From the NCBI GenBank assembly GCA_905479835.1, contig CAJQNZ010000027.1:1-43206 (forward strand): DNA of 43,206 bases, read 5' to 3'. Source of the DNA: an uncultured Flavobacteriaceae bacterium (GTDB taxonomy: Bacteria; Bacteroidota; Bacteroidia; Flavobacteriales; Flavobacteriaceae). Shown here piece by piece: positions 1 through 43,206 of this stretch. A program made the position numbers and the translations under genes. Each line of letters starts with the position of its first letter. Within the stretch, counting starts at the first letter, position 1. The notes below the pieces were generated by a model. It had not been told where the DNA came from. It worked only from the letters and a program-made list of their open reading frames with translations, and searched no databases.

Positions 1-277
1 TTTTGCATCTGCCTTGTCAGTTTTTATTTTTGATAATTTCATTTGACTAAATCGCTTTACAGATAATGGGTTTTCTACTGAAACCATAATAGTGTTTTCT
101 ACTAAAAAATAGGCTAATTGATAATGATAATAACCTGTAGACTCCATCACACAATGACTCTTATTGTCAAGTATTTTAAGGAAATTTTTAAATCCTTTTT
201 CTGTGTTTTTAAACTGATAATGAACTCCTCTTGACTCATTAGATCAAAGACATCTTTACTAATGTTTATTTATTCAT
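1..277 (-). pseudogene. IS110-family transposase, decayed 5' end, continues past the left edge
   Basis: Reading the minus strand from about 242 to 1 gives an open frame with MESTGYYYHYQLAYFLVEN, then NPLSVKRFSQMKLSKIKTDK and ADAK at the window edge. This is the N-terminal DEDD RuvC-like domain of IS110-family transposases: the E of MESTG and the aspartates of KTDKAD are family catalytic positions. The 5' end is broken. The ATG at 277 is followed by only two codons and a stop, the segment that should carry the first catalytic Asp (GIDISK) is shortened, and SKDVFD (about 262-245) is in a different frame from the rest. The remainder lies outside the window, so I cannot tell whether the body is otherwise intact. 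It is probably a dead copy. Confidence 0.85.
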
Positions 278-649
278 ACATTTTTATTATTTTAAATGTA
301 TTCATGATGCGCTTAGCAATTCAAAATATTGTGAATCTTTTTTCGTAATAAAATGCTTTTTGAAGGAACAAAATCTAAGATACTTTCTGCAACTTAAAAT
401 CGAGATTAACGTCTTACAGAATTGTTCGAAATGCAAGGAGAAACCGAAGTGTGAGATTCTTGAATACCTTTTAAAAAAATAAGACTGAAATAAACAAAAA
501 GAGAGGGAATTATCAATGTTGACGAAGTAAATCCTTCTCCGTATTTCTTAACCTTACTCCTCTCTTTTGTTCTTTCTGATTATATTGATAAATTTATGAA
601 ATGTAAACTTAAGACGTTTATAATTCATTGCAAGTTCTAACCTACTTAC
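278..649. other. Non-coding stretch upstream of the IS110 remnant, with a long inverted repeat
   Basis: I find no convincing gene here. An imperfect inverted repeat has arms at 495-506 (CAAAAAGAGAGG) and 559-569 (CCTCTCTTTTG) around a 52-nt interior; the interior holds a smaller GAAG/CTTC pair. The stretch lies directly 5' of the transposase remnant, where IS110-group elements carry the non-coding end that encodes their bridge RNA. Some of it may therefore be the former element end, but no boundary is visible. Confidence 0.35.
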
Positions 650-676
650 GAAAATCCTCGCGGATTTTCTATTCCG
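650..676 (+). terminator. Hairpin, possible terminator
   Basis: A perfect 8-bp stem (GAAAATCC / GGATTTTC, 650-657 with 662-669) closes a TCGC loop and is followed by a T-rich but interrupted tract. It could end transcription coming from the left. No intact plus-strand gene precedes it. Confidence 0.4.
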
Positions 677-750
677 TTTTTATTTGCTAACTTTAGTACC
701 TAAACACTTAACTAAATCATACTCAAACACGTTGAACTTAATTTAAAAAA

Positions 751-2397
751 ATGAATAAACATTTATATTTCTTTTACATCGTTTTATTTTTTTCAACCTC
801 TTGTCAAAAAGATAATTTAAATGCCGATATCATTATTAAGAACGCCAAAATTTGGACTGGTGATTTAGACAAACCTAATGCTGAGGCTATGGCAATTAAA
901 GGTGACTCAATTATAGCTATTGGTTCATTTGAGGAATTAATAAAATTTAAAGGACAAAACACAGAGATTAATGACATTCATGGTAATTTTATCACTCCTG
1001 GATTTATAGATACTCACGTACATTTATTAATGGGTGGAAATAGTCTCCTAAATGTTCAACTAAGAAATGCTAATACAAAGGAGGAATTCATTAAAAGAAT
1101 AGCTTTATTTTCGAAAGATTTAAAACCCAATCAATGGATTGTTGAAGGGAACTGGGATCACACACTTTGGGGAGGAGAACTTCCATCAAAGGAATGGATT
1201 GATGAATTCACAAAAGAAAAACCCGTTGCTATATACAGAATGGATGGCCATATGATTTTAGCCAATTCTGCTGCTTTAAAAATTGCTGGAATTGACAGAA
1301 ATACCCCAAAAATAAAAAATGGCGAAATCGTTAAAAATCCTGACGGAACACCAACTGGAATTCTCAAAAGTGAGGCTATGTATTTAGTACTTAACAAAAT
1401 TCCTGCTTTGACAGATTACCAAAAAGAAAAAGCTATAAAACATGCTCAAGAATATCTGCTTTCTAATGGAGTTACAAGTATTCATGATGTTGACAGTTTA
1501 GGAGGCTTTAGCATTCTAAAAAAAATACATACTAATAACCAATTGGCTATTCGTGTCTATTCCGCAGATCCATTACATAATTGGAATGTACTTTCGGAAG
1601 AAAAAAAAATAGATAATAAATGGCTGAAAAACGGTCTTCTCAAAGGTTTTGTAGACGGCTCTCTTGGTTCGCACTCAGCTGCTTTCAAAGAACCTTATTC
1701 AGACAAGCCTGAAGACAGCGGGATTTTAACAGCAAATATTGATAGCCTTAAAACATGGATTACAAAAGCGGACAATAAAAATTTACAAATAACTGTTCAC
1801 GCAATTGGAGATAAAGCAAACAATACATTATTAAATACTTACCAAGCTGTTATTCAATTAAATGGGAATAAAGACCGTAGATTTAGAATTGAGCATGCTC
1901 AACATTTAGACAAAAATGATATTAGCCGTTTTTCAGATTTAAATGTAATTGCAAGTATGCAGCCTTATCATGCTATTGACGATGGAAGATGGGCAGAAAA
2001 CCTAATCGGTAAAGAACGAATTCAGACAACCTATCCCTTTAAATCTTTAATAGATGCAAATACAACCTTAGTATTTGGTAGTGATTGGCCTGTTGCACCT
2101 GCTTCACCTCTATATGGTATTTATGCAGCTGTAACTCGGCAAACTTTAGACAATAAGAATCCCAATGGTTGGGTTCCTGAACAAAAGATAAATGTGGAAC
2201 AAGCATTAATAGCTTATACCAAAAATGCAGCTTTTAGTTCATTTGATGAAAAAATAAAAGGAACATTAGAAAAAGGAAAACTTGCAGATTTTGTTGTTTT
2301 AAATGAGGATTTGACAACAATAAAACCTGAAAAAATCAAGAATGTTATAGTTTTACAAACATATGTTGGCGGAAAGATGGTTTTTAGTAGAAATTAA
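751..2397 (+). CDS. Amidohydrolase family lipoprotein (YtcJ/Amidohydro_3-like)
   Basis: The 548-residue protein has the architecture of the amidohydrolase 3 group (YtcJ/NfdA-like metal-dependent hydrolases). Visible metal-site motifs are DTHVHL (HxH at residues 89-91), HAIGD (about 350), EHAQH (about 380) and the GSDWPVAP loop (about 443-450). The N-terminus is a hydrophobic signal ending in STSC (Cys18), which suggests a lipoprotein. Length fits the family. It appears to be a single-gene unit, about 100 bp before trmD, which has its own -7 box. The substrate cannot be told from sequence; relatives hydrolyse formamides or cyclic amides. The class assignment is solid, the specificity unknown. 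Confidence 0.85.
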   Translation: MNKHLYFFYIVLFFSTSCQKDNLNADIIIKNAKIWTGDLDKPNAEAMAIKGDSIIAIGSFEELIKFKGQNTEINDIHGNFITPGFIDTHVHLLMGGNSLLNVQLRNANTKEEFIKRIALFSKDLKPNQWIVEGNWDHTLWGGELPSKEWIDEFTKEKPVAIYRMDGHMILANSAALKIAGIDRNTPKIKNGEIVKNPDGTPTGILKSEAMYLVLNKIPALTDYQKEKAIKHAQEYLLSNGVTSIHDVDSLGGFSILKKIHTNNQLAIRVYSADPLHNWNVLSEEKKIDNKWLKNGLLKGFVDGSLGSHSAAFKEPYSDKPEDSGILTANIDSLKTWITKADNKNLQITVHAIGDKANNTLLNTYQAVIQLNGNKDRRFRIEHAQHLDKNDISRFSDLNVIASMQPYHAIDDGRWAENLIGKERIQTTYPFKSLIDANTTLVFGSDWPVAPASPLYGIYAAVTRQTLDNKNPNGWVPEQKINVEQALIAYTKNAAFSSFDEKIKGTLEKGKLADFVVLNEDLTTIKPEKIKNVIVLQTYVGGKMVFSRN

Positions 2398-2487
2398 AAC
2401 TAAGCACAACAAAGAACTCTACTACCAAAAAAACATAATGCACATAAAGTTCGTTGATTACACTAGGTACAGATTTGCAAAAAAAAG

Positions 2488-2495
2488 TATCTTTG
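2488..2495 (+). promoter_or_regulatory. Candidate trmD -7 box abutting the start codon
   Basis: TATCTTTG matches the Bacteroidetes -7 consensus TAnnTTTG exactly and ends 4 bases before the trmD ATG. A transcript from it would start at or within a few bases of the ATG, so the mRNA may be leaderless. I see no TTG 19-21 bases upstream, so this rests on the -7 box alone. Confidence 0.45.
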
Positions 2496-2499
2496 CTGC

Positions 2500-3189
2500 A
2501 TGCGAATAGATATCATTACTGTTTCTCCAGAATTAATTAAAAGCCCATTTGAACATTCCATTATTAAACGTGGGATTGATAAAGGAATGGCAGAAGTTCA
2601 TTTCCATGATTTGAGAAAATATGCCTTGAATAGCTATGGTAAAATAGATGATTATCAATTTGGCGGAGGCGCTGGAATGGTATTGATGATTGAACCTATT
2701 GACAAATGTATCTCAGAACTACAAGAACAACGCACTTATGATGAGATCATATATATGACTCCAGATGCTAAAACACTAAATCAGCAAACAGCCAATACTT
2801 TATCATTGTCCAAAAATATCATTATTCTTACTGGTCATTATAAAGGAGTGGATCAACGAGTACGCGATGCATTTATTACTAAAGAAATCTCAATAGGTGA
2901 TTATGTATTAAGTGGGGGAGAACTTGCAGCAGCCGTTCTATGTGATGCCATAATTCGGTTGATTCCAGGAGTACTAGGAGATGAAACATCTGCACTTACA
3001 GACTCTTTCCAAGATAACTTATTATCACCTCCTGTGTATACACGACCTTCAGAATACAAAGGGCTGAAAGTTCCAGAAATATTGCTTTCTGGAAATTTTC
3101 CAAAAATAGAAACATGGAGATCTGAAAAAGCCATAGAACACACAAGAAATATCCGTCCTGACCTATTGGAAAATAGTAGAGAAAATTAA
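2500..3189 (+). CDS. trmD: tRNA (guanine-N1)-methyltransferase TrmD
   Basis: TrmD uses S-adenosylmethionine to methylate N1 of G37, next to the anticodon, in tRNAs reading CNN-type codons, which prevents +1 frameshifting. The 229-residue product shows the N-terminal [13 protein letters not shown] start, the [16 protein letters not shown] segment, and the trefoil-knot SAM-binding loops [11 protein letters not shown] (about 109-119) and [15 protein letters not shown] (about 131-145). Length is normal for the family. rplS follows after 113 bp; trmD and rplS are neighbours in many bacteria, but here rplS has its own strong promoter. No oddities in the coding sequence. Confidence 0.97.
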
Positions 3190-3202
3190 CTCCAAAAAAT
3201 AG

Positions 3203-3232
3203 TTGTAAAAACAAACTTATTTTTTAAATTTG
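3203..3232 (+). promoter_or_regulatory. rplS promoter
   Basis: TTG (3203-3205) is separated by 19 nt from TAAATTTG (3225-3232), a perfect fit to the Bacteroidetes primary sigma promoter. Transcription should begin near 3239, leaving a leader of about 64 nt before the rplS ATG at 3303. Confidence 0.7.
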
Positions 3233-3254
3233 CACACGCTAAAATCAACCGCTG

Positions 3255-3290
3255 ACGAAAATCGTGAATGTTGCCTTTAGGACAACCATT
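3255..3290 (+). promoter_or_regulatory. Structured rplS leader, candidate bL19 autoregulatory RNA
   Basis: Two hairpins sit in tandem between the predicted start site and the rplS ATG. Hairpin 1: ACGA (3255-3258) with TCGT (3262-3265), AAA loop. Hairpin 2: AATGTTGCC (3267-3275) with GG-a-CAA-c-CATT (3280-3290), 9 pairs with two single-base bulges and a UUUA loop. The arrangement is what a ribosomal-protein leader looks like. I recall that bL19 leader motifs have been described in Flavobacteria, but could not test this sequence against that model. Confidence 0.55.
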
Positions 3291-3302
3291 AAAAAAAATA
3301 CA

Positions 3303-3656
3303 ATGGAAAGTTTAATAAAATTTGTTCAAGACGAATTTGTAACAAGAAAAGATTTTCCTGACTTTGGAGCAGGAGATACAGTTACAGTATACTACGAAAT
3401 TAAAGAGGGAGAAAAAATACGTACACAGTTCTTTAGAGGTGTTGTAATTCAACGTAAAGGTTCAGGTAGTTCTGAAACTTTCACGATCAGAAAAATTTCT
3501 GGTACAGTAGGTGTTGAACGTATCTTCCCTGTAAATTTACCAGCACTTCAGAAAATTGAAGTTAACAAGCAAGGAAAAGTAAGAAGAGCACGTATCTATT
3601 ACTTTAGAGGATTGACTGGTAAAAAAGCAAGAATAAAAGAAGTAAGAAGAAAATAA
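3303..3656 (+). CDS. rplS: 50S ribosomal protein L19 (bL19)
   Basis: bL19 sits at the 30S-50S interface of the ribosome. The product begins MESLIKFVQDEFVTRKDFPD and carries the hallmark FRGVVIQRKGSG, FTIRKISGTVGVERIFPVN and RRARIYYFRGLTGKKARIKE segments. I place the start at 3303, giving 117 residues, the usual flavobacterial length. An in-frame ATG at 3264 would add 13 residues but lies in the leader hairpin region and has no homologous counterpart. The gene is monocistronic: its own promoter is at 3203-3232 and a strong terminator at 3679-3710. The leader may mediate feedback by bL19. Confidence 0.97.
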   Translation: MESLIKFVQDEFVTRKDFPDFGAGDTVTVYYEIKEGEKIRTQFFRGVVIQRKGSGSSETFTIRKISGTVGVERIFPVNLPALQKIEVNKQGKVRRARIYYFRGLTGKKARIKEVRRK

Positions 3657-3678
3657 TTTTTTCTTTTCTTAAATTTTA

Positions 3679-3710
3679 AAACCCGAATTGTAATAACAAT
3701 TCGGGTTTTT
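3679..3710 (+). terminator. rplS terminator
   Basis: A 13-bp perfect stem (3679-3691 with 3696-3708, core ACCCGAATTGT) closes an AATA loop and runs into a T-tract. It lies 23 bases after the rplS stop and is a textbook intrinsic terminator. Confidence 0.93.
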
Positions 3711-6579
<2,869 letters not shown>

Positions 6580-6599
6580 ATACTTTTTTTTCAAATTAT

Positions 6600-6628
6600 A
6601 AAGCATCAACCTAGTTGATGCTTTTTTT
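6600..6628 (+). terminator. icd terminator
   Basis: AAAGCATCAAC (6600-6610) pairs with GTTGATGCTTT (6614-6624) around a 3-nt loop, followed by a T-tract. It starts 20 bases after the icd stop and only 15 bases before the murQ start. Confidence 0.92.
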
Positions 6629-6630
6629 AG

Positions 6631-6638
6631 TACTTTTG
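6631..6638 (+). promoter_or_regulatory. Candidate murQ -7 box abutting the start codon
   Basis: TACTTTTG matches TAnnTTTG exactly, directly after the icd terminator and 4 bases before the murQ ATG. As at trmD, the mRNA would begin at or near the ATG. There is no TTG at the expected -33 distance; the region that should hold it is the icd terminator stem. Confidence 0.4.
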
Positions 6639-6642
6639 ATTC

Positions 6643-7455
6643 ATGGATTTCGAAAAAACTACTGAACAATCTTCTCATTATGATGCTCTTGAAACTATGA
6701 GCGTCCAAGAATTATTAAGTAATATTAATAATGAAGATAAAAAAATAGCTTCGGCAGTAGAAAATACGATCCCTCAAATAGAAGTATTGGTACAAGAGAT
6801 TGTTGCTAAATTAAAAAAAGGTGGACGTCTTTTTTATATAGGTGCTGGAACAAGTGGACGACTCGGTATTCTTGATGCTTCTGAATGCCCTCCTACTTTT
6901 GGAGTGTCAGATACTATAGTTATTGGATTGATTGCAGGAGGAGATAAAGCCATCAGAAAAGCTGTAGAAAATGCAGAAGATTCTACAACGCAAGGCTGGA
7001 AAGATTTACAATCACATTCCGTTTCAGAAAAAGATATTGTTATAGGAATTGCTGCCTCTGGTACAACTCCTTATGTAGTTTCAACTTTAAAAATATGCAA
7101 TAAAAATAATATCTCAACTGGATGCATAACTATGAATGAAAATAGTCCACTTGCACTTGCAGCACAGTTCCCAATTGTATGTGTTGTAGGACCTGAATTC
7201 GTAACTGGAAGTTCAAGGATGAAAGCGGGAACTGCGCAAAAATTGATTCTCAATATGATTTCTACAACTACCATGATTCAACTTGGAAAAGTAAAAGGAA
7301 ATAAAATGGTTGACATGCAATTATCTAATGAAAAATTAATAGATCGAGGTTCAAAAATGATAGTTGATGCATTAAAGATCGACTATAATACAGCAAGTGC
7401 TTTATTATTAAAATACGGAAGTGTAAGAAATGCAATCCATAAATACAATGAGTAA
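6643..7455 (+). CDS. murQ: N-acetylmuramic acid 6-phosphate etherase MurQ
   Basis: MurQ cleaves the D-lactyl ether of MurNAc-6-phosphate to GlcNAc-6-phosphate, a step in recycling peptidoglycan sugars. The SIS-domain signature GAGTSGRLG begins at residue 67 and continues into LDASECPPTFG; Glu81 and Glu112 (VENAED) correspond to the two catalytic glutamates of the family. GPEFVTGSSRMKAGTAQK is the second family block. At 270 residues it is somewhat shorter than the E. coli enzyme but normal for Flavobacteria. The start lies close behind the icd terminator. It overlaps the next gene by 8 bases, so the two are probably translationally coupled. Confidence 0.95.
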   Translation: MDFEKTTEQSSHYDALETMSVQELLSNINNEDKKIASAVENTIPQIEVLVQEIVAKLKKGGRLFYIGAGTSGRLGILDASECPPTFGVSDTIVIGLIAGGDKAIRKAVENAEDSTTQGWKDLQSHSVSEKDIVIGIAASGTTPYVVSTLKICNKNNISTGCITMNENSPLALAAQFPIVCVVGPEFVTGSSRMKAGTAQKLILNMISTTTMIQLGKVKGNKMVDMQLSNEKLIDRGSKMIVDALKIDYNTASALLLKYGSVRNAIHKYNE

Positions 7456-7669
7456 TTCCAAAGAAACAATTTTTAAAGGTGTGAAATACATTGCAATTTC
7501 AACAATATTCTTTTTTTTAGGACCTGTAATTCTTTCCATAGGATTTAGAGCAAAAGAAGATGGAATATATACTTGGTTAGTGATCGGTATTATACTTTCA
7601 CTTGGAGCTATTATTATTTCATTACTTGGTTTACGGACAATCGTTAAAGGTATTTTTCAAGACAAATGA
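7448..7669 (+). CDS. Small two-helix membrane protein, DUF6095-like
   Basis: A 73-residue protein with two hydrophobic helices (IAISTIFFFLGPVILSIGF and YTWLVIGIILSLGAIIISLL) separated by a short charged loop, and a short basic tail. It resembles the DUF6095 small membrane proteins that follow murQ in many Flavobacteriaceae; function unknown. I choose the ATG at 7448, which overlaps the murQ stop by 8 bases, over one at 7430 that would add six residues inside murQ. It in turn overlaps the next gene by 4 bases (ATGA), so the three form a tight operon. Confidence 0.8.
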   Translation: MSNSKETIFKGVKYIAISTIFFFLGPVILSIGFRAKEDGIYTWLVIGIILSLGAIIISLLGLRTIVKGIFQDK

Positions 7670-8718
7670 ATCTGAAAAAATTATTTTCTTTTTTTTCAAA
7701 TTGGGAATATTGGCCTATCCATATGTTCTATATTCCAAATATACCTTATGGAATTTATCTAGCCATTAAGTCAAAAAGTTTAGTGTTTTACTCAGCCGTA
7801 AATCCTGGTATAAAAAGTTCAGGAAATGGTACAGAATCTAAATATCAAACCGTTCAATTGATTCCTAAAAAATACAGACCAAAATCTGTTTTAGTAATTC
7901 CAAATGATGATTTTAATGAAGTACTTAAAAACATAAAAAAAGAAGGGATTGAATTTCCCCTTATTGCAAAACCAGATATAGGTTTTAGAGGATTATTGGT
8001 AAAAAAAATAAGTTCTGAAAATGAATTAAAAAACTACCTTACTTCATATCCTATAAAGATTATCATTCAAGAATTCATTCCATTTACAAATGAATGCGGT
8101 TTATTTTATTATAGGTTACCAGACAATCAGGAAGGCAAAATCACATCCATAACATTAAAAAAATTTCTTACTATAAAAGGTAATGGCGTATCAACTATTT
8201 CTGAACTTATTTTACAGAATGATCGCGCGAAAATGTATTTTAATATTCTCAAAGAAATTCATCAAGAAAAATTAAATTCTGTTTTAGAAAAAGACATTGT
8301 ATTCTTATTAAATGACATTGGAAATCATGCTAAAGGAACTCAGCTTATAAGTGGCATGCATCTAATAAACAAAAACTTAACTGAAGTTATTGATACTATT
8401 AATAAACAAATTGAAGGGTGGTATTACGGAAGATTAGATATAAAATATGATTCTATTGAAGGATTGGAAAGAGGTGAAAATTTTAAAATTTTAGAAATAA
8501 ATGGAATTATATCAGAACCTACACACATTTATGACACAAAAAAATACACCTATTTTCAAGCTTTAAAAATCTTACGAGAACATTGGAAAATCATGTATGA
8601 AATCAGCAAAATAAACCGAAAAATAAAACCATCTAATTTCACAACTACCAACGACTTTATAAAAGAAGTAAGAGATTTAAAAAATTACACTAACAAAGTA
8701 AAAAAAATAAGTGTTTAA
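7666..8718 (+). CDS. ATP-grasp protein, D-Ala-D-Ala ligase-like
   Basis: The 350-residue protein looks like an ATP-grasp ligase. FPLIAKPDIGFRGLLVKKI (about 102-120) fits the ATP-binding strand with its Lys and flexible loop, IIQEFIP (about 135) the next strand, and GRLDIKYDS with FKILEINGI (about 258-285) the metal-binding end with a characteristic E-x-N. Such proteins join a carboxylate to an amine or thiol at the cost of ATP. Homologues are often labelled D-alanine-D-alanine ligase-like, but the overall match is weak and the substrate unknown. It starts in a 4-base overlap with the previous gene, which places it in the murQ operon and hints at a cell-wall role; that last step is inference. 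Confidence 0.7.
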   Translation: MNLKKLFSFFSNWEYWPIHMFYIPNIPYGIYLAIKSKSLVFYSAVNPGIKSSGNGTESKYQTVQLIPKKYRPKSVLVIPNDDFNEVLKNIKKEGIEFPLIAKPDIGFRGLLVKKISSENELKNYLTSYPIKIIIQEFIPFTNECGLFYYRLPDNQEGKITSITLKKFLTIKGNGVSTISELILQNDRAKMYFNILKEIHQEKLNSVLEKDIVFLLNDIGNHAKGTQLISGMHLINKNLTEVIDTINKQIEGWYYGRLDIKYDSIEGLERGENFKILEINGIISEPTHIYDTKKYTYFQALKILREHWKIMYEISKINRKIKPSNFTTTNDFIKEVRDLKNYTNKVKKISV

Positions 8719-8956
8719 CTGCTTTATAAAAATACACTTGCATTCATTTAAAAGTGAGATTTTAATTTATTTCGTCATTATCAACAAAACCTTACTGTAA
8801 CCAAACACATAAAATCAACTGCTTTTATGTACTCTGCTCCATTTAAAATAATAAATACAATCACACCAATCAATTGTTTAATAGATAGTTGTATCAACAA
8901 ATAACGTTGTTTAAATACAATCTTATAATCTTTGGCATGCTAATTGAAAATAGTAT

Positions 8957-8982
8957 TATAAGCGGAAGTCGAAAAGCTTATA
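8957..8982 (+). promoter_or_regulatory. 5' hairpin ahead of the exported repeat protein
   Basis: TATAAGC (8957-8963) and GCTTATA (8976-8982) form a perfect 7-bp stem with a 12-nt loop, 28 bases before the ATG at 9011. It could be an operator or a leader structure. Just upstream, AATCTTTG (about 8928-8935) is one mismatch from a -7 box. The rest of the 292-bp gap (8719-9010) shows nothing I recognise. Confidence 0.35.
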
Positions 8983-9010
8983 GAGTAGACATAACCCTAA
9001 ACCATATATT

Positions 9011-9688
9011 ATGCAAAAAGGGATACTATTACTAGTAACAATGTTCTTGATGGTTTCAACAGTTGAAGCCAACAATAGCGACAAAAACAACAGTCGAAAG
9101 GGTTATTCTAGCATTTACAATGCTGAACCAGTCGAGTTTATAGAACGTGGAATTAAATTCTATGTTTTTTTAGATGGGGATTTTGATTTTAATACAAGGC
9201 CTGGAAATTACCATAGTGCTTACTTCAAAAAAGGAAAGAAAAGAAAACATCACGCTAAAAAGAATTTCTTTAAAGGAATAAAGATTGAAAAAGATTATAG
9301 AGGGAATATTCGAAGAATAGGAAATGTTTCTATTGATTATAATAGATATGGAAACGTATCTCGAATCGGATCAATAGATGTCGATTATAGATTTAGGAAC
9401 GTTTCAAGAGTTGGTAATCTTACCATACAATATAATCGTAGAGGAAACATCCAATATTATGGTAAAGTGAAAAGTCTACATAGATATAGCCATAGATATA
9501 GAAACTGGAATTCAAGAGAATACAACTATTATGACAGGTTTTTTTCTCAATCCAATTTCAATACTAATTATGAATCATTTGATGAGGATGACAACTATAT
9601 GTATTATAGATCTAGAGCTGTCAGCAAAGATGAAAAAGGGGCTATTATCAAACGAAAAAAACAGATTGATAAAAAGTCTAGAAGATAA
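9011..9688 (+). CDS. Exported repeat protein of unknown function
   Basis: I do not recognise this 225-residue protein. It has a clear signal peptide (MQKGILLLVTMFLMVSTVEA) and a mature part that is very basic and rich in Tyr, Arg and Asn. Residues about 97-157 hold at least three imperfect repeats of roughly 22 residues built on YxRxGNVSRIGxIxVDY (IDYNRYGNVSRIGS, VDYRFRNVSRVGN, IQYNRRGNIQYYGK). These should form a short run of beta hairpins. A cluster KKGKKRKHHAKK lies before them and the C-terminus is again basic. Periplasmic or surface location is likely. It is monocistronic, with a leader hairpin before it and a terminator after it. A second frame inside its 3' end (9531) is a shadow. Confidence 0.75.
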   Translation: MQKGILLLVTMFLMVSTVEANNSDKNNSRKGYSSIYNAEPVEFIERGIKFYVFLDGDFDFNTRPGNYHSAYFKKGKKRKHHAKKNFFKGIKIEKDYRGNIRRIGNVSIDYNRYGNVSRIGSIDVDYRFRNVSRVGNLTIQYNRRGNIQYYGKVKSLHRYSHRYRNWNSREYNYYDRFFSQSNFNTNYESFDEDDNYMYYRSRAVSKDEKGAIIKRKKQIDKKSRR

Positions 9689-9704
9689 TGAAAAAGAGAC
9701 GTTT

Positions 9705-9742
9705 AAAAATCCTGAGTTATGTAAATAACTTGGGATTTTTTT
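9705..9742 (+). terminator. Intrinsic terminator
   Basis: AAAAATCCTGAGTTAT (9705-9720) pairs with ATAACTTGGGATTTTT (9725-9740), 16 pairs including two G-U, loop GTAA, followed by more T. It ends the 9011-9688 gene and insulates the parA operon. Confidence 0.9.
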
Positions 9743-9854
9743 TGTCAAAAATAAACCTGTAAATATTAATAAATAGCTAACAACTATTACTTCTTTAGAT
9801 TTTTATAAATCATAAATAATTGTATTTTTACACAATAACAACCTCAATAATTAT

Positions 9855-10622
9855 ATGGGAAAAATAATAGCAATTGCTAATCAAAAAGGGGGTGTGGGTA
9901 AAACAACTACTTCTGTAAATCTTGCTGCGTGCCTTGGTGTATTGGAGCAAAGAGTTTTATTGATTGATGCAGACCCACAAGCTAATGCTTCTTCAGGACT
10001 AGGTATAAATGTCGATGAAGTCATCTCAGGTACCTATCAGATACTTGAGCACACAATCTCAGCAAAAGACGCAATTGTAAAAACCAGTTCACCCAATGTT
10101 GATATCATTCCTGCTCATATTGATTTAGTAGCAATTGAAATAGAACTTGTTGATAAAGAAGAACGAGAATACATGCTTAAAAAAGCATTACAAGAAGTTG
10201 TAAATTCTTACGATTATATTTTAATTGACTGTGCTCCTTCTCTAGGCTTAATCACATTGAATTCATTGGTTGCTGCTGATGCAGTTATCATCCCTATACA
10301 ATGTGAATATTTTGCACTTGAAGGATTAGGAAAACTACTAAATACAATAAAAGGAGTTCAAAAAGTTCACAATCCAGCACTTGATATAGAAGGTTTATTA
10401 TTAACGATGTACGATTCTCGTTTACGTCTTTCCAATCAAGTTGTAGAAGAAGTGAAAAAGCATTTTGACAACATGGTTTTCAAAACTATTATCCAACGAA
10501 ACGTTCGATTAAGTGAAGCTCCAAGCCATGGTGAAAGTATTATAAAATATGACGCTACAAGTAAAGGTGCTGATAATTATCTTAATTTAGCAAATGAAAT
10601 TCTTAAAAAGAATAAAAAATAA
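9855..10622 (+). CDS. parA: Chromosome partitioning ATPase ParA (Soj)
   Basis: ParA is the Walker-type ATPase that, with ParB bound at parS, segregates the replicated chromosome origin. The deviant Walker A motif KGGVGKTT is at residues 10-17, DADPQANAS about 40-48, and the Walker B DYILIDCAPSLGL about 119-131. The 255-residue length is typical of chromosomal Soj-type proteins. It opens an operon running to the WbqC gene; its stop and the parB start share one base (TAATG), which suggests coupled translation. No parS-like palindrome was noticed in the window. Confidence 0.96.
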   Translation: MGKIIAIANQKGGVGKTTTSVNLAACLGVLEQRVLLIDADPQANASSGLGINVDEVISGTYQILEHTISAKDAIVKTSSPNVDIIPAHIDLVAIEIELVDKEEREYMLKKALQEVVNSYDYILIDCAPSLGLITLNSLVAADAVIIPIQCEYFALEGLGKLLNTIKGVQKVHNPALDIEGLLLTMYDSRLRLSNQVVEEVKKHFDNMVFKTIIQRNVRLSEAPSHGESIIKYDATSKGADNYLNLANEILKKNKK

Positions 10623-11500
10623 TGGCAAAAGCAACTAAAAAACAAGCCTTAGGAAGAGGGTTATCTGCTTTATTACAAGATTCTGGAAGTGAAGTTTCTT
10701 CGCCTGATAAACTGGTGGGATCCATCATAGATTTAAATCTAGAAACGATTGAAATTAACCCTTACCAACCGAGAACTTATTTTAATGAAGAGGCTTTAAG
10801 AGAACTCGCTAGTTCTATTAAAGAACTTGGAGTGATTCAACCTATTACAGTAAGAAAACTCGATTCTAATAAATTCCAACTTGTCTCAGGTGAACGTAGA
10901 TTCAGAGCTTCAAAATTAATTGGAAATACAACAATTCCAGCATATATAAGAGTTGCCAATGATCAAGAAATGCTTGAAATGGCATTGGTAGAAAATATTC
11001 AAAGAAAAGACCTTGATCCTATTGAAGTTGCATTGTCTTATCAGAGATTGATAGATGAAATTAACTTGACACAAGAAGAAATGAGTCAGCGTGTAGGTAA
11101 GAAAAGATCTACAGTGACCAATTATCTTCGACTCTTAAAACTAGATCCTATTATCCAAACTGGAATGCGAGATGGATTTCTTTCTATGGGTCACGGTAGA
11201 GCGTTGATTAATATTGAAAATCAAGAAGAACAATTATCCATTTATGAAAACATCTTAAAAGGGAAATTGTCAGTACGTCAGACAGAAATATTGGTAAAAA
11301 ACCTCAAAGAAGGAACTTCTAAATCAGCAATTGTTGTAAATCAAGAAATTCCAAAATTTGTCAAAAAAAGTTTGAAAGAATTAAACGAATATTTTGGTCA
11401 TAAGATTGAAGTGAAAGTTGCAAAAAACAACAAAGGAAAAATAATAATTCCTTTTCATTCTGAAGAAGATTTTAATCGAATTAAAAAACTATTACAGTAG
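10622..11500 (+). CDS. parB: Chromosome partitioning protein ParB
   Basis: ParB is a CTP-dependent DNA clamp that loads at parS and stimulates ParA. The 292-residue product opens with the ALGRGLSALL motif, then INPYQPRTYF, the CTP-binding box SGERRFRASK (about 97-106) and ALVENIQRKDLDPIE (about 123-137). A helix-turn-helix follows (LTQEEMSQRVGKKRSTVTNY). The C-terminal 60 residues should be the dimerisation domain. The stop overlaps the next start (GTG) by one base. Intact and typical. Confidence 0.96.
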   Translation: MAKATKKQALGRGLSALLQDSGSEVSSPDKLVGSIIDLNLETIEINPYQPRTYFNEEALRELASSIKELGVIQPITVRKLDSNKFQLVSGERRFRASKLIGNTTIPAYIRVANDQEMLEMALVENIQRKDLDPIEVALSYQRLIDEINLTQEEMSQRVGKKRSTVTNYLRLLKLDPIIQTGMRDGFLSMGHGRALINIENQEEQLSIYENILKGKLSVRQTEILVKNLKEGTSKSAIVVNQEIPKFVKKSLKELNEYFGHKIEVKVAKNNKGKIIIPFHSEEDFNRIKKLLQ

Positions 11501-12078
11501 TGAAAATTAAGAAATCATTTCTTTTCTTTAGCTTTATATTTTGCTTGACTACTTCCTTGTTTTCTCAAGTAGAGGAAATAATAAAAAATAAAGATTCAAT
11601 TACAGTACTAGACCAAGACATTAACCCTCTTGCTCCATCTACTGCTGCATTTTACTCTGCTATTCTTCCAGGATTAGGGCAAGCATACAATAAAAAATAT
11701 TGGAAAATTCCAGTTGTATATGCCGCCTTAGGAACCTCAACTTTTTTTTATATTGATAATAATAAAAAATACAACCAATTCAGAGATGCTTTTCAATTGA
11801 TGGAATCAGGAAAGCCACATGAATTTGATGGGATAGATGGCAATATATTCTTAAGTAGAGATGCACTAGTAAGAGCTCAAACAAGATATAAAGAAGATCG
11901 TGATTTATCATTGTTAATCACTGCCGCATTCTATGTTTTACAGATTGTTGAAGCGAGTGTAAATGCTCATTTATCTTCCATAAATACGGCTGATGATCTT
12001 ACTTTTAATCCTCAAATAATAATTGATCCGATTACCAATAAAGCTATTGGAGGAATGGTCCTTACATATAATTTTTAA
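11500..12078 (+). CDS. DUF5683 domain protein
   Basis: The 192-residue protein carries a signal peptide (MKIKKSFLFFSFIFCLTTSL, then FSQ) and the DUF5683 core PSTAAFYSAILPGLGQAYNK with KYWKIPVVYAALGTSTFFY, giving a couple of short hydrophobic segments. A late hydrophobic stretch (ITAAFYVLQIVEASVNAHL) precedes a short C-terminal beta region ending in Tyr-Asn-Phe, as in outer-membrane-type proteins. Function is unknown. Its position between parB and dapB is conserved in Flavobacteria. The start is GTG at 11500, one base into the parB stop; there is no usable ATG near it. Its stop overlaps the dapB ATG by one base. Confidence 0.85.
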   Translation: MKIKKSFLFFSFIFCLTTSLFSQVEEIIKNKDSITVLDQDINPLAPSTAAFYSAILPGLGQAYNKKYWKIPVVYAALGTSTFFYIDNNKKYNQFRDAFQLMESGKPHEFDGIDGNIFLSRDALVRAQTRYKEDRDLSLLITAAFYVLQIVEASVNAHLSSINTADDLTFNPQIIIDPITNKAIGGMVLTYNF

Positions 12079-12779
12079 TGAAAATAGCTCTTTTAGGATA
12101 CGGAAAAATGGGAAAAGCAATAGAGGAAATTGCTTTGGACAGAAATCATGAAATTGTTTTAAAAATAGATGTAAATACTGAAAATTACGATATCTCAATT
12201 GCAGATATAGCAATTGATTTTAGTACTCCGTCAGCTGCTTTTTCAAATGTAAAAAATTGTATTATCAATAAAGTTCCTGTAATTTCAGGTACTACAGGAT
12301 GGCTTGACCAATATCAAGAAATAGTCTCCTTATGTAGTCAACATAAAGGAAGCTTTATTTCTGCTTCCAATTTCAGTCTTGGCGTTAATATTTTCTTCGA
12401 ATTGAATGAGCAACTAGCAAAAATGATGGCGAAAATAAGTCAATATGACACCTCTATTGAAGAAATTCATCATACACAAAAATTGGATGCTCCTAGTGGT
12501 ACAGCAATTACATTAGCAGAAGGAATTATCAAGCATACTGATAAAAAAGATTGGTCCATTGATGTAACAAATAGAGATAAAGTAATACCAATAATAGCAA
12601 AGAGGATTCCAGAAGTTCCTGGAACTCATAAAATAGAGTACACATCAACAGTAGATACTATTGAAATTAAACATACTGCGCATAACCGTCACGGATTTGC
12701 TTTAGGTGCTGTTATTGCTGCAGAATGGTTGATAGATAAAAAAGGAGTCTACACAATGAAAGATGTATTAGGAATATAA
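12078..12779 (+). CDS. dapB: 4-hydroxy-tetrahydrodipicolinate reductase DapB
   Basis: DapB reduces the DapA product to tetrahydrodipicolinate in the lysine/diaminopimelate pathway, so it feeds both protein and peptidoglycan synthesis. The Rossmann motif LLGYGKMGK is at residues 4-12, GTTGW about 73-77, ASNFSLGVN about 96-104, and the signature EIHHTQKLDAPSGTA about 132-146. The 233-residue length is usual for Bacteroidetes. Start overlaps the previous stop by one base (TAATG). A 74-bp structured spacer separates it from lepB. Confidence 0.96.
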   Translation: MKIALLGYGKMGKAIEEIALDRNHEIVLKIDVNTENYDISIADIAIDFSTPSAAFSNVKNCIINKVPVISGTTGWLDQYQEIVSLCSQHKGSFISASNFSLGVNIFFELNEQLAKMMAKISQYDTSIEEIHHTQKLDAPSGTAITLAEGIIKHTDKKDWSIDVTNRDKVIPIIAKRIPEVPGTHKIEYTSTVDTIEIKHTAHNRHGFALGAVIAAEWLIDKKGVYTMKDVLGI

Positions 12780-12784
12780 AAAAT

Positions 12785-12836
12785 GGTTCACTGAGGGGTG
12801 GTCACTGATCAGAGTAGAAGTGAGTAGATCTGAACC
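12785..12836 (+). repeat. Nested inverted repeats between dapB and lepB
   Basis: GGTTCA (12785-12790) pairs with TGAACC (12831-12836). Inside it TCACT (12802-12806) pairs with AGTGA (12819-12823), and the heptamer TCACTGA occurs twice (12788 and 12802). The stretch is more G-rich than its surroundings. There is no T-tract, so it is not a normal terminator; an RNA processing or stability element within the operon, or a small repeat insertion, are both possible. Confidence 0.5.
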
Positions 12837-12853
12837 GCATTAAAATAATAGAT

Positions 12854-14530
12854 ATGACAGCAATGCAATTGTTTGTGTTTTTTTTAGTTATCCAATTAGT
12901 TCATTTTATAGGGACATGGAAACTCTATGAAAAAGCAGGTAGAAAATGGTGGGAAGCTGCAATTCCAATATATAATGGTATTGTATTAATGCACATTATC
13001 AATCGTCCAAAATGGTGGGTGGTTTTACTTTTCATTCCAATTATAAATCTGATTATGTTTCCTATCTTATGGATTGAAACAATAAGAAGTTTTGGTAAAA
13101 AATCAAAAATTGATTCATTTCTTGTCATTGCAACACTTGGATTCTATATCTATTATGTAAATTATATTGCAAAAGTAAGTTATGTAAAGAACAGAAGTTT
13201 ATTGCCACAGAGTGGTCTTGGAGAATGGGTAAGTTCAATAGCATTTGCAATAATTGCTGCAACATTAGTTCATACTTATTTTATGCGTCCTTATGTCATT
13301 CCTACTTCATCATTGGAAAAATCATTATTAATTGGAGATTATTTATTGGTCAGTAAATTTCATTATGGCGCACGAGTTCCTATGACTCCTATTGCATTGC
13401 CAATGGTTCATGATTCTATTCCTTTTACGGATTTACCATCTTACTTAAAAAAACCTCAACTTCCATACTATCGATTGCCAGCAATCCAAAAAATAAAACG
13501 GAATGAAATTGTGGTATTTAACTGGCCTGCAGATTCTTTAAAATGGATGTGGAATGACAATTCAGGGAAATTTACCTATAAGCCTATTGATAAAAAAACC
13601 AATTATGTAAAACGTTGTGTTGGAATTCCTGGAGATTCATTACAGATTATTGATGGAACTATTTATATTAATGGAAAAGAATCTATTATGCCTGATAGAG
13701 CAAAACCTCAATATTATTATACAATTACAGGAAATGAAGCATTTAATACCAGGAATTTTCCAAGTTATATAAGTAATAATGCCCGTAAAAGACATTACAA
13801 TATTAAAAAAGAATTCTGGAATGACAGTCGAGTTCAAGATGCATTAAAAGTTGAAGCTTATGTAACCAAAGTACGTGAAGATTCCTTGTATGTTGAAGTT
13901 TCTGGAGGCATAAGCACAAATCTTATCGATAAATTAAATATTACTTTTATTCCAAATAGGATGAGTGTAAATTTAAGTCAAGAAGAAGTAGATCAGCTAA
14001 AAACAGAATCGAATACTCAATCAATTGAAAGATTGATCCATTCAACCGATGAAACTATTTTTCCTCTAAGCGATCAATATAAGTGGAGTCAAGATAATTT
14101 TGGACCTATTTACATTCCTAAAAAAGGAGAAACTGTCGAACTTAACAGCTCCTCAATTCCATTTTATGAGCATTTAATTAAAGAATATGAGAGAAATGAT
14201 GTTACTATTGATGGAGACACAATGTTTATCAATGGTAAAGTAGCAACTGATTATACTTTTAAACAAGATTATTATTGGATGATGGGAGACAACAGACACA
14301 TGTCATTGGATGCACGTTTCTGGGGATACACACCATTTGACCATGTGATTGGAAAGCCTGTGTTTATATGGATGAGTTATGATGGAGGAATTTTTAGAAA
14401 TCCTCGTTGGGAACGTTTCTTTACAACAGTTCACGGTACAGGAAAACCTGTTTCTTATTTCTATTATTTTTTAGGTTTATTGGCACTTTGGTTTGGGTAT
14501 AATACATTTATAAAAAAGAAAAAAGAATAA
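12854..14530 (+). CDS. lepB: Signal peptidase I (S26 family), large Bacteroidetes form
   Basis: The enzyme cleaves signal peptides from exported proteins at the inner membrane. The N-terminal 110 residues form several membrane helices (a DUF5684-like domain), then another helix precedes the catalytic region. Ser153 in VIPTSSLEKSL and Lys253 in YVKRCVGIPGD form the Ser-Lys dyad; the box MMGDNRHMSLDARFWG (about 476-491) is intact. Between Lys253 and that box lies an insertion of about 200 residues, which accounts for the 558-residue length (E. coli LepB is 324). Another helix closes the C-terminus. Flavobacterial homologues share this large form. It sits between dapB and the WbqC gene. Confidence 0.95.
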   Translation: MTAMQLFVFFLVIQLVHFIGTWKLYEKAGRKWWEAAIPIYNGIVLMHIINRPKWWVVLLFIPIINLIMFPILWIETIRSFGKKSKIDSFLVIATLGFYIYYVNYIAKVSYVKNRSLLPQSGLGEWVSSIAFAIIAATLVHTYFMRPYVIPTSSLEKSLLIGDYLLVSKFHYGARVPMTPIALPMVHDSIPFTDLPSYLKKPQLPYYRLPAIQKIKRNEIVVFNWPADSLKWMWNDNSGKFTYKPIDKKTNYVKRCVGIPGDSLQIIDGTIYINGKESIMPDRAKPQYYYTITGNEAFNTRNFPSYISNNARKRHYNIKKEFWNDSRVQDALKVEAYVTKVREDSLYVEVSGGISTNLIDKLNITFIPNRMSVNLSQEEVDQLKTESNTQSIERLIHSTDETIFPLSDQYKWSQDNFGPIYIPKKGETVELNSSSIPFYEHLIKEYERNDVTIDGDTMFINGKVATDYTFKQDYYWMMGDNRHMSLDARFWGYTPFDHVIGKPVFIWMSYDGGIFRNPRWERFFTTVHGTGKPVSYFYYFLGLLALWFGYNTFIKKKKE

Positions 14531-14536
14531 TTACAG

Positions 14537-15154
14537 ATGTTATTTCAGCCTACTTATTTCTCGCCAATTGCACAATATGCAGCCATTGCTGGTTGTGAAA
14601 ATATTGTCATAGAAGTAAATGATAATTACCTAAAACAAACCTATAGAAATAGATGTTATATATATACAGCAAGTGGAAAATTAATATTAAATATTTCTAT
14701 TTTACATACTAAAGGTTCAAAACAATTAACCAAAGATGTAAAAATTGACAATTATTATAATTGGCAAAAACAACATTTTAAAACCTTAGAATCAGCCTAC
14801 AGATCTTCTCCATATTTTGAGTTTTATGAAGATGATTTACGTGCTCTTTACGATAAGAAACACACCTATTTACTAGACCTCAATATGGACTGTCATAAAT
14901 TTGTGATGGATGCGTTACAAGAAGATATACCGCACACTACTAGTTTATTATATGAACCTAAGCCCTTTATTACTGATTTTCGGTCAATGGCCATCGTTAA
15001 AAATACACGAGACTTTCAGAACACTCCCTATGTACAAGTTTTTGATGATAAATTTGGGTTTATACCGAACCTTAGTATTTTGGACTTGATATTTATGGAA
15101 GGTCCTAATTCGTTTACATACTTAAAAAAACAAATAATTAAAATGGCTGATTAA
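14537..15154 (+). CDS. WbqC family protein
   Basis: The 205-residue protein fits the WbqC-like family (MLFQPTYFSPIAQYAAIAG at the N-terminus, YRNRCYI and LESAYRSSPYFEFYEDDL in the middle). Members occur in polysaccharide and O-antigen loci, but the reaction is not established. No signal peptide, so it is likely cytosolic. It starts 6 bases after lepB and is probably the last gene of the parA operon. The next gene has its own promoter. Confidence 0.88.
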   Translation: MLFQPTYFSPIAQYAAIAGCENIVIEVNDNYLKQTYRNRCYIYTASGKLILNISILHTKGSKQLTKDVKIDNYYNWQKQHFKTLESAYRSSPYFEFYEDDLRALYDKKHTYLLDLNMDCHKFVMDALQEDIPHTTSLLYEPKPFITDFRSMAIVKNTRDFQNTPYVQVFDDKFGFIPNLSILDLIFMEGPNSFTYLKKQIIKMAD

Positions 15155-15159
15155 TTTTA

Positions 15160-15191
15160 TTTGTATAAATAAATATTTATATCTATATTTA
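15160..15191 (+). promoter_or_regulatory. Promoter of the Crp/Fnr pair
   Basis: TTTG (15160-15163), 20 nt, then TATATTTA (15184-15191), one mismatch from TAnnTTTG. Transcription would begin near 15198, about 20 bases before the GTG start at 15219. Confidence 0.55.
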
Positions 15192-15218
15192 AAATGTTCA
15201 ACTAACTAGCGTAAAAAA

Positions 15219-15800
15219 GTGGATAAACTCAAACAATATATTCTTGAAATATATTCGGATATTTCTTTAGAATCCATAGAAAAAATAAGTGAGATTACAA
15301 TCCACAAAAAATACAATGCTAAGGATAAACTTTACGAATTTGGGAAGATTCCTACTCACATTTACATTTTAATTTCTGGAATAACTAAATCGTACACTAC
15401 TCTAGACAATGGAAATGAATATGTAAATAGATTCCATACTGATGGAGAAGTTATGGGACCATTAACTGCATTGATTGAAAATAATAAAGCAGTATTTGGT
15501 GTTGAATGTATTTCAGACTGTGGAGTTCTAGAAATTAAATATCAAGAGTTTATCGATCTTTCAGAAAATGATATCAGTATTGGGATTTTACATCGTAAAT
15601 ACCTAGAATTACTTTATATTTCCTATACTCAAAGAATAAAAGAATTTCTTGGACTTAATTCTTTAGATAGATACTTAAAATTACGCAAAAGAATTCCAAG
15701 CATAGACAAACTGGTAAGTCAAAAAATGATTGCTGCACACCTTGCAATAACTCCTATACAACTGAGTCGTATTAGAAATAAAATAAAGCCTAAGGTTTAA
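15219..15800 (+). CDS. Crp/Fnr-family regulator, copy 1
   Basis: The 193-residue protein has an N-terminal cyclic-nucleotide-binding-like beta barrel (about 20-120; IYILISGITKSY, DGEVMGPLTAL) and a short C-terminal helix-turn-helix (LVSQKMIAAHLAITPIQLSRIRNKI, about 163-187). I see no Fe-S cysteine cluster and not the full cAMP-binding RxS motif, so the ligand is unknown. The start is GTG. The following gene, 6 bases downstream, is a clear paralogue with the same layout (QKxIAAHLxITxxQLSRI in both). Short Crp-like regulators of this type are common in Flavobacteria and most are uncharacterised. Confidence 0.85.
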   Translation: MDKLKQYILEIYSDISLESIEKISEITIHKKYNAKDKLYEFGKIPTHIYILISGITKSYTTLDNGNEYVNRFHTDGEVMGPLTALIENNKAVFGVECISDCGVLEIKYQEFIDLSENDISIGILHRKYLELLYISYTQRIKEFLGLNSLDRYLKLRKRIPSIDKLVSQKMIAAHLAITPIQLSRIRNKIKPKV

Positions 15801-15806
15801 TAAAAA

Positions 15807-16385
15807 ATGAAAACATTTATAGAGCGTATAAACAATACACATCCTATTTCTGAAAATTCATTGAATGAATTACAGAAACTGGTTGAAATAAAAACTTATC
15901 CTCCCAATTATAAATTGGTCGAACCTGGAAAATTTTCTGATAAAGCCTATTATCTTCTTAAAGGAGTTGCTAAATCTTATTGCACTACACAAAAAGGTAA
16001 AAAAGTAAATAGTGCTTTATATACAGACAATAGTTACATAGCTGAACTCACATCTTTAATTCTTGGAGTACCCTCATCAATATCGACTCTGGAAACAATT
16101 ACAACTTGTACTGTTATAGAAGGTAGTTATAGTAAATATATTAAATTAACCGAAACACATAAAGATTTAAGCATATTACATAGAAAAAATCTTGAAAACT
16201 TTTATATAATTCTTCAAAAACAAGATCTTGATCTGGCAAATCTGAATGCTACAGAAAGATATCTGAAACTAATTAAAGACGAACCTAAAATTGAAACACT
16301 GATAACTCAAAAAAATATCGCTGCTCATTTGGGTATTACTCAAGTACAATTAAGTAGAATTAAGAAAGAAATTTACAAATTTTAA
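15807..16385 (+). CDS. Crp/Fnr-family regulator, copy 2
   Basis: This 192-residue protein is the tandem paralogue of the preceding gene: cNMP-binding-like domain (YYLLKGVAKSYCTTQKGKK about 49-67), a linker with ERYLKLIKDEPKIETLI, and the helix-turn-helix QKNIAAHLGITQVQLSRIKK near the end. Sequence divergence outside the DNA-binding helix is large, so the duplication is old. Both are on one transcript with a 6-base gap and could act as a heterodimer or as regulators with different ligands and overlapping sites; this is inference. The ligand-contact residues of CAP are not conserved. Confidence 0.85.
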   Translation: MKTFIERINNTHPISENSLNELQKLVEIKTYPPNYKLVEPGKFSDKAYYLLKGVAKSYCTTQKGKKVNSALYTDNSYIAELTSLILGVPSSISTLETITTCTVIEGSYSKYIKLTETHKDLSILHRKNLENFYIILQKQDLDLANLNATERYLKLIKDEPKIETLITQKNIAAHLGITQVQLSRIKKEIYKF

Positions 16386-16417
16386 CTCCTATTCATATAC
16401 TATTATAATCGAAATCC

Positions 16418-16585
16418 TTATCGCTTCATTGATTTAAATGCCCAAGCAATAATTATAAAACCAATACCTGTAAGAATAGGAGGCAATAAAAATTTAGGTG
16501 AGAATATTGCTCCTATTAAAATCATAACAATTCCAAGGAGAACCAATAAAAATTGAGCCGTACCTAAAACTGAATTTCTTTTCAT
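16418..16585 (-). CDS. Small two-helix membrane protein, paralogue of the 18381-18563 product
   Basis: This 55-residue frame begins MKRNSVLGTAQFLLVLLGIV and ends FKSMKR. It has two hydrophobic helices (about 8-28 and 33-50). The beginning (RNSVLGTAQFLLVLLGIVMILIGA) aligns with the product of 18381-18563 (KNTVLSWATFIMIFVGVALILMGA), so the two are related and flank ettA on either side. It starts 12 bases after the ettA stop on the same strand and is likely cotranscribed with it. Function unknown. Confidence 0.7.
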   Translation of the reverse strand: MKRNSVLGTAQFLLVLLGIVMILIGAIFSPKFLLPPILTGIGFIIIAWAFKSMKR

Positions 16586-16597
16586 AAATATACTATT

Positions 16598-18289
16598 TTA
16601 TCTGACTAGTTTCTTATACTTAATACGTTTTGGCATTAAGTCTCCACCCAATCTTTTCTTCTTATTCTCTTCGTATTCTGAAAACGATCCTTCAAAATAA
16701 TACACTTGTGAATCTCCTTCAAATGCCAATATATGGGTACATATTCTATCTAAAAACCATCTATCATGTGAAATAACTACTGCACAGCCTGCAAAATTTT
16801 CCAATCCTTCCTCTAGTGCTCTCAAAGTATTTACATCAAGATCATTGGTCGGCTCATCAAGTAATAATACATTTCCTTCTTCTTTCAAGGTCATTGCTAG
16901 ATGCAACCTATTTCGTTCTCCTCCAGAAAGTGTGCTTACCTTTTTATTCTGTTCTGAACCAGCAAAATTAAACCTACTTAAATAGGCTCTAGAATTGACC
17001 ATTTTTCCTCCCATCATTACCAAATCTTGTCCATCTGAAAAATTTTCCCAAATAGATTTATCAGCATCAATATTGGAATGTGCTTGATCAACATATGCTA
17101 TTTTAGTAGTGTCTCCTAAAGTAAATTCTCCTTTGTCAGGTTTTTCTTCTCCCATAATCATCTTGAAAATAGTCGTTTTACCTGCTCCATTGGGACCAAT
17201 AATTCCTACAATACCATTGGGAGGCAATGAAAAATTCAGATCATCATATAACAATTTATCGCCAAATGCTTTTGAGACACTCTTCGCATCAATCACATTT
17301 GTACCCAATCTTGGACCATTGGGAATAAAAATTTCTAATTTTTCTTCAAGTTTCTTTTGATCTTGACTCATCAATTTGTCATAATTTGCAAGACGTGCTT
17401 TGGACTTAGATTGACGTCCTTTTGCTCCTTGACGCACCCATTCAAGTTCTCTCTCTAATGTTTTCTGTCGTTTAGAAGCTGTTTTTTCTTCTTGTTTCAA
17501 CCTATTTCCTTTCTGTTCAAGCCAGGAAGAGTAATTCCCTTTCCATGGAATTCCTTCTCCTCTATCCAATTCTAATATCCATCCTGCAACATTATCCAAG
17601 AAATATCTATCATGTGTTACCGCAATTACAGTTCCTTTATATTGAGACAAGTGCTGCTCCAACCAATGTACAGATTCAGCATCCAAGTGATTGGTAGGCT
17701 CATCTAATAGTAAAACGTCTGGCTGTTGCAATAACAATCTACACAGTGCAACTCTACGTCGCTCTCCTCCTGATAAGTTTTTAATAGGTGTATCGCCTTC
17801 TGGAGTTCGCAAAGCATCCATTGCAATTTCGAGTTTAGTCTCCAATTCCCAGGCGTCTAGAGCATCAATCTTGTCCTGTAATACTGCCTGTTGATTCATC
17901 AATTTTTCCATCTTATCAGCATCAGAATATACTTCCTCAAGCCCAAACATATCATTGATTTTATTGTACTCATCAAGAACCGCTACTGTTTCTGCTGCAC
18001 CTTCTTTTACAATATCCATTACCGTTTTCGTGTCATCAAGTTTTGGTTCTTGGGATAAATAACCAACTGTATAATCTTGATTGAAAGTTACATCTCCTTG
18101 GTAATTTTTTTCAATTCCAGCGATGATCTTCATCAAAGTAGATTTTCCAGAACCGTTGAGACCTAAAATTCCAATTTTGGCTCCATAGAAAAAACTTAAA
18201 TGGATATTTTTTAAAACTTGTTTATTTGCACCAGGAAACGTCTTGTTTACTCTGGTCATCGAAAATATTATCTTTTTATCATCACTCAT
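16598..18289 (-). CDS. ettA: ABC-F ATPase EttA (energy-dependent translational throttle)
   Basis: EttA binds the ribosomal E site and gates the first elongation step according to the ATP/ADP ratio; it is cytosolic and not a transporter. Two ATPase domains are visible: Walker A GLNGSGKST (43-51), signature LSGGERRR and LLLDEPTNHLD in the first; GPNGAGKTT, LSGGERNR and LLLDEPTNDLD in the second. The linker between them carries a basic coiled region (KRQKTLERELEWVRQGAKGR). I place the start at 18289 (MSDDKKIIFSM, 563 residues), the normal EttA length; an ATG five codons upstream is less likely. A small membrane protein gene lies on each side. Confidence 0.95.
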   Translation of the reverse strand: MSDDKKIIFSMTRVNKTFPGANKQVLKNIHLSFFYGAKIGILGLNGSGKSTLMKIIAGIEKNYQGDVTFNQDYTVGYLSQEPKLDDTKTVMDIVKEGAAETVAVLDEYNKINDMFGLEEVYSDADKMEKLMNQQAVLQDKIDALDAWELETKLEIAMDALRTPEGDTPIKNLSGGERRRVALCRLLLQQPDVLLLDEPTNHLDAESVHWLEQHLSQYKGTVIAVTHDRYFLDNVAGWILELDRGEGIPWKGNYSSWLEQKGNRLKQEEKTASKRQKTLERELEWVRQGAKGRQSKSKARLANYDKLMSQDQKKLEEKLEIFIPNGPRLGTNVIDAKSVSKAFGDKLLYDDLNFSLPPNGIVGIIGPNGAGKTTIFKMIMGEEKPDKGEFTLGDTTKIAYVDQAHSNIDADKSIWENFSDGQDLVMMGGKMVNSRAYLSRFNFAGSEQNKKVSTLSGGERNRLHLAMTLKEEGNVLLLDEPTNDLDVNTLRALEEGLENFAGCAVVISHDRWFLDRICTHILAFEGDSQVYYFEGSFSEYEENKKKRLGGDLMPKRIKYKKLVR

Positions 18290-18380
18290 TATACGATCTT
18301 TCAAAAATTAAATGATTCAAAATTAAAAAATTTAGAATCCTATGTTATTTATAATTTACTTTATCTGCTAGAATCTTGTC

Positions 18381-18563
18381 TTACACTCTTCCTTTTAAAG
18401 CATTAAAAACCCATGCATTTGCCAAAAATCCTATTCCTACTGAAGCAAACCCCCAACCAGCAACATCATTATACCTATATGCTCCCATTAAAATTAATGC
18501 TACTCCAACAAATATCATAATAAATGTTGCCCAACTCAATACAGTATTTTTATTCATCGACAT
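18381..18563 (-). CDS. Small two-helix membrane protein (CAL67264-like)
   Basis: The 60-residue protein begins MSMNKNTVLSWATFIMIFVG and ends VFNALKGRV. It has two hydrophobic helices with GAYRYNDVAGWGFA between them. It resembles the small membrane protein family that NCBI labels CAL67264, commonly next to ettA in Flavobacteria; the name is from memory. Function unknown. Its 5' end and upstream region are repeated in diverged form in front of the haloperoxidase fusion gene (see 22725-22790), and a fuller paralogue lies at 16418-16585. Confidence 0.8.
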   Translation of the reverse strand: MSMNKNTVLSWATFIMIFVGVALILMGAYRYNDVAGWGFASVGIGFLANAWVFNALKGRV

Positions 18564-18589
18564 ATTCTTTTAAATTTTTAGAAAAAAGT

Positions 18590-18614
18590 GAATTACAAAT
18601 ATCGTTAATTATTT
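18590..18614 (-). repeat. Upstream repeat, copy 1 (before the small membrane protein gene)
   Basis: A 25-bp stretch upstream of the 18381-18563 gene matches 22766-22790 at 24 of 25 positions. Both copies lie at nearly the same distance before a start codon on the same strand (27 and 20 bases), and the first codons are also similar (see 22725-22790). It probably includes the promoter -7 region (GATATTTG on the minus strand). Confidence 0.7.
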
Positions 18615-18669
18615 ATAGTTATTCCTTTTTTTATAAAACTAGGTTCATAAATTAAGTTAAAAAAAATCA

Positions 18670-21600
18670 TTAATTGATTATTACCTTATTAGATTGATTG
18701 TCAATCTTGAGAATATAAATTCCTTTTGATATTGACTGAGGTAATGAAAGTTTTCCAATTTTCAAATTAGTGTCATATTTTAAATCTGTTGAAATTATTC
18801 TTTTGCCTAAAACATCAAATAATTCTATTTTTTCAAAATGATCTAAATTCTTTATATAAATTACATTGTCATTTGTAGGATTAGGATATATAGTAAATGA
18901 ATTTAAAACCTCTTTTTCTATGCCTAAACTTGAGTCAAAGTATGGAATCGCAAAACTGTATGCATCTTTTCCTATTTTTTCACCTATTATCCTTCCTGGA
19001 ATATCATCAAAAGAAGGATGTATACCTCCCCAGATTCTTGATAAAGAACATTGATCTGAAGCATCTCGATACGTTGCCCATTGCAAAGTCAAATCTACAG
19101 AAGGTCCTTCTTCAAAAACTAAAAATTCATTAGACTTTGCAACAAATTCACCTATTCCTCCCGGAAAAAATGGATCCCCTGTTATACTGGTTAATACCTC
19201 AGCCGCTGCTCTAGAAAAAGTTGAGTGACCAGAAATAAAACCTGCAAAAGGTGGTGTTACGAAAGATGGTCTCTGATAAGGCCACCAGTTTTCTGCAAGT
19301 ATCCAACCTACACCTGCATAATCTGTATCTGTATTGGAAATATAATCGTGACCTTTCCAAGTATAGAGTTTAATTTTCCCTACATGTTCATTATTTACTC
19401 CAGCTAGAGGATCACTTTCTGAAACCACTTCTATATAATCTGCAATTAGTTTTATGCCTTGTATATCATAATTATTTAAAGAAGGATCTGAACTTTGTCC
19501 TTTATCTGCCATAAAACGAATTGCTGAAATAGGTCTTATATAATCATACCATCCTTTTAAACTCCATGAAGTAACTGCCGCATCATGCATTGCACCTCCT
19601 AAAATGAAATAAGATTTAACTTCCCATTCTATCGGATCCAAAATTTCTCCTTCTCCTCCTAGTTTTTTGACCAATAATGGGTTATCGTTTATGTAATTCA
19701 AAAGAGTAAACCAATGTCCTGGAGGTGTTTCAGATTCTGGTCCATCTGCCCAAAACTCGGCTAAAACTCTTGTATAATCTCCTCTTGGGACTATTTGCTC
19801 TTGATAAGGTTCATTGGTTGATGGATTTAATGAATGTCCAGTACTATTATCTCCTCCATTAAAATATTCATAGAAATCACCATAACTTGAATAATCTGTT
19901 GGGAAAGAACTACTATCTATATTACCTAGAGATTTTGGAGAAATATCTATTTGGACTCCATCATTAATATCTAAATGTGATCCCCAAACTGATACCATTG
20001 AAAAACCCCATTTATACAATTCTCTTGTATCGTCTGTTAATAATGGTGGTGGAGATACTGGGTCATGAAATACTGTGAAATTATTACCAGATCTATTAAA
20101 AGTACTTTTATGTTCATCTGTTAATGCAAATGGATATACACTTCCCCATTCTGGACTTAGAAAATCAGGAGTGGAACTACCAATCTCATTTCCACTTTGA
20201 TCTATAAAAGTTTCCAAACTTAGAGGTTGCCATCTATTAGGATCAATCATAGTAGTATTACCAGCAGTTTCTGGATTCATGGGAGGATTTACAGACTTGT
20301 AATAAATATTTTCGTAATCATTTATTTCATTTGACATATCCATATTACCATAATTAATTATGGTTTCTGCAATGAAATTACCTAGAGCTCTTGCATCACC
20401 ATTTTGATAATCAGTAGCTGTATAAGTTACATCATAATCTAATTTACTCATTACCAGATCAAATATATCCTGTGTTGTATCGGCATTTGGCGAATTTTTA
20501 AATCTATGACTTAGCAGTCTATAAGAGGCGTAACTAATTGCTTGAATTTGAGAATCTTTAATATCGTCATCTTGCGACTCAAATACATTGAGTTCACTCG
20601 AAAAACCATTGAGTTCGTTTCCTATCAGATACGGTCGTGCATTTACATCATATATTGCCCAAGCGTCGTACATAGCTACACTATGATGAAACAAATTTCT
20701 CGCATGAACCGTAGGTCTAGCATAATCATTTCGTATGGCATTTAATAATGCCTCATTCCACAATCTTACTATCGATTTATCTTGAGATAAACTTTCTATA
20801 GTAAAATTAATTTCAAGTCCTATATTTTTACTTGAACAAGTAGTATCAGTTTCAATTACATTCACTTTTCCATGCGGCTCCAAGCCCCATTTTACTAGTA
20901 TCGTTTCAGTCCCTTGACCCTCAATAATCTCACCTCCAGCAACCTGCCATTGAATTGTAGAACCCTGTGAAATTGAGTAAGTATACGTTTCTTCTGATAA
21001 AAAACCAGTAATGTTACTACCTATGATTTCTTGAGATGGTAAATACGTGCATGAACCATCAGATATTGTGGCTTCTGGATTATAGTTACATGATGTAGGA
21101 TCAATGCAACCTTCTATTTTAATTGTTGGAGAAATCTCTAAATAAGTAAAACCTCCATTTTCAATTGCTTTTATACTATTATTTACTGTAATTGAATTGT
21201 AGACCTCTTCTATTCCTGAAGGCCATTTTATTTTTAATTCAGTAATTTCTGAATCATCAATCAATCCAAAATGTACTGGTTTGATATTTTGAGAAAGAAA
21301 ACCTACTCCATTAAAATACCTATGAATTGTTCCTTGAGATGTCGTTAGTGAAATTTTTGTGCCAATAGCACTTTTATTAGAAACAGTTCCTTCTAGATGA
21401 ATCTTAAACCAATTTAATGAAGAATCTGAGGTGTTAATTGTTTTGTTTTCATAAAAAAACGGTTGTTTATCACTATTGGTGACAAACAAATCTAAATCTC
21501 CATCATTGTCATAGTCAAAATCTACAGTACTTACACTACTTCCTAAATCATTCATTCCTAATGAACTCGTAATATCAATGAAATTATTTTGTGAGTTACT

Positions 21601-22746
21601 TAATTCATTTTTATAATACACATTATCTTCTGCTGTTCCACGTAACAATTCAAAACCACTTGCAACAAATAAATCTAAATCTCCATCCAAATCGAAATCT
21701 GCAAAAGTAGTTCCCCATGACCATCCTGTATTATTAACTCCTTTACTCAATGCTATATTTGTAAAAATATTATTACCGTTATTATGGTACAGTACATTTT
21801 TTTCTATTGCTGTAATAAAAAAATCAAAATTTCCATCGTTGTTATAATCACCAATAGCAATTCCCATATCATCAACATTGCTATTTAATCCGAAATTTAT
21901 AGCCTGATCTTCAAATTGTTCTCCTTTATTATTTATGTATAATCTATTGGGTCTTGATAAATCATTGGCAACATATATGTCCATCCATCCATCATTATTA
22001 AAATCAAAAGGAAAAGATGTATAACTATGGAAATTGGATATGTTTTCTACTAAACCTATTTGTTGAGAAATGTCTTGAAATGTTCCATCCTTATTATTCC
22101 TATATAATTTATTACTACCACAAGTCTTCCAATCTGCAATAAATAGATCTAAATAACTATCATTGTTGTAGTCAAACCATGATACATTATTATTCGAACA
22201 ATCATTACTTAAAGGAAATCCTGATTGCTCAGTAACGTTTTCAAAAGTGCCATCTCCATTATTATGAAATAGTTGTATTTTATTATAATTTGACAAGAAA
22301 ATATCTACGTAACCATCATTGTCATAATCTCCCCAATATGCTCCAAACTTACTTCCTGCAAGTCCAAAAAAACTTACTTCTTCCGTTCTTGGATATAAAT
22401 TGGATAGACCTGCTTGATCTGTAACATTGGTAAAAGTTCCGTCATTATTATTTCTGAATAATTTGCTTGAAGTAGATGGATCTGAACTAATATCGTTTTT
22501 TATTGCTACAATAAAAACATCCAAATCATTGTCGTTATCATAGTCAGCAACTGCAACTCCATTATTTTCCCTCACATTTTCGAATCCAGAAATTGATGTA
22601 ATATTTTCAAAGTTCTGTCCATAAATGAAAAATGGAAAAAACACAAAAAAGAACGCTAATTTAATGGAGTTACTTTGAAAGTTTTTATGAAAAAAAAACA
22701 ATAAAGATGATGCATGGCTTAATACAGCATTTTTATTTGTCAACAT
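18670..22746 (-). CDS. Exported FG-GAP/ASPIC repeat - vanadium haloperoxidase-like fusion with T9SS tail
   Basis: This 1358-residue protein combines four parts. A hydrophobic export segment (about 28-44) follows an unusual N-terminus. Residues about 50-440 hold at least seven FG-GAP/VCBS units with Ca-binding-type loops (GDYDNDGYVDIFLSN, ADFDLDGDLDLFVAS), ending in an ASPIC/UnbV segment (about 465-540). A CIDPTSCNYNPEATISDGSC linker follows. The third part (about 660-1265) has the residues of vanadium haloperoxidases: Lys1064 and Arg1071 (KGWYDYIRP), SGH 1172-1174, Arg1237 and His1243 (SRIWGGIHP), with the same +7 and +6 spacings as fungal chloroperoxidase. The last 80 residues are a type A T9SS sorting domain (FTIYPNPTND...). 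Surface or secreted location is likely; whether it oxidises halide or acts as a phosphatase is unknown. Confidence 0.88.
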   Translation of the reverse strand: MLTNKNAVLSHASSLLFFFHKNFQSNSIKLAFFFVFFPFFIYGQNFENITSISGFENVRENNGVAVADYDNDNDLDVFIVAIKNDISSDPSTSSKLFRNNNDGTFTNVTDQAGLSNLYPRTEEVSFFGLAGSKFGAYWGDYDNDGYVDIFLSNYNKIQLFHNNGDGTFENVTEQSGFPLSNDCSNNNVSWFDYNNDSYLDLFIADWKTCGSNKLYRNNKDGTFQDISQQIGLVENISNFHSYTSFPFDFNNDGWMDIYVANDLSRPNRLYINNKGEQFEDQAINFGLNSNVDDMGIAIGDYNNDGNFDFFITAIEKNVLYHNNGNNIFTNIALSKGVNNTGWSWGTTFADFDLDGDLDLFVASGFELLRGTAEDNVYYKNELSNSQNNFIDITSSLGMNDLGSSVSTVDFDYDNDGDLDLFVTNSDKQPFFYENKTINTSDSSLNWFKIHLEGTVSNKSAIGTKISLTTSQGTIHRYFNGVGFLSQNIKPVHFGLIDDSEITELKIKWPSGIEEVYNSITVNNSIKAIENGGFTYLEISPTIKIEGCIDPTSCNYNPEATISDGSCTYLPSQEIIGSNITGFLSEETYTYSISQGSTIQWQVAGGEIIEGQGTETILVKWGLEPHGKVNVIETDTTCSSKNIGLEINFTIESLSQDKSIVRLWNEALLNAIRNDYARPTVHARNLFHHSVAMYDAWAIYDVNARPYLIGNELNGFSSELNVFESQDDDIKDSQIQAISYASYRLLSHRFKNSPNADTTQDIFDLVMSKLDYDVTYTATDYQNGDARALGNFIAETIINYGNMDMSNEINDYENIYYKSVNPPMNPETAGNTTMIDPNRWQPLSLETFIDQSGNEIGSSTPDFLSPEWGSVYPFALTDEHKSTFNRSGNNFTVFHDPVSPPPLLTDDTRELYKWGFSMVSVWGSHLDINDGVQIDISPKSLGNIDSSSFPTDYSSYGDFYEYFNGGDNSTGHSLNPSTNEPYQEQIVPRGDYTRVLAEFWADGPESETPPGHWFTLLNYINDNPLLVKKLGGEGEILDPIEWEVKSYFILGGAMHDAAVTSWSLKGWYDYIRPISAIRFMADKGQSSDPSLNNYDIQGIKLIADYIEVVSESDPLAGVNNEHVGKIKLYTWKGHDYISNTDTDYAGVGWILAENWWPYQRPSFVTPPFAGFISGHSTFSRAAAEVLTSITGDPFFPGGIGEFVAKSNEFLVFEEGPSVDLTLQWATYRDASDQCSLSRIWGGIHPSFDDIPGRIIGEKIGKDAYSFAIPYFDSSLGIEKEVLNSFTIYPNPTNDNVIYIKNLDHFEKIELFDVLGKRIISTDLKYDTNLKIGKLSLPQSISKGIYILKIDNQSNKVIIN

Positions 22747-22790
22747 ACCTTTTCCGTTTTTTATTGAATTACAAATATCGGTAATTATTT
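22725..22790 (-). repeat. Upstream and start-region repeat, copy 2 (before the haloperoxidase fusion)
   Basis: On the minus strand this stretch covers the 5' leader and first codons of the 1358-residue gene. It matches the leader and start of the small membrane protein gene at 18381-18563: 24 of 25 bases over 22766-22790, and the coding starts align as MLTNKNAVLSHAS against MSMNKNTVLSWAT. After about 18 residues similarity ends and the export segment begins. Confidence 0.7.
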
Positions 22791-22845
22791 CTTTATCATT
22801 GATATAGGATTTATAAAATCTATCATAACTATAAAACTTAAGAAA

Positions 22846-23832
22846 CTATTCTCTACCCAATTTACGCAATGCTATCCATTGCTTCATCTTTTCTTTAGCA
22901 TCACATGCAGGATATCCAAGAACTGTTTTACCAGCAGCAACATCATTAATTACTCCAGAACCTGCTCCAACGACTACTCCAGAATGAAGTATTGTATGAT
23001 CTTTAATAGATGCACTTCCTCCTATAATAACACCATCTCCTAAAGTAACAGAACCTGCTAGACCACTATTTCCAGCCATAATACAAAATTTTCCCAAAAC
23101 AGAATTATGACCTATCTGCACTAAGTTGTCAATTTTACAACCATCTCCTATGATAGTTGAACTAAACTTTCCTCTATCTACGCAAGAATTTGCACCAATT
23201 TCTACATGATTACCAATCACAACATTCCCTATATGAATAATTTTAGTTAATCCTTTTTCACTTGGTCGATATCCAAAACCATCTGCACCTATGCTTACAT
23301 TAGTATGAAAAATACAATAGTTTCCTATTTCGCTTCGCTCTCTTATTACAGTTCCTGACCAAATTACGGTATGATTGCCAATTGTAGAATCATCAAAAAT
23401 TGATACATTAGGATAAATGATCACATGATCTCCTAAAACTACATTTTTACCTATATAAGAATTAGCACCAATCTTACATCCTTTTCCCAATTGTACTGAA
23501 GTATCAATTACTGCCGTTGGATGAATATCTACTTCAAAAGATGGAGAGTCTGGCTCAAAAGCTTCTAATAAAGTTGCCATTGCTAAATCAGCATTTTGAA
23601 CCTTAATAAATGCTTTTCCTTTTCCTGGAAGTAACTCAATTTTTTCATCTACAATGGCTGCACTTGCATTTGAATTACTCCATAAACGTGCAAACTTATT
23701 ATTTCCAATAAAAGTAATTTGTCCTTTTTCTGCTTTTTCTATTTGCTCAGGAGCATTGATTATTTCTGAAGAGTCTCCTACTACCTCACCTTTTAAAAGT
23801 GAATTAATTTCTTGTACAGTAAATGATTTCAT
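22846..23832 (-). CDS. lpxD: UDP-3-O-acylglucosamine N-acyltransferase LpxD
   Basis: LpxD adds the second 3-hydroxyacyl chain to UDP-acylglucosamine in lipid A synthesis. The 328-residue product has the N-terminal uridine-binding domain (FTVQEINSLLKGEVVGDS ... GQITFIGNNKFA) and then a long left-handed beta helix of hexapeptide repeats (IHPTAVIDTSVQLGKGCKIG and onward). The catalytic His is about residue 242 in QIGHNSVLGKFC, and the downstream NSGLAGSVTLGD and GAGSGVINDV stretches fit. Flavobacteria often have two LpxD-like genes; this one is the longer form. It stands alone here, away from other lipid A genes. Confidence 0.92.
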   Translation of the reverse strand: MKSFTVQEINSLLKGEVVGDSSEIINAPEQIEKAEKGQITFIGNNKFARLWSNSNASAAIVDEKIELLPGKGKAFIKVQNADLAMATLLEAFEPDSPSFEVDIHPTAVIDTSVQLGKGCKIGANSYIGKNVVLGDHVIIYPNVSIFDDSTIGNHTVIWSGTVIRERSEIGNYCIFHTNVSIGADGFGYRPSEKGLTKIIHIGNVVIGNHVEIGANSCVDRGKFSSTIIGDGCKIDNLVQIGHNSVLGKFCIMAGNSGLAGSVTLGDGVIIGGSASIKDHTILHSGVVVGAGSGVINDVAAGKTVLGYPACDAKEKMKQWIALRKLGRE

Positions 23833-23883
23833 TATAGGGGTTTATATAAATTTATTAAAATAAATTTTTAGTACTTTAAAAAG

Positions 23884-23910
23884 AAAACCCTTCTAAAAGA
23901 AGAGTTTTTT
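23884..23910 (-). terminator. Terminator after the fadH-type gene
   Basis: On the minus strand AAAACTCTTC pairs with GAAGGGTTTT (one mismatch) and is followed by a T-rich tract. It starts 9 bases after the stop at 23919. Confidence 0.75.
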
Positions 23911-23918
23911 AATCCTAT

Positions 23919-26042
<2,124 letters not shown>

Positions 26043-26056
26043 TTAAGATTTTATAT

Positions 26057-26926
26057 TTAATATAAATAGCCCATTTTCCCCATTTGATAATCACGCATTG
26101 CCTCCATAATTTCGGTTTGAGTATTCATCACGTAGGGTCCATATTGAGCAACTTTCTCATTGATAGGTTCACCAGATAAAATTAACAAAGTACTCTCCTT
26201 TGTTGCTTCAAATTCAATTGCACTTCCATCTTGATTGAAAGTTACCATCTGAATAACTCCTTTCTCAAGTGTAACTTCATTGTTTACTATTATTTCTCCT
26301 TCCAATAAATAAATAAGTGATTGATGTGTTTTTGGAATTTCGATTCTCATTCTTCCGCTTGCTGATGTTTTTGCTGTAAATACATTTACATCAGTTTGGG
26401 TTTGAATTAAACCATTACTCGTTTGCTGTTCTCCTGCAACAATTTTCAACTCAACACTTTTATCTTCATTGACGACAACTGGTATATCATCACTTTTAAC
26501 ATGCTGATAATTGGCAGACATCATTTTTTTTTCTGCTGGGAGATTTAACCATAATTGAATTCCTTCTAGTTCTCCTCCTTTTTTTACAAATTCTTTAGTA
26601 GGTCCTTCTGCATGGATAATTCCTCGCCCTGCAGTTGTCCATTGAACATCTCCTGCTTGTACAAGCATTTCATTTCCTAATGAATCTCTATGTAATTGCT
26701 CTCCTTTAAAAAGCAAAGTGATTGGTTCAAATCCACGATGTGGATGCGGACCAAGATCAAATGGATTGTTAAATTCACTTATAGCATAAGGTCCATAATG
26801 ATGTAATAATATAAAAGGATCAACATTTTCTATTCCATCTGTTGGTATTGGTTGCCGCAATCGTATTGGTCCCATATTTACTAAAGGGCTTCCTACTTTT
26901 TTTTGAATTGTTTTTAGTGTTTTCAT
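26057..26926 (-). CDS. Pirin family protein
   Basis: Pirins are bicupin proteins; some have quercetinase activity and bind iron through three His and one Glu. This 289-residue protein has the pirin opening (RLRQPIPTDGIENVDPFILL) and the metal-site motif HPHRGFEPIT (about 62-71), with HRDS and IIHAEG (about 105-121) supplying the other ligands, so the N-terminal cupin looks metal-binding. The C-terminal cupin lacks obvious ligands, as in relatives. It follows the MarR gene after 48 bp that contain a 20-bp palindrome. The substrate is unknown; context with an FMN reductase suggests handling of quinones or other electrophiles (inference). Confidence 0.9.
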   Translation of the reverse strand: MKTLKTIQKKVGSPLVNMGPIRLRQPIPTDGIENVDPFILLHHYGPYAISEFNNPFDLGPHPHRGFEPITLLFKGEQLHRDSLGNEMLVQAGDVQWTTAGRGIIHAEGPTKEFVKKGGELEGIQLWLNLPAEKKMMSANYQHVKSDDIPVVVNEDKSVELKIVAGEQQTSNGLIQTQTDVNVFTAKTSASGRMRIEIPKTHQSLIYLLEGEIIVNNEVTLEKGVIQMVTFNQDGSAIEFEATKESTLLILSGEPINEKVAQYGPYVMNTQTEIMEAMRDYQMGKMGYLY

Positions 26927-26940
26927 TTTTTTCTCTTTTA

Positions 26941-26960
26941 TTATTTTCCATAGAAAATAA
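26941..26960 (-). promoter_or_regulatory. Palindromic operator before the pirin gene
   Basis: TTATTTTCCATAGAAAATAA has perfect 8-base arms (TTATTTTC / GAAAATAA) around CATA, 14 bases before the pirin ATG and inside the 48-bp gap after the MarR gene. It matches the core of the palindrome in the 28416-28456 promoter at 18 of 20 positions. The nearby MarR protein is the obvious candidate to bind both. Confidence 0.7.
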
Positions 26961-26974
26961 TTGAATACATTTTT

Positions 26975-27412
26975 TTATCTTAGTTTGTCTAGTAAATTAC
27001 TTAATTGCACTGCTTCTTCATCAGTTATTTTTTCTAAAAGATCTAACTTGAAAATCTTATCAATTTCAGTTAATAATGTAAGCCCTTTAGAAGAAATTTT
27101 TATAAACACTACTCTTCTATCATGATCACAAGACAATCTTTCAATCAAATCTTTTTCACAGAGCTTGTCCATCAATCGTGTTGCATTGGGAGCACGTTCT
27201 ATCATTCTATCTTTAATGACTTTAACTTTAATAGGTTCTCCTGCTCCTCTTAAAATTCTGAGAATATTATATTGTTGGGGTGAGATTCCATAAGGTTTGA
27301 AAAACTCATTCTCAGTACTATTAAGCCAGTTGGCTGTATATTTAATATTGATAAGAGCTTTCACTTTATGGTTTGGAAATATTGACTCTATATCCTTAGA
27401 AATATCACCCAT
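26975..27412 (-). CDS. MarR-family transcriptional regulator
   Basis: The 145-residue protein is a winged-helix MarR regulator: GISPQQYNILRILRGAGEP (about 43-61), the recognition region RMIERAPNATRLMDKLCEKD (about 69-88) and the wing LSCDHDRRVVFIKISSKG (about 93-110) with the family DRR motif. MarR proteins usually repress nearby genes and release DNA on binding phenolic or oxidising ligands. No cysteine pair of the OhrR type is placed to suggest redox sensing. It lies 10 bases after the FMN reductase and is probably cotranscribed. Two near-identical palindromes, before pirin (26941) and before the DoxX-like gene (28435), are its likely sites; their AT-rich 20-bp form fits MarR dimers. Confidence 0.9.
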   Translation of the reverse strand: MGDISKDIESIFPNHKVKALINIKYTANWLNSTENEFFKPYGISPQQYNILRILRGAGEPIKVKVIKDRMIERAPNATRLMDKLCEKDLIERLSCDHDRRVVFIKISSKGLTLLTEIDKIFKLDLLEKITDEEAVQLSNLLDKLR

Positions 27413-27422
27413 TTATTTTATT

Positions 27423-27953
27423 TTAAATTGACTTTTGAAACTTTAAAATTTCGATGTCCAATTGCTTTTTAAGATCTTCGTTTATTAGTTTTCCATCTTT
27501 AAAATTATCATGAAAACTTGGTAATGAATAATCAGAAATAATATTTCCGCCCATATAAGGGAAACGACCTTTCGCAATTTCAAGAACAGTCGCTCCTCCT
27601 CTTGCTCCAGGAGAAGTTGCCAATAATAACATTGGTATATTACTCCATAACTTTCCATCAATTCTAGACATCCAGTCAAATAAATTTTTAAAAACAGTAG
27701 CGTAAGTACCATTATGCTCCGCTAAAGAAAGCACTATTCCATCTGAAGATGTTATTAAATCCAAAAATGCTTGCGCATTTTCAGGGATGCTAGATTCATT
27801 TTCCAAATCAATACCATAAATCGGCAATGGAAAATCATTTAAGTCAACCACATTCAATCCGACGTTATCAATCAAAGATGCAGCATAAGCTGCCCATTTT
27901 TTATTAATTGAATCTTTACTATTACTTCCAGCAAAAACGAGTATTTTTTTCAT
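27423..27953 (-). CDS. NAD(P)H-dependent FMN reductase family protein
   Basis: The 176-residue flavodoxin-like protein has the FMN phosphate loop GSNSKDSINKK (about 9-19), and SLAEHNGTYATVFKNLFDWM (about 96-115) matches the NADPH-dependent FMN reductase family (usually P-E-Y-N; here A-E-H-N). LATSPGARGGA is the next typical loop. Members reduce FMN, quinones, azo dyes or chromate with NAD(P)H. It heads the marR-pirin group, 88 bp after the DoxX-like gene. A redox defence role is suggested by the neighbours. Confidence 0.87.
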   Translation of the reverse strand: MKKILVFAGSNSKDSINKKWAAYAASLIDNVGLNVVDLNDFPLPIYGIDLENESSIPENAQAFLDLITSSDGIVLSLAEHNGTYATVFKNLFDWMSRIDGKLWSNIPMLLLATSPGARGGATVLEIAKGRFPYMGGNIISDYSLPSFHDNFKDGKLINEDLKKQLDIEILKFQKSI

Positions 27954-28041
27954 ATGTCAATATTATGTTATTAAATCGGTCAAATGCTATCCGCTACCAA
28001 TCACTTCCATGATGATAAACTTTTAGCATGCTCATTTATTA

Positions 28042-28392
28042 TTAATTTTTTTTACTATAAATATATGAAACGGTTAAAAATATCAAACCAAGAATGGCTC
28101 CCATTTGCTCTCCATCTCCTATCATTACATGTGCAAAAAAAGCAAGTACAAGTCCAAAGAAAAATCCAGCATATGCCCATTCTTTCAATGTTTTATTTCC
28201 AACAAACCAAATTGCTGCTAAACCCAATAATTTTGCTACTGCGTATGGATAAATGATATAGGTTGGATATCCAAAATCGGTAAACATTCCAGCTACTTCA
28301 GCATGATTAAAAAAATACATTCCTGCAGAAAACAACATTAACAATGTTAGTAATCCTGTAGCGATATAATAAATAATTTTATTTTTTTTCAT
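28042..28392 (-). CDS. DoxX-like membrane protein
   Basis: The 116-residue protein has four hydrophobic segments and the DoxX-like pattern YYIATGLLTLLMLFSAGMYF ... GYPTYIIYPYAVAKLLGLAAI. DoxX-like proteins sit in the inner membrane and are often regulated with redox genes; biochemical role mostly unknown. I start at 28392 (MKKNKIIYYI). An upstream frame from 28446 would add 18 residues (MENKIIYYIFVK...), but that DNA is a direct repeat overlapping the promoter, and the extension is a repeated copy of the true N-terminus. The promoter (28416-28446) carries a palindrome that matches the one before pirin. Confidence 0.82.
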   Translation of the reverse strand: MKKNKIIYYIATGLLTLLMLFSAGMYFFNHAEVAGMFTDFGYPTYIIYPYAVAKLLGLAAIWFVGNKTLKEWAYAGFFFGLVLAFFAHVMIGDGEQMGAILGLIFLTVSYIYSKKN

Positions 28393-28442
28393 TTTGTTTG
28401 GCTTTATATACTTTACAAAAATATAATAAATAATTTTATTTT
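28364..28442. repeat. 22-bp direct repeat, two copies
   Basis: The same 22 bases (starting ATATAATAAATAATTTT) occur at 28364-28385, within the first codons of the DoxX-like gene, and at 28421-28442, within its promoter and operator. The second copy supplies one arm of the palindrome. Confidence 0.85.
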
Positions 28443-28456
28443 CCAAGGAAAATAAA
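28416..28456 (-). promoter_or_regulatory. DoxX-like gene promoter with palindromic MarR-type operator over the -33 box
   Basis: On the minus strand TTG (28446-28444), 20 nt, then TATTTTTG (28423-28416), a full match to the Bacteroidetes promoter. A perfect palindrome with 10-base arms TTTATTTTCC / GGAAAATAAA and a 2-base centre spans 28435-28456, so the -33 TTG is exactly at its centre. Occupation would mask the -33 box. Confidence 0.72.
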
Positions 28457-28477
28457 TCCTAGGAGTATTAAATAAAA

Positions 28478-28507
28478 AATGCGAGCCTTAAAAATAAGGC
28501 TCGCATT
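28478..28507 (-). terminator. aceA terminator
   Basis: A 13-bp perfect stem (28478-28490 with 28495-28507; core GCGAGCCTTA) with AAAA in the loop, followed on the minus strand by a T-run. It lies 26 bases after the aceA stop. Confidence 0.92.
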
Positions 28508-28533
28508 GTAAGATATGATTATTTAAAATTACT

Positions 28534-30165
28534 TTACGCCACTACAGCTAATGTATTTTCAGTATCTGAGGCGTCTGAATTATCTCTAAACTGATTAGAA
28601 GTATTGTTTTCACCCCCTGCTTTCAAGGCTTTATCTCCTGCAAAGAAAGTTTTATGATCATCTCCTAGATCAGAGCCAGCCATTCGTTGATGCTTCACAC
28701 ATGAAACACCTTTTCTTATTTCTTGTCTTTGTACCCCTTTAACATAAGCCAACATACCTTCATTTCCAAAATATCCTTCCGTAAGATCATTCATATGCAA
28801 TGCTGTTGTATGATATGTAGGAAGTGTAATTAAATGATGGAAAATACCTGCTTCTCTTGCTCCGTCTCTTTGAAAAGTTTTAATTTTTTCATCAGCACGG
28901 TGACATAATTCAGAACCGTCATATTGAGCATCCATTAAATTATTTCTATCATAAGCAGTCATATTCTCTCCTTCTTTTTGCATTTCTTCAAATACTTGAT
29001 TTCTGAAATTCAATGTCCAGTTAAAAGATGGAGAATTATTATACACCAACTTCGCATTCGGTATAACTTCTCTCACTCTATTTACCATATTGGCAATTTG
29101 AGCAACATTAGGAGTTGGAGTTTCTATCCATAATAAATCAGCTCCATTCTGAAGACTTGTGATACAATCCAATACAACTCGATCAATATTAGAACCTTCT
29201 TTAAACTTATACAATCCATTTGCTAGTCTAACTGGTCGAACCAATCTACCTTCTCTTTTCAATAAAACATCATCCTCTTTAGCATCATGTATATCAATTT
29301 CTTCTGCTTCTACAAATGATAAATACTGTGATGCTAAATCTCCTGTTTCTTGACTTACTGGTAATTTCTGCGTAAGTCCAGCACCTTCAGAATCAGTTCT
29401 AGCAACAATAATTCCTTCTTCTACACCCAATTCCAAAAATGCATATCTAATCGCATTCAATTTTGCTATAAAATCCTCATGCGGTACAGTTACTTTACCA
29501 TCTTGATGACCACATTGCTTCGCATCAGAAACTTGGTTCTCAATCTGAATCGCACATGCTCCTGCTTCAATCATTTTTTTAGTCAATAAATAAGTTGCTT
29601 CTTCATTCCCAAAACCTGCATCAATATCTGCAATAATAGGAACTATATGTGTTTCAAAATTGTCTATTAAATCTTGTACATCCTCTCCATTTTCCTTTCT
29701 TTTGAATAAATCATTTAATTCGATAGCATCTGCTTGACGAAGAAAATCATAAATTTCATTTATTAATGAAGGAACCGCTGTTTTTTCATGCATCGATTGA
29801 TCTGGTAAAGGTCCAAATTCTGAACGCAATGCTGCTACCATCCAACCTGAAAGATATAAATATCTTTTACTCGTTGTCTTATGATGCTTTTTTACAGCTA
29901 TCATTTTTTGCTGCGCAACAAAACCATGCCAGCAACCAAGAGATTGTGTATAATTAGAAGAATCAGCATCGTATGCCGCCATATCTTCTCTCATTATTGA
30001 CGCAGTATATTTTGCAATGTCCAACCCTGTTTTAAAACGATTCTGAGTTGCCATCCTTGCAGCACTTTCTGAATTTATGGCATCCCAAGAATTGCCATAT
30101 TTTGCTTTTAAACTTCTTACAGTTTCTAATGCTGAACTATAATTACTTTGTGCTAAATTTTTCAT
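28534..30165 (-). CDS. aceA: Isocitrate lyase (long, 530-residue-class form)
   Basis: Isocitrate lyase splits isocitrate into succinate and glyoxylate, the first step of the glyoxylate shunt. The 543-residue protein belongs to the long bacterial class: the catalytic-loop motif is KQCGHQDGKVTVP (about 212-224), where short enzymes have KKCGH, and IIADIDAGFGNEEATYLL (about 178-195) with VARTDSEGAG (about 251-260) carry the metal and substrate contacts. The start at MKNLAQSNYSSALE fits. It follows malate synthase after 82 bp that hold a hairpin, and ends at a strong terminator. It competes with the monomeric Icd at 4351. Confidence 0.95.
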   Translation of the reverse strand: MKNLAQSNYSSALETVRSLKAKYGNSWDAINSESAARMATQNRFKTGLDIAKYTASIMREDMAAYDADSSNYTQSLGCWHGFVAQQKMIAVKKHHKTTSKRYLYLSGWMVAALRSEFGPLPDQSMHEKTAVPSLINEIYDFLRQADAIELNDLFKRKENGEDVQDLIDNFETHIVPIIADIDAGFGNEEATYLLTKKMIEAGACAIQIENQVSDAKQCGHQDGKVTVPHEDFIAKLNAIRYAFLELGVEEGIIVARTDSEGAGLTQKLPVSQETGDLASQYLSFVEAEEIDIHDAKEDDVLLKREGRLVRPVRLANGLYKFKEGSNIDRVVLDCITSLQNGADLLWIETPTPNVAQIANMVNRVREVIPNAKLVYNNSPSFNWTLNFRNQVFEEMQKEGENMTAYDRNNLMDAQYDGSELCHRADEKIKTFQRDGAREAGIFHHLITLPTYHTTALHMNDLTEGYFGNEGMLAYVKGVQRQEIRKGVSCVKHQRMAGSDLGDDHKTFFAGDKALKAGGENNTSNQFRDNSDASDTENTLAVVA

Positions 30166-30210
30166 AATTTTGTTTTGATTATTAAGGTTATTCTAGATTT
30201 TGATAATTAC

Positions 30211-30241
30211 GTCTCGTTAACTATTCCAGTAGTTGCGAGAC
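30211..30241 (-). repeat. Hairpin in the aceB-aceA spacer
   Basis: GTCTCG (30211-30216) pairs with CGAGAC (30236-30241), and inside it AACTA with TAGTT around TTCCAG. On the minus strand no T-run follows it, so readthrough into aceA is likely; it may set relative mRNA levels of aceB and aceA. Confidence 0.5.
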
Positions 30242-30247
30242 ATTTTT

Positions 30248-31843
30248 TTATATATGATTGTATGCTGATAATGTTAAAAACTCTTTGTATTCTTTTGATA
30301 AAACTAATTCATCAAATAATTTAATTGCCAAACTAAATTTTCCTTTTTCATAACTATTTTTCCCAACTAAATTTTTGATTTTTTCCAATTCTTCTTTTTT
30401 CAATTGCTGATACATTTCTTGATTGAAAATTCTTTTATCTTCCAATTGAATATTTTTGCGCAACCAATACCAGACCTGAGTTCTAGAGATTTCTGCAGTT
30501 GCAGCGTCCTCCATTAAATTATAAATTGCAGCTGCGCCATTTCCTCGTAACCAACTTTCTATATATAAAATTCCTACGTTGATATTCTTTCTGATTCCTG
30601 CCTCTGTTATTGTCCCTTTTGGCATTTCTATTAAATCCAGTTCTGTTACTTTTACATCTTCTCGACCGATATGAATTTGATTTTTAGTCTTCATATTTTC
30701 ATTGAAAACATTCATCGCAACTGAAACTAAACCTGGATGAGCAACCCAAGTTCCATCATGTCCATTTTTCACCTCTTGCTCCTTGTCCGCCTGTACTTTA
30801 GCAAAAGCTAAATCATTTGCAATTGGATCATTCTTAATAGGGATTTGAGCCGCCATACCTCCCATTGCATGAACATTTCTTTTATGACAACGCTGAATAA
30901 CTTTCAAGGAATAAGTTCTCATAAAAGGCGTCTTCATAGTAACTTGATCTCTATTGGGTACCATAAAATCTGCATGATTTCTAAACTTCTTTATATATGA
31001 AAATATATAATCCCATCGCCCACAATTTAAACCAGCCATATGATCTTTCAATTCAAATATGATTTCGTCCAACTGAAAACTAGCCGTAATTGTTTCTATT
31101 AAAACGGTAGCTTTAATCGATTTTTGTGGGATGCTTAAATAATCTTGTGCAAAAACAAAAATGTCATTCCAAAGTCGTGCTTCTAAATAATGTTCCAGTT
31201 TTGGCAAATAAAAATAAGTTGCTGAACCTTGATCTTGCAGAGCTTTTATATTATGAAAAAAGAACAATCCAAAATCGACTAACGAGCCCGACATTTCCTC
31301 ACCCTCAACTATAAAATGCTTCTCATTTAAATGCAATCCTCTGGGTCGTACCAATAAAGTTGCCGTTTCAGTATTCAATTGATAAGTTGTATCTTTTTTC
31401 TCATTGTAATACGATATTGATTTATTGATAGCATCTCTTAGATTTATCTGTCCGTCAAGATTATTAGTAATAATAGGTGAATTGCTATCTTCAAAATCTG
31501 CCATAAAAGTTTTTGCTCCAGAGTTTAAAGCATTAATCACCATTTTTCTATCTACAGGACCAGTAATTTCAACTCTTCTATCCAATAAATCTTCAGGTAA
31601 TGGAGCACAGACCCAATCAGATTCTCTAATATGTTTAGTTTCTTCCGGAAAAGAAGGATAATTTCCAGCATCAAAATATGCCTGTTCTATTTCCCTTTCT
31701 CCAAGTAATTTTAATCTTCTTTGATTAAAACGATCATGCAATTCCAATAAAAATATTTTTGCTTTATCGGTTAAAACCTCTTGATACTCTTCAACTTTAA
31801 ATCCTTTAAAACTGATTTCTTTTACGATACTATTTTGCTCCAT
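30248..31843 (-). CDS. aceB: Malate synthase A
   Basis: Malate synthase condenses glyoxylate and acetyl-CoA to malate, completing the glyoxylate shunt. The 531-residue length and the signature KDHMAGLNCGRWDYIFSYIK (about 268-287) identify the A isoform. Other landmarks are FMADFEDSNSP (Mg-binding region), LLVRPRGLHLNEKH and the C-terminal NLMEDAATAEISRTQVWYWL with the catalytic Asp. It is the first gene of aceB-aceA, transcribed away from the RamB/ScfR-type regulator at 31972, with 128 bp between them that hold palindromic sites. Confidence 0.96.
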   Translation of the reverse strand: MEQNSIVKEISFKGFKVEEYQEVLTDKAKIFLLELHDRFNQRRLKLLGEREIEQAYFDAGNYPSFPEETKHIRESDWVCAPLPEDLLDRRVEITGPVDRKMVINALNSGAKTFMADFEDSNSPIITNNLDGQINLRDAINKSISYYNEKKDTTYQLNTETATLLVRPRGLHLNEKHFIVEGEEMSGSLVDFGLFFFHNIKALQDQGSATYFYLPKLEHYLEARLWNDIFVFAQDYLSIPQKSIKATVLIETITASFQLDEIIFELKDHMAGLNCGRWDYIFSYIKKFRNHADFMVPNRDQVTMKTPFMRTYSLKVIQRCHKRNVHAMGGMAAQIPIKNDPIANDLAFAKVQADKEQEVKNGHDGTWVAHPGLVSVAMNVFNENMKTKNQIHIGREDVKVTELDLIEMPKGTITEAGIRKNINVGILYIESWLRGNGAAAIYNLMEDAATAEISRTQVWYWLRKNIQLEDKRIFNQEMYQQLKKEELEKIKNLVGKNSYEKGKFSLAIKLFDELVLSKEYKEFLTLSAYNHI

Positions 31844-31870
31844 AATTAGAATAATTTAATTTCTACTCTG

Positions 31871-31953
31871 CAATACTATGAATTAATATTGAACTCCACA
31901 AGCGAACGTTCGCTAAATTTATAAAAAACTTTATTTGTCATAATTCGCTAAAT
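31871..31953 (-). promoter_or_regulatory. aceB promoter and operator repeats shared with the divergent regulator
   Basis: On the minus strand TTG (31901-31899), 20 nt, then TAGTATTG (31878-31871), one mismatch from consensus. Directly upstream of the -33 box is the perfect palindrome GCGAACGTTCGC (31902-31913). Its right arm continues as TTCGCTAAAT (31909-31918), and the same 10-mer recurs at 31944-31953 inside the regulator promoter. Spacing between copies is 35 bp. The likely ligand is the protein encoded at 31972. Confidence 0.65.
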
Positions 31954-31966
31954 AGTTATATCTTTG
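31935..31966 (+). promoter_or_regulatory. Promoter of the RamB/ScfR-type regulator
   Basis: TTG (31935-31937, in TTTG), 21 nt, then TATCTTTG (31959-31966), a perfect -7 box, 5 bases before the ATG at 31972. The 10-mer TTCGCTAAAT (31944-31953) lies in the spacer, so the regulator may repress itself. The transcript would be leaderless or nearly so. Confidence 0.7.
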
Positions 31967-31971
31967 TTATT

Positions 31972-33456
31972 ATGAATATAGAAGATGAATACATTCGATT
32001 GATATTTGGATTGAAACTAAAGCAAATCCGAACAGATAAAAAACTGTCTTTGTTTGGATTAGCAAAATTAACAGGACTTTCAAAATCATATTTAAACGAA
32101 ATTGAAAAAGGAAAGAAATATCCAAAAACTGATAAAATATTACTCTTATCAGAAAGTCTTAAGGTACCTTATGATCATTTGGTTTCTTTAAAACTAGACA
32201 AGAATCTTGCTCCAATAGGTGAAATCTTACAGTCAAAAATCTTAAAAGAGATTCCTCTAGAACTTTTTGGTATTAAAGAAAACAACTTAATAGATATTGT
32301 TGCGAATGCTCCTGCAAAAGTGAATGCTTTTATAAGTACCATTATAAAAATTTCACTGAATTACAACTTGACACGGGAAAGTTTTTTCCTTGCTTCTCTT
32401 CGCTCCTATCAAGAGGCTCACAACAATTATTTTGATGATATTGAAAATGATGTTGAGAAATTTGCAAATTCATATCATATCAATTTATCAAAAGAAATTT
32501 CATCATGCGACTTGGAAGAAATCTTAATTGAAGAATTTGGATATACAATAAATGATAATGAGCTTTCAAAACATGAAAATTTAAAAGAAATAAGAAATAT
32601 TTTTATTCAAAAAAAGAACATCTTGTTAATTGACAGAGATGTTACTGAAGCTCAGAAAACATTTATTTATGCGAAAGAAATCGCCTATAATTATTTAAAA
32701 ATCGAAAATAGACTGTATACTTTCCCTTGGATAAAATTTGAAAGTTTCGATCAAGTCTTACATAATTTTATTGCCTCCTATTTTGCAGGAGCGCTTATCA
32801 TTCCGAAGAAAAATCTAGAAGATAAATTAACAACTTTTTTTGAATCAGAAGAATGGAAACCAGCAAAATTGCATAGAATTATCAATAGTTATAATTGCTC
32901 AGAAGAAACGTTTTATCAACGCTTAACAAATATTTTACCTAAGTATTTTAATATTAAAAACTTATTCTTTCTGCGTTTTACTAAAAAAGTAGACTCGCCT
33001 AACTATAGGTTAAGCAAGGAATTGCATATAACACAACAACAAGAGCCTCATGCCAATCGCAAAAATGAACATTATTGTCGTAGATGGATATCTATTAAAA
33101 CAATCAAAGATTTAGAAGAATCTCAAAAAAATAAAAAAACATTTGGAATTCAGATTTCATCTTATGAAAATTCAAAAAGTGAATACCTTGTTCTTTCCTC
33201 TGCTGTTTCTGACCCTTTCAAGAAAAATATCAATAGAAGTGTGAGTATCGGTATGCTACTTTCTCCTCATTTAAAAAATAAATTAAAGTTTTTAAAAGAA
33301 GATACTTTTGGAAAAAGAATAGTTGGAGTCACTTGTGAAACCTGTTCAGTAATGAATTGTGAAGAGCGAGCTGCTGAATCATGGCAATTGGAAAAAGAAC
33401 ATAAACACACTGAAATTGCTGAAACTGTTCAGAAAATTATCAATTCTTACGATTAA
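31972..33456 (+). CDS. RamB/ScfR-type (short-chain fatty acyl) transcriptional regulator
   Basis: The 494-residue protein has an XRE helix-turn-helix at its N-terminus (KLSLFGLAKLTGLSKSYLNE, about 24-43, followed by IEKGKKYP), a middle region related to the M78/IrrE domain but without an HExxH zinc motif, and a C-terminal DUF2083-like segment with the cysteine pattern CETCSVMNCEERAAESW (about 455-471). This is the layout of the ScfR family, which includes RamB of Corynebacterium, a regulator of acetate and glyoxylate-shunt genes, and PrpC/PrpD-linked regulators. It is divergent from aceBA and followed after 38 bp by an acyl-CoA carboxylase subunit. It probably senses an acyl-CoA and controls aceBA; the direction of control is not known. 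Confidence 0.88.
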   Translation: MNIEDEYIRLIFGLKLKQIRTDKKLSLFGLAKLTGLSKSYLNEIEKGKKYPKTDKILLLSESLKVPYDHLVSLKLDKNLAPIGEILQSKILKEIPLELFGIKENNLIDIVANAPAKVNAFISTIIKISLNYNLTRESFFLASLRSYQEAHNNYFDDIENDVEKFANSYHINLSKEISSCDLEEILIEEFGYTINDNELSKHENLKEIRNIFIQKKNILLIDRDVTEAQKTFIYAKEIAYNYLKIENRLYTFPWIKFESFDQVLHNFIASYFAGALIIPKKNLEDKLTTFFESEEWKPAKLHRIINSYNCSEETFYQRLTNILPKYFNIKNLFFLRFTKKVDSPNYRLSKELHITQQQEPHANRKNEHYCRRWISIKTIKDLEESQKNKKTFGIQISSYENSKSEYLVLSSAVSDPFKKNINRSVSIGMLLSPHLKNKLKFLKEDTFGKRIVGVTCETCSVMNCEERAAESWQLEKEHKHTEIAETVQKIINSYD

Positions 33457-33494
33457 ATTTTAGTACTTTAGCAATATAAATTAAGACGTATAAA

Positions 33495-35123
33495 ATGGAT
33501 ATAAACTTCAACAAAAACGAAGATTATAATAAAATGCAAGTTTCTGATTTAAAAAGGAAATTGCTAAAAATTTATAAAGGTGGAGGAGAAAAAAGAATTG
33601 AGAAACACCATGCAAAAGGAAAATTAACTGCGCGAGAACGAATTGATTATTTACTTGATAAAAAATCAGAATGTATTGAAATTGGAGCATTTGCAGGAGA
33701 TGAAATGTATGTAGAGCATGGAGGCTGCCCATCTGCTGGAGTAATTGTAAAAATCGGATATATTTCTGGTAAGCAATGTATTGTTGTTGCCAATGATGCA
33801 ACTGTAAAAGCTGGTGCTTGGTTTCCAATTACTGGAAAAAAGAATTTACGAGCACAAGAAATATCAATAGAAAACAAACTTCCAATTATCTATTTAGTGG
33901 ATTCTGCAGGTGTTTATTTACCAATGCAAGATGAAATATTTCCTGACAAAGAACACTTTGGAAGAATTTTCAGGAATAATGCAGTCATGAGTAGCATGGG
34001 AATTACACAAATTTCTGCGATTATGGGATCTTGTGTTGCTGGAGGTGCTTATCTTCCTATTATGAGTGATGAAGCAATTATTGTTGACAAAACAGCAAGT
34101 ATTTTCTTGGCTGGAAGTTATTTGGTAAAAGCAGCCATTGGAGAAAGTATTGATAACGAAACATTGGGCGGTGCTACAACACATTGTGAAATAAGTGGCG
34201 TTACGGATTATAAAGCGAGTGATGATAAAGATGCATTAGACAAAATTAAAAATATTTTTAGCAAGATTGGGGACAATCAAAAAGCAGGTTATAATCGTAT
34301 TTCTTCTTCTAATCCTTCGGATGATCCAAAAGAAATTTATGGGATTCTGCCTAAATTACGCACAGATCAGTATGATATGAAAGAGATCATCAAGCGATTG
34401 GTCGATAGTTCTGAAATGGAAGAGTATAAGGCAGAGTATGGTAAAACAATTATTTGTGCCTATGCCAGAATTGATGGTTGGGCTGTTGGTATTGTTGCCA
34501 ACCAGAGAAAAGTGGTTAAAAATGCTAAAAAAGAAATGCAATTTGGAGGTGTTATCTATTCTGATAGTGCAGATAAAGCAACTCGTTTTATTGCAAATTG
34601 TAATCAGAAAAAAATACCATTGGTTTTCTTACAAGATGTTACTGGATTTATGGTTGGATCTAAATCTGAACATGGTGGAATCATAAAAGATGGAGCGAAA
34701 ATGGTAAATGCCGTGAGCAATTCTGTCGTGCCGAAATTTACGATTGTGATTGGAAATTCTTATGGAGCAGGAAACTACGCAATGTGTGGAAAAGCCTATG
34801 ATCCAAGATTAATAATTGCTTGGCCTAGCGCAAGACTCGCTGTTATGGGAGGCTCACAAGCTGCAAAAGTATTGTTGCAAATAGAAACTGCTTCATTAAA
34901 AAAACAAGGTGAAACTATTACACCAGAAAAAGAACAAGAAATTTTAAAAACTATTGAAGAACGTTATGATAAGCAAACCTCACCTTATTATGCCGCTTCT
35001 CGTATATGGACTGATGCTATTATTGATCCATTAAAAACGAGAACATGGATAAGTATGGGAATTGAAGCTTCCGATAATGCACCAATCGAAAAGCAATTCA
35101 ATATGGGAGTTATTCAGGTATAA
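33495..35123 (+). CDS. Acyl-CoA carboxylase, carboxyltransferase (beta) subunit, MCC-like
   Basis: This subunit moves a carboxyl group from biotin to an acyl-CoA. The 542-residue protein holds two crotonase-like carboxyltransferase domains. KLTARERIDYLLD (about 43-55) opens the first; SMGITQISAIMGSCVAGGAY (about 171-190) and QDVTGFMVGSKSEHGGIIKD form the oxyanion-hole regions, and IGNSYGAGNYAMCGKAYDPR the second-domain signature. DEIFPDKEHFGRIF and GSCVAGGAYLPIMSDE are closer to methylcrotonyl-CoA carboxylase than to propionyl-CoA carboxylase, so leucine breakdown is a candidate role. No biotin carboxylase/BCCP partner is in the window. It lies 38 bp after the ScfR-type regulator and may share its transcript. 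Confidence 0.87.
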   Translation: MDINFNKNEDYNKMQVSDLKRKLLKIYKGGGEKRIEKHHAKGKLTARERIDYLLDKKSECIEIGAFAGDEMYVEHGGCPSAGVIVKIGYISGKQCIVVANDATVKAGAWFPITGKKNLRAQEISIENKLPIIYLVDSAGVYLPMQDEIFPDKEHFGRIFRNNAVMSSMGITQISAIMGSCVAGGAYLPIMSDEAIIVDKTASIFLAGSYLVKAAIGESIDNETLGGATTHCEISGVTDYKASDDKDALDKIKNIFSKIGDNQKAGYNRISSSNPSDDPKEIYGILPKLRTDQYDMKEIIKRLVDSSEMEEYKAEYGKTIICAYARIDGWAVGIVANQRKVVKNAKKEMQFGGVIYSDSADKATRFIANCNQKKIPLVFLQDVTGFMVGSKSEHGGIIKDGAKMVNAVSNSVVPKFTIVIGNSYGAGNYAMCGKAYDPRLIIAWPSARLAVMGGSQAAKVLLQIETASLKKQGETITPEKEQEILKTIEERYDKQTSPYYAASRIWTDAIIDPLKTRTWISMGIEASDNAPIEKQFNMGVIQV

Positions 35124-35163
35124 ATGATAGTGAAAATTTAAATAAATATATTAAAGTTAAGAA

Positions 35164-35880
35164 ATGGGAAGAGCATTTGAATTAAGAAAAGGACGTAAAA
35201 TGAAACGTTGGTCGGCAATGGCAAAAACGTTCACAAGAATAGGAAAAGACATTGTGATGGCAGTGAAAGAAGCAGGCCCAAATCCTGATGCCAATTCTCG
35301 ATTGAGAGCCGTTATCCAAAACGCTAAGGCAGCAAATATGCCTAAAGAAAATATAGAACGTGCAATTAAAAAGGCTTCCGATAAAGATACTGCGGATTAT
35401 AAAGAAGTTTTATTTGAAGGATATGCACCTCATGGAATTGCTATTGTAGTAGAAACTGCAACTGACAATAACAACAGAACTGTTGCCAATGTTCGCGCAG
35501 CTTTCAATAAATGTAATGGAAATTTTGGAACTTCAGGTTCAGTAATTTTCATGTTTGATCACACATGCACATTTACCCTAAAAAAAGAAGATATCACAAT
35601 CGACTTGGAAGAATTGGAATTGGAATTGATAGATTTTGATGTAGAAGAAGTTTTTGATGATGAAGAAGGAATTATTATCTATGCTCCATTTGAACAATTT
35701 GGCGCAATTCAATCCTTCTTCGAAGGAGAAAATGTAGAAATACTATCTTCAGGATTTGAGCGAATCCCAACAACTACAACCAAACTCAACGAAGAACAAC
35801 AAGCAGATGTTGAGAAATTATTAGAAAAACTAGAAGAAGATGATGATGTTCAGAATGTATATCATTCTATGGTGATGTAG
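35164..35880 (+). CDS. YebC/PmpR family regulatory protein
   Basis: The 238-residue protein is a full-length YebC-family member. It has the N-terminal basic domain (MGRAFELRKGRKMKRWSAMA, DPDANSRLRAVIQNAKAANM-like stretch at about 39-59), PKENIERAIKKAS, and GYAPHGIAIVVETATDNNNR (about 87-106), then the acidic C-terminal domain. YebC proteins were first named as transcription regulators; recent work on relatives points to help for ribosomes at difficult (proline-rich) sequences. Its stop is 36 bp from the convergent menE stop, and that gap is filled by a palindromic repeat. Confidence 0.92.
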   Translation: MGRAFELRKGRKMKRWSAMAKTFTRIGKDIVMAVKEAGPNPDANSRLRAVIQNAKAANMPKENIERAIKKASDKDTADYKEVLFEGYAPHGIAIVVETATDNNNRTVANVRAAFNKCNGNFGTSGSVIFMFDHTCTFTLKKEDITIDLEELELELIDFDVEEVFDDEEGIIIYAPFEQFGAIQSFFEGENVEILSSGFERIPTTTTKLNEEQQADVEKLLEKLEEDDDVQNVYHSMVM

Positions 35881-35922
35881 TTTCGGCAAAGCCTGTGCTG
35901 AGCGAAGTCGAAGTGCTCAACT
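35881..35922 (+). repeat. Dispersed palindromic repeat, copy A, between yebC and menE
   Basis: Contains the 13-base core GAGCGAAGTCGAA (35900-35912), also found at 36094 and 39149. It fills the gap between the convergent yebC and menE stops, and the menE stop codon (35917-35919 on the minus strand) lies at its edge. Confidence 0.75.
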
Positions 35923-37065
35923 ACCAAATAAATCAATCAAATCCAATGTTTTTTTACGTTGGATTTTTTTTGTATTTGTTTCAACAAACTTTTCTAAAAA
36001 GTAAATCTCTTTTGGGGTTTCGTATTTAGAAAGTGAATTCAATTTTGAAATACAATTTCTAATACCCTGAGACTTCTCGACAGAGTTTATCTTGAGCGAA
36101 GTCGAAAGGCTCGAAGAGACATTATACTCAACAACTAAAACCAATTTCTCTCCAAGAACTGAATCTTTAATCCCAGCAACAAAAAATCGTTCCGAAATAA
36201 TTTCTGCTAACTTCTCCTCTATTTGCTCAGGAATCAATTTAATCCCTCCTGAATTTATAATCGTATCATAACGTCCAAGCCAATGGAATTCAGTTTCTGA
36301 AATCAACTCAACCATATCATTGGTAACAATTCTAGTATTTGAAACTTTTGGAGCATCAATCACCAAACAATCTCTTTTATCTTTTGAAATTGAGATGTTA
36401 GGAAGCGTTTTATAAAGAGGTTGTTTCATCGTTACTTCTCGAATTGACGTGAGATCTCTATTGTCTTTCATCTTTAACCTTTTACCATTTAACCTTCTCA
36501 CGGCAATATGCGTGATCGTTTCTGTCATTCCATAAGTTGCATATACTTCTGTTTTAATTGACTGTAATTTTATTTCCAATTCTTTTGAGACTACTCCACC
36601 TCCAATAATTAGTTTTTTTATTTTATACAACTCATCAAGTGAATTATATACTTGTAGTGGAACCATTGCAGAGAAATCATAACTCTTCTCTATACTTTTT
36701 AAAGGAGTATGACTTGCTCCAACTATATCTAATTTCCAACCTAAAACCATTGCCCTTACAAGCATCATTTTTCCAGCAATAAATTCAGAATTCATACACA
36801 ACAATGCTGTAGTTTCTTCTTTTATATCAAAAAATTCTCCAGTAGCTCTTGCTGAATTAATCATATGTTCTTTTCGGATATCAATTTTTTTTGGAGTTCC
36901 TGTAGAGCCAGAAGTTTGAACCGAAATTGTGTCTGAATCTTTTAAAAAATCAGACAAAAAAGAAAACATAGGATTGGACACCGTTCTAGAAAATAAAAGC
37001 AATTCTCTTTTACTAGGAAAAGATGTACCATTTAGTTCAAACTCGCTATGGATATTAAAATGCAT
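35917..37065 (-). CDS. menE: o-Succinylbenzoate-CoA ligase MenE, with an in-frame repeat insertion
   Basis: MenE activates o-succinylbenzoate to its CoA ester in menaquinone synthesis. The 382-residue product shows the ANL-superfamily landmarks: TSGSTGTPKK (AMP loop, about 50-59), YGMTETIT (about 176-183), GRYDTIINSGGIKL (about 267-280) and, near the end, TNTKKIQRKKTL with the likely catalytic Lys. I start at 37065 (MHFNIHSEFEL); an ATG at 37119 adds 18 hydrophobic residues that look spurious. Residues about 314-333 (SSLSTSLKINSVEKSQG) are encoded by a palindromic repeat (36070-36120) that keeps the frame between two conserved blocks. It pairs functionally with menC at 42306. Confidence 0.88.
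   Translation of the reverse strand: MHFNIHSEFELNGTSFPSKRELLLFSRTVSNPMFSFLSDFLKDSDTISVQTSGSTGTPKKIDIRKEHMINSARATGEFFDIKEETTALLCMNSEFIAGKMMLVRAMVLGWKLDIVGASHTPLKSIEKSYDFSAMVPLQVYNSLDELYKIKKLIIGGGVVSKELEIKLQSIKTEVYATYGMTETITHIAVRRLNGKRLKMKDNRDLTSIREVTMKQPLYKTLPNISISKDKRDCLVIDAPKVSNTRIVTNDMVELISETEFHWLGRYDTIINSGGIKLIPEQIEEKLAEIISERFFVAGIKDSVLGEKLVLVVEYNVSSSLSTSLKINSVEKSQGIRNCISKLNSLSKYETPKEIYFLEKFVETNTKKIQRKKTLDLIDLFGS
36070..36120 (+). repeat. Dispersed palindromic repeat, copy B, inside menE
   Basis: Carries the core GAGCGAAGTCGAA (36094-36106) and an imperfect inverted repeat CTTCTCGAC (36073-36081) against GTCGAAAG (36101-36108). It lies wholly within the menE reading frame and is read as a linker of about 17 residues. 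Confidence 0.8.
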
Positions 37066-37158
37066 AGTACAAAGTAACAAAAATTGGCACAACAATTGCT
37101 TAATTAACAACAGAAACAAAGGTGATACTTAAAATTTTCTTAATTACATTAAGAACTA

Positions 37159-37189
37159 TTGGTTACCTATTGAAATAGCAATATATTTG
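37159..37189 (+). promoter_or_regulatory. Promoter of the DUF3857/transglutaminase gene
   Basis: TTG (37159-37161), 20 nt, then TATATTTG (37182-37189), a perfect -7 box. The TTG at 37187, a possible start codon by frame, is part of this -7 box, which supports the ATG at 37208 as the real start. Confidence 0.7.
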
Positions 37190-37207
37190 AAAAACAAATT
37201 GATTTTA

Positions 37208-39100
37208 ATGAAAAAAATTCTTTTACTACTTTTATTCATAAATCAAATAACACATGCACAGCAAGTTATTGATTTTGACTCTGAAGATTTCTACTACTTA
37301 AATAGAAGCCAATATTTAAAAATTTCTATGGATGCAGACAAGTTCAATATTGTCAATAGTGTATCTGAAAAAGGCACATACAATACAGGAAATAAATTGT
37401 TTTTTGCCAATGAATTTATCCATTTTGACAGCTTTACAGAAATAAAAGATATTGAAGCATTTACAGAAATTCCTTCAAGCAATTCCAAAATAAAAGTAGA
37501 CCATTTTGAAACCAAAGATGAATTTGGTAATGGCATATTTTTCAGTGACCAACAATCGATTAACTTTGTTTTTCCTGCAGTATCAAAAGATGCTATTACA
37601 ACCTTAAAATATAAAGAGAACATAAAAGACCCACACTTCCTTGGTTCGTTCAGATTTGGAACCTATGTTCCTACCAAAGAATCAATTTATACGGTAGAAG
37701 TTCCCAATAATGTAGAATTGGGATATAAAACTTTTAATCTTGAAAATGTCGATATCACATTTGAAAAGAAAGAAAATAAAAACACTACTGTTTATACTTG
37801 GAAAGCTCATAATATTGGAGAATTCAGAAAACAAGAAAACAGTCTTTCAGTTTTAAAATATATTCCTCACGTTATTGTTCATATAAAAAATTATGAAATT
37901 GAAAACGTAAAAAAACCAGTTCTTAAAGATGTCAAAGATCTTTATTCGTGGTACACGACTTTAATAGATCAAATTAAAGATTCTGACAATTCTGAAATAT
38001 TTTCTATCGCAACGGAACTCACAAAAAATTTAAATACAGAATCGGAAAAAGCAAAAGCAATATTTAATTGGGTGCAAAGTAATATTACCTATGTAGCGTT
38101 TGAGGATGGTCTTGGAGGATTTGTTCCTAGAGATGCTTCTAGTGTGTGTAGTAAAAAATATGGAGACTGTAAAGACATGGCAAATCTACTTTATGAAATG
38201 TTAAATCATGTCGGTATTGAAGCCTATCATACATGGATAGGTACTCGTGACAGACCTTATTCTTATTATGAAGTTCCAACTCCTATTGTTGATAATCATA
38301 TGATTACAGCAGCAATAATTAACGGTGAAACCGTTTTTCTTGACGCAACCGACAGTTATGTTCCTTATGGAATGCCGAGCGCTTTCACTCAAAGTAAAGA
38401 AGCGCTGATAGGTATAACTCCTGATGATTTTAAAATTATCAAAGTTCCTATTCAACCAAAAGAAAAGAATATATCATTGGTAAAAACAACTATAAAACTT
38501 GAAGATAATGTAATTAAAGCATCTGGAAAAAGAACACTTACTGGTTATGAAATGGTCGATTTTGTTCGTGAAGCAACTTATAAAAAAGATGAAAAATCAG
38601 ACGAAGAGTACTTGAATACTAAATTCCAAATAGGAAACAATAAAACGACATATACCAATATCGAATTTGGCGAACTATCAACATTAAATGATATATATAC
38701 GATAACTTATGATTTGGAAATTAATAATTATGCTAAGAGCATAGGTTCAAAGGTATATCTGAATTTGAATTTAGAAAAACCGTTGTCAACTGATGTTTTA
38801 TTAGTAGAAAATCAACCATTTGGCAAAAAAATAAATCATAAATTTATAAAGAAATATGAGACTACTTTTATCATTCCTGACGGTTATAAAATTTCTTCTA
38901 TTCCAGAAAATATTTCTAATGAACTTGAAGAATACGGATTTTCATTTAAATTTATTCAAGAAGGGAGTTCACTTATAGTAGCTAAAGAAATTTATGTAAA
39001 TACATTGGCTATTGAAAATGAGCAATATGATGGGTACAATCAATTTATTAAAAGTCTTATAAAAGCCTACAAAAAAAGTATTATTTTAGAAAAAATATAA
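37208..39100 (+). CDS. DUF3857 / transglutaminase-like exported protein
   Basis: The 630-residue protein has a signal peptide (MKKILLLLLFINQITHAQQ), an N-terminal DUF3857-type beta region and a transglutaminase-like core. The catalytic triad is complete: Cys321 in YGDCKDMANLLYEML, His364 in DNHMITAAI, Asp379 in FLDATDSY. Such proteins are presumed to be periplasmic or outer-membrane-linked in Bacteroidetes; the reaction (protease, amidase or cross-linking) is not known. The next gene encodes a similarly built protein without the triad. A promoter lies just before it, divergent from menE. The ATG at 37208 is preferred over an in-frame TTG at 37187. Confidence 0.87.
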   Translation: MKKILLLLLFINQITHAQQVIDFDSEDFYYLNRSQYLKISMDADKFNIVNSVSEKGTYNTGNKLFFANEFIHFDSFTEIKDIEAFTEIPSSNSKIKVDHFETKDEFGNGIFFSDQQSINFVFPAVSKDAITTLKYKENIKDPHFLGSFRFGTYVPTKESIYTVEVPNNVELGYKTFNLENVDITFEKKENKNTTVYTWKAHNIGEFRKQENSLSVLKYIPHVIVHIKNYEIENVKKPVLKDVKDLYSWYTTLIDQIKDSDNSEIFSIATELTKNLNTESEKAKAIFNWVQSNITYVAFEDGLGGFVPRDASSVCSKKYGDCKDMANLLYEMLNHVGIEAYHTWIGTRDRPYSYYEVPTPIVDNHMITAAIINGETVFLDATDSYVPYGMPSAFTQSKEALIGITPDDFKIIKVPIQPKEKNISLVKTTIKLEDNVIKASGKRTLTGYEMVDFVREATYKKDEKSDEEYLNTKFQIGNNKTTYTNIEFGELSTLNDIYTITYDLEINNYAKSIGSKVYLNLNLEKPLSTDVLLVENQPFGKKINHKFIKKYETTFIIPDGYKISSIPENISNELEEYGFSFKFIQEGSSLIVAKEIYVNTLAIENEQYDGYNQFIKSLIKAYKKSIILEKI

Positions 39101-39110
39101 ACAATAATAA

Positions 39111-39164
39111 GGTCTCGGCTGCGCACGACCAGACAACAATGTAATCTCGAGCGAAGTCGAAAGG
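39111..39164 (+). repeat. Dispersed palindromic repeat, copy C, between the two DUF3857 genes
   Basis: Two imperfect arms, TCTCGGCTGCGCACGA (39113-39128) and TCGAGCGAAGTCGAAA (39147-39162), are inverted complements with a few mismatches around an AT-rich loop. The second arm holds the shared core GAGCGAAGTCGAA at 39149-39161. It is the most complete hairpin of the set. Confidence 0.8.
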
Positions 39165-39189
39165 TTTAAACTCAACAAAAATAAAAAGT

Positions 39190-41115
39190 ATGAATAAAAT
39201 ATTTTCAATTGCATTATTACTAATTGCATCAACCTCATTTTCACAGTTTCATACAACCTATGATTGGGAAGAAAAACCTCTACTTCACGAATTAACTGAA
39301 GTCGAAAAAAACGAATCTTCAATCGCAATTTTAAAAAAGAATATTGTAGAATTTGGCAAGTCAAAAATCACCAATAATGTGAGTGTTTTCGAAACTACAC
39401 ATACTATTATTCGCGTGAATGATGAAAAAGGAATTAATACTCACAACCAAGTATATATTCCTATGCGACGTGTTAAAAAACTGAAAGGAATCAAGGCTAG
39501 AACCATTGCTAAAGATGGAAAAATCACCAATCTTGATGAGAATAATATCAAACAGATTGAGAATGTAGAAGAGTATGGAAACTTCCAAATATTTGCAATT
39601 GAAGGTGCAGAAAATGGCTCTGAAATAGAAGTGCTCTATACAGTAGAAAAGGAATATTCTCCTTTTGGAACTGAAAATTTACAGTTTGATTATCCTGTAA
39701 AAAGATCAGAAATGGTTTTTATTTCAAATGGATTAATCAGTCATTTAAAAACGTATAATACTGATCAAAATTTTGAAAGAACCTATTTAGATAATTTTTT
39801 GGTAGAAGAATTAGTTCTGAATGATATTCCAGCAACTTCTGAAGAAGATTATGCTGCTAAGGATGCCTATAAAATTTATGTTGCTTATCAATGTTTTGGA
39901 AATGCTGATTTAACACAAGAAATTTTATGGAATAATACCGTTGAGAATATTGGTGGGAATTTCTTTCCTACTGCAATTCCTAAAATTGTTATTGATGAAA
40001 TAAGATCTAATATCTTAAAGAAAGACGAGAAAATTTCAGAATTTGAAATTGCTTCAAGATTAGATAATTATATCAAAAGTAATTTTACAGTAGTTGAAAA
40101 TAACAATCCGCAATTAGAAGAAATAGATTACATCTTAAAAAATCGCTCTTCTAGTGACTATGGTATTATAAAAGCATATGCTCACTTTTTAAAAGCACTT
40201 AATATTGAATATGAAATTGTAGTTACTGCCAATAGATATCAGCATAAATTTGATCCAGAATTTTACAATCCGAATGCACTTCGTGAGTTTTTAATTTATT
40301 TGCCAAGATTAAACCAATACATTTCTCCTGATAGAATTGATTATAGAGTAAGTGAAGCGCCAACTACTATTCTTGGAAATAATGGGCTTTTTATCAATTA
40401 CGAACTTGGATATTACTTTAAAAAAATAGATCAGAGTGATACTGATTATAGTAAAATCATACGCATTATGGATATTACGTTCTCAGATGATTTTGACAAA
40501 GTACTCATTGATGAAGATCAAGAATATACTGGACATTGGGGATTTCAGAATAGAGCATTTATGGCGCTGACAACTGGTCAACAGAAAGCAGACTTTGAAG
40601 ATTACTTAACAGGCTCTGGAATAGAAGATAAGAATGTTACAAAATTTGAACTAGGAAATACAGAGATGAACCAGACTGAATATAACTTGCCATATACTGT
40701 GAAAAGTACTATTGAATCATCTGCATTACTTCAAGAAGCAGGTGAAAGTTATCTTTTTCAAGTAGGACAAGTAATAGGAACTCAGAGCGAATTATATCAA
40801 GAACGCGAACGCGTTTATCCTATCGAAATGCAATATCCGAATGAATACAACTACACCATTACAGTTGACATTCCTAAAGGATATAGCCTTGAAGGTCTTG
40901 AATCACTAGTTATCAATAAAAAATTGGAAGTTGATAGTGAAATTTTATGTAAATGGGATTCCAACTACGAAATTAAAAATGATAAACTCATCATATCAAT
41001 CGTAGAATTTTACAGAACCAATGATTATCCAATAGAACTTTACGAAGGCTTCCGAGAAGTCATCAATGCAGCCTCTGACTTTAATAAAGCAGCCGTTTTA
41101 TTCAATGCTAAATAA
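39190..41115 (+). CDS. DUF3857 exported protein with degenerate transglutaminase-like domain
   Basis: The 641-residue protein starts with a signal peptide (MNKIFSIALLLIASTSFSQ) and a DUF3857 domain (KARTIAKDGKITNLDENNIK and EIEVLYTVEKEYS region). The following domain aligns with the transglutaminase core of the previous gene, but the Cys position is lost: where the neighbour has YGDCKD, this one reads SSSDYGIIKAYAHFLKAL, and no clear His/Asp pair follows. It is therefore likely non-catalytic, perhaps a partner or scaffold for the active protein encoded before it (inference). The genes are separated by 89 bp containing a palindromic repeat. A strong terminator follows. Confidence 0.82.
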   Translation: MNKIFSIALLLIASTSFSQFHTTYDWEEKPLLHELTEVEKNESSIAILKKNIVEFGKSKITNNVSVFETTHTIIRVNDEKGINTHNQVYIPMRRVKKLKGIKARTIAKDGKITNLDENNIKQIENVEEYGNFQIFAIEGAENGSEIEVLYTVEKEYSPFGTENLQFDYPVKRSEMVFISNGLISHLKTYNTDQNFERTYLDNFLVEELVLNDIPATSEEDYAAKDAYKIYVAYQCFGNADLTQEILWNNTVENIGGNFFPTAIPKIVIDEIRSNILKKDEKISEFEIASRLDNYIKSNFTVVENNNPQLEEIDYILKNRSSSDYGIIKAYAHFLKALNIEYEIVVTANRYQHKFDPEFYNPNALREFLIYLPRLNQYISPDRIDYRVSEAPTTILGNNGLFINYELGYYFKKIDQSDTDYSKIIRIMDITFSDDFDKVLIDEDQEYTGHWGFQNRAFMALTTGQQKADFEDYLTGSGIEDKNVTKFELGNTEMNQTEYNLPYTVKSTIESSALLQEAGESYLFQVGQVIGTQSELYQERERVYPIEMQYPNEYNYTITVDIPKGYSLEGLESLVINKKLEVDSEILCKWDSNYEIKNDKLIISIVEFYRTNDYPIELYEGFREVINAASDFNKAAVLFNAK

Positions 41116-41117
41116 TA

Positions 41118-41149
41118 AAAAATCCGAACAATATGTTGTTCGGATTTTT
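41118..41149. terminator. Bidirectional-type terminator
   Basis: A 14-bp perfect stem (41118-41131 with 41136-41149; core ATCCGAACAA) with TATG loop, flanked by A-run and T-run. It ends the DUF3857 gene and could also serve the convergent CPBP gene. Confidence 0.92.
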
Positions 41150-41195
41150 ACTTTTTTATAGCTGCATGAAAGATGAATTAAAATAGTTTCTAAAA

Positions 41196-41239
41196 TGTCA
41201 GTTCGAGTGATTTTTTGACAAAAAAATGTATCGAGAACT
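41196..41239 (+). repeat. Palindromic repeat of a second type
   Basis: AGTTC (41200-41204) pairs with GAACT (41235-41239), and inside it TTTTTT with AAAAAA (41211-41226 region). Elements of the form CAGTTCGAGTG...TATCGAGAACT are, from memory, common between flavobacterial genes. It lies in the gap between convergent genes. Confidence 0.6.
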
Positions 41240-41278
41240 AATTGATCGAATTGATCAACTAAAATTCATAACTTGCAA

Positions 41279-42196
41279 TCATATTTCCTCAATAACTAAA
41301 GGTTTCTCAATTTTTCCAGTCAATTTTTCTCGCCAATTACTCCATCCATATTTTCTTGCAAATACATATAGTAATATTGGAAATATAACCAATACAGGAA
41401 TCAATATATCGACTCCAGCAGAAGGTTCTGAAATGTCAAGTAATATAGAATCTGTTTGGAATACAGTCCAGTCGGTAGTGACTAATAATGCCGTTATTAA
41501 GTTATTGGCTGCATGAAAACCCAAAGCCAATTCCAATCCTTCATCCATCAACGTTATAATTCCAAGAAACAATCCAGTTCCAATATAATACACCATAATA
41601 ATGGGACCCAATTTTTCAACTTCAGGATTGGCAAAGTGCATTGTTCCAAAAACAATAGAAGTAAATAGTAGCGGAAACCATCTGTTTTTTACCAATACCC
41701 CTAAACCTTGCATTAAATAACCTCTAAAAAAATATTCCTCGAAACTTGTCTGCAATGGTATCATTAAAATTCCTATCAAGGCTAAGATTAAAAACTTGTC
41801 CCAATGCAAGTTCCATACAAAATCTTCTGGTGTTGAATAATAGGCAGCAACTGTCATAAAGATAGTAACCATTCCCCATAATCCAAATGAAAATAAAACT
41901 CGCTTCCAATCAATACAATCTCTTGAAGTAGTTAATGAAGTCAGAGATTGTTGGTGTACATATTTCACCCAAAACAATAATCCTATGAGAAATACCACAA
42001 ACACAATTAAGTTTTCAAACAAAACGCGATTGGCACCTGAACTCTCAATTTGTTTTCGCATCATTTCATCTACGTCTAGATCCAAAATCACTATCGCAGC
42101 ATAATTCAATAACATGATTCCAAAAAAACCAATTACAGGTATTAAGTATTTCCATACGGCAACTTTTCCTTTGTATGCTTGTTGAATAAAATTCAT
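41279..42196 (-). CDS. CPBP family intramembrane metalloprotease
   Basis: The 305-residue protein has about eight membrane helices and the three CPBP (Abi/CAAX protease-like) motifs: EEYFFRGYL (EExxxR, about 151), GTMHFANPE (FxxxH-type, about 190) and GFHAANNL (HxxxN, about 233). Members cleave prenylated or membrane proteins within the bilayer or act in bacteriocin protection; the target here is unknown. I place the start at 42196 (MNFIQQAYKGK). A GTG at 42247 would add 17 polar residues partly encoded by a tandem repeat. It lies between the DUF3857 pair and menC. Confidence 0.87.
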   Translation of the reverse strand: MNFIQQAYKGKVAVWKYLIPVIGFFGIMLLNYAAIVILDLDVDEMMRKQIESSGANRVLFENLIVFVVFLIGLLFWVKYVHQQSLTSLTTSRDCIDWKRVLFSFGLWGMVTIFMTVAAYYSTPEDFVWNLHWDKFLILALIGILMIPLQTSFEEYFFRGYLMQGLGVLVKNRWFPLLFTSIVFGTMHFANPEVEKLGPIIMVYYIGTGLFLGIITLMDEGLELALGFHAANNLITALLVTTDWTVFQTDSILLDISEPSAGVDILIPVLVIFPILLYVFARKYGWSNWREKLTGKIEKPLVIEEI

Positions 42197-42240
42197 TGTT
42201 TTATTTGTTTTAGGTTCTTGTATTTGCTTTGATTTATGAT

Positions 42241-42260
42241 GACTCACTTCGACTCACTTC
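42241..42260. repeat. Tandem repeat of 10 bp
   Basis: GACTCACTTC occurs twice in direct succession. On the minus strand it reads GAAGTGAGTC twice, containing TCGAAGTGAG, similar to the flank of repeat copy A; it may be a fragment of the same element family. Confidence 0.6.
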
Positions 42261-42305
42261 GAATCCGATCATTGAACATCGATCAGTTGCCAAACAAGAA
42301 TATTA

Positions 42306-43206
42306 TTATTTCAAATTAAAATTCCAATTGTTGCTAGTATTATAATGTAATGCGCCTTTTTTTACTTCTAATGGGCTCTCAAAATTATTGGTAAACAAAC
42401 TTCCAGTACCTAAACCTTGTGGTAAATATACACCTAAATCATAAGTGAATTGTGCAATTGCATTCAATCCTATATTACTTTCCAACGCTGAAGTGATCCA
42501 ATAGCCAATTCTATTTTTTTCATACAATTGTATCCATTCATTACTCCCTTGTATTCCTCCTATCAAACTTGGTTTCAATATGATATATTGAGGATTAACT
42601 GTTAGTAGCAACTTTTCTTTTTTTGTTACATCAAAGATGCCAATTAATTCTTCATCCAATGCTATATCCAATGGTGTTTCTTCACAAAGTTTGGCCATTT
42701 CCTGCCATTGACCTTGTTTTATAGGTTGTTCAATTGAATGTAATTTATAATCAGACAATCTCTTCAATTTTTCCAATGCTTTGTTTGGTTTAAATGCTCC
42801 ATTTGCATCAACTCTAAGTTCAATTTCGTTAGCGTTGTATTCTTTTCTGATGGATGCTAACAACGACAATTCTGTTTTAAAATCTATGGCTCCAATTTTC
42901 ATTTTGATGGTTGTAAAACCACTTGCTAACTTCTCTTTTATTTGCTGATGCATAAACTGCTCACTTCCCATCCAAATCAAACCGTTGATAGGAATTGCAT
43001 CTTGACCTTTTGTAAATTTTGATGGAAATAATTCGAATTTATTAACACTTTTTAGGGATAATAATGCTTGTTCTAAACCAAATTGAATCGAAGGGAACTC
43101 GATGAGTTCTGATAGCAACTCCTCTTTTTCTCTATGGATGTTCTTACACAACCAATGTAGTCTTTCTTCATAATCTGGACGATCATCAATACTCAAACCT
43201 CTAAAG
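42306..43206 (-). CDS. menC: o-Succinylbenzoate synthase MenC, 5' end outside the window
   Basis: MenC dehydrates SHCHC to o-succinylbenzoate, the step before MenE in menaquinone synthesis. The enolase-superfamily landmarks are visible: TIKMKIG (KxK catalytic lysine), RVDANGAF (metal Asp), SIEQP (metal Glu), LDEELIG (third ligand) and ILKPSLIGG (second catalytic Lys). The frame is open to the right edge (it continues as FRGL before SIDDRPDYEERL), so roughly the first 45-50 residues are missing here. A TTG codon near 43196 is not the real start. Confidence 0.93.
   Translation of the reverse strand, partial: FRGLSIDDRPDYEERLHWLCKNIHREKEELLSELIEFPSIQFGLEQALLSLKSVNKFELFPSKFTKGQDAIPINGLIWMGSEQFMHQQIKEKLASGFTTIKMKIGAIDFKTELSLLASIRKEYNANEIELRVDANGAFKPNKALEKLKRLSDYKLHSIEQPIKQGQWQEMAKLCEETPLDIALDEELIGIFDVTKKEKLLLTVNPQYIILKPSLIGGIQGSNEWIQLYEKNRIGYWITSALESNIGLNAIAQFTYDLGVYLPQGLGTGSLFTNNFESPLEVKKGALHYNTSNNWNFNLK

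Follow-up and report, generated by a model that had tools for sequence, protein, structure and literature searches.

The window, the whole 43,206-nucleotide stretch from an uncultured Flavobacteriaceae bacterium that was analysed here, carries on its minus strand four genes in the order DoxX_2, FMN_red, MarR and pirin, with predicted terminators on either side. The first operon gene (28042..28392, minus strand, with its ATG at position 28392) encodes a DoxX_2 family membrane protein (Pfam PF13564, E 9e-15), and the genes that follow on the same strand encode an NADPH-dependent FMN reductase family flavoprotein (27423..27953; PF03358, E 1.5e-29), a MarR-family regulator of 145 amino acids (26975..27412; PF01047, MarR fold), which we propose as the repressor of both sites described below and of itself, and pirin (26057..26926; PF02678 and PF05726). 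Both minus-strand intrinsic terminators come from a consensus scan; the one upstream of the DoxX promoter (28478..28507) has a 13-bp stem and lies after aceA, and the one after pirin (26010..26034) is the likely end of the unit. Because the gap between the FMN reductase gene and marR is 10 bp, the simplest assumption is that the operator-bearing DoxX promoter also serves marR. A preliminary description of this DNA, made from the sequence alone, had grouped pirin, FMN reductase and DoxX in one unit; these genes are indeed present, but it missed that marR is itself a member of a DoxX-FMN reductase-MarR-pirin operon.

Further upstream, at 28534-33456, a divergent HTH/IrrE-type regulator with a weak likeness to RamB (56 of 700 bits) adjoins genes that we take to be aceA and aceB-like, and aceA lies directly upstream of DoxX also in three other loci (L179, L181 and L196).

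Downstream of the unit, the gene of a FadH/OYE-type flavoenzyme (likely ATG 25943) was considered as a fifth operon member and rejected, as it follows the predicted terminator and has another palindrome. That palindrome, TTATGCGTGCATAA at 25963-25976, is preceded by a TATCTTGCAA-like element and is found again ahead of OYE in the 24 named relatives listed (20 exact to the search pattern, 4 near by eye), and TTATGCRYGCATAA is found in 66 of 100 family genomes, against 6 of 100 for the backwards control. Among 30 TTATGCRYGCATAA loci inspected it precedes 11 genes of one regulator family, presumably MarR-type-like, as well as eight genes that we take to be nitronate monooxygenase-like and two presumed EtfB-like genes. 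The OYE palindrome probably marks a separate MarR regulon, perhaps one concerned with fatty-acid breakdown.

The DoxX promoter operator

Within the DoxX promoter (minus-strand sequence TAGGATTTATTTTCCTTGGAAAATAAAATTATTTATTATATTTTTGTAAAG) lies operator 1, the type I site, at 28435..28456, a perfect palindrome TTTATTTTCC-N2-GGAAAATAAA that recurs in relatives and reads TTTATTTTCC-AA-GGAAAATAAA as numbered and TTTATTTTCC-TT-GGAAAATAAA on the minus strand. The -33 element TTG (28444..28446, minus strand) forms its centre, and the -7 element TATTTTTG (TAnnTTTG; 28416..28423, minus strand) follows, its TA separated from the TTG by exactly 20 nt, which agrees with the preliminary description on the perfect palindrome, its centring and the distance. 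Sigma-A promoters of the Bacteroidota have a -33 TTG about 20 nt upstream of the -7 box, and the window promoter fits that pattern, with a TAnnTTTG box and a TTG 20 nt upstream. TAnnTTTG is given as the Bacteroidota -7 consensus in a passage of an earlier study (PMC9723704). A secondary palindrome or half-site, TCCTAGGA (28457..28464), has its centre 15 bp upstream of that of operator 1, and judged from its sequence the promoter operator is a composite with a second half-site or palindrome at that distance. The preliminary description, which treated the operator as a single palindrome, thus had the main element and missed the upstream one; its span of 28364-28456 contains the operator at 28435-28456 together with the promoter and the gene start.

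Conservation of the operator in related loci

A family-wide search of 397 genomes gave some match at E 1e-10 in 319, from which we defined a close-orthologue set of 148 genomes with E 5e-38 or better (the next best genome had 3e-33), at least one of which, L134, may represent a paralogue. We read 130 loci (L005-L134, the window included), with 18 of the 148 outside this set. The operator precedes the first operon gene in 126 of the 130 loci, namely 123 loci and three that are led by azoR (L025, L100 and L112); it was not found in the other four, L011 (cut at a contig end), L034, L092 and L134. The site-1 consensus TAKWTTCCNNGGAAWMTA, with 16 constrained positions, matches before the first gene within 3 mismatches in 123 of 130 loci, within 1 in 109 and exactly in 82, counts that are partly circular since the consensus is a fitted one, drawn up with the loci already in view. 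Shuffle and backwards controls were scored with the same consensus string: dinucleotide-shuffled regions match within 3 mismatches in 4.4% of cases (114/2600) and within 1 in 0.04%, and the backwards consensus matches within 3 mismatches in one locus of 130.

The promoter geometry is also largely fixed. At 108 of 123 sites the distance from the centre triplet to the start of TAnnTTTG is 20-22 nt, in 96 of them exactly 20 nt, and at 15 sites the box is lacking at these distances. The centre dinucleotide is TT in 87 sites, TA in 22 and AT in 14, so that in 36 of 123 sites the central triplet is not TTG; the -7 box is present in 82 of 87, 19 of 22 and 7 of 14 of these, respectively. Around the aligned sites the palindrome, the CATGGAA element upstream of it and TAnnTTTG are the three best-conserved blocks, and two A/T-rich stretches, from -27 to -22 and from +10 to +18, show moderate conservation. 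In 102 of 123 loci CnnGG occupies positions -16 to -12 relative to the centre, and when offsets from -30 to +59 were scanned its count exceeded 10 only there and at the core itself. At least eight loci have an extra copy 33 bp downstream that is merged with the -7 box (TATATTTGCCATGGAAA). With 129 related loci behind it, and a palindrome that tracks marR, the earlier proposal of a MarR regulon whose operator is centred on the -33 box gains considerably.

The gene content is conserved as well, an FMN reductase gene lying near marR in 128 of 130 loci and a gene of the pirin cluster being present in 119. DoxX was counted near marR in at least 50 of 130, a lower bound because the sequence upstream of FMN reductase extends to 1000 nt in just 99 loci. 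Further neighbours among the 130 loci are Acetyltransf_CG (36), Fer4_19/CDGSH (11), azoR (3) and OsmC (3). A phylum search of 296 genomes gave six at E 1e-35, the window's own included; all the matches listed come from the same family, so that the search bears on that family alone.

A second operator before pirin

Operator 2, the type II site (TTATTTTCCATAGAAAATAA, 26941..26960), lies between marR and pirin and matches operator 1, 26941-26960 being 90% identical (18/20) to 28436-28455, just as the preliminary description had counted. The window site is mismatched at one core position (TTCT-AT-GGAA, minus strand) and reads TGTA where others have TTTA, deviations because of which the control of pirin may be weaker here. 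Site 2 follows marR, within 2 mismatches, in 36 of 130 loci, of which 34 are among the 57 with a pirin of the window type and two among the 62 with a shorter type; in the 11 other loci neither a pirin there nor site 2 was found. Its absence from 94 of 130 loci thus includes 23 of the 57 with window-type pirin. The controls for site 2 gave 8 of 2600 shuffles and none with the backwards consensus.

Part of the earlier -33 operator claim does not extend to this site: it stands for DoxX, but the pirin operator differs in geometry from the promoter operator and, on the sequences compared, does not belong to that -33 class. The idea that a canonical promoter follows it was rejected, as the TAnnTTTG geometry, searched over a stretch about 14-26 nt on, is absent at all 44 pirin sites of a named set of relatives (0/44). 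There is a fixed A-tract, A-W4-TTT-R (AWWWWTTTR), at -23 to -15 from the centre of the pirin operator (80 distinct sites, both sets; for example L012, L032 and L177), which by eye resembles the T-run of a marR terminator in several loci and in other pirin loci reads AAAAATTT with no evident hairpin. The idea that the centre of site 2 is always AT was dropped, since it holds in 34 of 34 sites of the first set but in the second set (n=46) AT occurs 21 times, TT 15, AA 6 and others 4.

Targets in named relatives

The named set consists of the best 80 of 475 relatives, five of which share marR DNA with the first set; the marR DNA of one, a Tamlana (L200), is the same as that of L006. Genera among the 80 named loci include Tenacibaculum, Polaribacter, Psychroserpens, Kordia, Seonamhaeicola and Tamlana. 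Operators in this set precede DoxX (40), pirin (44), FMN reductase (21), marR (12) and other or unassigned targets (23), the last including glutaredoxin-like, azoR(-like) and OsmC genes, and all 40 of the DoxX sites have the -7 box at 20-22 nt. Tenacibaculum pelagium (L177) has three operators, which precede DoxX-OsmC-FMN reductase-Fer4_19/CDGSH, glutaredoxin-marR and pirin.

Rarity of the operator and its link to marR

Two matches at 3 mismatches or fewer occur in the window, against 0.25 expected. A possible spread of the palindrome to unrelated places in the genome had been raised in the preliminary description, and no such spread was seen: in the organism's own assembly (1.9 Mb searched, 82% complete) these two are the sole sites within 2 mismatches of TTATTTTCC-N2-GGAAAATAA, with five more at 3 mismatches, against 11 at 3 or fewer for the backwards control. 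An exact composite pattern (TTCCWWGGAA, 17-19 nt, TAnnTTTG) gave 131 matches in the 397 genomes, 93 of them beside marR and 38 elsewhere; the marR-adjacent composite is thus present in 93 of the 148 orthologue-bearing genomes and missing in 55. The 38 off-operon matches, above the 12 listed for the backwards composite control, divide into 18 in genomes with an orthologue and 20 in genomes without, and any composite match at all occurs in 20 of the 249 genomes without an orthologue.

Five of the 38 off-operon composites were inspected: a site before yceI, three inside open frames (G063, G103 and G156), and one, in G033, ahead of an mnmA-like gene that may be another target. At the yceI site, in G131, an exact operator stands before a lone yceI, far from marR (L166 3093-3110, G131:C1:1297392), with TAnnTTTG starting 20 nt on, and from this arrangement it appears to be the one convincing off-operon member of the regulon among the places inspected. 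The exact 18-mer is found in 42 of 50 chosen orthologue-bearing genomes, where it occurs off-operon only in G131 and, before a gene that we take to be radC-like and with no composite match, in G353 (backwards control 0), and on the strength of these 50 genomes a wide regulon was rejected.

Weighing of alternatives

What the computation shows is where the sites lie, how well they are conserved, that their promoter geometry is fixed, that they go with marR and that they are rare genome-wide. Three other explanations were weighed. Chance inverted repeats in an AT-rich genome would be the simplest, since short repeats in two copies often arise by chance and the organism's own genome has five further sites at 3 mismatches, yet these are fewer than in the backwards control, and the palindrome keeps its position in 126 of 130 loci against 4.4% of shuffles; we regard chance as ruled out by the shuffles and the footprint, for practical purposes a negligible prospect. 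The palindromes could also bind a regulator encoded elsewhere, with the MarR gene a mere passenger of the operon. Recognition of the palindromes by MarR is, after all, deduced from sequence, the exact composite beside marR is missing in the 55 orthologue-bearing genomes noted above, and 20 genomes without an orthologue have a composite match. This explanation nevertheless seems improbable to us: the exact 18-mer is nearly confined to the neighbourhood of marR in the 50 orthologue-bearing genomes, and in two loci (L183 and L191) the operator precedes marR although neither DoxX nor FMN reductase was detected in the vicinity. A change of operator, moreover, goes with one residue of the protein. 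The two arms mostly covary, the fourth base being symmetric in 96 of 123 sites, and residue 73, which directly precedes an invariant PNxTR beside the recognition region of this MarR, is K in 7 of the 9 orthologues whose operators read TACC/GGTA and in none of the 90 whose operators read TTCC/GGAA, a link that is supporting only, as the R73K sequences are related by descent and it may reflect ancestry.

Slightly less probable still is that MarR activates the operon, for instance by contacting the polymerase in one ligand state. Some MarR-family proteins do activate, and the upstream half-site, 12-16 bp from the palindrome centre, could suit an activator, but the main palindrome covers the -33 element itself and in the loci with a copy 33 bp downstream the -7 box is covered too, both of which suit exclusion of the polymerase.

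Proposed mechanism and significance

We therefore favour, at a probability of roughly 0.88, repression and autoregulation by MarR of the DoxX / FMN reductase / MarR / pirin operon through an operator that covers the -33 element. A dimer of the 26975-27412 protein would bind TAKWTTCC-N2-GGAAWMTA and repress, rather than activate, its own operon: with the palindrome centred on the -33 TTG, the dimer bound at the DoxX promoter would deny sigma-A RNA polymerase its -33 contact. Because of the second palindrome 15 bp upstream there are probably two dimers at this promoter, on overlapping palindromes, which we take as the natural reading of the composite operator. DoxX, FMN reductase and marR would then be silenced jointly, giving negative autoregulation, and a further dimer at the marR-pirin site would keep separate transcription of pirin down, with the operator there either filling the spacer of a non-canonical promoter or blocking elongation. 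A quinone-like compound, a small electrophilic or redox-active aromatic, might inactivate MarR, upon which the reductase, the membrane protein and pirin would be made until the compound is removed. That the signal class is electrophile or quinone stress is suggested, at about even odds, by the presence of FMN reductase, azoreductase, OsmC, glutaredoxin, Fer4_19/CDGSH, DoxX and pirin and by the analogy with MhqR.

As an autoregulating MarR stress operon the system is ordinary in kind, well conserved and provided with a clear operator. We entertain, as a tentative and rather less probable extension, a family-wide flavobacterial stress regulon in which one MarR uses two operator classes and two routes of repression, and in which the element spreads as a ready-made repressed promoter. 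Its first class would be a 33-bp promoter operator in which two palindromes overlap at a distance of 15 bp and the inner of them is the -33 element, and its second the pirin operator beside a phased A-tract, outside any canonical promoter; since operator and -33 element are one sequence, the element could in this case move to yceI, glutaredoxin, azoR, OsmC or a lone marR.

Few transcription-factor regulons have, to our knowledge, been defined in the Bacteroidota, and among the open-licence PMC papers listed in our searches the regulon had no match by name in titles or abstract starts. The phylum gains here a concrete operator, its likely regulator, the operator's fixed relation to the -33/-7 promoter and a gene set common to several marine genera. 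Pirin, the biological role of which one study still describes as mostly unknown (PMC5557065), is linked with a set of redox genes and a candidate regulator.

Comparison with known systems

The regulator has a MarR winged-helix domain (PF01047, 37.4 bits against a cut-off of 24.6) and a predicted MarR fold (pLDDT 86), whose nearest folds in Foldseek are HpaR, MftR, a Planctomyces MarR and E. coli MarR. Members of the MarR family bind a pseudo-palindromic operator of 16-20 bp close to their own gene and let go of it upon ligand binding; a palindrome of this sort precedes the marR operon in 126 of 130 loci. Of these the HpaR group (TIGR02337; PDB 22oz, 7el3) provides both the best NCBIfam model and the top Foldseek match, but TIGR02337 scores 43.4 bits against a cut-off of 121.2 and no homoprotocatechuate genes were noticed in the unit, so the protein is not HpaR. 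With E. coli MarR it shares the fold and winged-helix DNA binding. The E. coli protein has a copper/thiol switch at Cys80, near the region of which Cys85 lies here. Cys85 is present in 101 and Cys95 in 97 of 130 orthologues, and since neither is in all of them a switch through either cannot be universal; a family-wide thiol switch is thereby ruled out, and one in the window MarR, which has both cysteines, is possible.

A similar gene set is induced in Pseudomonas fluorescens In5 against Rhizoctonia solani, where the portions of the report that bear on this list pirin-family quercetinases, FMN-dependent NADH-azoreductases and a DoxX protein, and also a ring-opening dioxygenase and a glutathionyl-hydroquinone reductase (PMC5557065). 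That comparison differs in being with a transcriptome from another phylum, and those portions give no shared operon or operator (PMC5557065).

The system closest in manner of working is MhqR of B. subtilis and S. aureus. Both proteins have the MarR fold, S. aureus MhqR (9qdr) standing at Foldseek rank 42 with 21% identity, and the MhqR regulon has a DoxX-like member, mhqP. MhqR is inactivated by methylhydroquinone and controls azoreductase, nitroreductase and dioxygenase genes; here an FMN reductase gene lies in 128 of 130 loci and 3 have an azoR-like flavodoxin, whereas the larger gene clusters listed for these loci include no dioxygenase; unlike in MhqR, there are also pirin, OsmC, Fer4_19/CDGSH and glutaredoxin genes. 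As described in parts of one study, MhqR too is one of the MarR-type repressors; the promoter of its own operon contains an inverted repeat of 18-20 bp, and it has a small regulon, which in B. subtilis includes azoR2, as an azoreductase occurs in three loci here, and S. aureus MhqR responds without thiol chemistry (PMC6798810). The MhqR operator given there, TATCTCGAA-aTCGAaATA, lies at -6 to +12 of the start (PMC6798810), whereas the operator here, TATATTCC-TT-GGAATATA, is centred at -33, and its consensus TAKWTTCC-N2-GGAAWMTA does not match that sequence. By analogy, then, the flavobacterial regulator would work in an MhqR-like mode through an unrelated operator.
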